Source: Gemmatimonadales bacterium (GTDB lineage Bacteria > Gemmatimonadota > Gemmatimonadetes > Gemmatimonadales > GWC2-71-9). From it: a stretch of DNA of 64,000 nucleotides. The notes under the pieces were generated by a model. That model did no database searches. It saw only the letters and a list, made by a program, of their open reading frames with translations, and had not been told where the DNA came from. Where the stretch lies: assembly GCA_036279355.1 (NCBI GenBank), contig DASUJH010000024.1, forward strand, positions 131,375-195,374. Reading direction: 5' to 3'. Of the stretch, positions 1-64,000 are shown one piece after another. The position numbers were made by a program, and so were the translations under genes. Position 1 is the stretch's first letter; every line of letters begins with the position of its first letter.

Positions 1-99
1 CGTGATTGGAAGGTTGCGCCGCCGGAGCATTCCGACGGCCCGGTTGAGCGTCACCAGCTCCTGGTCGGCCAGCACCGAGAGCGTCTGCGCCGGCATCAT
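1..99 (-). CDS. ilvN: Acetolactate synthase small (regulatory) subunit, N-terminal fragment
   Basis: Only the first 33 codons are inside the window; the gene runs off its left edge. The visible peptide begins MMPAQTLSVLADQELVTLNR and continues with the hydrophobic pattern of the first strand and helix of an ACT domain. IlvN proteins bind valine there and regulate the catalytic subunit in the first step of valine, leucine and isoleucine synthesis. The ATG at 97-99 overlaps the ilvB stop TGA at 96-98 in an ATGA arrangement, so translation is probably coupled. Identity rests mainly on position directly after ilvB and on the N-terminal pattern. Confidence 0.82.
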   Translation of the reverse strand, partial: MMPAQTLSVLADQELVTLNRAVGMLRRRNLPIT

Positions 100-1847
100 G
101 CGGAGACGAGCGGCGGTTCCGCGGCCGGCGTGGGCGCCGGCTCGGCTTCGATCGGCTCCGAGAGGGACGCTCCCGGCGGAATCATCGGGAAAACGTTTGC
201 CTCCTGCTCGATCAGGAACTCGACTACCGTAGGTCCGTCGTGCCGCATGGCGCGGCCGAGCGCCTCCTCCGTGCAGGACGCATCCTCCACCCGCCAGCCC
301 GCAATGCCGTATGCCTCGGCCAGCTTCACGTAGTCGGGGCTCCAGATCGGCGTCGCGGAGTAGCGGCGCCCATGGAAGAACTGCTGCCACTGCCGCACCA
401 TGCCGAGATAGCCGTTGTTGAAGATCGCCATCTTCACCGGGATCTTCTCCTGCACCATCGTCGCCATCTCCTGCATGTTCATCTGAAATCCACCGTCGCC
501 CGAAATCGCCCACACCGGCTCACCGGGCCGCGCGCAGTGGACGCCCATCGCCGCCGGGACCGCGAAGCCCATCGTGCCGAGCCCGCCCGACGTGATGTGC
601 GAATTGGGCTGCTGGTAGGGAAAGAGCTTGGCCACCCACATCTGATGCTGCCCCACGTCGGATACGACGGTACAGCGGCCGGCGGTGACGTCATCGAGCG
701 TGCGGAGGATCGACTCGGGTGAGAGATCGCCCCGATACTGCTCCCTGCGGTTGGTCGCGAAGCCCGCGATCTCGGCGTGCCATGCGTCGCATGCGCGCGG
801 GCGCACCGCATCCACCAGCTGCGCCAGCACCTCGCGGGCATCGCCCACGATGCCGAGCGTCACCGGGACATTCTTCCCGATCTCCGCCGGATCCAGATCG
901 ATGTGCACGATCTTGGCACGGGGCGCGAACTGCGCCGTGTTGCCGGTGACCCGGTCATCGAACCGGAGGCCCACGCCGATGAGCAGGTCGGCGTGCTGGA
1001 TGGCGCGGTTCACGTGAACCTCGCCGTGCATCCCCGGCATGCCAAGGTGCAGCGGGTGCGCCTCGGGGAAGCCGCTGATGCCGAGGAGCGTGGTGATGAC
1101 CGGGATGCCGGTGAGCTCGGCGAGCCGCCGCAGCTCGGCGTACGCGCCGCTCAGCAGAATGCCGTGGCCCGCCAGGATGAGGGGCCTCCTCGCCTCGGCG
1201 ATGAGCCATGCCGCATGGCGCAGCCCGGCCTCACGCGGCTGGTCGAGCCACCGCGCGGGCGTCGGCTTGGCGCCGCTCCGGCCGGGGCGCGCGTCAGAGC
1301 GGGGGCATCCCGAATACATCGCCTTCTGGCTCTGTACGTCCTTCGGCACGTCAACGAGCACCGGCCCCGGGCGCCCCTCGCGCGCCACCGCGAACGCCTC
1401 GCGCACGGTGTCCGCCAACTCGGAGACATCGCCCACCAGGGCGCTGTGCTTGGTGATCGGCTGGGTGATTCCGATGATGTCGGTTTCCTGAAATGCGTCG
1501 CGGCCGATCATGGCGCGGGGTACCTGGCCCGTGAGCGCGACAACCGGCGAGTTGTCCATATGCGCAGTCGCAAGCCCGGTCACGAGGTTCGTCGCGCCCG
1601 GGCCCGATGTGGCGACGCACACGCCGGGGCGGCCGCTCGCGCGCGCGTAGCCGTCGGCGGCGTGCGCGGCCGCCTGCTCGTGCCGCACCAGCACGTGCCG
1701 GAGACCGGGGAACTCGGGCAGCGCATGGTAGAACGGCATGATGGCGCCGCCCGGATAGCCGAAGAGCAACTCCACGCCCTCCTCCTCGAGCACCCGGCAG
1801 AGGATCTGCGCACCGGTGAGCGGTGCGCCCGTATTCGGCTCACCCAT
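96..1847 (-). CDS. ilvB: Acetolactate synthase large (catalytic) subunit
   Basis: Thiamine-diphosphate enzyme that condenses two pyruvates to acetolactate, or pyruvate with 2-oxobutyrate, in branched-chain amino acid synthesis. The N-terminal ThDP-binding block FGYPGGAIMPFYHAL with its catalytic glutamate region (RHEQAAAHAADGYARASG) is present. So are the FAD-proximal segment GRDAFQETDIIGITQPITKH and the C-terminal ThDP/Mg motif GDGGFQMNMQE. About 583 residues, normal for the family. I prefer the ATG at 1845-1847, which overlaps the leuA stop (TGATG). An ATG 12 bases upstream would lengthen the overlap. It forms one operon with leuA and ilvN. Confidence 0.96.
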   Translation of the reverse strand: MGEPNTGAPLTGAQILCRVLEEEGVELLFGYPGGAIMPFYHALPEFPGLRHVLVRHEQAAAHAADGYARASGRPGVCVATSGPGATNLVTGLATAHMDNSPVVALTGQVPRAMIGRDAFQETDIIGITQPITKHSALVGDVSELADTVREAFAVAREGRPGPVLVDVPKDVQSQKAMYSGCPRSDARPGRSGAKPTPARWLDQPREAGLRHAAWLIAEARRPLILAGHGILLSGAYAELRRLAELTGIPVITTLLGISGFPEAHPLHLGMPGMHGEVHVNRAIQHADLLIGVGLRFDDRVTGNTAQFAPRAKIVHIDLDPAEIGKNVPVTLGIVGDAREVLAQLVDAVRPRACDAWHAEIAGFATNRREQYRGDLSPESILRTLDDVTAGRCTVVSDVGQHQMWVAKLFPYQQPNSHITSGGLGTMGFAVPAAMGVHCARPGEPVWAISGDGGFQMNMQEMATMVQEKIPVKMAIFNNGYLGMVRQWQQFFHGRRYSATPIWSPDYVKLAEAYGIAGWRVEDASCTEEALGRAMRHDGPTVVEFLIEQEANVFPMIPPGASLSEPIEAEPAPTPAAEPPLVSA

Positions 1848-3409
1848 CACACGCCCCACAAGTAGGAGGAATTGAGCGCCGTCGCCTCGAGCCGGTCCGC
1901 GTGGCGCGCCTTGTTGAGGGCATGGATGAGCGCGCGCGCACTCGCCTCGACCACGTCGGTCGACGCCCCCTGGCCGCTCAACGACTTGCCGTCCACCCGC
2001 GCCTGCAGGAAGACCTGCCCCACGCTATCGCGCCCCGGGGTCACCGAGCGGAGCTGCAGGCTGATCACCTCCACCGGGCGCTCGAGGATTTCGCTGATCG
2101 CGGTGAAGGCCGCGGCGATCGGGCCGTCGCCCGTGCCGGTGGACGCGCGCTCCCCCGCCCATGGGCCGGTGAGCCGCACCTCGGCGCTCGCCGGAACGCT
2201 GCCGCACACGACCCGGAGATGCACCAACTGGTACTCTTCCGGCGCGTCGTGAAACGATTCGTGGAGCAACGCGAGGAGATCCTCGTCCAGGATTTCGCGC
2301 TTCCGGTCGGCCAGCGCGGTGAATTGCGCGTAGATGTCGTTGAGCTTGGCGTCGCCGAGATCGTACCCCAGCTCGCGGTAGCGCTGCTCCAATGCGTGCC
2401 GGCCCGAGTGCTTGCCAAGAATGAGCGTGCACTTGGGAATGCCGACCATCTCCGGCCGGATGATCTCGTAGGTCTGTCCATTGCGCAGCATCCCGTGCTG
2501 GTGGATGCCGGACTCGTGCGCAAAGGCGTTCCGGCCCACCACGGCCTTGTTCGGCTGGGGGAAGACGCCGGTGAGGTACGAGAGGAGCTGGCTCGTCCGA
2601 TAGATCTCCTGCGTCACGATGTTGGTGCGGAAGCCGAGCTGCGGGCGAATCAGCCCGGCGATCACGATCTCCTCGAGCGCCGCGTTGCCGGCCCGCTCGC
2701 CGATGCCGTTGATGGTGCACTCGACCTGGCCGCACCCCGCCTGGATTGCGGCGATGGAGTTGGCGACGGCGAGGCCCAGGTCGTCGTGGCAGTGCGCGCT
2801 GAAGGTGACGCGGTCAGCGCCCGGCGCCCGCTCCCGCACCGAGCGGAACATGGCGCCGTATTCGGCCGGCGTGGCATAGCCCACGGTATCGGGCAGGTTG
2901 ATCGTCGTGGCGCCCTCGGCGATGGCCAACTCGACCACACGGCACAGGAAGTCTGGATCGGTGCGGCTCGCGTCCTCGGCGGAGAACTCCACGTCGTCGG
3001 TGTACCGGAGCGCGCGCCGGACGCCCGCGCGCACCATCGCGAGCGCCTCGTCGCGGCTCACCCTGAGCTTTTCCCGCAGGTGCAGGTCGGAGGTGGAGAG
3101 AAAGACGTGCAGCCGGGCCCGCTCAGCGCCGTGGAGCGCGTCGCCGGCGAGGTCGATGTCCCGCTCGGTGCACCGAGCCAGCGCCGCGAGCACCGGGCGC
3201 CGGACCTCCGCCACGATGTCGCGCACGCTGCGGAAGTCGCCCTCCGAGGCCGCCGGGAAGCCGGTCTCGATCACGTCCACGCCAAGGGCGTCGAGCTGGC
3301 GCGCGAGCCGGAGCTTCTCCTCCGGCGCGAGACTGTTGCCCGGCGCCTGCTCCCCGTCCCGCAAGGTCGTGTCGAAGATGATCACGTCTTTCACCATGTG
3401 CGGCTCCAT
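1847..3409 (-). CDS. leuA: 2-isopropylmalate synthase
   Basis: Catalyses condensation of acetyl-CoA with 2-oxoisovalerate, the first committed step of leucine synthesis. The TIM-barrel signature [17 protein letters not shown] is near the N-terminus, metal-binding histidines lie in the [16 protein letters not shown] segment, and GINQHG-like [11 protein letters not shown] lies in the subdomain region. The C-terminal part is the LeuA regulatory domain that senses leucine. About 520 residues, close to the long (E. coli-like) form. Two ATGs fit: 3407-3409 has GGAG eight bases upstream, and 3395-3397 has GGAG six bases upstream. First structural gene of the operon, preceded by an attenuator-like leader. 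Confidence 0.96.
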
Positions 3410-3430
3410 CGGCTGGGCTCCGAAATGCGC

Positions 3431-3460
3431 GGCGCCGCGAACCCTGAGGTCCGCGGCGCC
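3431..3460 (-). promoter_or_regulatory. GC hairpin in the leuA leader
   Basis: A perfect inverted repeat, GGCGCCGCG and CGCGGCGCC, with 9-base arms and a 12-base loop. It lies between the leader ORF stop (3489) and the leuA start. No T-run follows it on the minus strand, so it is not an ordinary intrinsic terminator. It may be a competing or protecting stem of an attenuator, or act with Rho or at the level of translation. Confidence 0.5.
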
Positions 3461-3470
3461 TGGTTGAGTC

Positions 3471-3503
3471 GTCTGAGACGCTGTGCTGCTACGCTGTCTC
3501 GAC
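3471..3503 (-). promoter_or_regulatory. Hairpin around the stop codon of the leuA leader ORF
   Basis: On the minus strand GTCGAGAC (3496-3503) can pair with GTCTC-GAC (3471-3479, one bulged A). The TAG of the leader ORF (3489-3491) falls in the loop. A ribosome that finishes the leader would sit on this stem, and a ribosome stalled earlier would leave it free. That is the geometry expected of a translation-sensing leader; the mechanism is inferred. Confidence 0.4.
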
Positions 3504-3584
3504 CGGCACGCCGCGAACCCGCCGCTCCCGGATAAGCCCGAGGAGCAGAATGCCAAGGACGAGAAGCGCGAGGTTGCCGATCAC
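3489..3584 (-). CDS. Putative branched-chain amino acid leader peptide upstream of leuA-ilvBN
   Basis: A 31-codon frame starting at GTG 3582-3584 reads VIGNLALLVLGILLLGLI followed by RERR and a short tail. Fourteen of its first eighteen codons are Leu, Ile, Val or Ala. It lies just downstream of a near-consensus promoter and upstream of the leucine/valine biosynthetic operon. That composition and place are what known ilv and leu attenuator peptides show. A 12-codon ORF (ATG 3617-3619) ends in a TGA that overlaps this GTG, which could couple the two. The alternative is a small single-span membrane protein; nothing else in the sequence supports that. Confidence 0.5.
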   Translation of the reverse strand: MIGNLALLVLGILLLGLIRERRVRGVPVETA

Positions 3585-3636
3585 GAGGCGTCCGATGCTG
3601 GTGGTTCCGGTGCCTGCATAAACTTGAGTGTGGGAG

Positions 3637-3664
3637 ACTACAATCCGGTGCGGGGCGATGTCAA
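3637..3664 (-). promoter_or_regulatory. Promoter of the leader-leuA-ilvB-ilvN operon
   Basis: Minus strand: a perfect TTGACA (3659-3664), a 16-base spacer, then TGTAGT (3637-3642, four of six consensus bases). Predicted transcription start is near 3630, giving a leader of about 220 bases before leuA. Confidence 0.65.
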
Positions 3665-3681
3665 GAGGTGCCCCGGCCGCC

Positions 3682-3709
3682 TTGACGCGATCCCGGCCTT
3701 GCATAAGAT
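3682..3709 (+). promoter_or_regulatory. Promoter of gltB, divergent from the leuA promoter
   Basis: TTGACG (3682-3687), 16-base spacer, TAAGAT (3704-3709). The predicted start near 3716 gives a leader of about 185 bases before gltB. Its -35 box is 17 bases from the -35 box of the opposite-facing leuA promoter, so a single regulator bound between them could affect both. Confidence 0.55.
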
Positions 3710-3718
3710 TGCGTGCAT

Positions 3719-3796
3719 ATGATTGCGCCGCTCGCCCGAATTCCGGTCGTCAAGCTTACGCTCGCCCGCATTGCGGGGGCGGCCGGGTCGCGATAG
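3719..3796 (+). CDS. Putative leader peptide upstream of gltB
   Basis: A 25-codon frame, MIAPLARIPVVKLTLARIAG then AAGSR, begins two or three bases after the predicted transcription start. It would therefore be translated from an almost leaderless message. It is rich in Ile, Val, Leu and Arg and has no Glu or Gln codon. Its TAG (3794-3796) lies in the loop of a stem (3781-3820) that excludes a downstream intrinsic terminator. Position relative to the stems, rather than composition, is the main support. It could be a chance frame. Confidence 0.4.
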   Translation: MIAPLARIPVVKLTLARIAGAAGSR

Positions 3797-3845
3797 CGCG
3801 CGTACGCGAACCACCCGGCCCGCTCCCGATCGAGCGGGCCTTTTT
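3781..3845 (+). promoter_or_regulatory. Transcription attenuator in the gltB leader (antiterminator/terminator pair)
   Basis: Terminator: GGCCCGCTC (3817-3825), six-base loop, GAGCGGGCC (3832-3840), then TTTTT. Antiterminator: GGCCGGGT (3781-3788) pairs perfectly with ACCCGGCC (3813-3820). The two stems share bases 3817-3820 and cannot form together. The terminator lies after the predicted promoter and before gltB with no gene between. Its likely role is to decide whether RNA polymerase enters gltB. Confidence 0.7.
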
Positions 3846-3901
3846 GTTGCGCTCGACTCCGGCCTCTCCGGCCGGCCGGGCGCCACCACTCTGGAGGCAG
3901 C

Positions 3902-8575
<4,674 letters not shown>

Positions 8576-8643
8576 CCGCTCGCCGGCTTGTGGGGCGGGA
8601 GCGCGCCGGACAGATTCCGGCCGCCCCTGGAGAGGAACCCGCC

Positions 8644-10005
8644 GTGCCGCTTACGGCCACTGAGCTTCGCCTTGCCTGGGTGGTGCTCGCCGTCCTCTGC
8701 TTCACCACCCCGCCGCCGGGCTCCCTCGCCGTGGCGACCCTTCTGCTCGTCGTCCTCGCACCGGGTGCGTTACTCCTTGCGTCGCGCACCTGGGCCGACC
8801 GCGCGGCGAAGGAGTTGAGTGAGGCCATGCGGACCCGTGCGCCGCGCGTCGCGCTGATACTCGCGGCGGGCCTGATTATCGTCACCGCGTTCCTGTTTAG
8901 CGTCTCGGGGGCGCTGCTCCTCACGGCCCTGCTTGGCGCCGGTGTGATGCTCGCCGCGTTGCGCGGCGGCCCTGCGCGCGTGCACGGTCTGCTCGGCGGC
9001 ATCATTCTCACCGGCCTTGCCATGCTGATCGGCGGCGGCGCGCTCGAGTTCCTGCTCGGACACGTATACGCCGCACGGCTCGGCGCGCCCTCCGAGCTCA
9101 TGGCCTGGAACACCCGCTACGATGGGATCTGGCGGAGCAATCTCTTCAACATGCGATCACCCTACGAGCGGCTGGCGCGCCGACCTGGCGTGCTGCGCGT
9201 GCTCGCATTCGGCGATTCGTTCACCTGGGGCGACAAGATCGCGCGCACGGAAGACACCTGGCCCGCGGCGCTCGAGCGTCGCCTCACGCACCGGCTCGGG
9301 CGGCCGGTCGAGGTGGTGAACACCGGCCAGAAGGGATGGAGCACCGCAAACGAGGCCGAGCTGCTCCGCCGGTTCGGCTGGCAGTGGCAACCGGATCTCA
9401 TCATCGTGCAGTACACCTTGAATGACGCGGCGGTGAGCGGTCCGAACTTCGAGACGACCCAGGATCGCGACGTCTCCCTCCTTCCTCCACGGCTGAGCGA
9501 GGGCGCGATCCGCCACAGCGCGCTGCTCTTCCTGCTCGAGCGCCGGGCGGAGGCATGGCTCGCCCGGCCGGAGGGATACACGCCGCGCTACGACACGGCC
9601 GGCGTCGCATGGACGCAGCTCGCCGCCGCGCTTCGCGAAATCGGCGACTCGGCCGCGCAGCGTCGCGTGCCGGCCCTGCTCCTGCTTTACCCCACACCCG
9701 CGCGCGGAGTCTGGACCGCCGAAACCTACCCTTGGCGCGAGCTCGTGGATCGCGTGGCCCGGACGGGGCGCACGGCGGGATTGGATGTGGTCGATCTCAT
9801 CCCGGTGCTAGCGGCCCAGGGCGGCAACTGGGCACGTTGGTGGGCCATGCCGTACGATCCCCACCCGAACCCTGCGGCCGACAGTCTCGCCGCGGATGTC
9901 CTGGCGGCGCGCATTGTCGAGCGCGGATATCTCGATCGAACCGCAATCGCCCAAGCGCCCGATACGGCGCCTGCCGTGCGCGCGAGGCGCGCCGCGCGGC
10001 ACTGA
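8644..10005 (+). CDS. Membrane-anchored SGNH/GDSL-family hydrolase
   Basis: About 453 residues from GTG 8644, which follows GGAGAGGA at good spacing. Several hydrophobic helices occupy the first ~140 residues. An SGNH esterase/acyltransferase-type domain follows, with the nucleophile in FGDSFTWG (Ser192), block II glycine (NTGQKGWST), the block III Asn (YTLNDAA) and the Asp405-His407 pair (YDPHPNP). Such proteins remove or move acyl groups on envelope glycans or lipids; substrate unknown. The next gene, a beta-barrel, starts on the base after this stop codon, so the two are probably co-expressed. Confidence 0.82.
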   Translation: MPLTATELRLAWVVLAVLCFTTPPPGSLAVATLLLVVLAPGALLLASRTWADRAAKELSEAMRTRAPRVALILAAGLIIVTAFLFSVSGALLLTALLGAGVMLAALRGGPARVHGLLGGIILTGLAMLIGGGALEFLLGHVYAARLGAPSELMAWNTRYDGIWRSNLFNMRSPYERLARRPGVLRVLAFGDSFTWGDKIARTEDTWPAALERRLTHRLGRPVEVVNTGQKGWSTANEAELLRRFGWQWQPDLIIVQYTLNDAAVSGPNFETTQDRDVSLLPPRLSEGAIRHSALLFLLERRAEAWLARPEGYTPRYDTAGVAWTQLAAALREIGDSAAQRRVPALLLLYPTPARGVWTAETYPWRELVDRVARTGRTAGLDVVDLIPVLAAQGGNWARWWAMPYDPHPNPAADSLAADVLAARIVERGYLDRTAIAQAPDTAPAVRARRAARH

Positions 10006-10659
10006 GTGCGCATCTCGCGGCGGGCTTTCGCCTCCGTTCTGGCCCTCGCTGCTCTCGGCGCTCCCGCCGCCGCGCGGGCGCAGACGGCACCGGTGGCACT
10101 GGGTGTCCAGCTCGGTTACTCGCGGGCCGGATTCACGGATGTTGGCGGCGGAACGCTCAACGAGAGCCGGGACGGCACGCTCTTCGGAGTGTTCGTCGAC
10201 CGGCGCGTGGCCGGCCCGGTCGGTGCGCAACTCGAGCTCTTCATCGCCAAGCGCGGCGGCGGACTCACCGGGACGCTCGACGGCGTGCCGATCCGCATCA
10301 GCGCGCAGCTTGTCTATCTCGACTTTCCGCTCCTCGCCCGCGTCGCGATTCCCGTCGGCAGCCGGCACGTCCGACCGGTCATCTTCGGCGGCGGATCGGC
10401 CTCCTTCAATATCGGCTGCGATTTCCAGGCGGAGGTGCCGGGCCAGGTGGTGCAGGTCACCTGCGGCGATTCCGCAGCTGGAGGCGTAGGCATCCGCGGC
10501 GTGGACTTCGGCGCCATCGTGGGCGGCGGACTGGAATATTCCTGGCGCCGCTCGGCCCTCCGGCTCGAGCTGCGCGAGACCTTCGGCCTTCGGACCGTCA
10601 CGACCGACGCCCAGTTCAAGAACCGCACGTGGGCGATGCTGTTCGGCTTCACCATCTGA
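10006..10659 (+). CDS. Outer-membrane beta-barrel protein, OmpW/PorT-like
   Basis: A 217-residue protein. The first ~25 residues (RRAFASVLALAALGAPAAARA) form a signal peptide with an AXA cleavage site. The rest alternates hydrophobic and polar residues in glycine-rich strands and ends in an aromatic residue near the C-terminus (MLFGFTI), as in small outer-membrane barrels. The GTG start abuts the previous stop (TGAGTG). A conserved pore or adhesin role cannot be told from sequence. Co-transcribed with the SGNH hydrolase. Confidence 0.72.
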   Translation: MRISRRAFASVLALAALGAPAAARAQTAPVALGVQLGYSRAGFTDVGGGTLNESRDGTLFGVFVDRRVAGPVGAQLELFIAKRGGGLTGTLDGVPIRISAQLVYLDFPLLARVAIPVGSRHVRPVIFGGGSASFNIGCDFQAEVPGQVVQVTCGDSAAGGVGIRGVDFGAIVGGGLEYSWRRSALRLELRETFGLRTVTTDAQFKNRTWAMLFGFTI

Positions 10660-10704
10660 ACCGGAGCGCTTGACGCCGCAATCCCGTGGCGCGACCATCC
10701 TTTC

Positions 10705-12576
10705 ATGACCGATGCCATCGCGCCACCGCCCGATCCCACGCGCCATCCCGCCGGCGCGTCGCCCCTTGCCACCGAACAGGAGGCGCGCGAAGTCGCCGAG
10801 GCGGCGCGCGAAAAGGAGTGGCAGGCGCCAAGCTTCGTGCGCCAGCTCTTCGAGGGCGCGTTCCGCCTCGACCTCGTGCATCCCTTCCCCGAGCAGGACC
10901 CGGCCGACATCGAAAAGGCTCGCCCCTTCCTGGCCCGGCTTGAGCGATTCCTCACCGAGAAGGTCGACAGCGATCGGATCGATCGCGAGGGCAAGATTCC
11001 GCCCGAGATCATCGCGGGCCTGCGCGAGATCGGCGCCTTCGGCATCAAGATCCCCGAAGAGTACGGCGGCCTCGGGCTGAGCCAGACGAGCTACACCCAC
11101 GCGATCGGCCTCGTAACGAGCCGAGACGGTAATCTCACCGCGCTGCTCTCCGCGGCGCAGTCGATCGGCGTACCGCAACCGCTCAAACTCTTCGGCACGC
11201 CGGAGCAGAAGCGGCGCTATCTCCCGCGGCTTGCGCGCGGCGCCGTGTCGGCCTTTGCGCTTACCGAGTCGAACGTGGGCTCCGATCCCGCGGCCATGAC
11301 GACGACCGCCGAGCTGTCCGCCGACGGCAGCCACTACGTGCTGAACGGCGAGAAGCTCTGGTGCACCAACGGCACCATCGCCGAGCTGATGGTCGTGATG
11401 GCGCGCACCGGGCCGCGCCGGATCACCGCGTTCATCGTCGAAACCGGCTGGCCGGGCGTCGAAGTGGTGCAGCGCCTCCATTTCATGGGGCTCAAGGCGC
11501 TCGAAAACGGCATCGTTCGCTTTCACGATGTCCGCGTGCCCGTCGAGAACGTGCTCTGGGGCGAAGGCCGCGGGCTCAAGCTCGCGCTCGTCACGCTCAA
11601 CACCGGCCGCCTCACGCTCCCCGCCTCGTGCGCGGCTGCGGGCAAGCGTTGCGTCGAGATCTCGCGTCGCTGGGCGGCGGAGCGGGTGCAGTGGGGCCAG
11701 GCGATCGGCCGGCATGACGCCATCGCCCAGAAGCTGGGCCGCATGGCGGCCGACACCTTCGCGATGGACGCGGTGTCGGATCTCGCTTCCCTCCTCGCGG
11801 ACCGCGGCAACGCCGACATCCGCCTCGAGGCCGCGATGGCCAAGATGTGGAACACCGAGACCGCCTGGCGCCTGGTGGACGACACCCTCCAGATCAAGGG
11901 CGGCCGCGGCTACGAGACGGCTGACAGTCTTCGGAGCCGGGGCGAGCGGCCGGACGCGATCGAGCGGATGATGCGAGACATGCGCATCAATCTCATCTTC
12001 GAGGGCTCGAGCGAGATCATGCGGCTCTTCATTGCCCGCGAGGCGGTGGACACGCACCTCCGCGTGGCCGGCGATCTCATCGACCCTTCGGCTCCGACCC
12101 CGCAGAAGATCCGGGCCCTGCTCCGGTCAGGCGCGTACTACGCCGCGTGGTACCCGCGACTCTACCTCGGCTGGGACCGGGCGCCGCGCCATTCCGAATT
12201 CGGCCCTCTCGCGAGCCACCTGCGTTTCGTGGGCCGCGCGTCGCGCCGGCTCGCCCGCACGCTGTTTCATTGCATGCTCCGGTTCGGCCCGCGGCTCGAG
12301 AAGCGGCAGGCCGTGCTGTTTCGCCTCGTGGAAATCGGCGCGGAGCTGCTGGCAATCACCGCCACCTGCTCGCGCGCGCACGCGATGGCGCGACGCGATC
12401 CCTCCAACCGCGGGCCCGTCGCGCTGGCCGACGTGTTCAGCCGCGCCGCCCGCCGGCGCGTCCACGACCGCTTCCGCGCGGTGTTCGACAACGACGATAC
12501 TGAGACCTACCGCGTGGCACAGGAGGTGCTCAGGGGCGAGCACGCCTGGATGGAATCGGGCATCGCCCGCGGATAG
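10705..12576 (+). CDS. Acyl-CoA dehydrogenase, long form
   Basis: FAD enzyme that introduces the alpha-beta double bond in an acyl-CoA during fatty acid oxidation. The N-terminal helical domain contains IPEEYGGLGLSQ. The FAD/substrate strands carry FALTESNVGSDPAAM and LNGEKLWCTNG. The C-terminal helical domain carries the LIFEGSSEIMR segment with the candidate catalytic glutamate. At 623 residues it has a C-terminal extension of about 180 residues beyond short-chain forms, like VLCAD/ACAD9-type proteins. No beta-oxidation partner genes are adjacent. Chain-length preference cannot be assigned. Confidence 0.9.
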   Translation: MTDAIAPPPDPTRHPAGASPLATEQEAREVAEAAREKEWQAPSFVRQLFEGAFRLDLVHPFPEQDPADIEKARPFLARLERFLTEKVDSDRIDREGKIPPEIIAGLREIGAFGIKIPEEYGGLGLSQTSYTHAIGLVTSRDGNLTALLSAAQSIGVPQPLKLFGTPEQKRRYLPRLARGAVSAFALTESNVGSDPAAMTTTAELSADGSHYVLNGEKLWCTNGTIAELMVVMARTGPRRITAFIVETGWPGVEVVQRLHFMGLKALENGIVRFHDVRVPVENVLWGEGRGLKLALVTLNTGRLTLPASCAAAGKRCVEISRRWAAERVQWGQAIGRHDAIAQKLGRMAADTFAMDAVSDLASLLADRGNADIRLEAAMAKMWNTETAWRLVDDTLQIKGGRGYETADSLRSRGERPDAIERMMRDMRINLIFEGSSEIMRLFIAREAVDTHLRVAGDLIDPSAPTPQKIRALLRSGAYYAAWYPRLYLGWDRAPRHSEFGPLASHLRFVGRASRRLARTLFHCMLRFGPRLEKRQAVLFRLVEIGAELLAITATCSRAHAMARRDPSNRGPVALADVFSRAARRRVHDRFRAVFDNDDTETYRVAQEVLRGEHAWMESGIARG

Positions 12577-12609
12577 ATTCGACGCCACACCCGAGGAGCA
12601 TCGCGCATC

Positions 12610-13020
12610 ATGGCAGTCGCCGAAGGCAGAACGCTTCCGTTCACCGGCCCCGAAGCAATCGACGCCGGCGTGCTCGAGACCTTCGGGTACGCGGGGCCCG
12701 AGCAGGATATCGTCACCGAGACCCGCGAGTTCAGCGCGGTCTGCCCGTACAGCGGCCTGCCGGACTTTGCCGCGCTCACCATCCGCTACGTGCCCTCGGA
12801 CCGGTGCGTCGAGCTCAAGAGTCTCAAGTATTACGTGACGAGCTACCGCGCCGTCGGCATCTTCCAGGAGCACGCGACCGCGCGGATCGCCGAAGATCTG
12901 TTCCGGCTGCTCGAACCGCGGCGCCTCATCGTTTCGACGCGGTACAACGTGCGTGGCGGCTTCGAGACGACGTGCACGGTCACGCTCCCGCGCGCGCCGC
13001 ACGCCGCGCCTGCGCTGTGA
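12610..13020 (+). CDS. queF: NADPH-dependent 7-cyano-7-deazaguanine reductase
   Basis: Reduces preQ0 to preQ1 in queuosine synthesis. At 136 residues it is the short, unimodular type of the GTP cyclohydrolase I-like fold. The catalytic Cys45 and Asp52 lie in CPYSGLPDF with the spacing known from B. subtilis QueF, and the family motif ELKSLKYY is at 68-75. queC and queE, which act earlier in the same pathway, lie 14 kb downstream; queD is not in the window. Confidence 0.95.
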   Translation: MAVAEGRTLPFTGPEAIDAGVLETFGYAGPEQDIVTETREFSAVCPYSGLPDFAALTIRYVPSDRCVELKSLKYYVTSYRAVGIFQEHATARIAEDLFRLLEPRRLIVSTRYNVRGGFETTCTVTLPRAPHAAPAL

Positions 13021-13088
13021 GCCGGATCATCGCGAACTAGCCGGCCCCGCCCTACGTTTTCCCGACAGCATCAGTGGCGGACTGTATC

Positions 13089-13694
13089 ATGCTGGCGTCG
13101 ATGATCTCATCTCTGCACCCGCTGCCCGACGTGCCGGACCTGCTCGTGCACGCGGTGCTCGGGCCACTCACTCTCGCCTACGTCGCCGCGTGGATTGCAC
13201 TGTACGTCCACGAGATCGGCCACGCCACGATGGCCCGCGCGCTCGGGGTGCGGATCTGGGGCGTGCGGCTCGGCATCGGGCCGGCGGTGTTCGATGGTGT
13301 CGTGGCTGGCTGCCAACTGCGCATCGGCATCTTGCCTCTCGCGGGATCGGTCGCACTTCTCGACGCGGATGCCGCTGCCATCGGCTACCGGGGTCTCGGA
13401 ATATCGGAGCGGTCCCACTTCGAGTGGGTCCACGGCGCCTGGCGCGCGCCGCTCATCTCCGCGGCCGGAGGGATCAGCAACCTGTTCGGGGCGCTGGCAG
13501 TGATCGCCAACTGGTCGTGGTCCGGGCAGCCCGCCCTCGGCACGCCGCTCGGCGATCTCGCGCTCTACGCCGTGGTGGCAAACCTCGCCGGCTACCTCAA
13601 CCTGCTTCCCTGCTTCTCGTCCGACGGCCGGCACCTGCTGCAACAGCTGAGCGCCGTGCGCCGCCGCGTCGACGCGCGTACCGACCATCGCTGA
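13089..13694 (+). CDS. Small M50-family membrane metalloprotease
   Basis: About 201 residues with several hydrophobic segments. The zinc motif HEIGH lies in the first membrane helix (IALYVHEIGHATMARALGV), and the distal Asp ligand is probably in NLLPCFSSDGRHLL, where the usual NPxxDG is altered to NLLPCFSSDG. It lacks PDZ and CBS domains. Site-2-type proteases of this form cleave membrane proteins, but the substrate is unknown. The start is uncertain: ATG 13089, ATG 13101 and an upstream GTG at 13074 are in frame and none has a clear ribosome site. Confidence 0.75.
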   Translation: MLASMISSLHPLPDVPDLLVHAVLGPLTLAYVAAWIALYVHEIGHATMARALGVRIWGVRLGIGPAVFDGVVAGCQLRIGILPLAGSVALLDADAAAIGYRGLGISERSHFEWVHGAWRAPLISAAGGISNLFGALAVIANWSWSGQPALGTPLGDLALYAVVANLAGYLNLLPCFSSDGRHLLQQLSAVRRRVDARTDHR

Positions 13695-13810
13695 ACGGCG
13701 CCGCCACGGCGGCCCGATGTATGCGTGGTTTCCCGCCCTCGCGGGCGTGAATATCTTTGCCCACCGGGGCCGCTGGCGACAGCACCGCACCTCTCCAAAG
13801 GACGTTAGAC

Positions 13811-15094
13811 GTGGCCAAAGACACGCTGACCGTCACCGACGACCGCACCGGCAAGACGTACGAGCTGCCGATTACCAACGGGACGATTCGCGCCATGGAT
13901 CTCCGCCAGATCCGCACGTCGGAGTCCGATTTCGGACTCATGTCGTACGATCCGGCGTTCATGAATACGGCGGCGTGCCGCAGCGCGATCACCTACATCA
14001 ACGGCGACCTCGGCATCCTGCGCTACCGCGGCTACCCGATCGAGCAGATCGCCGAGCAGGCCTCGTTTCTCGAGGTCGCCTGGCTGCTCATCGAGGGCGA
14101 GCTGCCGACGCGGGCCCAACTCGACGCCTGGACCGAAGAGGTCCGCAACCACACCTACGTCCACACGAACGTCACCAAGTTCCTCGAGGGCTTCCGGTAC
14201 GACGCGCACCCGATGGGCATGCTGCTCGGCACGGTGGGCGCGCTTTCGACGTTCTATCCCGACGCGAAGCACGTGCAGGACCCCGAGAATCGGCGGCTGC
14301 AGCGCATCCGGCTCCTGGCCAAGCTGCCGACGATCGCGGCGTTCGTGTTCCGCCATTCCCGCGGCCTGCCGTTCGTATTTCCGGAGAACGACCGCGACTA
14401 CATCGCGAACTTCGTGAACATGACCTTCAGCATCGGGGGCAACCACCAGCCCAATAAGGTCCTGCAGCGCGCCCTCGAGATCCTGCTCATTCTCCATGCG
14501 GATCACGAGCAGAACTGCTCAACCACGGCGGTGCGCGACGTGGGCTCGTCCCACGTTGATCCGTTCTCGGCAGTGTCGGCGGGCATCGCGGCGCTCTACG
14601 GCCCGCTCCACGGCGGCGCGAACGAGGCGGCGCTCGCCATGCTCGATGAGATTGGCGACAAGCGGAACGTGGGGCGGTTCGTCAAATCGGTGAAAGAGGG
14701 CCACGGCCGCCTCATGGGCTTCGGGCACCGGGTGTACAAGTCGTATGACCCCCGCGCCAAGCTGATCAAGCGAGTGGCCTACGAGGTTTTTGCGCAAACG
14801 GGACTCAACCCGCGGCTCGAGATTGCGCTGGAGCTCGAGCGCATCGCGCTCGAAGACGACTATTTCGTGAGCCGCAAGCTGTATCCCAACGTGGACTTCT
14901 ACTCCGGCCTCATCTACGAGGCCATGGGCTATCCCCGGGACTACTTCACGGTGCTTTTCGCGCTCGGGCGTACTCCCGGCTGGCTGGCCCAATGGGAGGA
15001 GATGCTGTGCGACCCGGAGCAGAAGATTGCCCGGCCGCGCCAGATCTACGTTGGCCCGGGAGAGCGCGACTACATCCCACTCGACAAGCGGTAG
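13811..15094 (+). CDS. gltA: Citrate synthase
   Basis: Condenses oxaloacetate and acetyl-CoA to citrate at the entry of the TCA cycle. 427 residues, the length of hexameric type II enzymes. Active-site segments are visible: HADHEQNCSTTAVR, YGPLHGGANEAAL with the acetyl-CoA histidine, GFGHRVYKSYDPRA with the oxaloacetate histidine, and NVDFYSG with the catalytic aspartate. GTG 13811 is chosen because AAAGGA precedes it and the N-terminal beta domain (LTVTDDRTGKTYELP) begins directly after. It lies just before the PHB locus, with which it competes for acetyl-CoA. Confidence 0.96.
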   Translation: MAKDTLTVTDDRTGKTYELPITNGTIRAMDLRQIRTSESDFGLMSYDPAFMNTAACRSAITYINGDLGILRYRGYPIEQIAEQASFLEVAWLLIEGELPTRAQLDAWTEEVRNHTYVHTNVTKFLEGFRYDAHPMGMLLGTVGALSTFYPDAKHVQDPENRRLQRIRLLAKLPTIAAFVFRHSRGLPFVFPENDRDYIANFVNMTFSIGGNHQPNKVLQRALEILLILHADHEQNCSTTAVRDVGSSHVDPFSAVSAGIAALYGPLHGGANEAALAMLDEIGDKRNVGRFVKSVKEGHGRLMGFGHRVYKSYDPRAKLIKRVAYEVFAQTGLNPRLEIALELERIALEDDYFVSRKLYPNVDFYSGLIYEAMGYPRDYFTVLFALGRTPGWLAQWEEMLCDPEQKIARPRQIYVGPGERDYIPLDKR

Positions 15095-15120
15095 GCAGCG
15101 GCCCTCCGAGGCCACACCTC

Positions 15121-15149
15121 TGGTGAGATCGGCCGGCGCGCATTAGTAT
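15121..15149 (+). promoter_or_regulatory. Weak promoter candidate for phaA
   Basis: TGGTGA (15121-15126), a 17-base spacer and TAGTAT (15144-15149). Only three and four consensus bases match. Support comes from its place directly before the palindromic operator at 15150. Confidence 0.35.
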
Positions 15150-15166
15150 TTGCTGCGTCGCAGCAA
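15150..15166. promoter_or_regulatory. Candidate PhaR operator at phaA
   Basis: Perfect palindrome TTGCTGC-GTC-GCAGCAA with 7-base arms. It contains CTGC-N3-GCAG, the core reported for PhaR binding in alphaproteobacteria. It starts right after a possible -10 box and 28 bases before phaA. Related sites lie at 18549 and 21222, and phaR is in the same locus. Confidence 0.65.
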
Positions 15167-15193
15167 TTCGGGAAGCGCCGAGGAGGTCACCAG

Positions 15194-16372
15194 ATGGAAC
15201 CTGTCTTCATCATCGCCGCCGGCCGCACGGCCATCGGCTCCTTCGGCGGGGCGCTCGCGGGGATGCCGGCCAGCAGTCTTGGGGCGACGGTCATCGGGGG
15301 CTTGCTCCGCCGGAGCGGCCTCCGCCCCGAGCATGTTGACGAAGTCATTCTCGGCCAAGTACTTACCGCTGGTGCCGGGCAAAATCCGGCGCGTCAGGCT
15401 GCGATCCAGGCGGGGCTCCCCGCGTCCACTCCGTCCATGACGATCAACAAGGTGTGCGGGAGCGGGCTCAAGGCCGTGCATCTCGCCGCCCAGGCGATCC
15501 GGTGCGGTGACGCCGGAGTGATCATCGCGGGGGGCCAGGAAAACATGAGCCTCGCGCCGCATGTGCTGCCCAAGTCGCGCCTCGGGACCAAGATGGGTGA
15601 ATGGGCCCTGCAGGACAGCATGATCACCGACGGGCTCTGGGACGCCTTCAACAACTACCACATGGGCGTCACTGCGGAGAACATCGCGAAACAGTTCTGC
15701 ATCTCGCGCGAAGATCAGGACCGCTTTGCCGCGGTATCGCAGCAGCGGGCGGAAGCGGCCCAGAAGGCGGGACGCTTCAAAGACGAGATCATCCCCGTCG
15801 AAATCCCGCAGAAGAAGGGCAACCCGGTGGTGTTCGACACCGACGAGTTTCCCCGCGCGGGCACCACAGCCGAAGGTCTGGGCAAGCTGCGGCCGGCGTT
15901 CGACAGCTCGGGCACGGTCACGGCCGGCAACGCCTCCGGCATCAACGATGGCGCCGCCGCGGTGATCGTCACGTCCGAGAGCCGCGCCAAGGAGCTCGGG
16001 CTCAAGCCGCTCGCGCGAGTGGTGGCCTACGCGAGCGCGGGTGTGGACCCGGCCATCATGGGCACGGGGCCGATCCCCGCCACCCGCCGGTGTCTCGAGA
16101 AGGCGGGCTGGAAGCCGGCCGACCTCGACCTCATCGAGGCCAACGAGGCCTTCGCGGCGCAGGCGCTGTCAGTGAACCGCGAGATCGGCTGGGACCCGGA
16201 GCGCGTCAACGTAAACGGCGGCGCCATCGCACTCGGCCACCCGATCGGAGCGTCGGGCGCGCGGGTGCTGGTGACGTTGCTCCACGAGATGGCGCGGCGG
16301 CAGGCCCGGCGCGGGCTGGCGACCCTCTGCATCGGCGGCGGCCAGGGCGTGGCGCTCGCCGTGGAGCGCTGA
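15194..16372 (+). CDS. phaA: Acetyl-CoA C-acetyltransferase (beta-ketothiolase)
   Basis: Condenses two acetyl-CoA to acetoacetyl-CoA, the first step of PHB synthesis. 392 residues, the normal thiolase length. Catalytic Cys88 ([10 protein letters not shown]), His349 ([10 protein letters not shown]) and Cys379 (LCIGGGQG) are all present. AGGAGG lies seven bases before ATG. It is first of a plus-strand run with phaB, phaR, a second phaB and phasin, and only three bases separate it from phaB. Confidence 0.95.
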
Positions 16373-16375
16373 GCC

Positions 16376-17125
16376 ATGGCCCACAAGTCGAACGGCCGCG
16401 TGGCGCTCGTCACCGGCGGCACCGGCGGCATCGGGACGGCCATCTGTCACCGACTGGCCGACGCAGGGTTCAAGGTCGCCACCAACTTCCGCAGCGCGGA
16501 GAAGACGAGCGCCTGGCGCAAGACCTGGAAGGGCAAGGGCTACGACTTCGCAACGTACGAAGCCGACGTGACCGACTTCGACGGCTGCCGCCAGATGATC
16601 GAACGGATCGAGCGCGACCTGGGTCCGCTCGCCGTGCTCGTAAACAATGCGGGCGTGACGTACGACACCACCTTCCGCAAGATGACCCCCGAGCAGTGGC
16701 ACACCGTGCTCAACACCAATCTCGACAGCCTCTTCAACGTGACGCGTCACGTGATTCAGGGGATGACCGAGCGCGGGTTCGGTCGGGTGATCAATATCTC
16801 GTCCATCAACGGGCAACGGGGTCAGATCGGCCAGACCAACTACGCCGCCGCCAAGGCAGGGATGCACGGCTTCACAATGGCGCTCGCCCAGGAAGTGGCC
16901 CGGAAAGGCGTGACAGTGAACACCATCTCCCCCGGATACATCGCCACCGACATGGTCATGGCCATGCCCGAGGATGTCCGCAAGAAGATCATCGCGGACA
17001 TTCCGGTGGGCCGTCTCGGAACTCCGGACGAGGTGGCGTACGCGGTGAATTTTCTCGCATCGGACGAGGCCGGATTCATCACCGGCGCGAGTATCTCGTG
17101 CAACGGGGGCCACCACATGATGTGA
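16376..17125 (+). CDS. phaB: Acetoacetyl-CoA reductase
   Basis: NADPH-dependent short-chain dehydrogenase that makes (R)-3-hydroxybutyryl-CoA for PHB. 249 residues. Cofactor loop TGGTGGIGTAI near residue 13, NNAG at the fourth strand, catalytic Ser in ISSINGQRGQIGQ, and YAAAK as the Tyr/Lys pair. The QRGQIGQTNY stretch is typical of PhaB rather than FabG. The start follows the phaA stop by three bases. Confidence 0.93.
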   Translation: MAHKSNGRVALVTGGTGGIGTAICHRLADAGFKVATNFRSAEKTSAWRKTWKGKGYDFATYEADVTDFDGCRQMIERIERDLGPLAVLVNNAGVTYDTTFRKMTPEQWHTVLNTNLDSLFNVTRHVIQGMTERGFGRVINISSINGQRGQIGQTNYAAAKAGMHGFTMALAQEVARKGVTVNTISPGYIATDMVMAMPEDVRKKIIADIPVGRLGTPDEVAYAVNFLASDEAGFITGASISCNGGHHMM

Positions 17126-17168
17126 GGGTGGGCGCCGACCGCGCCCGCTTTCGCGAAAGGGTCCGCAC

Positions 17169-17669
17169 ATGACCGAGCCGCGCCTCATCAAGAAGTACCC
17201 CAACCGGCGTCTCTACGATACCGCCGAGAGCCGGTACATCACCGTGGACGACGTGCGGCGGCTGGTGTTGGAGCGCGTGGACTTCCGCATCCTCGACGCC
17301 AAGACCGACGAGGATCTGACGCGAAGCACCCTCCTGCAGATCATCACCGAGCAGGAGGAGAACGGGAAGCCGATCTTCTCCGCGGACGTCCTCCAGCAAG
17401 TCATCCGCTTCTACGGCGACACCGTGCAGAGCCTCGCGTCCGATTTCCTCGAGCGGAGCCTCGCGGTGTTTGCCGAGCAGCAGGAGCGCTACGAGCAGCA
17501 ATTGCGCGGGGCGGCGAGCGCCAACCCGTTCACGATCTGGACCGACCTGAGCCAGCAGAATCTCGAGCTTTGGAGCCGGATGCAGCGGGGATTTTTCGAT
17601 GCACTGGCGGCGCAGCGTGCGCGCGGCAAGGCAGCGCGTGGCCCCGATGCGAACGGCGCGCCGGGCTGA
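17169..17669 (+). CDS. phaR: PHA synthesis repressor PhaR
   Basis: 166 residues. The N-terminal PHB/PHA accumulation regulator domain is clear (LIKKYPNRRLYDTAESRYIT then a basic/acidic helix). The middle and C-terminal parts are helical and charged (SDFLERSLAVFAEQQERYEQ), resembling phasin helices. Family members bind PHB granules and DNA, releasing phasin and PHB genes when polymer accumulates. AAGGG precedes the ATG. A 12-base palindrome CTTTCGCGAAAG overlaps its ribosome-site region at 17148-17159. The likely targets are the palindromes at 15150, 18549 and 21222. Confidence 0.92.
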   Translation: MTEPRLIKKYPNRRLYDTAESRYITVDDVRRLVLERVDFRILDAKTDEDLTRSTLLQIITEQEENGKPIFSADVLQQVIRFYGDTVQSLASDFLERSLAVFAEQQERYEQQLRGAASANPFTIWTDLSQQNLELWSRMQRGFFDALAAQRARGKAARGPDANGAPG

Positions 17670-17718
17670 CGGCGCGCCGGCGGCTCCGGCCACACCATTT
17701 CACTCCGGGAGTTCGCAC

Positions 17719-18516
17719 ATGGCGGCAGCGATGTCATGGGAACCTGACGAATCGGCCTCACGGAACGCCGCGCCGAGTCCCGACGTCGCCGTCGTTACCG
17801 GCGGTATCGGGGGTATCGGCACCGCCGTCTGCCGTGCGCTCGCCGACGCGGGCAACCGCGTGGTCGCGACGTACCTCCCGCAGGAAGCGGAGCTGGCGCA
17901 ATGCTGGTTGGGCGACCGGCGCGCCGAGGGCTACCATTTCATCGCGCTCCCCTGTGACGTGGCATCCTACGAGAGCAGCGTCGCGCTCGCGCGCACTGTC
18001 GAGTCCACGGTGGGTCCGGTAGGGGTGCTGGTGAATTGCGCCGGCATCACGCGGGACCGGACGCTCGCGAAGATGGAGCCGAGCCAGTGGTTCGCAGTCC
18101 TCCGCACCAACCTCGACAGCGCGTTCAACGTGACCCGGAATTTCATCGAGGGCATGCTGGCTCGGCGCTACGGCCGGATCATCAACATCTCGTCGGTAAA
18201 CGGGCTCAAGGGACAGTTCGGCCAGACCAATTACTCATCGGCCAAAGCCGGCCTGCTCGGCTTTACCCGGAGCCTGGCCCGCGAAGTGGCACCGCACGGC
18301 GTAACCGTCAACGCGGTGGCGCCGGGGTACGTGGACACCTCGATGGTGAAGGCCATTCCGGAGCCGATCCGTGAAAGCATCGTGGAGCAGATCCCCGTCG
18401 GCCGGCTCGCCCGACCGGAGGAGATCGCTCGAGTAGTGGCATTCCTGGCGGCCGAGGCAAGCGGCTACATCACCGGTGCGACCATCTCCGTAAATGGCGG
18501 CCTGTTCATGGCATAG
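17719..18516 (+). CDS. phaB: Second acetoacetyl-CoA reductase (PhaB paralogue)
   Basis: 265 residues. SDR fold with TGGIGGIGTAV, NCAG in place of NNAG, ISSVNGLKGQFGQ and the YSSAK catalytic pair. It aligns along its whole length with the 16376 reductase, sharing the PhaB-type GQxGQTNY segment. It has an N-terminal extension of about 20 residues. GGGAG lies eight bases before ATG 17719. Tandem duplication is likely. It may differ in cofactor or expression, or use other 3-oxoacyl-CoAs. Confidence 0.85.
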   Translation: MAAAMSWEPDESASRNAAPSPDVAVVTGGIGGIGTAVCRALADAGNRVVATYLPQEAELAQCWLGDRRAEGYHFIALPCDVASYESSVALARTVESTVGPVGVLVNCAGITRDRTLAKMEPSQWFAVLRTNLDSAFNVTRNFIEGMLARRYGRIINISSVNGLKGQFGQTNYSSAKAGLLGFTRSLAREVAPHGVTVNAVAPGYVDTSMVKAIPEPIRESIVEQIPVGRLARPEEIARVVAFLAAEASGYITGATISVNGGLFMA

Positions 18517-18524
18517 CGGTGGGC

Positions 18525-18553
18525 TTGACAGTGATGGGCCGCATTCGTATGTT
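18525..18553 (+). promoter_or_regulatory. Promoter of the phasin gene
   Basis: Perfect TTGACA (18525-18530), 17-base spacer, TATGTT (18548-18553). Predicted start near 18560. The -10 box lies inside the palindrome at 18549-18565, so a bound repressor would cover it. This is the strongest promoter in the locus. Confidence 0.75.
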
Positions 18554-18565
18554 GCGCCGCAGCAA
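18549..18565. promoter_or_regulatory. Candidate PhaR operator at the phasin promoter
   Basis: ATGTTGC-GCC-GCAGCAA: one arm equals the phaA site, the other equals the phaE site, and five of seven positions pair. It overlaps the -10 box and start of transcription, as expected for repression of phasin by PhaR. Confidence 0.6.
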
Positions 18566-18602
18566 TTGGTGCAGTGCACAAACGCCCACGCCCGAGGAGA
18601 CC

Positions 18603-18965
18603 ATGCAGAACGAATTGATCGACCAGTGGACCAAGTTCGCAAACGCCGCGCTCGATGCGGTCCGCCAGCTGAGCGACATCAACAGCCGGGCGTTCAAGGG
18701 CCTCGCCGAGCAGCAGCTCGAGGCGTTCGAGGTCTCGGTTCAGACCGTCACCAGAGGCCTGCAGATCGCCGCCGCACCCAAGAGCTACTCGGAGGTGTCG
18801 GCCAACCAGGCGGCACTCGCCAATGAGTACGGCCAGAAGCTCGTCGGCATCGCGCGCAAGAGCAACGAATTGCTCACGGATGCGCAGCACGAGTACACGG
18901 GATGGGTGGAGAAGGGCGTGCAGAACGCGCAGGCCGCCGCCGAGCAGCAGAAGAAGGCGGCGTAA
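18603..18965 (+). CDS. Phasin family protein
   Basis: 120 residues, all helical, with no cysteine. It resembles the phasin_2 type: DQWTKFANAALDAVRQLSDI, LAEQQLEAFEVSVQTVTRG and an alanine/glutamine-rich C-terminus ending QAAAEQQKKAA. Phasins coat PHB granules and control their number and size. GAGGAG lies before ATG 18603. It has its own strong promoter with a PhaR-like site and faces phaC across a shared hairpin. Confidence 0.88.
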   Translation: MQNELIDQWTKFANAALDAVRQLSDINSRAFKGLAEQQLEAFEVSVQTVTRGLQIAAAPKSYSEVSANQAALANEYGQKLVGIARKSNELLTDAQHEYTGWVEKGVQNAQAAAEQQKKAA

Positions 18966-18975
18966 GCATCGGTGG

Positions 18976-19005
18976 GGAGCGGTAGCCGTCGACTGCTACC
19001 GCTCC
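18976..19005. terminator. Hairpin between convergent phasin and phaC
   Basis: GGAGCGGTAGC (18976-18986), eight-base loop, GCTACCGCTCC (18995-19005): 11 perfect pairs, with outer CGGTGG and CCACCG able to extend it. The phaC stop codon (18996-18998) is inside the right arm. There is no long T-run. It probably ends or protects both messages. Confidence 0.55.
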
Positions 19006-20072
19006 GACAGCCACCGGCAGATTGCGGGAGGAATGGTCGCCTGCGACTTGCCGCTCACATAGAGGCCGATGTGACCGCCGGGAAACTCGAGCGCGGTGTA
19101 GTCGTCGGTCCCCACGTAGTCCCCAAGCACTCTGGAGGCGGCCGGCGGCACGAGGTGGTCGTCAGCCGCGTAGATGTTGAGCACCGGCATCGCCACCCGC
19201 GTGAGATCGACCGGGTGGCCGCCGATCGACACCTCGCCCTTGATCAATGCGTTTCGCTGATAGAAGTCCTTGGTAAACTGCCGGAACGCCTCCCCCGCCT
19301 GATCCGGGCTGTCGAAAATCCACTTCTCCATCCGCACGAAACTCTTGGCCTTGGCCGGGCTCTCGAGCTGGTCCACCATGTCGAGATACTTCTGGCCGGT
19401 GAGCCGGAACGGCTTGAGCGAGAGATAGGTCCAGTTGAGCAGCTCGCCGGGAATGTTGCCCAAGGTGTCGACGAGCAGGTCGACGTCGAGGTGGCGCACC
19501 CACCGGCTGAGCAGGTTGTCGGGCGTGTGGAAGTCCACCGGGGTGACCGTCGTGATGAGATTGCGAACCTTTTCTGGGTGGAGCGCCGCGTAACAGAGGG
19601 AGAACGTGCCGCCCTGACAAATGCCGAGGAGATTGATCTTGTCCAGCGCGTGGCGCCGTCGGATCACGTCCACGCAACGATCCATGTAGCCGTTGATGTA
19701 GTCGTCGAGTGAGAGGAAGCGGTCGCCTCCGTCGGGGTAGCCCCAATCGATGAGATACACGTCGAGGCCGCCCTTGAGCATCCCCCGCACCAGTGATCGA
19801 TCCTCCTGGAGATCGATCATGTAAGGGCGATTGACCAGCGCGTAGGTGATCATTACCGGGACCCGGCGCAGCTCGCGCGCGAGCGGGCGGAACCGATAGA
19901 GCACCATCTTGCCCTCGCGGTAGACCACGTCCTTGGCAGTCGCGCCGACGTCGATCTCGCCAAGGTCGCCGAGCGTCTGAAGTCCGCGGGTGAGGCGGGC
20001 GCCGAAATCCTGCATTTCCCGCATGGCCTGATCGGGCGTGATCCGAAACGTTTCTGGTGGCAGCACGCTCAC
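18996..20072 (-). CDS. phaC: Class III PHA synthase catalytic subunit
   Basis: Polymerises (R)-3-hydroxybutyryl-CoA at the granule surface. 358 residues, the size of class III PhaC, which needs PhaE. Catalytic triad visible: Cys142 in the lipase-like box GICQGG, Asp295 in AADDHLVPP, and His324 in PGGHIGLYVS. The GTG start overlaps the phaE stop (GTGA), so the two subunits are translationally coupled. Confidence 0.96.
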   Translation of the reverse strand: MSVLPPETFRITPDQAMREMQDFGARLTRGLQTLGDLGEIDVGATAKDVVYREGKMVLYRFRPLARELRRVPVMITYALVNRPYMIDLQEDRSLVRGMLKGGLDVYLIDWGYPDGGDRFLSLDDYINGYMDRCVDVIRRRHALDKINLLGICQGGTFSLCYAALHPEKVRNLITTVTPVDFHTPDNLLSRWVRHLDVDLLVDTLGNIPGELLNWTYLSLKPFRLTGQKYLDMVDQLESPAKAKSFVRMEKWIFDSPDQAGEAFRQFTKDFYQRNALIKGEVSIGGHPVDLTRVAMPVLNIYAADDHLVPPAASRVLGDYVGTDDYTALEFPGGHIGLYVSGKSQATIPPAICRWLSER

Positions 20073-21133
20073 TCCTCGGCGCCGCCGGCGCTGGGCGCCG
20101 GGGTTTGGCTCCAGGTCCGCCTCGTGCGGAGCGCCGCGAGCTCCTGCCGGAGCGCCGCAACTTCGCGGTTGAGCTCCTGCTGGCGCCGCTGCACCGCGCT
20201 CAGATCTCTCGCGGTCGGAAGACCGAAGCCACCTGCCGCCTCATCCACCATGCGGCGGCCCTGCTGCTTCAGCGCCATCAGTCGATTTACCAGGGTGCCG
20301 TAAACCTCCGCATACTCGTCGGTGCTTACGAGCTTCGCGTACGCCTCCTCGCCGGCATCGACCCAGAGGTCAAATGCCTCGCGGAGGGTCGTGATCGGCG
20401 TTCCGGCATCGCCGCGCTCAACCAGCCGGCGCTGGAAGACATCGATGGCGTCGACCCCGAGCTTGCTGACCACTTCGGCATAGTCCTGGAATGCACGCTG
20501 ATACTCGAGCCCGAGCCGCAGCAGTTGCTGCCCCCGCTCCTGCCACTCGCGGGTATAGCCCAGCGCGGGCACCGACAAGAATCGGCCGAGCCGCTCGTGC
20601 AGATCGTCGGTGAAGTCGGAGGCACCCTGAGGTTTGAGACCGGCGAGGAAGTCGCCGGGCGTGGCGGCGGAGCTCGAGACGGTGCGCCGCCATGTGTCGA
20701 GCGGCAACTCCCAGAACGCCATCAGGGAGCGGAGCGGCGCGGCGCCGTGCGAGCCGTTGGAGAAGCCCGCCTTGAGGTCGCCAAAATACGCCGCGACCTG
20801 CTCCTGCCAGCGTTCCGCCGCGGCCTCCGGGCGGCCCATGCGCTGCAAGAGCCGCATGAACGTCTCGCCCATCTGGAGATAGGCCTGGCCCTGGGCGAGC
20901 ACCGCGGCAAGCACGGTCTGCATCGGCGGAGGCGCGCTCGGCGCGATGAGCGAGCGCCACCATGCGGTCACCGAATCGCTCCATGTCTGGCCGGCCGAGT
21001 CGGCCGGTGATGTCGGAGCGGGTGCCGCGCTCGGTGCGGCGGCGCGCCACATGGCGCCCCATGCATCGAGGTACTGGCGCTGTGCCTCTAGCCAGGGGTT
21101 AGTGGAGAATGGCGATGTGGAGTCGTCGCTCAC
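20069..21133 (-). CDS. phaE: Class III PHA synthase subunit PhaE
   Basis: About 354 residues. Conserved PhaE features: a Trp-rich N-terminus (NPWLEAQRQYLDAWGAMW), the AFWELPLDTWRRT block and a helical middle (FDLWVDAGEEAYAKLVSTDE). The C-terminal coiled coil reads VQRRQQELNREVAALRQELA. PhaE activates PhaC. Start chosen as GTG 21131-21133 because the conserved Trp-rich segment follows it; the ribosome site is weak and an upstream start is possible. Order phaE-phaC is the usual class III arrangement. Confidence 0.88.
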   Translation of the reverse strand: MSDDSTSPFSTNPWLEAQRQYLDAWGAMWRAAAPSAAPAPTSPADSAGQTWSDSVTAWWRSLIAPSAPPPMQTVLAAVLAQGQAYLQMGETFMRLLQRMGRPEAAAERWQEQVAAYFGDLKAGFSNGSHGAAPLRSLMAFWELPLDTWRRTVSSSAATPGDFLAGLKPQGASDFTDDLHERLGRFLSVPALGYTREWQERGQQLLRLGLEYQRAFQDYAEVVSKLGVDAIDVFQRRLVERGDAGTPITTLREAFDLWVDAGEEAYAKLVSTDEYAEVYGTLVNRLMALKQQGRRMVDEAAGGFGLPTARDLSAVQRRQQELNREVAALRQELAALRTRRTWSQTPAPSAGGAEE

Positions 21134-21221
21134 GAGTCGGTCGCCTCGGTGGAAGGGCGCAGCCGGCGCGCGCGCAGTACGATCGGCATGGCCGGCGCCG
21201 GGGGAGAAGTTAGCAGGCGGT

Positions 21222-21238
21222 ATGTTGCAGCGCAACAT
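21222..21238. promoter_or_regulatory. Candidate PhaR operator upstream of phaE
   Basis: Perfect palindrome ATGTTGC-AGC-GCAACAT, with the same arm length and spacer as the phaA and phasin sites. It lies 89 bases before the phaE start in the gap after speA. No convincing -35/-10 pair was seen beside it on the minus strand. Confidence 0.6.
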
Positions 21239-21264
21239 GGATGGCGCTGCCTCCCTGCACGGAT

Positions 21265-23244
<1,980 letters not shown>

Positions 23245-23540
23245 AAGTAACGCCGGTCGAAAGACGAGCAAAGCCGGCCAAGGCCCCGGCACTCCCGAGT
23301 GCGCGGCGGAGGATTGAGGCTTCCGCGCCGCGCCGTGGTGGCGATGCCACGCAGAGGCCGGCCGGCTCGGTGGTGCGCATCCTCCGCATGCGGCATCACT
23401 TCGGCGCCAGCGGTCCGGGCTCCGGCAGTGGCCGGACACTCGGCACGAAGGTCGCACAAGTGGTCGGTGCAATCCTAAGCATAACTGTTGCAAAGAGTTG
23501 CACGGGGAACGCAGAACCCGATCCGGCACGAGGAGAACAC
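23245..23540. other. Divergent intergenic region between speA and the gene at 23541
   Basis: About 300 bases. It holds the uncertain 5' end of speA, an inverted pair GTGCAA (23467-23472) and TTGCAC (23498-23503), and two TTGCA-type units around 23488-23503 that resemble half of the PhaR-like site but not its 7-3-7 form. No clear promoter pair was found. GAGGAG at the right end serves the next gene. Confidence 0.4.
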
Positions 23541-24245
23541 ATGTTCGCCATGACGTTGAAGACGATGCGTCGGCTGCCGCTCGCCCGGCGATTCGAGCTC
23601 CAGGTTGCCTACGCGCAGGCCTGGGAGGCGCTCACCGAAACGCACCAGCGCCAGGCGGTGATCTTCGTGCACCGGATGGCCGATCGACTGCCGCTCATGG
23701 ATGCGCTCGCGCGCTACTTCCGCGAAGTTGCGGTGCCGATAGCGATGCAGGAGACGGTGCGCGCGCGGGCGCTCCTTGCCGTCGCCCGGCAGGTGCCGGC
23801 CGAATCGGACGCGGGCGCCGGATCCGAGAACTGGGAGCGGTTGCGGCGGCCTGACCGGTGGGTCGACGTGGTGCGGCGCCGGGCGCATCACGTCGAGGAG
23901 ACGACGCTCCACTCGCGGATGGCGGCCTGCGTGGCGGAGGCGGCCGTCGTGGCGACGCACGTGCGGATGGCGGTGGAGGTCTCCGAACTGCTCACCGACG
24001 ACATGACGGTCGACGAAGCGGTGATGGTGTACGTGCGGAGCTTCGACCTTCCGGTGAAAGAGGGCGACGCGGTGTTCCGGGCCGCGCTGGCCCAGTTAGC
24101 GGAGCGGCGCCTCCAGGCGAACGAGAGTCCAAAGCTGCGCATCGAGCACTCGCCCGCGCCCGCTCTCTCCGCTCCGCAGCTCGCGGCCCCGGCTTCGGTC
24201 GAAAGCTTGCCCGCCCCGGCGTTCGGACTCCGCGTGATCGTCTGA
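23541..24245 (+). CDS. Hypothetical helical protein
   Basis: 234 residues, not recognised. No signal peptide or membrane segment. Residues 1-80 are amphipathic helices rich in Arg/Ala (TLKTMRRLPLARRFELQVAY). A conserved-looking middle contains RPDRWVDVVRRRAHHVEETT and LTDDMTVDEAVMVYVRSFDL. The last ~40 residues are Pro/Ala-rich and probably disordered. A good GAGGAG precedes ATG 23541 and codon use matches the neighbours, so it is likely a real gene. Neighbours (speA, an M50 protease) give no firm clue. Confidence 0.6.
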   Translation: MFAMTLKTMRRLPLARRFELQVAYAQAWEALTETHQRQAVIFVHRMADRLPLMDALARYFREVAVPIAMQETVRARALLAVARQVPAESDAGAGSENWERLRRPDRWVDVVRRRAHHVEETTLHSRMAACVAEAAVVATHVRMAVEVSELLTDDMTVDEAVMVYVRSFDLPVKEGDAVFRAALAQLAERRLQANESPKLRIEHSPAPALSAPQLAAPASVESLPAPAFGLRVIV

Positions 24246-24344
24246 CGGCGCGCCGCCGACCGCGGTGGCCCGGTCAGGTCGCCTGCCGGCTTTCCCCGTA
24301 TATCTTGGGGGAAACCGGCAGTGTGTTTCTGGGGGCGGCCCGAC

Positions 24345-25430
24345 ATGAAATGGTCCTATCGGCTGGGGCAGGTGGCGGGGACGGAGGTGAAGATCCACGT
24401 CACGTTCTTCCTGCTGCTCATCTGGCTCGCATGGGAGGCGTACGCGGTCGGCGGGACGCCGGCGGCCATCGATCGCACGGTGTTCACGATCGCGCTGTTC
24501 GCGTGCGTCGTGTTCCACGAGTTCGGGCACATTTTCATGGCGAAGCGCTTCGGCGTGCGCACGCCCGATGTGATCTTGCTGCCCATCGGCGGCGTCGCCC
24601 GGCTCGAGCGCATTCCGGACGAGCCGGAGCAGGAGTTCGCCATCGCGATTGCGGGCCCGCTCGTGACGCTCGCGATCGCCGTGGTGCTGTACCTCTGGCT
24701 GCTGCTCACCGGCGTCGCGCCCCGGCTCGGCCAACCGGAGCTCGACACGGGCGGGTTTGCGGTGCGGCTCATGTGGCTCAACCTGTTCCTGCTTGGCTTC
24801 AACCTGATTCCCGCGTTTCCGATGGACGGCGGCCGGGTGCTGCGCTCACTGCTCGCGACCCGGATGGGACTGCCGCGGGCGACGCGCGTGGCGGGCGCAG
24901 TGGGGCAACTGCTCGCCGTGGGCATGGGTATCGTGGGATTCTTCGGCGGCGGGCCGATTCTGCTCCTCATCGCCGTATTCGTCTTCCTCGGCGCCGGTGC
25001 GGAAGCGAGCGCGGTTGAGACCCGCATGGCCGGCGCGGGGCTCAACGTGTCGCAGGTGATGGTCACCCAGTTCCGCACGATCCCCATCCACGCCACGCTG
25101 GCTGACGCGGTCGACATGCTCCTCGCCGGCGAGCAACGCGAGTTCCCGGTAGTTGACAATCTCGGCCGGACCGAGGGAATTCTCACCCGCGACAACCTCA
25201 TTCGGGGACTGCGCGAGCGCGGCCCGCATGCGATCGTGGGCGACGTGATGACCGCCCCGGCGCCGGCGGTTTCGCCCGGGCTGGGCTTCGGCGAAGCGTT
25301 GGAACGGCTCAAGGCGAGCGGCTTGCCTGCGCTGCCGGTAGTGGATGCGGCGGGCGCACTCGTGGGGCTCCTCACAATGGACAACATCTCGGAACTGCTC
25401 CTGGTGCGGCGCGCCGCGGCGACGCGGTGA
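24345..25430 (+). CDS. M50 site-2-type metalloprotease with C-terminal CBS pair
   Basis: 361 residues. Membrane helices carry HEFGH (VVFHEFGHIFMAKRFGV) and the distal ligand motif NLIPAFPMDGGRVLRSLL. Residues ~240-355 form two CBS domains (VTQFRTIPIHATLADAVDML and VMTAPAPAVSPGLGFGEALE). This is the SpoIVFB-like subgroup in which CBS domains sense a nucleotide and gate intramembrane cleavage. Substrate not identifiable. ATG 24345 is chosen because KWSYRLGQVAG, the usual family N-terminus, follows it. Confidence 0.88.
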   Translation: MKWSYRLGQVAGTEVKIHVTFFLLLIWLAWEAYAVGGTPAAIDRTVFTIALFACVVFHEFGHIFMAKRFGVRTPDVILLPIGGVARLERIPDEPEQEFAIAIAGPLVTLAIAVVLYLWLLLTGVAPRLGQPELDTGGFAVRLMWLNLFLLGFNLIPAFPMDGGRVLRSLLATRMGLPRATRVAGAVGQLLAVGMGIVGFFGGGPILLLIAVFVFLGAGAEASAVETRMAGAGLNVSQVMVTQFRTIPIHATLADAVDMLLAGEQREFPVVDNLGRTEGILTRDNLIRGLRERGPHAIVGDVMTAPAPAVSPGLGFGEALERLKASGLPALPVVDAAGALVGLLTMDNISELLLVRRAAATR

Positions 25431-25458
25431 TCGTGCGGCCGGCGCGCGCCCGGTAACC

Positions 25459-26865
25459 ATGGCAGGCGGCTTTCCCGTGGTCGAGCGGACCACGCGCCTT
25501 CCCTACCCGGCCGACGTGGTCTACGCCTGGCACACGCGACCCGGTGCGTTCGAGCGGCTCACGCCGCCGTGGGAGCGGGTCGAGGTCGTCGAGCGTACCG
25601 GCGGAATCGAAGACGGCGCGCGGGCCGTGCTCCGGGTTCGCGCGGGGCCCGTCCCCGTGCGCTGGGCTGCGCGGCACGAGGGGGTGGTGCCCGGCCGGCA
25701 ATTCGTCGATTCGCAAACCGAAGGGCCTTTCTCCCACTGGCTGCATAGCCACCGGATCGTACCCGATGGCGAGAGCGCATCCTTTCTCACCGATCGGATC
25801 GAATACGCCGCGCCGTACGGGATCGCCGGTGCGGCGGCCGACCTCTGGTGGGTGCGCCCCCGGCTGGAGCGGATGCTGGCGTACCGTCACGCGGTGCTGC
25901 GCGACGACCTCGCATCCCACGCGCGCGCGGCGCTCGCGCCGCTTCGGGTCGCGATCAGCGGCGCGAGCGGGCTCATCGGACGATCGCTCTCGGCGTTCCT
26001 CTCGGCAGGCGGGCATCGGGTGACGCGGCTCGTGCGCCGCGCGCCCGGCCCGGGTGAGATCGGCTGGGATCCCGCGGCTGGACGGCTCGACGGCGCGTTG
26101 CTCGAGGGCGTCGACGCCGTGGTGCATCTCTCCGGGGCCAACGTCGGCGAGGGGCGCTGGACGGCTGCGCGGCGGCGGCGGATCCGGGAGAGCCGCACGC
26201 GCGGCACGGCGCTGCTGGCGAGGGCGCTCGCGGGGCTTGCGCGGCCGCCGGCCGTGCTCGTGTCGGTGTCCGGCGTCGGCATCTACGGAAACCGGGGCGA
26301 TGAAACACTGCCCGACGGAAGCGCACCGGGCGCGGCGGACCTCGACACCCCTGCCGGATTCCTGGTCGAAGTATGCGAGGCGTGGGAGGCGGCGACTGAA
26401 CCGGCGCGCGCCGCCGGCATCCGGGTCGCGATTCCGAGGCTCGGCGTGGTGCTGAGCCCGGCAGGGGGCGCACTCGCCCGCCTGCTGCCGGTCTTCCGGC
26501 TCGGGCTCGGCGGTCCGATCGGCAGCGGCCGCCAGTGGCTGAGCTGGCTTTCGATCGACGACGCGGTCGGCATCATCCACCATGCCATCGCGACGCCCGG
26601 CCTTGCGGGCGCGTTCAACGCCGGCGCGCCGGTGCCGGTCACGAACGCCGATTTCGTCCGCACGCTGGGCAGGGTCTTGCACCGGCCCGCGCTTCTGCCG
26701 GTGCCCGCTCGTGCGCTCAGGCTCGCCATCGGCAAGATGGCGGACGCCACGCTGCTCGCGAGCGCGCGGGCGCTCCCCACCCGCCTGGAAGCCAGCGGCT
26801 ATCATTTCCGCCACGCCGAGCTGGAAGCGGCGCTGCGCTTCCTGCTCGGGAGGCAGGCGGCGTAG
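25459..26865 (+). CDS. SRPBCC-SDR fusion, TIGR01777 family epimerase
   Basis: 468 residues. Residues 1-~155 form a START/SRPBCC-like ligand-binding domain (TTRLPYPADVVYAWHTRPGAF, PFSHWLHSHRI). Residues ~160-468 form an atypical short-chain dehydrogenase with nucleotide loop ISGASGLIGRSL and the SVSGVGIYGNRGD segment with Ser and Tyr of the active site, as in YfcH-type proteins. The same fusion occurs in many bacteria. The reaction is unknown. Ten bases separate it from queC, but no functional link is evident. Confidence 0.82.
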   Translation: MAGGFPVVERTTRLPYPADVVYAWHTRPGAFERLTPPWERVEVVERTGGIEDGARAVLRVRAGPVPVRWAARHEGVVPGRQFVDSQTEGPFSHWLHSHRIVPDGESASFLTDRIEYAAPYGIAGAAADLWWVRPRLERMLAYRHAVLRDDLASHARAALAPLRVAISGASGLIGRSLSAFLSAGGHRVTRLVRRAPGPGEIGWDPAAGRLDGALLEGVDAVVHLSGANVGEGRWTAARRRRIRESRTRGTALLARALAGLARPPAVLVSVSGVGIYGNRGDETLPDGSAPGAADLDTPAGFLVEVCEAWEAATEPARAAGIRVAIPRLGVVLSPAGGALARLLPVFRLGLGGPIGSGRQWLSWLSIDDAVGIIHHAIATPGLAGAFNAGAPVPVTNADFVRTLGRVLHRPALLPVPARALRLAIGKMADATLLASARALPTRLEASGYHFRHAELEAALRFLLGRQAA

Positions 26866-26874
26866 CTTTCGCGC

Positions 26875-27591
26875 ATGTCAGAGTCACGAGCCATTGCGCT
26901 GTTGAGCGGAGGAATGGATTCCGCCACGACCGCCGCCCTCGCGCAACGCGAGGGATTCGCGGTGTACGCCCTGAGTTTTCGCTATGGGCAGCGGCACGCG
27001 GCGGAGCTCGCCGCCGCGCGCCGTGTGGCCGAGCGGCTCGGCGTGGCGCGCCACGTGGTGATGGACATCGACCTGCGGGCCTTCGGAGGGTCCGCGCTCA
27101 CCGCCGACATCGCCGTTCCGAAGGACCGGCCGATGGACGAGCCGGGCGGCATTCCGATTACCTACGTGCCGGCGCGGAACACGATCTTCCTCGCGTTCGC
27201 ACTGGCCTGGGCGGAGACCATCGATTCGAGCGACATCTTCATCGGCGTGAACGCGCTTGACTACAGCGGGTACCCCGATTGCCGTCCCGAGTACATCGCG
27301 GCGTTCGAAACGCTCGCGAACCTCGCCACCAGAGCGGGGACGGAGCTCGGGCGCCGCGTGACCGTACACGCGCCGCTCGTCGCGCTCACCAAATGTCAGA
27401 TCATCGAGCGAGGGCGCGCGCTCGGCGTTGACTTCGGCCTCACGCTGAGCTGCTACGATCCATGGCCCGACGGCATCGCCTGCGGGCGGTGTGACGCGTG
27501 CGCGCTCCGGCTCAAGGGATTCCGCGAGGCGGGGCTCACCGATCCGGTGGCCTACGCACGTGCGAGCACGAGCAGTGCGGGGCGGCGATGA
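26875..27591 (+). CDS. queC: 7-cyano-7-deazaguanine synthase
   Basis: ATP-dependent conversion of 7-carboxy-7-deazaguanine to preQ0 in queuosine synthesis. 238 residues. PP-loop SGGMDS at 11-16; GRPxxR-like Arg region later; C-terminal zinc site Cys193, Cys203, Cys206 and Cys209 ([16 protein letters not shown]). Its stop overlaps the queE start (ATGA). Acts before QueF, encoded at 12610. Confidence 0.96.
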
Positions 27592-28244
27592 CCTACGCAG
27601 TCAAGGAGATCTATTACACGCTGCAGGGTGAGGGCGCGCACACCGGCCGTCCCGCGGTATTCTGCCGCTTTGCGGGCTGTAACCTCTGGACGGGACGCGA
27701 GGCGGACCGGGCCGGGGCCGTCTGCACGTTCTGCGACACCGATTTCATCGGCACCGACGGACCCGGAGGGGGGAAGTTCGTGACGGCGGATGCCGCGGCC
27801 GACGCGGTCGCCGCCGCATGGCCGCGCTCGGCGCCGAAGGCGGCTGCGGCGGACCGGTCGAGCCGATTCGTCGTGTGCACCGGCGGCGAGCCGCTCCTGC
27901 AGCTCGATCCGCCGCTCGTCGACGCGCTGCACGCGCGCGGCTTTACCATTGCGCTCGAGACCAACGGGACGATCGCGCCGCCGGCCGGCATCGATTGGAT
28001 ATGCGTCAGTCCCAAGGCTGGCGCCGAGCTTCTCCTCCGTGCGCCCGATGAGCTCAAACTGGTATACCCGCAACCCGGTGCCGAGCCCGAGCGATACGCA
28101 GACCTCGACGCCCGCCATTTCTTTCTGCAGCCGATGGACGGCCCTGCGCGCGAAGTGAACACACGCGCCGCGGTGGAGTACTGCCTGGCGCATCCGCGCT
28201 GGCGGCTGAGCCTGCAGGCGCATAAGCTTTTGGGAATTCCGTAA
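27588..28244 (+). CDS. queE: 7-carboxy-7-deazaguanine synthase (radical SAM)
   Basis: Radical-SAM ring contraction of 6-carboxytetrahydropterin. 218 residues. The N-terminus [19 protein letters not shown] is the QueE signature. The cluster cysteines are Cys31, Cys46 and Cys49, a CX14CX2C spacing instead of CX3CX2C, as described for Burkholderia multivorans QueE. The TDF after the last cysteine is conserved. The stop codon TAA forms the edge of a hairpin repeat. Confidence 0.94.
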
Positions 28245-28341
28245 AGGACGGTAACAGCGGTAGAGGCGGAAAGGGCGGTAAGGGGTCCGCCGGCCGACGC
28301 CCGTACCGCCTACCGTCCCTTTCGCCTCTACCGCCCTTGCC
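28242..28341. repeat. Dispersed GC hairpin repeat, copy A
   Basis: Left arm 28245-28285 and right arm 28300-28341 are imperfect inverted copies sharing the core GCGGTAGAGGCGGAAAGGG. It fills the whole space between the queE stop and the next ATG. The same unit recurs at 43357, 43768 and 51144. Likely a REP-like element that folds in RNA. Confidence 0.7.
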
Positions 28342-28959
28342 ATGCATGGTTATTCCGATCGGATCCACCACGCGTTCGCATTCACGGCCAAGTACTACGG
28401 TCCGCTGGCGCCGGCTTCGGCGGCCATGTCGTACCTGGCGAGCCCGGCGAACGTCGCCGTCATTCTGGCGCGATACGATTGCGACCAGCCGACGATCGTC
28501 GCCGGCATCCTGCATCTCGCGCTGGAAGAAGCCGACCCCGCCCACCGCCCGTCACTCGAGGCAAAGGTCTCCGACAAGTTCGGCTCGGTCGTGCTGGGCG
28601 TGGCAAAGGATGCCTGCGAACCGCGCTACGATGAGCGCGGCGGCGAGCTGGCGTGGCGCGCGCGGAAGCACGATTTTCTCGCCCACCTTGCCGTCGCCGA
28701 GCCGCGCGCACTCGACATCATCGCGGCCGACGAGATCCACCGCTGCGGCACCACGATCACGGCGCTCCGGCGGCTCGGCGTGGAGTACGTGCGCACGGTG
28801 TCGCAGGCGAACTCGGCGCAGACCATCTGGTGGTACCGCTCGATGCTGGAGATCCTCGCGGCCCGGCCGGACTGGCCGCAGCGCGCGATGCTGGAGGAGA
28901 TCCGCGCCATGAGCAGCGACCTCGTGCGGAGCCTCCGGCGCCGCGAAGAGGGGCTGTGA
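28342..28959 (+). CDS. Degenerate RelA/SpoT-type HD-domain protein
   Basis: 205 residues. The overall pattern is that of the small (p)ppGpp hydrolase HD fold (IVAGILHLALEEAD, then IIAADEIHRCGTT, then SAQTIWWYRSMLEIL). The metal motif HDxxED reads HLALEE (58-63), the first metal histidine in the PYxxHP region is missing, and the Asn of the ADxxHN block is Arg. Hydrolase activity is therefore doubtful. It may be a binding protein, or have changed chemistry. The stop overlaps the next ATG (TGATG). Confidence 0.62.
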   Translation: MHGYSDRIHHAFAFTAKYYGPLAPASAAMSYLASPANVAVILARYDCDQPTIVAGILHLALEEADPAHRPSLEAKVSDKFGSVVLGVAKDACEPRYDERGGELAWRARKHDFLAHLAVAEPRALDIIAADEIHRCGTTITALRRLGVEYVRTVSQANSAQTIWWYRSMLEILAARPDWPQRAMLEEIRAMSSDLVRSLRRREEGL

Positions 28960-29825
28960 TGTCGCCTCGCCTCAGGGCGGCGATACGCGCGGCGGCCGTC
29001 GCTGTCGCGCTGACCGGCTGCGCCTCGCTGCCGCCGGCGCCTGCGCCCACGAATCCAATCCGTTTCCTCGCCATCAACGACGTCGATACGGTTGATACGC
29101 TGCACGACGGGAGCGGTGGACTCGCGCGCGTGGCCACCATGCGGGCGCGAATCGCGAGCGAGGGCCCCACGCTCTTCGTGCTCGCGGGGGGCGCCCTGCA
29201 TGGCGGACGCGACATGGTCGCGGCGCTCAATGCTGCCAAGCTCGATTACGCCACCTTGGGCGAGCCGGGCGCGCTCGATCTTCCGCGCGACACGTTGATC
29301 GCGCGGATTGCGGAGTCGCGGTTCAAATGGCTTTCGGCCAACTGCACCGAGGCGGACGGCACGCCCTTTCCCGGCGTGCTCGCGTGGGACACGGTACGTC
29401 TCGCAGAGCGGAAGATTGGACTCTTCGGCATCACGGCGGCCGGCGACTACCCGGCGCCCGCCCATTGCGGCGATCCGGCCGCGGCCGCCCACCGGGTGCT
29501 CGATACGCTGCGCGCGCAGGGCGCGGACCTCATCGTGGCACTTACCCACCAGCCGGTGGCGGCGGACCGCGCGCTGCTTAACCGGGAGCCGGCGCTCGAT
29601 CTCGTGCTGGGCGGCGACACCGACGCGGCTGCCGACGAGCTGGTGGCGGGGCGCCATGCCCTCAAGGCCGACCCGGATGCGCGCACGGCGCAGTTCGCCA
29701 CGGTGTGGGGCACGCGAGGGCAGTGGCAGCAGGCGGTGGCGCTGCTTCCGGTCCACGCGGGCATCCCGCCCGACACGTCGGTCACGCGGGTCGTTGCCGC
29801 GGCCGGGGGCGCCGGCTCCCGTTGA
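28959..29825 (+). CDS. Lipoprotein with degenerate 5'-nucleotidase-type metallophosphatase fold
   Basis: 288 residues. N-terminal signal with lipobox LTGC (Cys21). The layout follows the UshA/5'-nucleotidase N-terminal domain: FLAINDVD, GGLARVATMRARI, FVLAGGALHGG, DYATLGEPGALDL, DLIVALTHQPV, LVLGGDTDA. Against the family consensus, ND-x-H has become NDVD, the GD of D-x-GD is GG, GNHE is GEPG and the final GHxH is GGDTD. Most metal ligands are gone, so a catalytic role is unlikely. Overlaps the stop of the preceding HD gene. Confidence 0.62.
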   Translation: MSPRLRAAIRAAAVAVALTGCASLPPAPAPTNPIRFLAINDVDTVDTLHDGSGGLARVATMRARIASEGPTLFVLAGGALHGGRDMVAALNAAKLDYATLGEPGALDLPRDTLIARIAESRFKWLSANCTEADGTPFPGVLAWDTVRLAERKIGLFGITAAGDYPAPAHCGDPAAAAHRVLDTLRAQGADLIVALTHQPVAADRALLNREPALDLVLGGDTDAAADELVAGRHALKADPDARTAQFATVWGTRGQWQQAVALLPVHAGIPPDTSVTRVVAAAGGAGSR

Positions 29826-29851
29826 CCCGGCGCCCGCGCTATTTTGCGGCA

Positions 29852-31192
29852 ATGGCCCCGTCACCGACGCCGGTCGCACTCGCCACCATACCCAGTGCCT
29901 TCGCAGCTGCGTGCAGACTCTCCCGGACCGATGGAGAGCTGCTCGAGCGTTGCCGGGTGGCGCTGGTGCAGCGCTTCCGGGATGAACGCATCTGGCTCGC
30001 GCTCGCGGGACCGGAGGGCGCGGCGCCGCGCGTGGGGCCGGCGGAGGGGTTCGAGCAGGCGGTCGAAGTCGCCCGGCTCAAGACCGGAGAGACCGAGGCG
30101 TTCATCAGGGCCGACTGCGCGATCGCCGGCGAGATGAAGACGGTGGCGATGCCGCTGGCACTCGGGCTCACGGTGACGCTCGAGCTGCGCAGCGTGCTGC
30201 TCGACCGCCAGGCGGCGCTGGACGACGCCGTCTTTCAATTGCGCGCCCTGCGCCAGGTTGCCCGACTGCTGTCGTCGGTCCACTCGACCGAAGAGACCGA
30301 GCGGCTCATTCTCGATTTCATGGCCGAGGTGTTCTTCGCGTGGTGGGCGTGCCTCTACCGCCCTGCGGGCGCCGCGTACACGCCCGCCGTGGTCCGCTCG
30401 CTGAGCGAGCGCCCCCAGCCGGAGCCGGTCGATCGCGCCGCGCTCGACACGGCGCTCCCCACGGGCAGTGCGTCGGTGGCCGCCGGCGACGTGGCCCTGG
30501 CGCCGCTCATGCAGGGCGACGCCGAGTTGCTGGTGCCGGTCGATGCGGGCTCGGAACGGATGGCGGTGCTGGTCCTGGGGCCTCGGCTCAGCCGCAAGCC
30601 GTACGGTCGCGCCGAGCTGGAGCTGGCGGGCACGCTCTCGTTCGCCGCGGCCATCGCACTCAAGAATGCCGAGCTGGTGGAGCAGTTGCACAGCGCGGCG
30701 ACGACCGACGAGCTCACCGGCCTGTACAACCGGCGTGCGCTGGAGGAGCGGCTCGCCGCCGAGATCTCGCGCAGTCTCCGGCACCAGTTGCACACGAGCG
30801 TGTTGCTGCTCGACCTCGACCGGTTCAAGGTCGTGAACGATACCATGGGCCACGCCGCCGGCGACCGCCTGTTGGTCCTGCTCGCCAACGTGCTCCGGAA
30901 GCAATGCCGCGCGCTCGATGTGGTGGGCCGCCTCGGTGGGGACGAATTCCTCGTGATCCTGCCGATGACGAAACCGGTCGAGGCGCAAGTATTCGTCGCG
31001 CGGGTGCGGGCGAGCCTCGCGGAACTGTGGCAGAGCCACGCGGCGTTCGGACGTCCGACGCTGAGTATTGGCATCGCCGAGGCACCCGTGCATGGCACCA
31101 CGGTGGACGCGCTGCTTGCCGCCGCCGACACTGCGCTTTACCGGGCCAAGCGGGGCGGCCGGAACGCGGTCGAGGTGGCGGCCACCGGCTGA
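29852..31192 (+). CDS. GGDEF-domain diguanylate cyclase with GAF-like sensor
   Basis: 446 residues, no membrane segment. Residues ~80-320 look like one or two GAF-type sensor regions. The C-terminal domain starts at TTDELTGLYNRRALEERLA and has an intact GGDEF at 362-366, so it should make cyclic di-GMP from GTP. An RxxD inhibitory site (RALD) lies the canonical five residues before GGDEF, implying product feedback. Start ATG 29852 is the first in frame after the preceding gene; no strong ribosome site. Confidence 0.87.
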   Translation: MAPSPTPVALATIPSAFAAACRLSRTDGELLERCRVALVQRFRDERIWLALAGPEGAAPRVGPAEGFEQAVEVARLKTGETEAFIRADCAIAGEMKTVAMPLALGLTVTLELRSVLLDRQAALDDAVFQLRALRQVARLLSSVHSTEETERLILDFMAEVFFAWWACLYRPAGAAYTPAVVRSLSERPQPEPVDRAALDTALPTGSASVAAGDVALAPLMQGDAELLVPVDAGSERMAVLVLGPRLSRKPYGRAELELAGTLSFAAAIALKNAELVEQLHSAATTDELTGLYNRRALEERLAAEISRSLRHQLHTSVLLLDLDRFKVVNDTMGHAAGDRLLVLLANVLRKQCRALDVVGRLGGDEFLVILPMTKPVEAQVFVARVRASLAELWQSHAAFGRPTLSIGIAEAPVHGTTVDALLAAADTALYRAKRGGRNAVEVAATG

Positions 31193-31215
31193 CTGCGGCC
31201 CGGAGAAACCGCGCG

Positions 31216-31761
31216 ATGCCCGACCAGGAATTCACGCTCCTCGGCGACGCCTGCTGGCTCGACTTCGTGAACACCACGTGCGGCCGCGCGGCGGCGCCGC
31301 CCGATCTGCTTCCCGATCCCGCTGCTTATCATCGCTGGAGCAAGGCCGGCAAGCTCGTGTCCGACGTGGACGCGGTGCCGTTCGAGGAGGTCCTCGCATT
31401 CCGCCGTCGTCTGCTCGGACTCGCCGAGGCGCTGGCGGTGGGCCGGCCGGCGCCGGCACCGGCCATCGCCGCGATCAACGCGGTGCTGGCGGCCGAGGGC
31501 GGGCGCGAGCGACTGGTCCGTGGGAGCGGGGTCTGGCGGCGCTCGTTTGCGCCGGACCGTGCGGCGACCGCGCGCATCGCCGTGGCCCGTTCCGCCGCGG
31601 ACACGCTCACCGACGCCACCCGACATGTGCGCCGCTGTGCCGGCGACCCGTGCTCGCTCTTCTTCCTCGACGGCTCACCCACGCAGAGCCGCCGCTGGTG
31701 CAGCGCCGCGCATTGCGGCGGCCGCGGACGAATCGAGCGGCGGCGCGGCCTGCTTCGATGA
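31216..31761 (+). CDS. ABATE/CGNR zinc-finger transcription factor
   Basis: 181 residues. The N-terminal ABATE-type domain (GDACWLDFVNTTCGRA, FRRRLLGLAEALAVG) is thought to bind a small ligand. The C-terminal CGNR zinc finger has four cysteines in RRCAGDPCSLFFLD and RRWCSAAHCGGRGR, with the name-giving CGNR changed to CGGR. Family members are stress-linked regulators, often encoded beside their targets. Target unknown. Confidence 0.82.
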   Translation: MPDQEFTLLGDACWLDFVNTTCGRAAAPPDLLPDPAAYHRWSKAGKLVSDVDAVPFEEVLAFRRRLLGLAEALAVGRPAPAPAIAAINAVLAAEGGRERLVRGSGVWRRSFAPDRAATARIAVARSAADTLTDATRHVRRCAGDPCSLFFLDGSPTQSRRWCSAAHCGGRGRIERRRGLLR

Positions 31762-31785
31762 TGGGCGCCGTGTGAAAGGCGCCGC

Positions 31786-33561
31786 ATGAGGGCGGCCGGC
31801 GCGCCGACGCCGATCGACGCTGCCGGGTCGATTGACGCGGCATCGGCGTTCGCCCGCGCCGAGGCGGCGCTGGGCGCGCGCTACCGGCTCGAGCGCGTGG
31901 TCGCGGCCTCGGATGCACGGGTGCTCTTCGCGGCCGAGGACCGGGTGCTCAAGCGTGCGGTGAGCCTTCGAGTGAATTTCCGGGCCGACAACCCGATACG
32001 CAGCTGGTTCCTCCGGGAGGCTGAGGCGCTGGGCCGGCTGGATCACCCGGCAATCCGCCACGTGTACGACGCCGGCATCATCGGCGAGCTGGCGTATCGC
32101 GTGGGCAACTGGATCGAGGGCGAAGGGCTGCACGACGCGGTGCAGCGCGGGCCGCGACCCATTCCGGCCGTGCACACGCTCGCGCGCGACCTGCTGAGCG
32201 CGATGGAGCATGCGCACGGCCGGGGCGTCATCGTGCGGCGGGTGGTGCCGGCTTCGCTGCTTGTGAGCCCCGCGTCCCGCGGCACCATCACCGATCTGCG
32301 GTACTGCAACTGGACACTGCCGGCCATTCCGCCGGGCGACGAGCCCACACAGCAGGCGTTCATGGCGCCCGAGGTGCGCGGCGGCGCCGACGGCGACCCG
32401 GCGAGCGATGTCTACACCGCCGGCGCGATCCTCTACTTCGCGATCACCGGCGTCGAGCCTCCGCTCGATGCGAGCGAGGCGGCGCGGCCCGCGCTGCTCC
32501 GGCCCACGTGCCCCGCCGCGCTCGAGCGGCTGGTGCTCCGCGCGCTCGAACGCGATCCCGATGATCGCTATCTCACCGCGGCGGAGATGCTGGAGGAATT
32601 CGCCTCGGACGCAGGCGCATTCGAGCCGGCGGCCGCGGCGGGCGGCACTCCCGCGCCGGACGGGGAAGATCGGGCGCGTTGGGAAAAGCGGCTGCGCCGC
32701 GCGCTGGGCGACGACTACGAGTTGCTGGCGCGGCTCGGCCAGGGCGGCTTCGGCCGGGTCTACCGCGTGCGCGACCTCCACCTCGAGCGCGAAGTCGCGC
32801 TCAAGATCCTGCATCCGCTGCTCACCCGTGATCCGGAGGTCGTGGAGCGATTCCGTCGCGAGGCGCAACTGGCCGCGCGGCTGAGCCACCCCAACATCGT
32901 GAACATCTACGACATCGCCGGCCGTTCGGGGCTCATCTGGTACACGATGGAGCTGATCGAAGGGCCGAGCCTCGCCCAGCTCGTGGAGCGCGAGGGCCCG
33001 CTCCCGCTCGACCGGGTGCTCCGGGTCCTGCGCGAGGCGCTCTCGGCACTGGCGCACGCGCACGCGTCTGGCCTGGTGCACCGAGACATCAAGCCGGAGA
33101 ACATGCTGCTCGAGCCGGACGGCAGCCTCCGCATCACCGACTTCGGCCTGGCGCTGGCACTTCGCGCCGGGCGATTCGGGGGCGCCACCAGCCAGAGCGG
33201 AACGCCGCAGTTTGCGAGTCCAGAGCAGTTATTGGGGGAGAGGGTGGACCAGCGGTCGGACCTCTATAGCCTTGCGGCGGTAGCCTATTTCGCGCTGCTT
33301 GGCGAGCCGCCGTTTCCCGGCGCCACCCCGGAGCAGGTGCTGGCCCGGCAGACCACCAATCAGATTCCCGTGGCGGGCGAGCGACGCGAGGACGTGCCGC
33401 CGGAGCTCTGGGCCGTCCTGGGCCGGGCGCTCGATGCCGACGTCGCGGCACGCTACGGCTCGGCGGAAGAGTTTCTGCACGCGCTGAATCGCGCGGCCGG
33501 GGACGGCAGGCGGCAGGGCACCGATCTTGCTCGGGTGGCGGCGCGATGGCTCAGACTTTGA
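31786..33561 (+). CDS. Tandem pseudokinase-Ser/Thr protein kinase
   Basis: 591 residues, two kinase folds, no membrane segment. Residues ~300-570 are an intact PknB-like kinase: GQGGFGRVY loop, Lys340 (VALKIL), HRDIKPEN with Asp434, DFG at 452. Residues ~30-280 follow the same fold but lack all catalytic residues: the Lys strand reads VSLRVNF, the HRD loop VRRVVPAS and the DFG site TDLRYCNW. The end of that lobe keeps ASDVYTAGAILYFAITG and RDPDDRYLTAAEML. The first domain is probably regulatory. Substrates unknown. Confidence 0.85.
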   Translation: MRAAGAPTPIDAAGSIDAASAFARAEAALGARYRLERVVAASDARVLFAAEDRVLKRAVSLRVNFRADNPIRSWFLREAEALGRLDHPAIRHVYDAGIIGELAYRVGNWIEGEGLHDAVQRGPRPIPAVHTLARDLLSAMEHAHGRGVIVRRVVPASLLVSPASRGTITDLRYCNWTLPAIPPGDEPTQQAFMAPEVRGGADGDPASDVYTAGAILYFAITGVEPPLDASEAARPALLRPTCPAALERLVLRALERDPDDRYLTAAEMLEEFASDAGAFEPAAAAGGTPAPDGEDRARWEKRLRRALGDDYELLARLGQGGFGRVYRVRDLHLEREVALKILHPLLTRDPEVVERFRREAQLAARLSHPNIVNIYDIAGRSGLIWYTMELIEGPSLAQLVEREGPLPLDRVLRVLREALSALAHAHASGLVHRDIKPENMLLEPDGSLRITDFGLALALRAGRFGGATSQSGTPQFASPEQLLGERVDQRSDLYSLAAVAYFALLGEPPFPGATPEQVLARQTTNQIPVAGERREDVPPELWAVLGRALDADVAARYGSAEEFLHALNRAAGDGRRQGTDLARVAARWLRL

Positions 33562-33567
33562 CCTCCC

Positions 33568-33597
33568 TTGACGAGCAGCAGCCGCCCGGCATATTTG
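33568..33597 (+). promoter_or_regulatory. Candidate promoter of the cold-shock gene
   Basis: TTGACG (33568-33573), 18-base spacer, TATTTG (33592-33597). It starts seven bases after the kinase stop. It would give a leader of about 175 bases before the csp ATG. Confidence 0.4.
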
Positions 33598-33657
33598 TCG
33601 GCGCGATCAGGCCTCGGTATTTGCTTTTCAGCAGACCATCGACGGGGAACTCTTAAG

Positions 33658-33692
33658 GACCCGGGCGCATCGCCCTCGGGTCTTTTCATTTT
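33658..33692 (+). terminator. Intrinsic terminator in the cold-shock leader
   Basis: GACCCGGGCG pairs with CGCC-ct-CGGGTC (two-base bulge) and is followed by TTTTCATTTTT. It may end the kinase message. If the promoter at 33568 is real it lies inside the csp leader and could attenuate csp. Confidence 0.65.
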
Positions 33693-33728
33693 TCGTGACG
33701 CAGGACAGGCCTGCGCGCACGAAAACTC

Positions 33729-33750
33729 GGCGGCCGCTGGTGCGGCCGCC
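33729..33750 (+). promoter_or_regulatory. GC hairpin in the csp 5' UTR
   Basis: GGCGGCCGC (33729-33737), loop TGGT, GCGGCCGCC (33742-33750): nine perfect pairs, 31 bases before the csp ATG. No T-run follows. Possibly a temperature- or Csp-sensitive leader structure. Confidence 0.45.
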
Positions 33751-33781
33751 GGCGCAGTCCAATCAACACGGAGTAGGCGCA

Positions 33782-33997
33782 ATGGCTCGCACCATCGGCA
33801 CGGTGAAGTGGTTCAACGACGCGAAGGGCTTCGGGTTCATCACCCCGGAGAACGGTGACAAGGACTGTTTCGTCCACCACACCGCCATCAAGGCGGATGG
33901 GTTCCGCAGCCTCGCGGAGGGCGAAAGAGTCGAGTTCGACATCGTGCAGGGTGCCAAGGGCCCCGCTGCGGAAAACGTGGTGAAGCTGGCCAAGTAA
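33782..33997 (+). CDS. Cold-shock protein, CspA family
   Basis: 71 residues, a single cold-shock domain. RNP1 KGFGFI and RNP2-like DCFVHHTAI are intact ([20 protein letters not shown]). It binds single-stranded RNA and DNA and acts as an RNA chaperone. GGAG precedes ATG 33782. It is preceded by a long structured leader, which is common for this family, and ends at a strong terminator. Confidence 0.96.
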
Positions 33998-34028
33998 CTC
34001 GTCCGCGCACCACTGGTGCTGATCGCAG

Positions 34029-34065
34029 AACGGCGGGCCGCTCGGTGGAGCGGCCCGCCGTTTTT
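34029..34065 (+). terminator. Strong intrinsic terminator after csp
   Basis: AACGGCGGGCCGCT (34029-34042), loop CGGTGG, AGCGGCCCGCCGTT (34049-34062), then more T. Fourteen perfect pairs. On the minus strand the stem is preceded by T and so flanked by A, so it may also end infA transcription. Confidence 0.85.
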
Positions 34066-34092
34066 CGAGCCTCGCCGCGCCGCGGAGTTACG

Positions 34093-34311
34093 TCACTTGT
34101 GCCGATAGATGACCCGCCCGCGGGTGAGATCGTAGGGCGAGAGCACGACGCTGACGCGGTCGCCCTCGAGCACGCGGATCTTGAACTTGCTCATTTTGCC
34201 GGCTGCGTACGCCAGAATCTCGTGACCGTTCTCCAGCATGACCCGATAGTTCCGGTCGGGCAGGACTTCGGTCACCACGCCCTCCATCTCGATGCCCTCT
34301 TCCTTGGCCAT
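34093..34311 (-). CDS. infA: Translation initiation factor IF-1
   Basis: 72 residues, the standard size. Starts [20 protein letters not shown] and contains the S1/OB-fold strands [19 protein letters not shown] and [20 protein letters not shown]. Binds the ribosomal A site during initiation. ATG 34309-34311 has GGAGAGA upstream. It stands apart from the ribosomal-protein operon where infA is often found. Confidence 0.96.
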
Positions 34312-34447
34312 CCAGTCTCTCCGGTAGACTGCCCCTTCGATCATCCCCGTGGAGCGGCCCCCGGGGTATGCGCGGAATCGGCGGAATCTTGCCTGCCGCG
34401 GGGCGGGAAGCAACCGCAACGGGCTGTGCGGCGCGTCGCGCGGCGGC

Positions 34448-36175
34448 CTACGCGGCTGGTGCATCGGGCGTGGCAACGGCGCCGCGAAGCTCCTCGATGT
34501 GCTCTTCGACCAGCGCGACCAGGTCGCCAAGGAGTTTCGCATCGAAGCTCAGCTCGACGCCGGCGGCCTGATAGAGGCTCGGCAGCGGCCGCGTGGACCC
34601 CAATGACAGCGCCCGCCGGTAGTGCGCGACCGCGGAGGTCGGATCGCGCAGGCTGTTTCGCCACACCTGCAGCGCGCCGATTTCCGCGATGGCGTACTCG
34701 ATGTAATAGAACGGGTGAAGGAAGATGTGGAGCTGCCGGTACCAGCGCGCGATGCGCTCGGTCTCCAGTCCGCTCCAATCGATACCGCGCTCGAAGCGCG
34801 CGCGGATGCGGAGCCACGCTTCGTCGCGCGCCGCCGCGTCGTGGCCCTGCCCGCTGGCGTAGATCCAGTGCTGGAATGCGTCAACCGAGGCGATATGCGC
34901 GAGGCTGATGAGCACGTCCTCCAGATGCTCGAGCCGCGCCGAGCGCGCCTCGTCGGGGGTGAAGTATCCGGTCGGGCGTACGAGGTGCCGCGCCGCGATC
35001 AGCTCCATCGACATCGAGGCAAGCTCCGCGGCTTCGGCGCCGGGCTGGCGCTGCCAGATGAACGGCTGCGCGCGGGCCGCGAACGCGTGGAAGGCGTGCC
35101 CCGCTTCGTGGAGCAGCGTATTCACGTCTTCGGCGATGCCAACGGCGTTCATGAAGATGAACGGACGGCCCTGGTACTGCAGCGTCTCGCAATAGCCGCC
35201 GGGCGCCTTGCCTCGACGGCTCGCGAGATCGAGCAGGCCGAGGTCGATCATCGTCTGGAACTCCCCACCCAGATCGGGAGAGACACGGCCGAAGACGCGC
35301 CGCGCACCGGCCACCAGCTCGTCAACCGTCTCGAACGGCTTGAGCGGGGCCGCGCGCCACGGGTCCACCTGCAAGTCCCACGGCCGGATCTCCGCGATGC
35401 CGAGCCGATGCCGGCGCTGCTCGAACAGCCGCTCGACGGCGGGAACGACCGTCGACTCGATCGCGCCGTGCAGACGCTCACAGTCCGCGGGGCCGTAGTC
35501 GAAGCGGAATTTGGCCGGGAAGATGTAGTCGCGGAAATTCGCGAACCCCGCGTTGTGCGCGGCCTGCTGCCGGAGGGCGTACATCCGGTCGAAGAGCTCG
35601 GCCAGCGTGTCGCGCGCGGCAAGGTAGGGGGCAGTGATAACGTGCCACGCCCGCTCGCGCGCCGGACGTTCGGCGCTCTTGAGATAGGGCTGGAGCTGGG
35701 GCAGCGGTCGCTCCTCGCCCTCCCACATGGCCGTCATGGAACCAGTGATGCGCTGGTAGCGGGCGGCGAGCTGCTCGGCTTCCGCGAAGATCGGTACGTT
35801 GGCTTCGCGGAAGAGGGCAATCGCGGTCTCGAAGCGCCGAAGCGTCGTCGCCATGTCGGGGCGGCGGAGCCCCGACTCGATGAGCCGCCGCGCGAGCCCG
35901 ACGGTGCGCTCCTCCATGCGCGGCAGGATCTCGCTCGAGAAACGGAGATGGTCGGACTCCTTTTGGGGATCGGCGGTGTCGATGGAGTACTCGATCATCG
36001 CACGTGCCGCGGCCTCGGTTACCAGCTCCTCCAGCGTCGACCAGGTGCGGAGCCACTCGTCGACCGTGTCGGAATCGACCGGGCGCTCGGCCAGCTCGTC
36101 GTAGTAGGGAATGATGTCAGCCCAGGTGGCCTTGGCGAACGACGCCGGGGACGTGGGTAAAACGGACGCGGTCAC
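34448..36175 (-). CDS. M3-family oligoendopeptidase
   Basis: Zinc metallopeptidase, about 575 residues, cytoplasmic (no signal peptide). The HExxH site is in [15 protein letters not shown], and the third ligand Glu lies in the following [11 protein letters not shown] region. Similar to PepF/oligopeptidase F proteins that degrade peptides of roughly 6-20 residues. The second of two in-frame GTGs (36173-36175) is preferred: GAGGAG stands five bases before it but overlaps the first GTG. Confidence 0.9.
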
Positions 36176-36209
36176 ACGCACTCCTCACTAAGATCCTGCA
36201 CGCGCATCG

Positions 36210-38237
36210 TTATGAAGTTGGCCGGATCGGGGCGCGAAGGCCAGCCGAGGCGGCCCGCGCCTGCCGGTGATAGAGATATGCGAGGGCGAGCGAGACGAGT
36301 CCGAGCGTGAACACGGACGCGACTCGGTAGAGCGCGTCGAGCGATGACAGATCGACCAGCAGCACCTTGGCCACGGCAAGCCCGGCGACGGCCAAACCGC
36401 CAAGCCGCGCGGGGCGGATCCTGCGCCGAAGTCCGAGCACCACGAGGTCCGCCGCGAAGAGCAGCCACCAAGCGCTCACGGCAAGGCCGCCGGCGAGCGC
36501 CGCGGTGTCCGGGGCCAGCCCGCGAAGCCGGAAGAGGCGGGTGATCTCGCCCGTCACGCCGAAGAGGAGCAGGCCGCCGCCGGCCAGCCACAGCGCCGCA
36601 CGCGCGAGATGGACGGCGTCGGGCACTGGCCGGGCGGGCGCGGGTGGTGCCGATGCGGATGCAGCTGCAGGCGAGGGTCCCCGCAGCAAACCGGCAGCGA
36701 GCGCGGCAGAAACCGCGACCGCAAGCCACAACACGAGCGCGTAGTCGCCGGTGAACGCGGCATCGTTCCATGGCCGACGCGGGTTGTCCACGGCGAGCAG
36801 ATGCACCGCCGCCGCGGCGAAGGTCGCCAGAGCGTACCAGCGGCCGTCTGAGCGGTCGAACGCATGGTCGAGCGCAGCCCACAGAAGCGCGAGCGCAAGG
36901 AGGATGGCCGGCGCCGGGAGGCCGCCCCAGTGCTCGAGCACCGCGCCGGCGGCCGCGGCGGCGCCTACCAGCGTAAACGGCACCAGCCGTCCCCCGTATC
37001 CGGTTGCGAGGTATAGGGCTGCCACCACGAAGGCCGCGATGCCCGGATGCGCGCGCATGAAGTCCGGTGCTGCCACCGCCACCGCCCATCCGATGAAGAG
37101 GGGCGTCACCAGAAAGGCGACCAGCTCGCCGAGGGACCACCCGGATGCGGCAGGGCCCTCCACCGGCCGCCCGCGCGCCGACCGAGGCACCACAAGCGGG
37201 TTGCGCAGCGCATACCACCAGACCGGCGCCGCGAGCACGATGCCGGCGGCGAGCATCAGCCAGTGCGCGTCGAGGCGAGCGCTCCCCAGGGAGGCGAGCA
37301 GAGCCCACCCGCCCCAGAAGGAGAGGAAGCGCGTTTCCCGCCAATGTTCGCGGAGCGCGACGTACATGCCGGCCGCCCCGCCCAGCGCGCTGTACGCAAG
37401 CGCGCCGAGCGGCCCCGCACTTCCGACCGCCGTCCAGCCGAGCCCGAAATACGCGAGCGCAACGACGGCCGCGGCACGCCGCCACCGCTTGCGCGCCGCC
37501 ACCCAACCGAGCGCAATCGCCATGCAGGCGAGATAAAGCAGCAGCAGGTCGGCGTGCGATCGGTCGCGCCCGAGCAGCACGGGCGCGAAGAAGGCGCCGA
37601 GCGCCGCGACCGTGCCGAGCGCTTCGGTGTCCACCGCAAACGCGATGGCTGCAAGCCCGAGCGAAACGAGTGCCAGTGCTACGATGCCGGACGTAGGCGG
37701 CAGCAATCCGTAGAGGCGCGCCGCGGCCCAAACGGCGAGATACATGATCGCGGCACCCGCGCCGACGAGGGATGCGCCGTAGGTGCGGTACCGATCGAGC
37801 AGGCGCCAGCCGAGCGCGCCGACGACGGCCCCGGCCGCCACGCCGCCGGCGCAGCGCACCACGGGCGAAATCCAGCCGCGCTCGAAGGAGAGCTTGAGCA
37901 GGTACCCCGCTGCCAGGATGAGTGCGAGCACCCCGATGGCGAGCAGACCGCGCTGGCCGATCCATTCCTCGAACGCGAGTCGGCGGACCCCGGTCTGCGA
38001 CGGCGTGCGCGGCGGAGGCGCGGCCGCACGGGGCCCGGGCTCCGGCTCGCGGAGCGGTGGGTCGCGGGGCGCGCCGGCCGGCGCGCCCCGCGGCGTAGGA
38101 GCAGGCTCGCGCCGCGCTGATGGTCCGCGCGCCTCGGGCGGCAGCACCCGGTCGGGCGTGTTCACGAGCCGGCGCACAAGCGCTTCCACGATCTCCAGGC
38201 GCTGCTCCAACCGGTCGAGCCGCTCTTCGACGCTCAT
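36210..38237 (-). CDS. DUF2339 multispan membrane protein
   Basis: 675 residues. The N-terminus is a short coiled coil (VEERLDRLEQRLEIVEALVR), then a Pro/Arg-rich linker to about residue 85. The conserved DUF2339 entry follows (FEEWIGQRGLLAIGVLALIL), then about 18-20 hydrophobic helices. Function unknown in the family; envelope assembly or transport roles are only guesses. It ends 35 bases before the M3 peptidase gene and starts 22 bases after the MFS gene, within the same minus-strand array. Confidence 0.85.
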   Translation of the reverse strand: MSVEERLDRLEQRLEIVEALVRRLVNTPDRVLPPEARGPSARREPAPTPRGAPAGAPRDPPLREPEPGPRAAAPPPRTPSQTGVRRLAFEEWIGQRGLLAIGVLALILAAGYLLKLSFERGWISPVVRCAGGVAAGAVVGALGWRLLDRYRTYGASLVGAGAAIMYLAVWAAARLYGLLPPTSGIVALALVSLGLAAIAFAVDTEALGTVAALGAFFAPVLLGRDRSHADLLLLYLACMAIALGWVAARKRWRRAAAVVALAYFGLGWTAVGSAGPLGALAYSALGGAAGMYVALREHWRETRFLSFWGGWALLASLGSARLDAHWLMLAAGIVLAAPVWWYALRNPLVVPRSARGRPVEGPAASGWSLGELVAFLVTPLFIGWAVAVAAPDFMRAHPGIAAFVVAALYLATGYGGRLVPFTLVGAAAAAGAVLEHWGGLPAPAILLALALLWAALDHAFDRSDGRWYALATFAAAAVHLLAVDNPRRPWNDAAFTGDYALVLWLAVAVSAALAAGLLRGPSPAAASASAPPAPARPVPDAVHLARAALWLAGGGLLLFGVTGEITRLFRLRGLAPDTAALAGGLAVSAWWLLFAADLVVLGLRRRIRPARLGGLAVAGLAVAKVLLVDLSSLDALYRVASVFTLGLVSLALAYLYHRQARAASAGLRAPIRPTS

Positions 38238-38259
38238 AGCCTCCTCCGGCAGCGGCGGA

Positions 38260-39507
38260 TCAAGTCGGGATGTCGGGCGCCGACGCGGGCGCCGGCTTCA
38301 TGCCGGCAGGCTGCACCCCCACCCGGAAAACGAGCAGGCTCATCAGCACGATGAAACCGGCGGCCATGTAAAACGGCGACGCATGGCCCAGGCGCTCAAA
38401 TGCAGCGGTGGCAACGAGCGGCGCCACCACGCGCGAGAGCCCCGCGAACGTCTGCGCCACCCCCATCACGGTACCGTATTCCGAGCGCCGGGTGTGGCGC
38501 GAAATGAGCGACGTCGTGGCCGGAAAGAGAAGTGCAGTGCCGATCGGTACGAGCGGCATGACCGCCGCGAGGCCCCAGAAGGAGCCCGCCTGAGGAAAGA
38601 GGGCCAGGCCTGCGATGAGCGACAGGGTCCCGACCTGCATCGCGCGGGGCTCGCCGATGCGGTCCACAATAGGGCCGAGGCAGAGCGTGCGCATCACGAC
38701 CGAAAGGCCGCCGATGTAGAGAAACACGAAGCCGATCGACTGCTCGGTCACGCCGAACTCCGCGTCGAGATAGAGCGCCAGGACCGATGTGAGCGCCGCG
38801 AACGCAAGCATCCCGCCCGCGTAGATCAGAATGAGCCTCGGGACCGCACGGGTCGGGTGGCGCACCACCTCCCATCCGGCACGCCAGACCGGTGCCCCCG
38901 CCGTTGCGTGCGCGCCGGAGCCGTCCTTCCGGCGCGACTCCGGGAGCCAGCGCCAGGCAAAGCCGGCGTTGAGCAGGCAGAGCGCCGCCGCCAGAAATCC
39001 CGGCGCCTCGGGGCCGAACTTGGTGGCGAAGGAGCCGATGACGGGACCGAGCATGACGCCGGCCGACGTGGCGGCGGAGAGCCAGCCCAGGGCGCGGGCC
39101 CGCTGCGCCGGCTCGATCGTGTCCGCTACGTACGCTTGGGCGACGCCGGTGGTGCCGCCGCCTGCGCCCTGGATGAGCCGCGACGCGAAGAGCAGCCAAA
39201 GCGCGTCCGCCACGCCGAAGACCACGTACGCCAGAGCCGAGGCGCCGAGTCCGATGAGAAGCGCCGGGCGCCGCCCGTAGGTATCCGATACGCGGCCCCA
39301 GAGCGGCGATGAGAGGATCTGCGCGATGGAGAACGCGGAGATGATGATTCCGACTTCGAACGCGGTGGCATGCAACCGGAGCGCGTAGAACGGGAGCAGC
39401 GGAAGCACGATCGCGAAGCCGATCATGTCGACGAAATTCGTGGCGATGAGCACCCAGAGCCGGCGAAGCTGGTCCCGGGCCGAAATGGCGGGGGCCGGCT
39501 CGCTCAC
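38260..39507 (-). CDS. MFS transporter, DHA1/tetracycline-efflux type
   Basis: 415 residues, 12 predicted helices. Motif A of MFS carriers reads SPLWGRVSDTYGRRPALLIG between helices 2 and 3. RLIQGAGGGTTGVAQAYVAD marks helix 4 and motif C is near GWLSAATSAGVMLGPVIGS. Probably a proton-driven exporter of a small molecule. GTG 39505-39507 overlaps the ABC permease stop (GTGA), so it is translated with the ABC importer, an unusual pairing. Confidence 0.88.
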   Translation of the reverse strand: MSEPAPAISARDQLRRLWVLIATNFVDMIGFAIVLPLLPFYALRLHATAFEVGIIISAFSIAQILSSPLWGRVSDTYGRRPALLIGLGASALAYVVFGVADALWLLFASRLIQGAGGGTTGVAQAYVADTIEPAQRARALGWLSAATSAGVMLGPVIGSFATKFGPEAPGFLAAALCLLNAGFAWRWLPESRRKDGSGAHATAGAPVWRAGWEVVRHPTRAVPRLILIYAGGMLAFAALTSVLALYLDAEFGVTEQSIGFVFLYIGGLSVVMRTLCLGPIVDRIGEPRAMQVGTLSLIAGLALFPQAGSFWGLAAVMPLVPIGTALLFPATTSLISRHTRRSEYGTVMGVAQTFAGLSRVVAPLVATAAFERLGHASPFYMAAGFIVLMSLLVFRVGVQPAGMKPAPASAPDIPT

Positions 39508-41255
39508 CCTGCCCCGCCCCAGTCCGCGCCGAGCGCGAAGATCGCGGCGCTCAGCGCCATGAGGACGACGCCGTACGCCGCAGCGACGCCGACGTCGGAC
39601 TGGCGCAGGCTCGCCAGGATCTCGAGCGAGATCGGGCGGGTGTCGTAGGTGTAGAGCACGATCGACGTCACGAAGTCTCCCAGGGCGGTAACGAATGCGA
39701 GCGTGGCCCCCGCCATGAGCGAAGGCCTGAGCAGCGGCACCGTGACCCGCCGGAGCGTGCGCCAGTGGCCGGCGCCCAGACTCGCGGCCGCCTCGTCGTA
39801 CGAGGGATCGAGGGCACGGAACCCGGCCAGCGTCGCGCGGCTCGTGATCGGCAGGTTGCGAACGAGATAGGCCAGCGGAAGGATCCAGATGGTGCCGATC
39901 AGCACCACGCGGCCGAACCAGGGGGCCCACACGCTGAACGCGGTGGCCAGCGCGATCGCGAACACGGTGCCGGGCACCGCCCACGGAAGGGCAAGGAGCA
40001 GGTCGAGCGCGCGCCGGCCCGGCACCCGGCGCCGTACGATGAGCGCGGCCGCGGCAAGCGAGAGCGCCACCGCGGCCGCCGTGGCCAGCGTGGCGAGCCA
40101 GAGGCTGTTGAGGAGCGGGCGAAGCCGCACCGGGTCGCCCACCAGCGCCGCATAATTCGCCAGGCTCCACGCCGGCGGGATGGCCTCCGTGGTCCAGGTG
40201 CCGAGCGGGACAAACGAAACCACGAGCAACGTGAGGTGCGGAAGCAGGAGTACCACCGCGAGCGACCAGGAAAACACCGCGAGGGCCACGCGCGCGCCGC
40301 GATGGCGCACCACCGCGGGTGCCGGTGCGGTGCCTTTGGTGCCGGCTCCAACGGCACTCCCGCCCCCCGCGCCGTATCCGCCGCTGTCCGTGCCGCGGAA
40401 CAGCGCGAGCGCTGCGAGCGCAAGCAGCGAGAGCGCCACCGTCTCCACCATCGCGAGGGCATTCTCACCGTTGAGTCGGGTGGCGACGATCTGCGTCGTC
40501 ATCACCCGGAACCCGCCGCCGAAGATGTATGGCGCGCTGAACGACGCGAGCGACGTCATGAACGTGAGCAGCGCGCCGCCGGTGAGCGCCGGCGCCAGCG
40601 CAGGGAGAACGACCCGCTGTGCGGTGCGCCAGCGACCGGCGCCGAGGCTCGCGGCCGCCTCGAGTTGCGCAGCGTCGAGCGAGAGGAGCGCCGCGCGGGT
40701 GAACAGATAGAAGTACACGTACATCGAGTAGGCATGCACCATGAGGATGGCGCCGGCGCCCTCGAGTCGCCACGGGGCCGTCTCCAGTCCGAAGACTGCC
40801 TGGACCAGACGCGCGAAGAAGCCCGACTCTCCGTAGAGAAAGAGAAACGCGACCACGCCCACGAGCGGCGGCAACACCGCGGGCAGCGCGATCACGGCGC
40901 CGAGCAGGCGCCGGCCCGGAAAGTCGTATCGGGCGAAGAGCACGGCGAGCGGGATGCCGATCGCGCCTGCGAGCAGCACGCTCACGACTGAGATCCAGAA
41001 GCTGTCCCAGAGCGCGCGCCATTCGGTGGGGCGCCGGAGAAACTCGCGCACATATTCGAGCGTCCAGCCGCCGGCCGCGCGGAGTGCCTCCGCGCCTGTC
41101 GCCTCGGTGCGGACCGCGTCGACCAGCACGAGCAGCAGCGGATACACCACGAGCCAGCCGAGCACGATGAGGAGGAGCGCGCCGGCCGCGGCCGTGGCCG
41201 GGCGCGCGCGACGTGCCGCCGCCGCCGCCGGTATCGCGCGGAGTGCCGCGGTCAC
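39504..41255 (-). CDS. ABC transporter permease, fused double domain (FbpB-like)
   Basis: 583 residues with two homologous permease halves. Each has the EAA loop that contacts the ATPase: EAAASLGAGRWRTAQRVVLP near residue 212 and EAAASLGAGHWRTLRRVTVP near residue 515. A Gly/Ala-rich linker lies near residue 290. This fused form is typical of Fe(III) and related importers. GTG start overlaps the ATPase stop. Confidence 0.9.
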   Translation of the reverse strand: MTAALRAIPAAAAARRARPATAAAGALLLIVLGWLVVYPLLLVLVDAVRTEATGAEALRAAGGWTLEYVREFLRRPTEWRALWDSFWISVVSVLLAGAIGIPLAVLFARYDFPGRRLLGAVIALPAVLPPLVGVVAFLFLYGESGFFARLVQAVFGLETAPWRLEGAGAILMVHAYSMYVYFYLFTRAALLSLDAAQLEAAASLGAGRWRTAQRVVLPALAPALTGGALLTFMTSLASFSAPYIFGGGFRVMTTQIVATRLNGENALAMVETVALSLLALAALALFRGTDSGGYGAGGGSAVGAGTKGTAPAPAVVRHRGARVALAVFSWSLAVVLLLPHLTLLVVSFVPLGTWTTEAIPPAWSLANYAALVGDPVRLRPLLNSLWLATLATAAAVALSLAAAALIVRRRVPGRRALDLLLALPWAVPGTVFAIALATAFSVWAPWFGRVVLIGTIWILPLAYLVRNLPITSRATLAGFRALDPSYDEAAASLGAGHWRTLRRVTVPLLRPSLMAGATLAFVTALGDFVTSIVLYTYDTRPISLEILASLRQSDVGVAAAYGVVLMALSAAIFALGADWGGAG

Positions 41256-42328
41256 GGCGACTCCCGCCGGAAGAGATGGATGCCGCCGCCCGCTCGGCGG
41301 CTCGGCACCAGCCCGACCCGTTCGCCGATGGCGACGGCGCGGCTCGTGCCGCTCACCTCGACGGCTTGCCCTAACTCCGTCCGCACCGTGAAGAGCGACG
41401 TGGCCCCGGCGAACCGGCGCTCCTCCACCGTCGCGGCGAGCGCCCCCGCCTCAGGCTGCGCCATCCAGAGCGCCTCGGGACGCACCAGGACCTCGACCGG
41501 GTCGCCCGGACGCAATGACTGGGTGCGTGCGTCGGCCACGATGCCCCATTCGGCGCTGTCCACCCGCACGCGCACTCCGCGCTCGTCCCGTGCGACCACG
41601 ACCCCGTGGAGCGCCGATGCGCGTCCCACGAAACGGGCGACGAACGGACTTGCGGGACATCCATACAGCTCGTCCGGCGTGCCCACCTGCTCCAGCCGCC
41701 CTTCGCGCAGCACCGCCACGCGATCGCCCAGGTCGAAGGCCTCGTCCTGCTCGTGGGTGACGAGGACGGTGGTGATGCCGACCCGGCGGATCACGTCGCG
41801 CAGCTCGCGCCTGGTGCGCTCGCGAAGCGTTGGATCGAGGTTGGAGAGCGGCTCGTCGAGGAGCAGCACCTGCGGCTCGGGCGCCAGCGCGCGAGCGAGC
41901 GCGTCGCGCTGCTGCTGCGCGCCCGAGAGCTGCCCGATGCGGCGGCGCTCGAACCCCTCGAGGTCCACGAGTGCCAGCGCCGAGGCGACGCGCGTGGCGA
42001 GCTCGGCGCGCTCGATGCCGCGTGCCGCAAGGCCGAAGGCGACGTTTTCGCCCACATCGAGGTGGGGAAAGAGCGCGTAGTGCTGGAACACCATGCCGAA
42101 GCGCCGGGCGACGGGCGCCACGCGGGTCACGTCGCGGCCCTCCACCAGCACGCGCCCGGCGTCGGGGGTCTCAAAGCCCGCGAGCAGCCGCAGGGTCGTG
42201 GTCTTTCCGCTCCCGCTCGGGCCCAGGAGCGCCATGATCTCGCCGCGCGCGAGGGCGAGCGAGATGCCGTCCGCCGCGGCGGTGTCACCGAAGTGCCGCG
42301 TGAGGTGGTCGAGCTCGAGATAGGCCAT
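41252..42328 (-). CDS. ABC transporter ATP-binding protein, FbpC/PotA type
   Basis: 358 residues. Walker A GPSGSGKTT (near 37), Q-loop FQHYALFPH, signature LSGAQQQRDALARAL in place of LSGGQQQ, Walker B LLLDEPLSNLD and H-loop VTHEQDEAF. The C-terminal ~120 residues are a TOBE domain. Energises the importer encoded by the flanking genes. The G-to-A change in the signature is minor. Confidence 0.93.
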   Translation of the reverse strand: MAYLELDHLTRHFGDTAAADGISLALARGEIMALLGPSGSGKTTTLRLLAGFETPDAGRVLVEGRDVTRVAPVARRFGMVFQHYALFPHLDVGENVAFGLAARGIERAELATRVASALALVDLEGFERRRIGQLSGAQQQRDALARALAPEPQVLLLDEPLSNLDPTLRERTRRELRDVIRRVGITTVLVTHEQDEAFDLGDRVAVLREGRLEQVGTPDELYGCPASPFVARFVGRASALHGVVVARDERGVRVRVDSAEWGIVADARTQSLRPGDPVEVLVRPEALWMAQPEAGALAATVEERRFAGATSLFTVRTELGQAVEVSGTSRAVAIGERVGLVPSRRAGGGIHLFRRESP

Positions 42329-42337
42329 GCGCGTCGG

Positions 42338-43399
42338 CTACGGACGGCCGGTGCCGCGCACGTGGCGGTCCCAGTAGCTCATCCAGGCCGGGCCCTCCCG
42401 GGTGAGCAGCGCCCAGTCGATGTGGGCCACCACCATTTCGCGCTCCACGCCCCGGACCCACGCGGGCACCGAGTCGCTCGGCAGGTCGTCGCGTGCGGGC
42501 AGCCGATACACGGCGCGCGCTGCGAGGAGCTGGGCGCCCGCGCTCCCCACGAAGTCGATGAAGCGGCGCGCCGCCGCGGGATGCCGGGCGCCACGCACGA
42601 GACCAATGGCGTCGTCGATCACCACGGTGCCGCTCCGGGGAAAGACGTAGCCGAACGGCATGCCCTTCGACCGGCTGATCAGAATGTCGGGCAGATCCCA
42701 GAGCGTGATCACGCCCTCGCCGCGGGTGAGCTTGGCATCGAGCACCGCCGGATTCAGCGTGTAGGCGCGGGTCTGCGCGTCGAGCCGGCGGAGCCACGCC
42801 CAACCGGCGGCGGTATCGCCCGTATCGCGCCGGCTGCGCATGAGTATGAGACCCCAGATGGCGCGCATCGTGCCGCTCGCCATCGGGTCGCGGATCAATA
42901 CCTTGCCGGTCCAGCGCGGCGCCAGCACCTCGTCCCAGTCGTGCGGTGCCTCCGCGCGCGAGACCGCACGGCTGTTGAAGGCGATGACGGCCGGGGTACG
43001 ATACACCGGCCAGTAGAGATCGTCGGGCCCGGCGCCGCGCCGGTCCACCTTATCCGCCCACGCCGGCCGGTACGGCGCAAGGAGCGAATCGTGCACGCCC
43101 CGATCGAACAGCGTCGTGGGGCCGCCGAACCAGACGTCAGCCTGCGGATTCACCCGCTCGAACCGGAGGCGGTCGAGAATTTCCTGGCTGCCCATATCAA
43201 GCCAGCGGACATCTATGTCGGGGTTAAGGTGTTCGAACCGGGTTTCAAGGAGCGCCAGCTGGTCGCGGCCGTGGGGGGAGTAGAGGAGTAAGGGGGTACG
43301 GGAGTCACCGCGGCAGCCGAGTGAGGCGGCAAGGGCGGCCACGAGGGTCCACCAAACCCTACCGCCTTTTCTGCCTCTACCGCCGTTACCGCCTTTCAT
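42338..43399 (-). CDS. ABC substrate-binding lipoprotein, Fe(III)-type
   Basis: 353 residues. Signal sequence with lipobox ASLGC, then a type II periplasmic-binding fold (PLLLYSPHGRDQLALLETRF, ADVWFGGPTTLFDRG, DWDEVLAPRWTGKVLIRDP). Related to FbpA/AfuA-like proteins, but the ligand could also be another oxyanion or cofactor. The first 14 residues, including the start Met, are encoded by a dispersed repeat (43357-43397). Its ATG overlaps the last 14 bases of the PIG-L gene. Confidence 0.87.
   Translation of the reverse strand: MKGGNGGRGRKGGRVWWTLVAALAASLGCRGDSRTPLLLYSPHGRDQLALLETRFEHLNPDIDVRWLDMGSQEILDRLRFERVNPQADVWFGGPTTLFDRGVHDSLLAPYRPAWADKVDRRGAGPDDLYWPVYRTPAVIAFNSRAVSRAEAPHDWDEVLAPRWTGKVLIRDPMASGTMRAIWGLILMRSRRDTGDTAAGWAWLRRLDAQTRAYTLNPAVLDAKLTRGEGVITLWDLPDILISRSKGMPFGYVFPRSGTVVIDDAIGLVRGARHPAAARRFIDFVGSAGAQLLAARAVYRLPARDDLPSDSVPAWVRGVEREMVVAHIDWALLTREGPAWMSYWDRHVRGTGRP
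43357..43397. repeat. Dispersed GC hairpin repeat, copy C (half element)
   Basis: On plus it reads CCCTACCGCC, then TCTGCCTCTACCGCCGTTACC, then GCCTTTC, matching one arm of the element at 51144. On the minus strand it provides the PIG-L stop codon and encodes the Gly/Lys/Arg-rich N-region of the ABC lipoprotein. A weaker opposite arm may lie at 43323-43340. Confidence 0.65.
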
Positions 43400-46094
43400 T
43401 CGCCAGCGCGAGGAGATTCGCGAACAGGCGGTACGCTCCGGGGACACCCGCCGGGAGTTGGCGGAAAAAGCTCAGGCCCGTGTAGATGTACGTTCCCTTC
43501 CCCACGGGTGCGACGAGCAGACTTCCCTCGAGCGGTGCGTCGCCGGGGTCGTGCATCTCGAGCAGCGGCTCGTAGCGCGCATCCCAACTCCGCGCGAAGT
43601 AGAGTCCGCGCTCCTGCACCCAGCCGCGCCAGTCCGCCGGCCCGATGCGGTTCGGCACGTTGAGCGCCCGGGCCTTCGGCTGAAGCAGCACGACCGGCGC
43701 ATTCTCGTCGGTCACCCGATCATGGCTCACCGGCGGCCCCGCCGAGCTATCCGCCCGAACCGCAGTGCCCTTGCCGCCTTTACCGTCTCTACCGCTCTTA
43801 CCGTTTTCTCTTGCCCCTTGCCCCACCACTACGTCCAACCGCAGCGGTCTCCCCCCCACCGTCATCGGATACGGCGCATACCCCCCGGCGAAGAATCCGT
43901 GCTGCTGATACTGCACCAGCACCATGCCGCCGCGGCGCGCGTAATCGAGCAGGCGTGCATTGTACTGCGTGAGCGCGGGTACCACCTCGTATGCTCGGCT
44001 CCCGATCACGATCGCGTCGTAGCGCGAAAGGTCGCCGCGAGCGAGCGCCGCACCGTCGAGCAGCTCGATCGGCACGCCGACGCTCCGGAGCGCCTCCGGC
44101 ACGCGGTCGGCCGCGCCACGCACGTAGCCGACGCGTGCAAGGCGCGGGAGCGCAAGAGAGCCGGTGCGGATGACGGTCGTTGCAGGTCGGGTGAATTGGC
44201 GCGGGCGGATATGCGGATAGTCAACCACCTCGACGCCCGCGTCGTATCGCCTTCCACGTGTGTCCACGGCAACGGCGCGCACCATGAGCGTCCCGGTACC
44301 TCCCGCAGGGGGGGGCGGCACCAGGAAATCGAAGCTCCGCACCTCGTCCTCACGCGTGAGCGTGAACCGCTGGGCCGCGGGTGCTCGCCACCCCGCCGGC
44401 AGCTCGAGCTCGAGCGTCCCGCTCGTGGAGTCGCGAACGCCGTGCGTGAGCGTCACGGTGAAGTGCCGAGCTTCGCGCGTCGTCGTGGGCCAGAAGAGCG
44501 TGTCGGCGGCGAGCTTCACGTCGACCCGCGGCACCACCACCACCGGACGCCGCACCTCGCCCACCGCCTGCTCCCGGCTTCGCGCGGCAACCGTGAGCGC
44601 AAACGGACCCTGCGCCGGGTCGCCGCCGATGAGGCCCCACGCGTCGAGCGCACCGATGCTCGCGCGGGTCTCGTCCGTTCCCATGCCGTTCCATGCCGCG
44701 TACATCGCTCCCACGAGCGGATGCTCGAGCCACGGCGCCGCCGTAGGCTCGGCGTCCTCGGGGATCCGGACGTCCACGTCGCGCGACGTGAGCTGGCCCG
44801 GCGGCACCGCGTTGCCCGGCGCGTTGGCGGGCGCCCCGCCTGCCATGCCGAGGGCGAGCCGCGCCGCGTCGCCACCGCCGTTCCATCCGGTGAGGTGCAC
44901 CGTCACGGTCCGTCCGGCGGTGACCCGCGGATCGGACGCGAGCGCGTCGAACACGATGCCGCGCGCGATGCGGATTGCCCGATCGAAATGCGTCCGCTGG
45001 TCGCGCTGGGCGACTTCCGAGGCTGCCTCGGGTGCTCCCGACGCCCTCACCGCGCGCACCCACAGCGATTCCGCGGCTTCGAGCCGCGCTGCCACCGAGG
45101 GGCCCGGGTCACGATTGATCGCCGCCACCATGTCCGCAACGCGCGTGAGGCCAGCCACGAGCGCCGGTCGCACGGAATCCGCCGCGAGCGCCACGAACGG
45201 AAGCGCCGCGAGCGCCGTATCGATGCCGGCGAAGAGCGCATCGGCACCGGCGCCGGTACTGTCAGCGAGAAGCGCCAATCTCACGACCGAGGGCCCGAGC
45301 GTCTGCAACTGCCCCATGTCCTGGGAGCGGTGCAGGCTCCGGCTCGCCATCGCGATCTGATGGTACGACTTGCCCACGACTGGATCGAGCGCGCCGCCCT
45401 GGATGGTGAGCGTGGTCGCCGCCGAGTCGAACCGGGCGCTCCGGTAGAGCTTGCGGGGCGACCACGCCGCCAGGTGCTCTTCGGTGGCGAGCTCCGGAAA
45501 ACGGGTCGAGTCGCCCGCGACGCGAAACGCCTCGATGGCCGCTCGGCCTGCGGCCTGGTGCTGTCCGTGCCCGTCGCGCGGGGTGCCGCTGAAGATGGAG
45601 ACGATCACCTGCGGCCGAAACCGGCGTACGACGCGCACGACGTCCTTGAGGACGGTGTCGCGGGGCCAGTGGTCCCAGGTGTCGGCGAGCGTCTTGGAGA
45701 AGCCGAAATCGTAGGCGCGGGTGAAATACTGCTGCGCCCCATCGAGCCGGCGGGCGGCAAGCAGCTCCTCGGTCCGCAGGAGGCCGAGCGCCTCGCCGAG
45801 CTCGGGTCCGATCACGTTCTGGCCGCCTTCGCCCCGGTCGAGCGAGAGGTAGGCCGCCTCGGCGCCCATGCTTCGCGTGAGGATGGTGAGCAGCTCGGTG
45901 TCTTCGTCGTCGGGATGCGCGCCGATCACGAGCACCCGCTTGTAGTGCCCGAGCTGGCGCAGCTCCTGGGCGAGCGCCACCGCGCCACCGGTGGACGGTG
46001 GCGCGAGTTGGGCAGCGAGCGGTGCGGCGGCGAGAACGCCGCAGAGGGCGAGCGGCGCGGCGGCAAGCCACGGGGCGACGAAACGACGATGCAC
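43386..46094 (-). CDS. Secreted PIG-L (LmbE) family deacetylase, large form
   Basis: 902 residues. Signal peptide with AAQ cleavage near residue 29. The PIG-L domain starts at VLVIGAHPDDEDTE (His60, Asp62, Asp63) with a further ligand in PRDGHGQHQAAG. This zinc fold removes acetyl groups from N-acetylated sugars. The remaining ~600 residues include beta-rich regions and a C-terminal segment resembling a class I amidotransferase-like or ThuA-like fold (YDAIVIGSRAYEVV, GGMVLVQYQQHG). Residues ~763-776 are a Gly/Lys-rich insertion encoded by a repeat. Substrate unknown. Confidence 0.87.
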   Translation of the reverse strand: MHRRFVAPWLAAAPLALCGVLAAAPLAAQLAPPSTGGAVALAQELRQLGHYKRVLVIGAHPDDEDTELLTILTRSMGAEAAYLSLDRGEGGQNVIGPELGEALGLLRTEELLAARRLDGAQQYFTRAYDFGFSKTLADTWDHWPRDTVLKDVVRVVRRFRPQVIVSIFSGTPRDGHGQHQAAGRAAIEAFRVAGDSTRFPELATEEHLAAWSPRKLYRSARFDSAATTLTIQGGALDPVVGKSYHQIAMASRSLHRSQDMGQLQTLGPSVVRLALLADSTGAGADALFAGIDTALAALPFVALAADSVRPALVAGLTRVADMVAAINRDPGPSVAARLEAAESLWVRAVRASGAPEAASEVAQRDQRTHFDRAIRIARGIVFDALASDPRVTAGRTVTVHLTGWNGGGDAARLALGMAGGAPANAPGNAVPPGQLTSRDVDVRIPEDAEPTAAPWLEHPLVGAMYAAWNGMGTDETRASIGALDAWGLIGGDPAQGPFALTVAARSREQAVGEVRRPVVVVPRVDVKLAADTLFWPTTTREARHFTVTLTHGVRDSTSGTLELELPAGWRAPAAQRFTLTREDEVRSFDFLVPPPPAGGTGTLMVRAVAVDTRGRRYDAGVEVVDYPHIRPRQFTRPATTVIRTGSLALPRLARVGYVRGAADRVPEALRSVGVPIELLDGAALARGDLSRYDAIVIGSRAYEVVPALTQYNARLLDYARRGGMVLVQYQQHGFFAGGYAPYPMTVGGRPLRLDVVVGQGARENGKSGRDGKGGKGTAVRADSSAGPPVSHDRVTDENAPVVLLQPKARALNVPNRIGPADWRGWVQERGLYFARSWDARYEPLLEMHDPGDAPLEGSLLVAPVGKGTYIYTGLSFFRQLPAGVPGAYRLFANLLALANERR
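43768..43807. repeat. Dispersed GC repeat inside the PIG-L gene, copy D
   Basis: Shares 22 consecutive bases with the right arm of the 51144 copy, starting CCGCCTTTACCG and ending CTACCGC. On the minus strand it is translated in frame as a Gly/Lys/Arg/Asp stretch (ENGKSGRDGKGGKG), so the host protein tolerates it. Confidence 0.7.
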
Positions 46095-46133
46095 GAACCC
46101 GGCCGGGTGAGGACGGGAAGAAAAGTAATCCGC

Positions 46134-46637
46134 CTAGCGCGGTGCCGCCCCCAGCGGCGTCTCCCGAATCAACCGGCGCATCCCGGGGTGGCGATGCCAG
46201 AGATACGCTCCCATCGCGGCGGCCGCGAGCGTGTTCGCGATGAGTACCGTCCAGAACGGGAACAACGTCCGCGTCGCCTCGGAGGCGAGCGAAAGCAGCC
46301 CGTAGAAGAACACCTCAAACACGAGAAACACCTGCACGAGCGCGTAGCGCACCACCGATTCGTGCGCGGCCCACCGGATCAGGGCCACGACCACGTACCC
46401 GAACGCGAGGAACACGATGAAGTGCACCGCGGTGTACGCGACAACCGCGCTGAACACGGCATGCTCGAGCACCGGCTTCGATTCGCCGAACAGCAGGACC
46501 TGGCCGAGCACGCTCGGTGTTCGGAGCGGCACGCCGGCCAGTGAATCGATGATGAGGAACCAGATCGCGACGACCACGGCGCCGATGGCGCCCACGTACG
46601 TCCCTTCGTCGCCCAAGGAGAGTTGATTCTGGCGCAT
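46134..46637 (-). CDS. Four-helix membrane protein, paralogue 1
   Basis: 167 residues, four hydrophobic helices, no recognised domain. The first helix region contains AIWFLIIDSLAGVPLRTPSV then LGQVL, a motif repeated nearly identically in the protein at 46815. The end is short and basic with HPGMRRLIRETPLG, also shared. Paralogous tandem pair; function unknown. Confidence 0.7.
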   Translation of the reverse strand: MRQNQLSLGDEGTYVGAIGAVVVAIWFLIIDSLAGVPLRTPSVLGQVLLFGESKPVLEHAVFSAVVAYTAVHFIVFLAFGYVVVALIRWAAHESVVRYALVQVFLVFEVFFYGLLSLASEATRTLFPFWTVLIANTLAAAAMGAYLWHRHPGMRRLIRETPLGAAPR

Positions 46638-46814
46638 GGGGCGCACCCCCGAATCAACGAAGAACCCCGGCGCCGCCCGGCTTTGAATGCCGGGGGACGG
46701 CTCGGGCATTACCCGAACGCCGCAACCCGCGGCCCGTGCCTACAGTGGGCCACGGCAGGGGGGAACGCAAGTATCGGGTTTGGGCGGGAAGACGGCCGGC
46801 GTGGGCCCTCGCGC
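46638..46814. other. Gap between the two membrane paralogues
   Basis: 177 bases with no coding frame I trust. A GC stem around CCCGGCTTTGAATGCCGGGG (46676-46695) could end transcription of paralogue 2 in either direction. No promoter was recognised. Confidence 0.35.
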
Positions 46815-47369
46815 TCAGCGGCGGTGCTGCGGCTCGCCGCCGGCGCGGGGCGGCGGCGCAGGCGGGCTTTCGTTCACGTCACCGAGCGGCTCCTCGCGCA
46901 GCGATTCGCGGAGCCCGGGATGGAGCCGCCAGATCCACCAGACCATGGCGATCGACCCCAGCGCGGCCGCGATCACCGTGGACCACCAGGGCACCCGGTA
47001 CCCGGTGGCGGGCGACAGCAGGTACGCATGCAGTACGAGCCACGTGAAACCGAGCACCACGCCGAGCCAGAGACCCATACGAAGCGACCGCTCGCGGAGC
47101 ACCAGGTGCACCAGCGCGGTGAGCACCATGCCGATCACGATGAACGACGCGAAGTGGAGCAGCGTGTACCCGAGGATCGCGCCGCCGTCGATGACGTCGG
47201 GATTCGGCGTCCGATCGCCATGCGCCAGCACCTGGCCGAGCAGGTTCGGCGTGCGGAACGGCATGCCGGCGATCGAGTCGACGATGAAGTACCAGATGAT
47301 CGCGACGATGGCGCCGGTCAATCCGGCGATCGTCCCCTCGCGAAGCACCGAATGCGTGCGGATTGCCAT
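46815..47369 (-). CDS. Four-helix membrane protein, paralogue 2
   Basis: 184 residues. Same architecture as the 46134 gene: IIWYFIVDSIAGMPFRTPNL then LGQVL in the first helix region, then three more helices, then LHPGLRESLREEPLG and a Pro-rich tail. Not recognised beyond this pairing. ATG 47367-47369 begins MAIRTHSVLREGTIAGLTGA. Confidence 0.7.
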   Translation of the reverse strand: MAIRTHSVLREGTIAGLTGAIVAIIWYFIVDSIAGMPFRTPNLLGQVLAHGDRTPNPDVIDGGAILGYTLLHFASFIVIGMVLTALVHLVLRERSLRMGLWLGVVLGFTWLVLHAYLLSPATGYRVPWWSTVIAAALGSIAMVWWIWRLHPGLRESLREEPLGDVNESPPAPPPRAGGEPQHRR

Positions 47370-47436
47370 GCCGGCGCCTCCACTTCTTCCTGAAACTGCC
47401 AAGGCCGCGCATGGGCCCGCGGCACTCATGGTGGTA

Positions 47437-47775
47437 TCAGGAAGTGTGGGGCGGCGCGGCCGGGGAGGATGTGTCCGGGCTCACCGGCTCGCCCACGCCG
47501 GACGGGGCGTCGCCCGGCAGGCCGCGGGGACCCGTGGCGGCCGCGGCGCGTGCCGCATGCGCTTCCCGCTCCCGCTGCTGCGCGCGGCGGCCGAGCACGA
47601 AGGCGGCGACGAAACAGGCGAGGGCGTCCACCAGCAGCACCTCGCCGACGGTGTCCCAGAGCGGCGAGGCGATGTCGTGCAGGAGCAAGAGCATGCCGGC
47701 CGAGACCAGGATGGTCCCGACGGCCCGGAGCACCTCCTCCATGTTCTGCCATCTCGTGCGGCGGGCCCAGTACAC
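47437..47775 (-). CDS. Small membrane protein, start uncertain
   Basis: At least 112 residues from GTG 47773-47775. Two or three hydrophobic helices (LRAVGTILVSAGMLLLLHDI, VLLVDALACFVAAFVLGRR) and a disordered Pro/Ala tail. The frame continues upstream with protein-like sequence (KEWLTIAGRKYWIAIWYG then ILLLGIVGLWAS) but meets an in-frame TGA near 47911 with no ATG, GTG or TTG between. The true start may be non-canonical (a CTG is present) or hidden by an indel. Confidence 0.5.
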   Translation of the reverse strand: MYWARRTRWQNMEEVLRAVGTILVSAGMLLLLHDIASPLWDTVGEVLLVDALACFVAAFVLGRRAQQREREAHAARAAAATGPRGLPGDAPSGVGEPVSPDTSSPAAPPHTS

Positions 47776-47907
47776 CGATGCCCACAGCCCGACGATTCCG
47801 AGGAGGAGAATGCCGTACCAGATGGCGATCCAGTACTTCCGGCCAGCGATCGTGAGCCACTCCTTGCGAGAAGGCGGCGACCGGGGCGGCAGCGGGGATG
47901 AGCCCTG

Positions 47908-48264
47908 TCACGTTACATCCGGTAGAGCCGATCCACCAGACCCCGGCCGGCATTGCGGGCAACCGCAGGCCGCCCTCAGGCGTTCAAAGGTGTAGATCCC
48001 GGTGTCGTGCCCATCGCTCCAGCGGATCCGCAGGCCGTAGGCGCCCACCAGCGAAACCGATTCCGGCCGCACGTCGGGCGGCACGCGGTCCGGGTCGAGC
48101 AGCGGTCGGCCGCTCATCTCCTCCACGCACGCCGCGCAGGGGCAGGCGAGCCGGAGCGCCCTCGCGGGATAGAGCCAAGCGTGGCCCGCCGCGTCCCATT
48201 CGACGTACAGACCGTCGTCTCGGCGGGTAATCGCGTGCGGAATGGGCGGAAGATTCGTCGTCAA
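47908..48264 (-). CDS. DUF971 / gamma-butyrobetaine hydroxylase-like N-terminal domain protein
   Basis: About 118 residues. Matches the stand-alone DUF971 pattern: LYVEWDAAGHAWLYPARALR, ACPCAACVEEMSG, VGAYGLRIRWSDGHDTGIYT, then FERLRAACGCPQC. The cysteines suggest a small metal site. Stand-alone members are linked to Fe-S protein maturation by context only. The best start is TTG 48262-48264, inside the divergent aconitase control region; upstream frame is open but less protein-like. Aconitase, an Fe-S enzyme, is the divergent neighbour. Confidence 0.8.
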   Translation of the reverse strand: MTTNLPPIPHAITRRDDGLYVEWDAAGHAWLYPARALRLACPCAACVEEMSGRPLLDPDRVPPDVRPESVSLVGAYGLRIRWSDGHDTGIYTFERLRAACGCPQCRPGSGGSALPDVT

Positions 48265-48273
48265 CTTGGGCTT

Positions 48274-48282
48274 TGGTATATT
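48274..48282 (+). promoter_or_regulatory. Extended -10 promoter candidate for aconitase
   Basis: TGG-TATATT (TATATT at 48277-48282, five of six consensus) with the TGn extension. No good -35 box. Predicted start near 48289 gives a leader of about 34 bases. Confidence 0.5.
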
Positions 48283-48322
48283 CGAGTGTGACCCGCCACG
48301 TCCACCATCTTCCCCTCGCGCA

Positions 48323-51151
48323 ATGAGCTCCAGCACTCTGAATCCATTCGGCGCCCGCGGCACCCTGATGCTCGGCGCGGAGACCGCCGTTATCTACCGC
48401 CTCGACGAGCTGGGCCGCCAGGGCCTGGCCGACCTCGACCGGCTCCCTTACTCGATCCGCGTCCTGCTCGAGAATGCGCTGCGCCACGCCGGCCGCGGCA
48501 TCGTGAGCGAAGGGCACGTGCGCCAGCTCGCCGGGTGGGCCCCCGCTTCGGACGCCGGGCGAAGCGAGATCCCGTTCATGCCCGCGCGGGTCGTGCTCCA
48601 GGATTTCACCGGTGTCCCGTGCGTCGTTGACCTCGCGGCGATGCGCGACGCGATGGCGGACATGCGGGGCGACCCCGACCACATCAACCCGGTGGTGCCG
48701 TGCGATCTGGTGATCGATCACTCGGTGCAGGTGGATTATTTCGGGTTCGAGCGGGCGTATCAGATGAACGTGGAGCTCGAGCTCGAGCGCAACCGCGAGC
48801 GTTATCAGCTCCTCAAGTTCGCGCAGCGCGCCTTCCACAATTTCCGGGTCGTCCCGCCCGGCACCGGCATCGTGCACCAGGTGAACCTGGAGTACCTGGC
48901 GCCGGTGGTGCAGGTGCGGCAGCAGTTCGGTGAGCTCACTGCCTTTCCTGACACGTGTGTCGGCACCGACTCCCACACCACCATGATCAACGGCCTCGGC
49001 GTGGTCGGCTGGGGCGTGGGCGGCATCGAGGCGGAAGCGGTGATGCTGGGGCAGCCCTACTTCATGCTCATTCCCGACGTGATCGGCATGCGCTTGAGCG
49101 GCGCGCTGCCGCTCGGCACCACGGCGACCGACCTCGTGCTGACCGTGACCCAGATGCTCCGGAAGAAGGGCGTGGTCGACAAATTCGTCGAGTTCTACGG
49201 GCCAGGGCTCTCGTCGCTCGGGCTTGCCGACCGCGCCACGATCGCGAACATGGCCCCCGAATACGGTGCCACGATGGGGTTCTTCCCGGTCGACGCGGAG
49301 ACACTGCGCTATCTCGAGCGCACCGGGCGCGACCCGGCCCTCATCTCGGCGGTGGAGCGCTACTTCAAGACGCAGCGGCTCTTCCGCACCGACGACTCCC
49401 CGGACCCGGTGTACACCAGCTCGCTCGACCTCGATCTCGGCACCGTGGCACCGAGCCTTGCGGGGCCCCGCCGCCCACAGGACCTCGTGCCGCTTCCGGA
49501 GCTCAGGCGGAATTTCCTGGAGAATCTGCCGAGCCTCCTCAGCGCCAATTGCCCGCCCCAGCGGCGCGAGCTGATCGAGAGCAGCTACTCGCGCTGGATC
49601 GGCGAAGGCGGCGCGAACGTCACCATCGGCGACATGGGCGCGGAGAAGGGCGGCGCGACCGTGGAGGCGGTGCCGGCGGATGCGCCGCCGGTCGTCCGCG
49701 GCATGCACGAAGGCCAGGAGGTCTACCTGCATGACGGCGCGGTGGTGATCGCGGCGATCACGAGCTGCACCAATACATCGAACCCGTCGGTGCTCATCGG
49801 CGCGGGGCTCCTCGCCAAGAAGGCGGTCGAGCGTGGGCTCGCCACCAAGCCGTCCGTCAAGACGAGCCTCGCACCGGGCTCGCGCGTGGTCACCGACTAT
49901 CTCAACGGCTCGGGGCTCACGAAATACCTCGACGCGCTCGGCTTCCAGACCGTGGGCTACGGCTGCACCACGTGCATCGGCAACAGCGGCCCGCTGCCCG
50001 AAGCCATCGCAGAGCTGGTCGAGGAGCACTCGCTGGTTACCGCAGCCGTGCTGAGCGGCAACCGGAACTTCGAGGCGCGCATCCACCCACAGGTGCGGGC
50101 GAACTATCTCGCGTCGCCGATGCTGGTGGTGGCGTTCGCGCTCGCCGGCCGGGTGGACATCGACCTCACCCGCGAGCCGCTCGGCAATGGTCGGGGCGGC
50201 AAGCCGGTCTATCTGCGCGATATCTGGCCTTCGCCGGACGAGATCCGCGACACCATGGCGGCGTCGCTCAAGCCGGAGATGTTCCGGCGCCGCTACGGAT
50301 CGGTGTTCGAGGGCGACGAAACGTGGCAGACGCTCGCGGTGCCGGAGGGCAGCAGGTACGCCTGGGACGCCCGGTCCACGTACGTGCAGAAGCCGCCGTT
50401 CTTCGCCGATCTCCCGGCCGAGCCGCCGCCGCTTCAGGATATCACGGGCGCGCGGGCCCTCGCCGTGCTGGGCGATTCGGTGACGACTGATCACATCTCG
50501 CCGGCCGGCGCCATCCCGAAGAACGGGCCCGCTGCGCGCTACCTGCGCGAGCACGGGGTGGAGCAGGTGGACTGGAATACGTTCGGCTCGCGGCGCGGCA
50601 ACCACGAGGTCATGATGCGCGGCACCTTCGGCAACGTGCGCATCGCGAACCAACTCGTGCCCGGGAAGGAAGGCAACTGGACCCTGCACTTCCCCACCGG
50701 CGAGGTGATCTCGATCTACGATGCCGCGATGCGCTACATGGAGGCCGGCACGCCGCTGGTGATTCTCACCGGCAAGGAGTACGGCACCGGCTCGAGCCGC
50801 GATTGGGCGGCCAAGGGTCCGGCGCTGCTCGGTGTGAAGGCCGTGATCGCCGAGAGCTACGAACGGATCCACCGGAGCAACCTCGTGGGCATGGGCGTGC
50901 TGCCGCTGCAGTACGAGAAAGGGCACGACAGGAAGGCGCTGGGGCTTACGGGGGACGAGACATTTGAGATCAGGGGGATAGCGGAAGGGCTGGCGCCGGG
51001 GGGAAGGGTTGCGGTGAAAGCGATAGGGCCTCAGGGCAATACGATCGCTTTTTCAGCGATCGTACGGCTCAATTCGGCGGTCGAGTTGGACTATTTCCGG
51101 CACGGCGGGATTCTGCAAAGGGTGTTGCGGGGGTTTAGAGGCCGGCGGTAG
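48323..51151 (+). CDS. acnA: Aconitate hydratase (AcnA/IRP type)
   Basis: Isomerises citrate to isocitrate through a 4Fe-4S cluster. 942 residues, slightly longer than the ~890 of E. coli AcnA. Cluster cysteines in AAITSCTNTSNPS and GYGCTTCIGNSGPLPEA. The swivel domain has YGTGSSRDWAAKG and the RRGNHEVMMRGTF block. The N-terminus has RLPYSIRVLLENALRH. ATG 48323 precedes MSSSTLNPFGARG. The last codons and the TAG belong to a hairpin repeat, so the GRR end may be recent. Confidence 0.96.
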   Translation: MSSSTLNPFGARGTLMLGAETAVIYRLDELGRQGLADLDRLPYSIRVLLENALRHAGRGIVSEGHVRQLAGWAPASDAGRSEIPFMPARVVLQDFTGVPCVVDLAAMRDAMADMRGDPDHINPVVPCDLVIDHSVQVDYFGFERAYQMNVELELERNRERYQLLKFAQRAFHNFRVVPPGTGIVHQVNLEYLAPVVQVRQQFGELTAFPDTCVGTDSHTTMINGLGVVGWGVGGIEAEAVMLGQPYFMLIPDVIGMRLSGALPLGTTATDLVLTVTQMLRKKGVVDKFVEFYGPGLSSLGLADRATIANMAPEYGATMGFFPVDAETLRYLERTGRDPALISAVERYFKTQRLFRTDDSPDPVYTSSLDLDLGTVAPSLAGPRRPQDLVPLPELRRNFLENLPSLLSANCPPQRRELIESSYSRWIGEGGANVTIGDMGAEKGGATVEAVPADAPPVVRGMHEGQEVYLHDGAVVIAAITSCTNTSNPSVLIGAGLLAKKAVERGLATKPSVKTSLAPGSRVVTDYLNGSGLTKYLDALGFQTVGYGCTTCIGNSGPLPEAIAELVEEHSLVTAAVLSGNRNFEARIHPQVRANYLASPMLVVAFALAGRVDIDLTREPLGNGRGGKPVYLRDIWPSPDEIRDTMAASLKPEMFRRRYGSVFEGDETWQTLAVPEGSRYAWDARSTYVQKPPFFADLPAEPPPLQDITGARALAVLGDSVTTDHISPAGAIPKNGPAARYLREHGVEQVDWNTFGSRRGNHEVMMRGTFGNVRIANQLVPGKEGNWTLHFPTGEVISIYDAAMRYMEAGTPLVILTGKEYGTGSSRDWAAKGPALLGVKAVIAESYERIHRSNLVGMGVLPLQYEKGHDRKALGLTGDETFEIRGIAEGLAPGGRVAVKAIGPQGNTIAFSAIVRLNSAVELDYFRHGGILQRVLRGFRGRR

Positions 51152-51215
51152 GGATGGTAAAGGCGGTAAGGTGCTCGCGAGCCGAGTCCTTACCGCCTTT
51201 ACCGTCTCTACCGCC
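51144..51215. repeat. Dispersed GC hairpin repeat, copy B (full element)
   Basis: Arms 51144-51171 and 51188-51215 are 28 bases each. Sixteen inner pairs are perfect and only two differences occur, both giving G-U pairs in RNA. The loop is 16 bases. It spans the acnA stop codon and ends 10 bases before the sigma-factor stop, between convergent genes. It may act as a bidirectional end or RNA stabiliser. Confidence 0.8.
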
Positions 51216-51225
51216 GGTACCGACC

Positions 51226-52119
51226 TTACGCCACCAGATCCCGCAGCCGGTCCCCGGTTTCACCTTCCCGCAAGCGGAGCAACGCGCGGTCCCGAAGCTG
51301 GCGGATCCTTTCCCGCGTGACGCCCATCATCCTGCCAATCTCTTCCAGCGTGCGGCTATTCCCGTCTTCCAGCCCAAAGTACAGGCGCAACACCTTGGCA
51401 TCCCGCGGGGGCAGCGAGGCGAGCGCGATCTCGATGTCCCGCGTCTGGCTGTTGGCCAGCGTGTTCATGTCGGTGCTTTCCTGCTCGCCGCTGGTGAACC
51501 GCTCGATGCGCTCGTTGCCCTCGCCATCCCGCGTGGGGTGATCGAGACGAACCGCCTCGGAGTTGAGCGCGCTGAGCGAGCGCACCGCCTCGACGGTGAG
51601 CCCGGTGGCGCGGGCCAACTCTTCGGTGGTGGGCATCCGGCCCAGCCGGTCCTTGAGCAGCGTGGTGGTGCGGCCCAGCCGGCTCAGGTCGGCCGTGCGG
51701 TTCAGGGGCACCCGCACCGGCCGGCCGTGCCGCGCGATGGCGGCCTGCACCGCCTGCCGGATCCACCAGACTGCGTACGAGATGAACTTGACCCCGCGGT
51801 CGGGATCGAACTTCCGGGCGGCCGTCATGAGCCCCAGGTTGCCCTCGCCGATCAAATCCACGAGCGGCACACCCCGGTTCTGGAACTTCTTCGCAACCGA
51901 CACGACGAAGCGCACGTTGTGCCGTGCCAGGCGCTCCTGGGCAGCTACGTTGCCCTTGAACGCCTTGCGCGCGAGCTCCATCTCTTCGTCTCGCGTGAGG
52001 AGCGGCACCCGGCTGATTTCGTCGAGGTAGAGGTCCAGGCTTTCCCGGCCCTCATCCACCGCACGGGCGATCTGGGCGGGCCGGACGGGTCTGCGCTTGG
52101 CTCGTGCCTTGATGGTCAC
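51226..52119 (-). CDS. RNA polymerase sigma-70 factor, RpoD/SigA-like
   Basis: 297 residues covering regions 1.2 to 4.2, without region 1.1. Region 1.2 begins ESLDLYLDEISRVPLLTRDE. Region 2 has GNLGLMTAARKFDPDRGVKF and SYAVWWIRQAV, the -10 recognition helix. Region 4.2 has TLEEIGRMMGVTRERIRQLR. Primary sigma factors are usually longer; this may be the housekeeping factor of its phylum or a group 2 factor. AGGAGGT lies seven bases before GTG 52117-52119. Confidence 0.92.
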   Translation of the reverse strand: MTIKARAKRRPVRPAQIARAVDEGRESLDLYLDEISRVPLLTRDEEMELARKAFKGNVAAQERLARHNVRFVVSVAKKFQNRGVPLVDLIGEGNLGLMTAARKFDPDRGVKFISYAVWWIRQAVQAAIARHGRPVRVPLNRTADLSRLGRTTTLLKDRLGRMPTTEELARATGLTVEAVRSLSALNSEAVRLDHPTRDGEGNERIERFTSGEQESTDMNTLANSQTRDIEIALASLPPRDAKVLRLYFGLEDGNSRTLEEIGRMMGVTRERIRQLRDRALLRLREGETGDRLRDLVA

Positions 52120-52434
52120 TAGTCGAACCTCCTATGGCGAGCGGGCGCATACGGAACCCACGGCGTGCACCGCGGGTGGACGCGCGCGTCGGAATCGGTC
52201 GGGCAATCTAGCGGCTAACGTGCGAAAAATCAATAGCTTAGCTACGCCTCCCCGGGACCGCCTGCCTAAACTACTGCTACCAGCGGATTTGCAATCGCGT
52301 GACGGGAGTGAGACGCGTGGGGTGACCCGCGTTGCACGCGCGGCAGTCAAGCCGTCACGGCGTCGCCTTGACCGCGCCGCCTCCCGGCGCAGATTACGCC
52401 GCCACCTCTGATTCAAGCCACCCCGGAGTTCCGG
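52120..52434. other. Divergent control region between the sigma gene and pntAA
   Basis: 315 bases without a gene. It contains the sigma promoter (52205-52233), its ribosome site near 52127, and a possible plus promoter TTGACC (52368-52373) with a poor -10 near 52391-52396. The central part (52240-52360) shows no motif I can name. Confidence 0.5.
52205..52233 (-). promoter_or_regulatory. Promoter of the sigma-factor gene
   Basis: Minus strand TTGATT (52228-52233), 17-base spacer, TAGATT (52205-52210). Four of six bases match in each box. It gives a leader of about 80 bases. Confidence 0.55.
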
Positions 52435-53613
52435 ATGCGTATCGGAGTCCCGAAGGAAGTCGGGCGGGGCGAGCAGCGCGTCGCGCTGGTGCCCGAATCG
52501 TGTAAGAAGCTGATCCAGCTGGGGTACGAGATCGCGGTCGAATCGGGAGCCGGTGCCGCGGCGGGCTTTCCCGACCAGCTCTACCGGGATGCCGGCGCCG
52601 CCGTATACGCCGACCCTGCCACGCTCCTCGGCTCCGCGGACCTCGTGCTCAAGGTGGGCCCGCCGGGTGCGGGGCCAGCCGTGGGGCCGGCACCGGATCC
52701 GGTGGCCCGGGACGAGGTGGCCTGGATGCGGCCCGACGCGATCTATCTCGGCTCGCTCATGCCGCTCAGAAATCTCCCCGCCGTGCGCGCCCTCGCCGCA
52801 CGCGGGGTCACCGCCTTCTCGACCGACGCGATTCCCCGCACCACCCGAGCGCAGTCCATGGACACCCTCTCCTCCATGGCGAACATTGCCGGTTACAAAG
52901 GCGTGCTCCTCGCGGCCGCCGAGCTCAACCGCTATTTCCCGATGCTCATGACGGCGGCAGGGATGGTCTTCCCAGCCAAAGTCTTCGTCGTGGGCGCCGC
53001 CGTCGCGGGGCTGCAGGCGATCGCGACCGCGCGCCGCCTCGGTGCCAACGTGGTTGCCACCGACGTCCGGCCGGAGGTGAAGGAGCAGATCGAGAGCGTC
53101 GGCGCCAAGTACGTGGGCATCGAGCTCGGCGCGAGCGCGGCGGCGGGCGGCGGCTACGCCAAGGAGCTGTCGGACGAGGATCGCGCCCGCCAGCGGCAAC
53201 TGCTGGCCGAGCAGTGTGCCCAGTCCGACGTGGTGATCACGACGGCGCTCATCGGCGGTGTCTTGGCGCCGCGCCTCGTGACGGCCGAGATCGTGCGCTC
53301 GATGCGTCCGGGCTCGGTGATCGTCGATCTCGCGGCCGATGGCGGCGGCAACTGCGAGCTCTCGCGCCCGGGTGAAACGGTGCGCGAGGGCGGCGTCACC
53401 ATCATCGCGCCGCTCAATCTGGCGGCCACGATGCCGTTCCACGCGAGCCTGCTCTTCTCCCGCAATCTCACGGCCTTCGTGCAGGCGTTCACGAAGGAAA
53501 AGCAGTTCCAGCTCGATCTCACCGACGACATCCAGCAGGGCGCGCTCATCACCCACGGCGGCGCGGTGACCAACGCGCGCACGAGGGACGCGCTCGAGAA
53601 GGAGCCCGCATGA
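52435..53613 (+). CDS. pntAA: NAD(P) transhydrogenase alpha-1 subunit (NAD-binding)
   Basis: 392 residues. AlaDH/PNT fold: N-terminal IGVPKEVGRGEQRVALVPES, then Rossmann segment VFVVGAAVAGLQAIATARRLGA, then KQFQLDLTDDI near the C-terminus. It binds NAD(H) and, with PntAB and PntB, transfers hydride to NADP driven by the proton gradient. The loop that distinguishes it from alanine dehydrogenase (FSTDAIPRTTRAQSMD) is present. ATGA overlap with the next gene. Three-gene layout as in Rhodospirillum. Confidence 0.94.
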   Translation: MRIGVPKEVGRGEQRVALVPESCKKLIQLGYEIAVESGAGAAAGFPDQLYRDAGAAVYADPATLLGSADLVLKVGPPGAGPAVGPAPDPVARDEVAWMRPDAIYLGSLMPLRNLPAVRALAARGVTAFSTDAIPRTTRAQSMDTLSSMANIAGYKGVLLAAAELNRYFPMLMTAAGMVFPAKVFVVGAAVAGLQAIATARRLGANVVATDVRPEVKEQIESVGAKYVGIELGASAAAGGGYAKELSDEDRARQRQLLAEQCAQSDVVITTALIGGVLAPRLVTAEIVRSMRPGSVIVDLAADGGGNCELSRPGETVREGGVTIIAPLNLAATMPFHASLLFSRNLTAFVQAFTKEKQFQLDLTDDIQQGALITHGGAVTNARTRDALEKEPA

Positions 53614-53972
53614 CCGATCCCACCCCGGCGGCCCAGCCGCTCGACTTCTGGGGCCTCGTCTTCGTCTTCGTGCTGGCCTCGTTCATCGGGCTCGGCGTGA
53701 TCCGGCGGGTGTCGCGCCTGCTGCACACGCCGCTCATGTCGATTACCAACGCGATCTCCGCGATCGCGGTGGTGGGCTCGATCATCGTGACCGGCGCCGA
53801 CTATCCGCGTCCGATCCGGCTGCTCGGCGCGGTCGCCCTGTTCGCCTCGATGACCAACATCGTGAGCGGCTTTCTCATCACCGACCGCATGCTCAAGATG
53901 TTCAAGACGGACACACGGGCGCGTGACGCGGCGCCGCCGGCAACTCGGCCGGGTGAGGGCGCGCGGCCATGA
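53610..53972 (+). CDS. pntAB: NAD(P) transhydrogenase alpha-2 subunit (membrane)
   Basis: 120 residues with three or four helices (FVFVLASFIGLGVIRRVSRL, SITNAISAIAVVGSIIVTG, LFASMTNIVSGFLITDRML). It corresponds to the membrane C-terminal part of E. coli PntA, encoded separately here. Both ends overlap their neighbours by ATGA. Confidence 0.92.
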   Translation: MTDPTPAAQPLDFWGLVFVFVLASFIGLGVIRRVSRLLHTPLMSITNAISAIAVVGSIIVTGADYPRPIRLLGAVALFASMTNIVSGFLITDRMLKMFKTDTRARDAAPPATRPGEGARP

Positions 53973-55378
53973 TCCACGATCTGGTACAACCGTCGTACAT
54001 CATCGCGACGATCCTGTTCATTCTGGCGCTCCACTGGATGAACACGCCGCAGACCGCGCGGCGCGGCGTGTACGCGGGCGTGGTCGCGATGCTCATCGCG
54101 GTGGTGGTCACCTGGATCCAGCCGCAGGTCGTGCACCATGGCTGGATCATCGTGGCGATCATCGCGGGCTTCATCGTGGGTGTGCCGCTCGCGCTGGTGC
54201 CCCTCACGGCGGTGCCGCAGCGGACCGCGTTGTCCCACGCGTTCGGCGGGCTCGCGGCGGGCCTCGTGGGGACGGCCGAGTACTATCTCGGCGTGGGCGA
54301 GGGACCGGAGAGCCTCACCACGTTCCGCATGATCGCGATCATCGCGGAGATCATTCTCGGTTTCCTCACGTTCACCGGCAGCCTCATGGCCACCGGCAAG
54401 CTGCAGGAGGTAAAGTGGATTCCGCAGCGGCCGGTGACCTACCCGGGGCAGAACGTGGGCAACGTCGGCCTGCTCGCCGTGGCCGTGGTGCTCGGCGTGG
54501 CGCTCATCATGCACCCGACCGCGGCCTGGGCGCCGGCCCTCTTTCCCGTGATCATCGCGATCGCGCTGGCCTTCGGCGTGCTGCTCATCATCCCGATCGG
54601 CGGCGCCGACATGCCGACGGTGATCGCCATCCTCAACTCGTACGCCGGCCTTTCGGCGGTGGCGATGGGATTTGCGCTCGACAACCGGCTGCTCATCACG
54701 GCGGGCGCGCTGGACGGCTCGAGCGGGCTCATCCTCGCCATCATCATGTGCAAGGCGATGAACCGCTCGTTCGGCAACGTGCTGTTCGGTGCGTTCGGGC
54801 AGGCGCCCGCCGCAAAAGCGGGCGGCGAGGAGAAGGTCTACAAGTCGGAGACCTTCGAGGGCGCGGCGCAGGTGCTGGAGCAGGCCAATCTCGTCGTGAT
54901 CATTCCGGGCTACGGGATGGCGGTTGCGCAGGCGCAGCACAAGGTGCGCGAGCTGTACGACCAGCTCAAGAAGCGCGGGATCACGGTGAAATTCGCCATC
55001 CATCCGGTAGCGGGGCGCATGCCGGGCCACATGAACGTGCTCCTCGCGGAAGCCGACATTCCGTACACCGACCTGGCCGAGATGGACGAGATCAACCCCG
55101 ACATGCCGCAGTGCGACGTGGCGCTCGTGGTGGGCGCCAACGACGTGGTGAACCCGGCGGCACGCTCCGACAAGACGAGCCCGATCTACGGCATGCCGAT
55201 CATCGACGCCGACAAGGCGCGCACGGTGTTCGCGATCAAGCGGAGCAAGAACCCCGGCTTTGCCGGGATCGACAACGCGCTCTACTTCTCCGATCGGACG
55301 TGGATGCTCTTCGGCGACGCGAAGAACGTGATCGGCGAGCTGGTGAAGCAGCTCGCCGGCGGAAGCGGGCTGCACTGA
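53969..55378 (+). CDS. pntB: NAD(P) transhydrogenase beta subunit
   Basis: 469 residues. About eight or nine membrane helices, then a soluble NADP-binding domain from ~residue 290: VVIIPGYGMAVAQAQHKV, the HPVAGRMPGHMNVLLAEADI loop and the GANDVVNPAARSD motif. Completes the proton-translocating enzyme that makes NADPH, which the PHB reductase nearby consumes. Confidence 0.95.
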   Translation: MIHDLVQPSYIIATILFILALHWMNTPQTARRGVYAGVVAMLIAVVVTWIQPQVVHHGWIIVAIIAGFIVGVPLALVPLTAVPQRTALSHAFGGLAAGLVGTAEYYLGVGEGPESLTTFRMIAIIAEIILGFLTFTGSLMATGKLQEVKWIPQRPVTYPGQNVGNVGLLAVAVVLGVALIMHPTAAWAPALFPVIIAIALAFGVLLIIPIGGADMPTVIAILNSYAGLSAVAMGFALDNRLLITAGALDGSSGLILAIIMCKAMNRSFGNVLFGAFGQAPAAKAGGEEKVYKSETFEGAAQVLEQANLVVIIPGYGMAVAQAQHKVRELYDQLKKRGITVKFAIHPVAGRMPGHMNVLLAEADIPYTDLAEMDEINPDMPQCDVALVVGANDVVNPAARSDKTSPIYGMPIIDADKARTVFAIKRSKNPGFAGIDNALYFSDRTWMLFGDAKNVIGELVKQLAGGSGLH

Positions 55379-55388
55379 GGTGCGCGGG

Positions 55389-55940
55389 TCATTTCGCCTG
55401 CTCCGCCTGGTCGCCGCGACGGCGCCGGCCGGCCATGTAGACGACCGCGTCCCATGCGTTGTGGATGCCGATGAAGAGCAGCAGGAGAGTGGCGGCTCCG
55501 ACGGCAAAGAGCGAGGGCGCCGGATGCCGCGGCAAGGCGATCGCAGCCACGAGCAGCGCCGCGTAGGTCACGAGCGGCAGCCCGCTGTGCCATACCCAGT
55601 CCTCGAAGACCGGCGCGTAGGCGGTCTGCCGGAGCGCCTGCCGCGTCACGCCGACCGCGTAGAGCAAGCCGCCAGCCCCACATAATGCGACGGCGAGCGC
55701 CGCGCCGGGCAGCGCCGGCCAGGGCGCGCTCAGGACGGCGGAGACGAGCAGGGCGAGCGAGAAGTGGACGACGGTCGGGGTGCCGAAGGCGCCGATCGCC
55801 TGCGCGTCAGCGAGGACCTCGATTTCCGTCCCGAGCACGATAACGACGAACTGCAGACCCGTGAGCGCGGCGGACGACGAGCCGACGATCACGTAGAAGC
55901 TCTCCCAGCCGGCGACCGGAGCCAGCATTCCGTCGGCCAT
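55389..55940 (-). CDS. Hypothetical membrane protein
   Basis: 183 residues, five or six hydrophobic helices (YVIVGSSSAALTGLQFVVIV at the start). The last ~12 residues are basic (GRRRRGDQ). I do not recognise the family, though the N-terminal SSAALTGLQF pattern recurs in uncharacterised soil-bacterial membrane proteins. It ends a minus operon after the TIGR03545/TIGR03546 pair, 11 bases downstream, and converges on pntB. Confidence 0.65.
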   Translation of the reverse strand: MADGMLAPVAGWESFYVIVGSSSAALTGLQFVVIVLGTEIEVLADAQAIGAFGTPTVVHFSLALLVSAVLSAPWPALPGAALAVALCGAGGLLYAVGVTRQALRQTAYAPVFEDWVWHSGLPLVTYAALLVAAIALPRHPAPSLFAVGAATLLLLFIGIHNAWDAVVYMAGRRRRGDQAEQAK

Positions 55941-55951
55941 CGTCCCCCCCG

Positions 55952-57781
55952 TCAGCTCGGCAATTTGATGTTCGGCAGGTGGAGCAGGTCGCCGCCCGTG
56001 ATGCGGGCGAGCGCCGCCTCGAGTTGATTCTGCGCCTCATCGAGTCGCTGCGTAAGGCCGGCCACGCGGTCCCGGGCTTGCGCCTCAACCGCCGCCGCCT
56101 CGCGTCGCACCGGCTCGACCTTGACGCTCACCAGGCTGTCCACCCTGGCCCGCGCCAGTTGCTCCGCCCGTGCCACCTGCTCGCCGATTACGGCCTCGAG
56201 TCGATTCGCCACCGCGTCGTCCAGGTTGGATGACAGCGAGAGGTGCGGCGAACGCACGGTGCCGGAGAGCCGCGCGTCCACGCTGAGCCGGTCGAGGCCG
56301 GAGACGACCTGCCACACGATGCGCTCGAGGTCGTTGAGCGGCCGGCCGGCGGTATCGATACTCCAGGCAACCTTGTTCGACGCGATGGCCCAGCGGCCGC
56401 TCAGCTCGCCGTTCCTGAGCGTGAAGTGGAGCCGCGACGTGCCGCGGCCAGGGTCGAGCCGCACCGGGAGGACCGGCAGGTCAATGGTCGGGAGCCCCAA
56501 ACCCGCGATATCGGCCGCGATCGAATCGCTGGTTTCCGCGCCGACGTGGTCGAGCACCGCAGCCACGTCGAGCGCGGAGACGATCGGTCCGGCGGCGCGC
56601 CGGCTCGCGGAGACGATCGTCGGTTTTCCATAGAGCGCCGGCGCGGACGTGACGCCCTGGACGTTTGCGCTGTACCGCCCTGCGAGCGGCCCCTCCCCCG
56701 CGATGGAAAAGCTCACGTCGCCGGCTTCGATCAGGAATGCGGGGTACTTCCGCTCCTTGGGAAAGTGGACGTCAACGCCGGCCTGCCGCAGGCGGTCGGG
56801 GCCCGGCGCTTCGTGCGGCAGGAGACCCGGCGGCATGTAGCGCCGGGCGAGCTGCACCCAGTACATCGCCTGCTGAAATCGGGCGACGCTCACCTGCCCG
56901 AAGAACGCCTTGCCGATGTCGGGCGCCGCGATGCTCGGCAGCTTGAGCAGGCTCCGGGCAAAGGCGTAGTCGCGCTGGCGCGCCGCGTCGAGCTGCTCGA
57001 GGCCGTTGGCCAGCAGGTCCACACCGGCGCGGGCGCTCTGCTCGAGCGCACTCACCCGCGCGCGCGCCTGCTTGATCTGGTGAAGGGTTCGTTGCACGGC
57101 GGCGACGGCATCGCGGGTGCCCTGAACGCCGAGCGTTTTCGGGTCGGCGTGCTGGAGGCGCTCGGCGAGGGCGCGGGCGCTGTCGACGACTTCATCGAGC
57201 GCCAAGCCCTGGATGCCCTGCTCCAGCGCGCGGCGGGTCGAGTCGGTGCGGTCGCGCAGCGCATTCGCCGCCTGCACGGTGCCGAGTCGGCCCGGGTCGA
57301 GCACCAGTTGGCGGATGGTGTCGATCGGCGTGAGCGAGAGGAGCGGCACGTCGAACTTGCGGGTCCATTCGCGCACGGCGCGCACGATCTGCGGTGCCGC
57401 ACCGTTCGGATTGGCGGCGCGCGCGCGGGTGCTCCGCCGGGTGTTGAATCGCATCCCGGTCAGCGAGAGCCGCTCGACGACGAGCTTCTCCTCGGCCAGC
57501 GCGTACGGGTCGAGCTTCACGTGGATGTCGGCCGCCTCGACCAGGTTGCGCATCGGGTCGAAGGGATCGGCCACCTGGAGCCGGTGGAAGTCGGCCGCGA
57601 CGTCGCGCGGATAGAGGTCGAGCTTGGCGACGTCGACCTCGGTACCGAGCAGATCGCCGCTGGCATCCTCGGTGGTCTCGCGCGCGATCGGCTCGGCGAA
57701 GAGCACCACCAGCACGGCGAGAATGATGAAGAGGACGACCAGCGGGCCGATCGCGCGCCAGCGGAAGAGCTTCACGTTCAT
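55952..57781 (-). CDS. TIGR03545 family envelope protein
   Basis: 609 residues. One N-terminal membrane helix (IGPLVVLFIILAVLVVLFAE), then an AsmA-like start (ASGDLLGTEVDVAKLDL, YALAEEKLVVERLSLTGMRF), a central helical region and a beta-rich part. It ends in a coiled coil (VEAQARDRVAGLTQRLDEAQ). Known only as a conserved partner of TIGR03546 proteins, which is encoded seven bases upstream here. Possibly a lipid-handling or envelope bridge protein by analogy with AsmA; this is an inference. Confidence 0.8.
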   Translation of the reverse strand: MNVKLFRWRAIGPLVVLFIILAVLVVLFAEPIARETTEDASGDLLGTEVDVAKLDLYPRDVAADFHRLQVADPFDPMRNLVEAADIHVKLDPYALAEEKLVVERLSLTGMRFNTRRSTRARAANPNGAAPQIVRAVREWTRKFDVPLLSLTPIDTIRQLVLDPGRLGTVQAANALRDRTDSTRRALEQGIQGLALDEVVDSARALAERLQHADPKTLGVQGTRDAVAAVQRTLHQIKQARARVSALEQSARAGVDLLANGLEQLDAARQRDYAFARSLLKLPSIAAPDIGKAFFGQVSVARFQQAMYWVQLARRYMPPGLLPHEAPGPDRLRQAGVDVHFPKERKYPAFLIEAGDVSFSIAGEGPLAGRYSANVQGVTSAPALYGKPTIVSASRRAAGPIVSALDVAAVLDHVGAETSDSIAADIAGLGLPTIDLPVLPVRLDPGRGTSRLHFTLRNGELSGRWAIASNKVAWSIDTAGRPLNDLERIVWQVVSGLDRLSVDARLSGTVRSPHLSLSSNLDDAVANRLEAVIGEQVARAEQLARARVDSLVSVKVEPVRREAAAVEAQARDRVAGLTQRLDEAQNQLEAALARITGGDLLHLPNIKLPS

Positions 57782-57788
57782 CCGTCAC

Positions 57789-58307
57789 TCATCGCGGCCG
57801 GAACCAGCGATAGACGTTGTAGGCGCGCGAGGCCATGAGCGCCTGGTAGAAGCGCGAGCGCCGCACCCGCTCGCCGATCGTGGCGCGGTAGCGCGCCACC
57901 CCCCAGCGGGCTCCGAAGAAGATCGGCACGGCGAGCACGAGCCAGCCGACGAAGCTGCCGAGCACGACGGTGTTGTTGAAGTTGGTGTAGGGCACGAGCG
58001 GGATGTTGTACATCGATTCCCAGAGCGGCCGGAGCGCCCGGCTTTCGAGCAGCGCGAAGCCGATCCGGTTGAACAGCGGATCCAGCAGAAATCCCACCGG
58101 CACGAACAGCGCCCACCCGAGCATTCCTCCCCCGAACGACACGTTGAGCACCACGACAAGCCCGAAAATGATCGCGTTATGCACGTTGACGAGCGGGGTG
58201 AGGCCGAGCACCGAGCCGAACGCTACGCCGAGCGCAACTTGGCCCGGCGTCCCCTCCGAATGGAGGGTGGCGAGCATCGATTGAAGCAGCTTGAGCAGCG
58301 TAAGCAT
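57789..58307 (-). CDS. TIGR03546 family membrane protein
   Basis: 172 residues with three or four helices, similar to DUF2062 proteins (GVAFGSVLGLTPLVNVHNAI, WALFVPVGFLLDPLFNRIGF). The start MLTLLKLLQSMLATLHSEGT is the usual family N-terminus and sets ATG 58305-58307. First gene of the three-gene minus operon. Confidence 0.82.
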   Translation of the reverse strand: MLTLLKLLQSMLATLHSEGTPGQVALGVAFGSVLGLTPLVNVHNAIIFGLVVVLNVSFGGGMLGWALFVPVGFLLDPLFNRIGFALLESRALRPLWESMYNIPLVPYTNFNNTVVLGSFVGWLVLAVPIFFGARWGVARYRATIGERVRRSRFYQALMASRAYNVYRWFRPR

Positions 58308-58340
58308 GAGCGCAATCGAAGGCGGCGGCGAGGGCGCACG

Positions 58341-58371
58341 TTGATGGACTTTCCGTCTCACGCAGTATACA
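58341..58371 (+). promoter_or_regulatory. Promoter candidate for thrABC
   Basis: TTGATG (58341-58346), 19-base spacer, TATACA (58366-58371). The predicted start near 58378 leaves only about five bases before the ATG, so the message may be leaderless. The GTATAC core also gives a TATACT -10-like box on the minus strand for the divergent operon. Confidence 0.45.
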
Positions 58372-58382
58372 CTCCGCCGAAT

Positions 58383-60899
58383 ATGTCCACACCCCGCCGC
58401 GCCCCGCACGTGCACAAATTCGGCGGGGCTTCGCTCGCCGACGCCGAGGCGATCGGGCGCGCGGTCGCCATCGTCCGCGGCCACCGCCACGAGCGTCCGA
58501 TCGTCGTGGTGTCGGCGATGGCGGGCGCGACGGACACGCTGCTCGCCGTGGCGGCGCGGGCACAGCGCGGCGAGAACGGGGCGAGCACCACGCTCATCGC
58601 CGAGCTTGGGGCGCGCTACACGGCGGCGGCGCGTGGGGCGCTGCCGGCCGGACGGGCCCGCACCGACCTCCTCGAATACATCCAGGCGCAGTGCGACGAG
58701 CTGGCCGCCGTGGCCGCGGGCCTCCGGCTCCTCCGCGATCTCACGCCGCGCACGAGCGATTTCATTGCCGCGCGAGGTGAGCGGCTGAGCGCGCGGCTCG
58801 TGGCCGCGGCGCTCACGGCCGGCGGTGTCCGCGCCCGTTACGTCGACGCGGCGGACGTGGTCCGCACCGACGCGCACTTCGGCCACGCCTCGCCGGATTA
58901 CGACCGGACCGACCGCGCGGGGCAGCGTGCGCTCGAGCCCTTGCTCGCCCGCGGGATCGTGCCGGTGGTGCCTGGATTCGTCGGCGCCTCGCCCGGCGGC
59001 GACGTCACGACGCTCGGCCGCGGCGGCTCGGACCTCACGGCGACGCTCATCGCGCGCGCTGTGGGTGCCGCGCGGGTGTCGCTCTGGAAGGACGTGCCCG
59101 GACTCCTCACCGCCGATCCCAGGATCGTGCCCGACGCGCGCGTGATCCCCCAGCTTCACACCCGCGAGGCCGCCGAGCTTGCGTACTACGGCGCCAAGGT
59201 GCTGCACCCACGCGCGCTGATCCCGCTCGCGGGCCGGCGGATTCCGCTCTTCGTGCGGCCGTTCGCCGAGCCCGCAGCCGCGGGCACCGAGGTCTCCGAG
59301 CGCATCGGCACCACGCGGCTTCCGGTGAAGGCGCTCTCCGCCGCGACCCACCAGGCGCTCGTCACTGTGGCCGGCAACGGCATGCTCGGCGTGCCGGGCA
59401 TTGCGGCGCGGACGTTTACCGCGCTCCAGGGCCGCAACATCTCAGTGTCGCTCATTTCGCAGGCCTCATCGGAGCACTCGATCTGCTTCAGTGTACCGGC
59501 GGCGGCCGCGCGCGGGGCGCGCGAGGCACTCGAGCGCGAGTTCCGCGACGAAATCGCGCGGCGGGAGATCGACGCCGTCGAGGTGCGGCCCGGCCTCGCC
59601 ACGCTCGCGGTGGTGGGCCTCGGCATGGCAGGCACGCCGGGCATCGCGGCGGGCGTTTTCTCGGCGCTCGCCTCGGGCGGCATCAACGCCGTCGCGATCG
59701 CGCAGGGATCGTCGGAGCTCAACATCTCGGTCGTGGTGGAAGGCGAGCACGCGGCGGAGGCGCAGCGGCGGATTCACGCCGCGTTTCAGCTCTCGCGCAT
59801 TGGCGGCGGGAGCGTGACGCGGCCGGAGCGGGTGGAAGTCGTGCTGCTGGGATTCGGACAGATCGGGCGGATGCTCGCCGGCCTGCTCGCGCGGGTGCGC
59901 CGGCCGCAGCTCGAGCTGCGCGTGATCGGCATCATCGACCGCAGCGGGTTTCTCTTCGAGCACCGGGGGCTCGGCGCCCGGCGCCTCGCCGCGCTCGCGG
60001 CGGCCAAGCAAGGCGGCACGCCCGTCGCCAAGCTGCCGGGCGGGCGCGCCGGCTCACCGGGCGAAGCGATCGCGCTCATCAGCGGCCACGCGCTGCGCCG
60101 GCCGATCCTGGTGGATGTCACCGCGGACGACACCGGCGACATTCTCGCGCAGGCGCTGGCCTCGGGCATGGACCTCGTCCTCTCGAACAAGCGGCCCCTC
60201 GCGGGGCCGCGGGCCGAGAGCGAGCGGCTGCACAAACTCGCGCGGAGCTACGGGCGGCGACTCCGGCACGAAACGACGGTGGGCGCCGGGCTGCCGGTCA
60301 TCGACACGTACTACAAGCTCATCGAATCGGGCGACCGCGTAACCCGAATCGAGGGCTGCCTCTCGGGCACGCTCGGCTTTCTTCTGGACGAGATGAGCCG
60401 CGGCCGCGCGTTTTCCGCGGCGCTCCGCGCCGCGATGGCGCAAGGCTACACCGAGCCCGATCCACGCGACGACCTCTCCGGTATGGACGTCGGGCGCAAG
60501 GCGCTCATCCTCGGCCGGCTGCTCGGCTACTCGGGCGAGCTGGCGGCGGGCATGGTGGAGTCGCTGGTGCCGGCGGCCGCGCGCGGGCGGACGCTCGCGA
60601 GCTTCCTCGCGCGCCTGGAGGAGCACGACGCCGAGTGGGCGCGGCGAATGGACGCGGCCGCGACGCGGAGCCGCGTGCTCCGCTACGTGGCGGCGGTGAC
60701 GCGTCGCTCGCTCGCCGTGGAGCTGCGCGAGGTCGAGCGTACGAGTCCGTTCGCTGCGCTCAAAGGCGCGGACAACACCGTCGTGTTCACCACCGCGCGG
60801 TACAAGTCGAACCCGCTCGTCATCACCGGCCCGGGCGCAGGCCCGCCTGTCACCGCCGCCGGAGTGCTGAACGACATTCTGCAGCTCGGCGCCGCATGA
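58383..60899 (+). CDS. thrA: Bifunctional aspartate kinase / homoserine dehydrogenase
   Basis: 838 residues. Kinase part: KFGGASLADAEAIG at the start, RGERLSARL, TLGRGGSDLTATLIARA. Two ACT domains follow (GMLGVPGIAARTFTALQGRN and GMAGTPGIAAGVFSALASGG) and sense an end product, usually threonine. The dehydrogenase part starts at VVLLGFGQIGRMLAGLLARV, with SNKRPLAG and GCLSGTLGFLLDEMSRG. It makes aspartyl phosphate and reduces aspartate semialdehyde to homoserine. No ribosome site precedes the ATG. ATGA overlap with thrB. Confidence 0.96.
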   Translation: MSTPRRAPHVHKFGGASLADAEAIGRAVAIVRGHRHERPIVVVSAMAGATDTLLAVAARAQRGENGASTTLIAELGARYTAAARGALPAGRARTDLLEYIQAQCDELAAVAAGLRLLRDLTPRTSDFIAARGERLSARLVAAALTAGGVRARYVDAADVVRTDAHFGHASPDYDRTDRAGQRALEPLLARGIVPVVPGFVGASPGGDVTTLGRGGSDLTATLIARAVGAARVSLWKDVPGLLTADPRIVPDARVIPQLHTREAAELAYYGAKVLHPRALIPLAGRRIPLFVRPFAEPAAAGTEVSERIGTTRLPVKALSAATHQALVTVAGNGMLGVPGIAARTFTALQGRNISVSLISQASSEHSICFSVPAAAARGAREALEREFRDEIARREIDAVEVRPGLATLAVVGLGMAGTPGIAAGVFSALASGGINAVAIAQGSSELNISVVVEGEHAAEAQRRIHAAFQLSRIGGGSVTRPERVEVVLLGFGQIGRMLAGLLARVRRPQLELRVIGIIDRSGFLFEHRGLGARRLAALAAAKQGGTPVAKLPGGRAGSPGEAIALISGHALRRPILVDVTADDTGDILAQALASGMDLVLSNKRPLAGPRAESERLHKLARSYGRRLRHETTVGAGLPVIDTYYKLIESGDRVTRIEGCLSGTLGFLLDEMSRGRAFSAALRAAMAQGYTEPDPRDDLSGMDVGRKALILGRLLGYSGELAAGMVESLVPAAARGRTLASFLARLEEHDAEWARRMDAAATRSRVLRYVAAVTRRSLAVELREVERTSPFAALKGADNTVVFTTARYKSNPLVITGPGAGPPVTAAGVLNDILQLGAA

Positions 60900-61849
60900 G
60901 CATGATGCTCAAGGTTCGCGCGCAGGCGTTCGCGCCCGGATCGGTCGGCAATCTGGGGCCGGGGCTCGACATTCTCGGCCTCGCGGTCGCGGGCGCTGGG
61001 GACGAGGTCGCGGCGGAGCGCACGGAGGCAGGCCGCATCACGGTGCGGGGCGCCGGCCACGCCGACCTGCCCACCGATCCTCGGCGCAACACCGCCGCGC
61101 TCGCGGCGGCCGAGGTGCTGCGCCGTGCGGGCGCGCGAAGCGTGGGGCTCTCGCTCACGGTGCGGAAGGGGCTGCCGCTCTGCGGAGGCCAGGGCGGGAG
61201 TGCCGCGTCCGCGGTGGCCGGCGCGGTCGCCGTGAATCACCTGCTGGGCGGCCCGCTCGACCGCGCGGCCCTGCTCGAGGCGTGCGTCGAGGCGGAAGCC
61301 GCGGTCGCGGGGCGCCACGCGGACAACGTTGCGCCGTCGCTGCTGGGTGGAGCGGTGCTCATCCGGAGCCTGCACCCGCTCGATGTGGTGCGCCTGCCGG
61401 TGCCGCCGGAGCTCTGGGTCGTGCTCGCGCACCCCGACCAGCGGCTCCGCACTCGGGAGTCGCGCGCCGTGCTCCCGCGCGAGGTGGCTCTCGACGTGGC
61501 GCTGCATCAGGCGGCGCAGGTGGCGGCGGTGGTGGCCGCACTCGCCGCCGGCGACTACGCGCTGCTGGGCCGCGCCCTCGACGACCGCGTGGCGGAGCCG
61601 GCGCGCGCGCCGCTTCTTCCGGGGTTCGACGCGGCCAAGCGCGCGGCCCACGCGGCCGGGGCGCTCGGCGCGTCCATTTCCGGGAGCGGGCCCACCGCGT
61701 TCGCCCTCGCGAGGGGCGAGGCGAGCGCGCGCGCCGTGGGCACCGCAATGCAGGCGGCGTACGCCGAGTCAGGCATGACCGCGCGGATCCGCGTGGCGGA
61801 GGTGGATCGGAGCGGCGCGCGGGTGGTGCCGGGAGCGGGGGACGGGTGA
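60896..61849 (+). CDS. thrB: Homoserine kinase
   Basis: 317 residues, GHMP kinase fold. The ATP loop is LPLCGGQGGSAASAVAGAVA (usually PLxxGLGSSAAA). The N-terminal strand AFAPGSVGNLGPGLDILGLA and the C-terminal GASISGSGPTAFALA are both standard. It phosphorylates homoserine for threonine synthase. Overlaps thrA and thrC by ATGA and GTGA. Confidence 0.94.
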   Translation: MSMMLKVRAQAFAPGSVGNLGPGLDILGLAVAGAGDEVAAERTEAGRITVRGAGHADLPTDPRRNTAALAAAEVLRRAGARSVGLSLTVRKGLPLCGGQGGSAASAVAGAVAVNHLLGGPLDRAALLEACVEAEAAVAGRHADNVAPSLLGGAVLIRSLHPLDVVRLPVPPELWVVLAHPDQRLRTRESRAVLPREVALDVALHQAAQVAAVVAALAAGDYALLGRALDDRVAEPARAPLLPGFDAAKRAAHAAGALGASISGSGPTAFALARGEASARAVGTAMQAAYAESGMTARIRVAEVDRSGARVVPGAGDG

Positions 61850-63201
61850 GCGGCGAGCGCGGGAGCGGCAGCGCCGCGAGCGCATCCGAGGCGGCGCGCG
61901 CGCGCAGCGTGCAGCGCTGCGTCGCCTGCGGGAGCGAGATGCCGGAGAGCGATCCGCGCACCCGCTGCGCGCAGTGCGGCGGGCTGCTCGAGCTCGCCCA
62001 CGTGGGCCCGGGGTTCACCCGTGAGGCGCTGCTCGCATGCTTTGCGGAGGCCCGCGGCGCGTCGGGCAGCAACGCCGCCACCGACGGCGGCGCCCAATCA
62101 GGCGTCTGGCGCTTCCAGGCCGCCGTGCTGCCCTCCGCCCGGGAGATCATTACGCACCCCGAAGGCAATACTCCCCTGCTCCACCGCGCCGCGCTCGACC
62201 GCTGGACCGGCGCCGGGCAGCTCCTCATGAAGCACGAGGGCCACAACCCGACCGGCTCATTCAAGGATCGCGGCATGACGGTCGGCGTGACGCAGGCCAA
62301 ACGCCTCGGCGCCGCCGCCGTGGCGTGCGCCTCGACCGGCAATACGTCGGCATCGCTCGCGGCATACGCCGCGCAGGCGGGCATTCCCGCGCTCGCACTG
62401 GTACCGTCCGGCAACGTCGCCCTCGGCAAGCTCGCGCAGAGCCTCGCGTACGGTGCGCGCACGCTGCTCGTCCGCGGCGACTTCGACGACTGCCTGCGCC
62501 TGGTCGAGCAAGCGAGCGAGCAGCTCGGCGTCTATCTGCTCAACTCGATCAATCCGTTTCGCATCGAGGGCCAGAAGACCATCGTGCTCGAGCTGCTCGA
62601 GCAGCTCGGCTGGGACGCGCCCGACTGGATCGCGGTGCCCGCCGGCAACCTCGGCAACACCGCCGCGTTCGGGAAGGCGCTGCGCGAGGCGCGCGCCTGG
62701 GGACTCATCGACCGGATGCCGCGGATCGCCGCGGTGCAGGCGGAGGGGGCGGCACCGTTCGCGCGGAGCTTCGGCGAGGGGTTCGCACGGCGGCACACGG
62801 TGAAAGCCGAGACGGTGGCGACCGCGATCCGCATCGGCGACCCGGCATCGTACGAGCGCGCGGTGCGAACCATCCGCGAAACCGACGGGGTGGTACTCGC
62901 CGTGAGCGACGCCGAGATCCTCGAGGCCAAGGCGGCAATCGATGCGGCGGGCGTCGGCTGCGAACCCGCGAGCGCCGCGAGCGTCGCCGGCGTGCGGCGC
63001 CTCATTCGAGACGGCGTGATGCGGCCGTCAGAGCGGATTATCAGCGTGCTCACCGGGCACGTACTCAAGGACCCCGGTGTGCTGATCCGCTATCACCAGG
63101 AGATGGACCCGCCGCCTGCCGGCGCCAACCGCCCGATCGAAATCGACCCGACGCTCGGGGAGGTGGAGCGGATCCTCCGACTCACTGCGGCGCCCGCGTA
63201 G
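61846..63201 (+). CDS. thrC: Threonine synthase
   Basis: 451 residues. N-terminal zinc ribbon with Cys25, Cys28, Cys41 and Cys44 (CVAC, CAQC), then the PLP domain with the Schiff-base lysine in NPTGSFKDRGM, CASTGNTSASLAAYA and PAGNLGNTAAFGKAL. Class II/archaeal-type threonine synthases have this ribbon. GTG 61846 overlaps the thrB stop. Its last 20 bases overlap the end of the convergent gene. Confidence 0.95.
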   Translation: MSGERGSGSAASASEAARARSVQRCVACGSEMPESDPRTRCAQCGGLLELAHVGPGFTREALLACFAEARGASGSNAATDGGAQSGVWRFQAAVLPSAREIITHPEGNTPLLHRAALDRWTGAGQLLMKHEGHNPTGSFKDRGMTVGVTQAKRLGAAAVACASTGNTSASLAAYAAQAGIPALALVPSGNVALGKLAQSLAYGARTLLVRGDFDDCLRLVEQASEQLGVYLLNSINPFRIEGQKTIVLELLEQLGWDAPDWIAVPAGNLGNTAAFGKALREARAWGLIDRMPRIAAVQAEGAAPFARSFGEGFARRHTVKAETVATAIRIGDPASYERAVRTIRETDGVVLAVSDAEILEAKAAIDAAGVGCEPASAASVAGVRRLIRDGVMRPSERIISVLTGHVLKDPGVLIRYHQEMDPPPAGANRPIEIDPTLGEVERILRLTAAPA

Positions 63202-64000
63202 CGCCCTCGCCGGCGCGTGCCTCCTCGGCCGGAGGCGCGCTCGCGTTCACGATCCGCCAGATCATCCCCTTGCCATCCGACGCCACATAGAGCGCGCCAT
63301 CGGGCCCCACCGCAACGCCCGAGGCACGGAGCCATGTGGGCCCCGCGCTCCCGATCGCGAATGTGCTGTACTTGCCGGTGGGCTTGCCGCTCCGGAACGG
63401 CACCCACGACACCCGGTAGCCCGCCTGCGGCAAAGGCGCGCGATTCCACGAGCCATGGAAGGCGATGAAGAGCCCGTCGCGATAGGCCGAGCCGAATTGC
63501 CGCGCCGTGGCCGGGGTGGAGAACGCGATCGCGAGCGGGGCCCAATGCCCCGGGAACGCAATCAGTGGCTCCTTGAATTCGGCGCAGCGGCCCACCCTGG
63601 TGCCGTCGCCGCCGTACTCCGGCGCCAGCACCAGGTGATGCAGGTCCACGTCGTAGTAGCAGTACGGCCAGCCGAAGTTGTCGCCCTTCTCGATGCGCAC
63701 CAGCTCCTCGCCTGGATTCTCGGCGCCCTTCTTCGCGGGGACGCCCCAGTTCTGCGTGAGCTGGTCGCGCCCCATCATGGCGCCGTAGAGCGCGCCGGTG
63801 CCGGGCTGGATGGCGAGCGCCACGGTATTGCGCAGCCCGGTGGCGAACCGCTCGCCATCGCCGAACGTCTGCCCTGGCTTCGAGGCGGAGAATCGCCAGA
63901 TGCCGGCACGGGTCTCGAGCTCGGTGCACGGATCTTTGCCCGGTGAATGCGATTGACGGTTCGCCACCTGACAGCTGTTCGTGGCCGACCCGACGTTCAC
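63182..64000 (-). CDS. PQQ-type sugar (sorbosone/glucose) dehydrogenase-like protein, C-terminal part
   Basis: The 272 visible codons continue beyond the right edge, so the N-terminus and any signal peptide are outside. Beta-propeller pattern of the GSDH family: WRFSASKPGQTF, FATGLRNTVALAIQPGTGAL, ENPGEELVRIEKGDNFGWPY, FHGSWNRAPLPQAGYRV, SGVAVGPDGALYVASDGKG then MIWRI. Likely a secreted oxidoreductase of sugars, dependent on PQQ or inactive as such. It overlaps the thrC end by 20 bases, convergently. Confidence 0.83.
   Translation of the reverse strand: MNVGSATNSCQVANRQSHSPGKDPCTELETRAGIWRFSASKPGQTFGDGERFATGLRNTVALAIQPGTGALYGAMMGRDQLTQNWGVPAKKGAENPGEELVRIEKGDNFGWPYCYYDVDLHHLVLAPEYGGDGTRVGRCAEFKEPLIAFPGHWAPLAIAFSTPATARQFGSAYRDGLFIAFHGSWNRAPLPQAGYRVSWVPFRSGKPTGKYSTFAIGSAGPTWLRASGVAVGPDGALYVASDGKGMIWRIVNASAPPAEEARAGEGATRAPQ

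Follow-up and report, generated by a model that had tools for sequence, protein, structure and literature searches.

A candidate ribosome-mediated attenuator with non-cognate control codons before the glutamate synthase gene gltB of Gemmatimonadales

The window, i.e., the whole 64,000-nucleotide stretch analysed here, belongs to a Gemmatimonadales genome of 3.25 Mb. On its minus strand, leuA and ilvB (3397-96) stand back to back with gltB, which is read from the plus strand. The plus strand of the leuA-gltB gap holds a single promoter, a 25-codon open reading frame (ORF), and then a terminator located about 57 nt 5' of gltB (Table 1). As leuA faces away, no upstream gene of the plus strand needs this terminator, which can act only on transcripts initiated within the gap. 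The window's kin ("group I") retain the divergent leuA/gltB order, with ilvB behind leuA wherever the flank is long enough. Directly 3' of gltB, four relatives carry cimA (citramalate synthase, isoleucine synthesis), and in another group of relatives gltB is followed by aguB, accompanied in at least some of them by aguA (polyamines from arginine). As far as gene order can tell, this neighbourhood is consistent with a branched-chain link of gltB.

The minus strand of the same gap harbors, at 3584-3489, a Leu/Val-rich short ORF (VIGNLALLVLGILLLGLIRERRVRGVPVETA, then a stop) before leuA, whose counterpart in one relative (L051) is MPLNLILVVVLLGLLLAVLTGEREVRGVPIR, also closed by a stop. The end of this ORF can pair with GGCGCCGCGGACC (3460-3431, minus strand), itself a strong hairpin former. 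Together, ORF and hairpin probably make up another attenuator, a cognate one serving leuA-ilvB, although the hairpin has no T run behind it.

Table 1. Coordinates of the genes, the leader ORF and the putative regulatory elements around the leuA-gltB gap.
Feature	Position	Strand	Basis
ilvB, behind leuA	96-1859	-	
leuA, 2-isopropylmalate synthase, divergent from gltB	1847-3397	-	order kept in group I
Sigma-70-type promoter, TTGACG-16 nt-TAAGAT	3682-3709	+	sequence; counterpart in group I
Tandem near-repeat 14-mer TGCATAAGATTGCG / TGCATATGATTGCG over the -10 and the leader start; possible operator (low confidence)	3701-3728	+	
Leader ORF MIAPLARIPVVKLTLARIAGAAGSR (then stop), 25 codons, probably translated from a leaderless transcript	3719-3796	+	sequence; relatives
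Strand 1, pairs with strand 2 if the ribosome is absent	~3742-3769 (limits approximate)	+	folding
Predicted control codons Val-Val-Lys-Leu-Thr-Leu (codons 10-15)	3746-3763	+	folding simulation; Ile/Leu/Val-rich zone of 28 leaders
Strand 2 GGGGGCGGCCGGGT, last codons of the ORF, antiterminator left arm	3775-3788	+	conservation; pairing
Strand 3 ACCCGGCCCGCTCCC, antiterminator right arm and terminator left arm	3813-3827	+	conservation; pairing
Strand 4 GAGCGGGCC plus T run, forming the intrinsic terminator together with 3817-3825	3832-3845	+	pairing
gltB, glutamate synthase large subunit, predicted regulated gene	3902-8575	+	NF008730, 1656 bits

The terminator is a perfect 9-pair stem between GGCCCGCTC (3817-3825) and GAGCGGGCC (3832-3840), closed by a 6-nt loop and followed by TTTTT. 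A second stem competes with it, since GGCCGGGT (3781-3788) and 3813-3820 are exact reverse complements of each other, and the stop codon of the leader ORF (TAG, 3794-3796) lies inside the loop of this competing stem. A preliminary description of the locus had reported the two stems, their mutual exclusion, the position of the TAG, and a 25-codon ORF devoid of Glu and Gln codons, and all of its coordinates and pairings are correct. The 8-pair stem, however, is only part of the antiterminator, whose two arms extend over 3775-3788 (the last ORF codons, GGGAGCGaCCGGG) and 3813-3827 (CCCGGcCCGCTCCC, serving also as the terminator left arm). Strand 1, overlooked in that description, can sequester the antiterminator left arm, and the classical 1:2, 2:3, and 3:4 set is thereby complete.

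By itself, the terminator is at chance level, since 12 kb hold three terminator-like sites where shuffled sequences would give 3.5, so that the case for more than chance is carried by conservation. The attenuator geometry proposed for gltB in the preliminary description recurs in the family: the architecture precedes gltB in 39 of the 102 genomes sampled, gltB itself being found in 44, with one strong model match per genome. Enlarging the leader set yielded few new leaders. Within the window genome, the covariance model gives the window site 66 bits and the runner-up 18.7. In relatives, the block runs from an ORF ending in GGGAGCGaCCGGG and its stop, through CCCGGcCCGCTCCC, to GGAGCGGGCC, which is set off from CCCGGcCCGCTCCC by a short loop and followed by a T run. 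When 33 leaders were aligned without guidance, 95% of the terminator cells and 89% of the antiterminator cells were paired, versus at most 62% in slid-arm controls. Covariation of the stems, put forward as a test in the preliminary description and passed only weakly, is slight because their positions are mostly invariant: the outer terminator pair has changed on both sides in 7 sequences, and the remaining positions are nearly fixed. In these alignments, covariation is weak evidence in either direction, and the support lies in conserved complementarity, frame, and spacing. A similar block of ORF end, antiterminator, and terminator occurs in a record labelled Acidobacteriota (L054), with a gltB about 60% identical, which suggests either a transfer or a mis-binned contig.

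The leader ORF measures 22-28 codons in the family, with one exception of 36. Its stop is mostly located at a fixed offset from the start of strand 2 (12, 13, or 18 nt; 19 nt in the window). Codon statistics were obtained from 28 representative leaders, amounting to 517 codons upstream of strand 2. The composition of the reading frame there differs strongly from that of the two remaining frames: Asn stands at 10.3% versus 0.7%, Val at 7.7% versus 2.0%, and Lys at 3.7% versus 0.1%. Frame-specific composition, length, and the near-fixed stop make the ORF look real, and its codon pattern indicates that it is under selection as a reading frame.

Within the first 12 kb of the window, no promoter-like site occurs other than the TTGACG-16-TAAGAT element. 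The group I counterparts of this element read TTGACn-16..18-AATAAT/TATTTT or similar, and the distance from the -10 to the leader ATG is 5-9 nt in 10/10 cases (9 nt in the window). Such a short distance suggests that, in the window's kin, the leader message is probably leaderless, with the start codon at the transcript start. The leaders of other Gemmatimonadales ("group II") possess a 5' UTR and a Shine-Dalgarno-like sequence.

Many relatives carry one or two TGnATwwwwATnCA-like boxes at the gltB promoter. Exact TGMATAWWHATRC boxes number nine in three relatives (G026, G061, and G082; L252-L261), where each genome has them at gltB, argG, and argC and nowhere else, a distribution that would make gltB a member of a small ArgR regulon in these three. 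In the window genome, the sole exact TGMATAWWHATRC box precedes argG, and the gltB promoter carries a degenerate form only; the tandem 14-mer may be, with low confidence, a decayed ArgR-box-like operator of the type seen in relatives. ArgR itself is found in 54 of 61 genomes. Together with the boxes, its presence suggests that arginine probably acts in relatives via ArgR at the gltB promoter, rather than through the leader codons. Arg codons, proposed in the preliminary description as part of the input along with Ile, Val, and Leu, are depleted in the leaders (0.67 of background) and were rejected in this role.

The three other amino acids of that proposal are concentrated where a stalled ribosome would release the antiterminator. 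At codons -10 to -7, counted back from strand 2, Ile, Leu, and Val make up 57 of 112 codons (51%), versus 83 of 405 (20%) elsewhere in the leaders and 22% in genes. Fisher's test gives P = 8e-10 and shuffles give 28 +/- 4 (maximum 42) for the 57 observed, values that are optimistic since the zone was spotted before testing and the leaders are related. At least one such codon is present in this zone in 28/28 leaders, and at least two in 23. Glu, the amino acid formed by the gltB product, is encoded by 0/517 leader codons, while about 33 are expected from the gene background and 9 from base-composition shuffles (minimum 2 in 500), and Gln by 4/517. The window leader has no Asn codon, and its zone adds a Lys and a Thr to Val and Leu.

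The composition of the zone also bears on a broader reading, in which the attenuator is real and responds to a general amino acid shortage or to slow, rare T-ending codons, Asn, Thr, and Lys being equal to Leu, Ile, and Val. Over the gene background, Asn is the most enriched amino acid of the leaders (4.8-fold), Thr and Lys reach 2-fold each, and the rare codons AAT, ATT, and CTT are used far above genome usage. Within the zone, Asn accounts for 15% and Ile, Leu, Val, Asn, Thr, and Lys together for 78%; no amino acid prevails in the way that His or Cys prevails in other Gemmatimonadota attenuators. From the Asn enrichment in relatives, and the lesser one of Thr and Lys, the input may exceed the branched-chain amino acids. 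In group I, however, the zone is 55-60% Ile/Leu/Val with Asn at 3%, and many Asn codons of the family occupy the second position of the ORF and may there contribute to initiation. A read-out of glutamine by Asn codons, via transamidation of Asp-tRNA(Asn), was rejected because an Asn-tRNA synthetase is called above its curated cut-off in 53 of 61 family genomes, including the window genome. The broader signal has less than an even chance of being right, and Leu, Ile, and Val as the main input in the window are the somewhat likelier assignment.

The behaviour of the leader under translation was simulated in the 28 leaders by masking a ribosome footprint at each codon and folding the remainder. 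With the ribosome at the stop codon, the terminator forms in 28/28 leaders. With the transcript extended to strand 3, a ribosome stalled anywhere between about 15 and 4 codons ahead of strand 2 yields the antiterminator in 89-96% of leaders; stalls from 2 codons before strand 2 onward never or almost never produce it. Equilibrium folding of the full-length leader yields a weaker result, the antiterminator peaking at a little over half of the leaders, for a stall 10 codons before strand 2, so that the model leans on co-transcriptional folding. For the window leader free of ribosomes, 12.2 pairs are predicted for 1:2 against 0.6 for 2:3. Ribosome-free folding gives this 1:2 hairpin for the window leader and for about half of the set, 2:3 being favoured in the rest.

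A ribosome-mediated transcription attenuator with non-cognate control codons probably governs gltB (probability about 0.8). RNA polymerase would start at about 3716-3719, and the 25-codon leader would be translated at once. When charged Leu, Ile, and Val tRNAs (in relatives, also those of Asn, Thr, and Lys) are ample, the ribosome would reach the TAG and cover strand 2; strand 3 would then pair with strand 4 and transcription would end at about 3845. When they are scarce, the ribosome would stall at Val-Val-Lys-Leu-Thr-Leu, covering strand 1 and leaving strand 2 free to pair with strand 3, and gltB would be transcribed in the absence of a terminator. If no ribosome is present, the 1:2 hairpin would permit the terminator. 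The locus possesses a terminator between promoter and gene, an antiterminator sharing an arm with it, a stop codon that would place the ribosome on strand 2, and appropriately placed candidate control codons, and the ribosome-masking folds agree with the recurring geometry. That gltB is subject to a translation-controlled attenuator of some kind is very probable. As glutamate is the amino donor for Leu, Ile, and Val, and for Asn, Thr, and Lys, their shortage can be a proxy of glutamate demand. At the level of the family, there is about an even chance that tRNA charging of the amino acids depending on glutamate nitrogen (Leu, Ile, and Val first, then Asn, Thr, and Lys), and not glutamate, sets glutamate synthase expression, the leader being a gauge of amino-donor demand beside ArgR repression by arginine.

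Three further explanations differ from the proposed attenuator in the nature of the element itself. In nascent-peptide arrest, the peptide, and not the tRNA supply, would stall the ribosome; a short recurring core ([VAK][AIV][ILV]L[NTK](P)) and the Pro following the stall zone in group II are compatible with it. The peptide is variable, however, its Pro/Ala/Cys part is accounted for by RNA strand 1 (CCGGCnnnTCCC), and the synonymous choice of rare codons suggests selection on codons, making arrest improbable. A constitutive intrinsic terminator lowering gltB expression, with an incidental ORF and competing stem, would fit the chance-level frequency of terminator-like sites in the window, but the conservation of strand 2, frame, near-fixed stop, and codon bias in dozens of genomes leaves it little room. 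A metabolite- or tRNA-binding RNA (riboswitch or T-box) with a coincidental ORF is very improbable: glutamine riboswitches and a gltD riboswitch candidate do precede glutamate synthase genes elsewhere (PMC8632094), but no Rfam family reaches its gathering score anywhere in the window, and conservation upstream of strand 2 is coding-type and frame-specific, with no conserved aptamer.

Other RNA leaders are found in the phylum. Weaker matches of the covariance model (20-42 bits) were considered as copies of the gltB-type leader and rejected, most of them being other attenuators with cognate codons, or chance matches. Sequence inspection points to cognate attenuators in Gemmatimonadota with Cys codons before cysI, cysC, and cysG, His codons before hisG, Leu codons before leuA, and Thr codons before thrS, as well as Met/Cys codons before an O-acetylhomoserine sulfhydrylase gene (metY-type). 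Among these cognate attenuators (L219, L222, L224, L228, L229, L236, and L237), several look leaderless. A HAD-IB family phosphatase gene (L218, L221, L231, and L233) is preceded by a terminator and by another conserved leader ORF, the core of which is CAC(N/K) (e.g., MICACNHNSLHTG). The gltB leaders of other families of the phylum (L145-L176) have different terminators. Eight loci (L145, L146, L147, L150, L164, L172, L174, and L175) present a short ORF and mostly a terminator before gltB, of unrelated sequence, and are possibly independent attenuators. Almost no regulatory biology is available for Gemmatimonadota, in which cognate attenuators of his, cys, leu, met, and thrS genes appear common.

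The gltB leader shares with the attenuators of ilvGMEDA, ilvBN, leu, thr, trp, and his in Proteobacteria, and of ilvB in Actinobacteria, an ORF of about 14-36 codons, strands 1-4, exclusive 2:3 and 3:4 pairing, and a stop codon placed such that the terminating ribosome covers strand 2. Branched-chain control codons are likewise those of the ilv leaders, with LVVI in mycobacterial ilvB1 (PMC13236596). Attenuators have been defined as having control codons that match the product of the pathway under control, and mixed control codons are expected in theory to lower sensitivity by dilution (PMC1183508). The gltB leader departs from this definition, as its control codons do not encode the gltB product and Glu is absent; in those relatives with cimA after gltB, Ile would be partly cognate. 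A likeness in the mode of initiation is offered by the cysteine operons of mycobacteria, described as having leaderless short-ORF attenuators (Canestrari 2020, as cited in PMC13236596), similar to the start at the ATG proposed for the window's kin. In contrast to these, the gltB leader has an intrinsic terminator, four-strand folding, and other amino acids. A leader ORF that is probably leaderless would couple translation to transcription from the first codon.

In E. coli, gltBDF control is described as involving proteins only (Lrp, IHF, Crp, and ArgR), and Lrp is leucine-insensitive there (PMC1784095). Repression of glutamate synthase through ArgR in that operon parallels the ArgR-type boxes that the window's relatives carry at gltB, argG, and argC. 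The gltD (SRC-18-1) riboswitch candidate and the glutamine riboswitches are also RNA elements before glutamate synthase genes, but have no leader-ORF logic. A literature search of partial coverage found no earlier report of a glutamate synthase attenuator. The locus lends itself directly to a test of whether nitrogen assimilation is under cross-pathway control through translation speed: unlike product-sensing attenuators, the leader proposed here would wire gltB, whose enzyme supplies most amino acids with nitrogen, to amino acids other than its own product.
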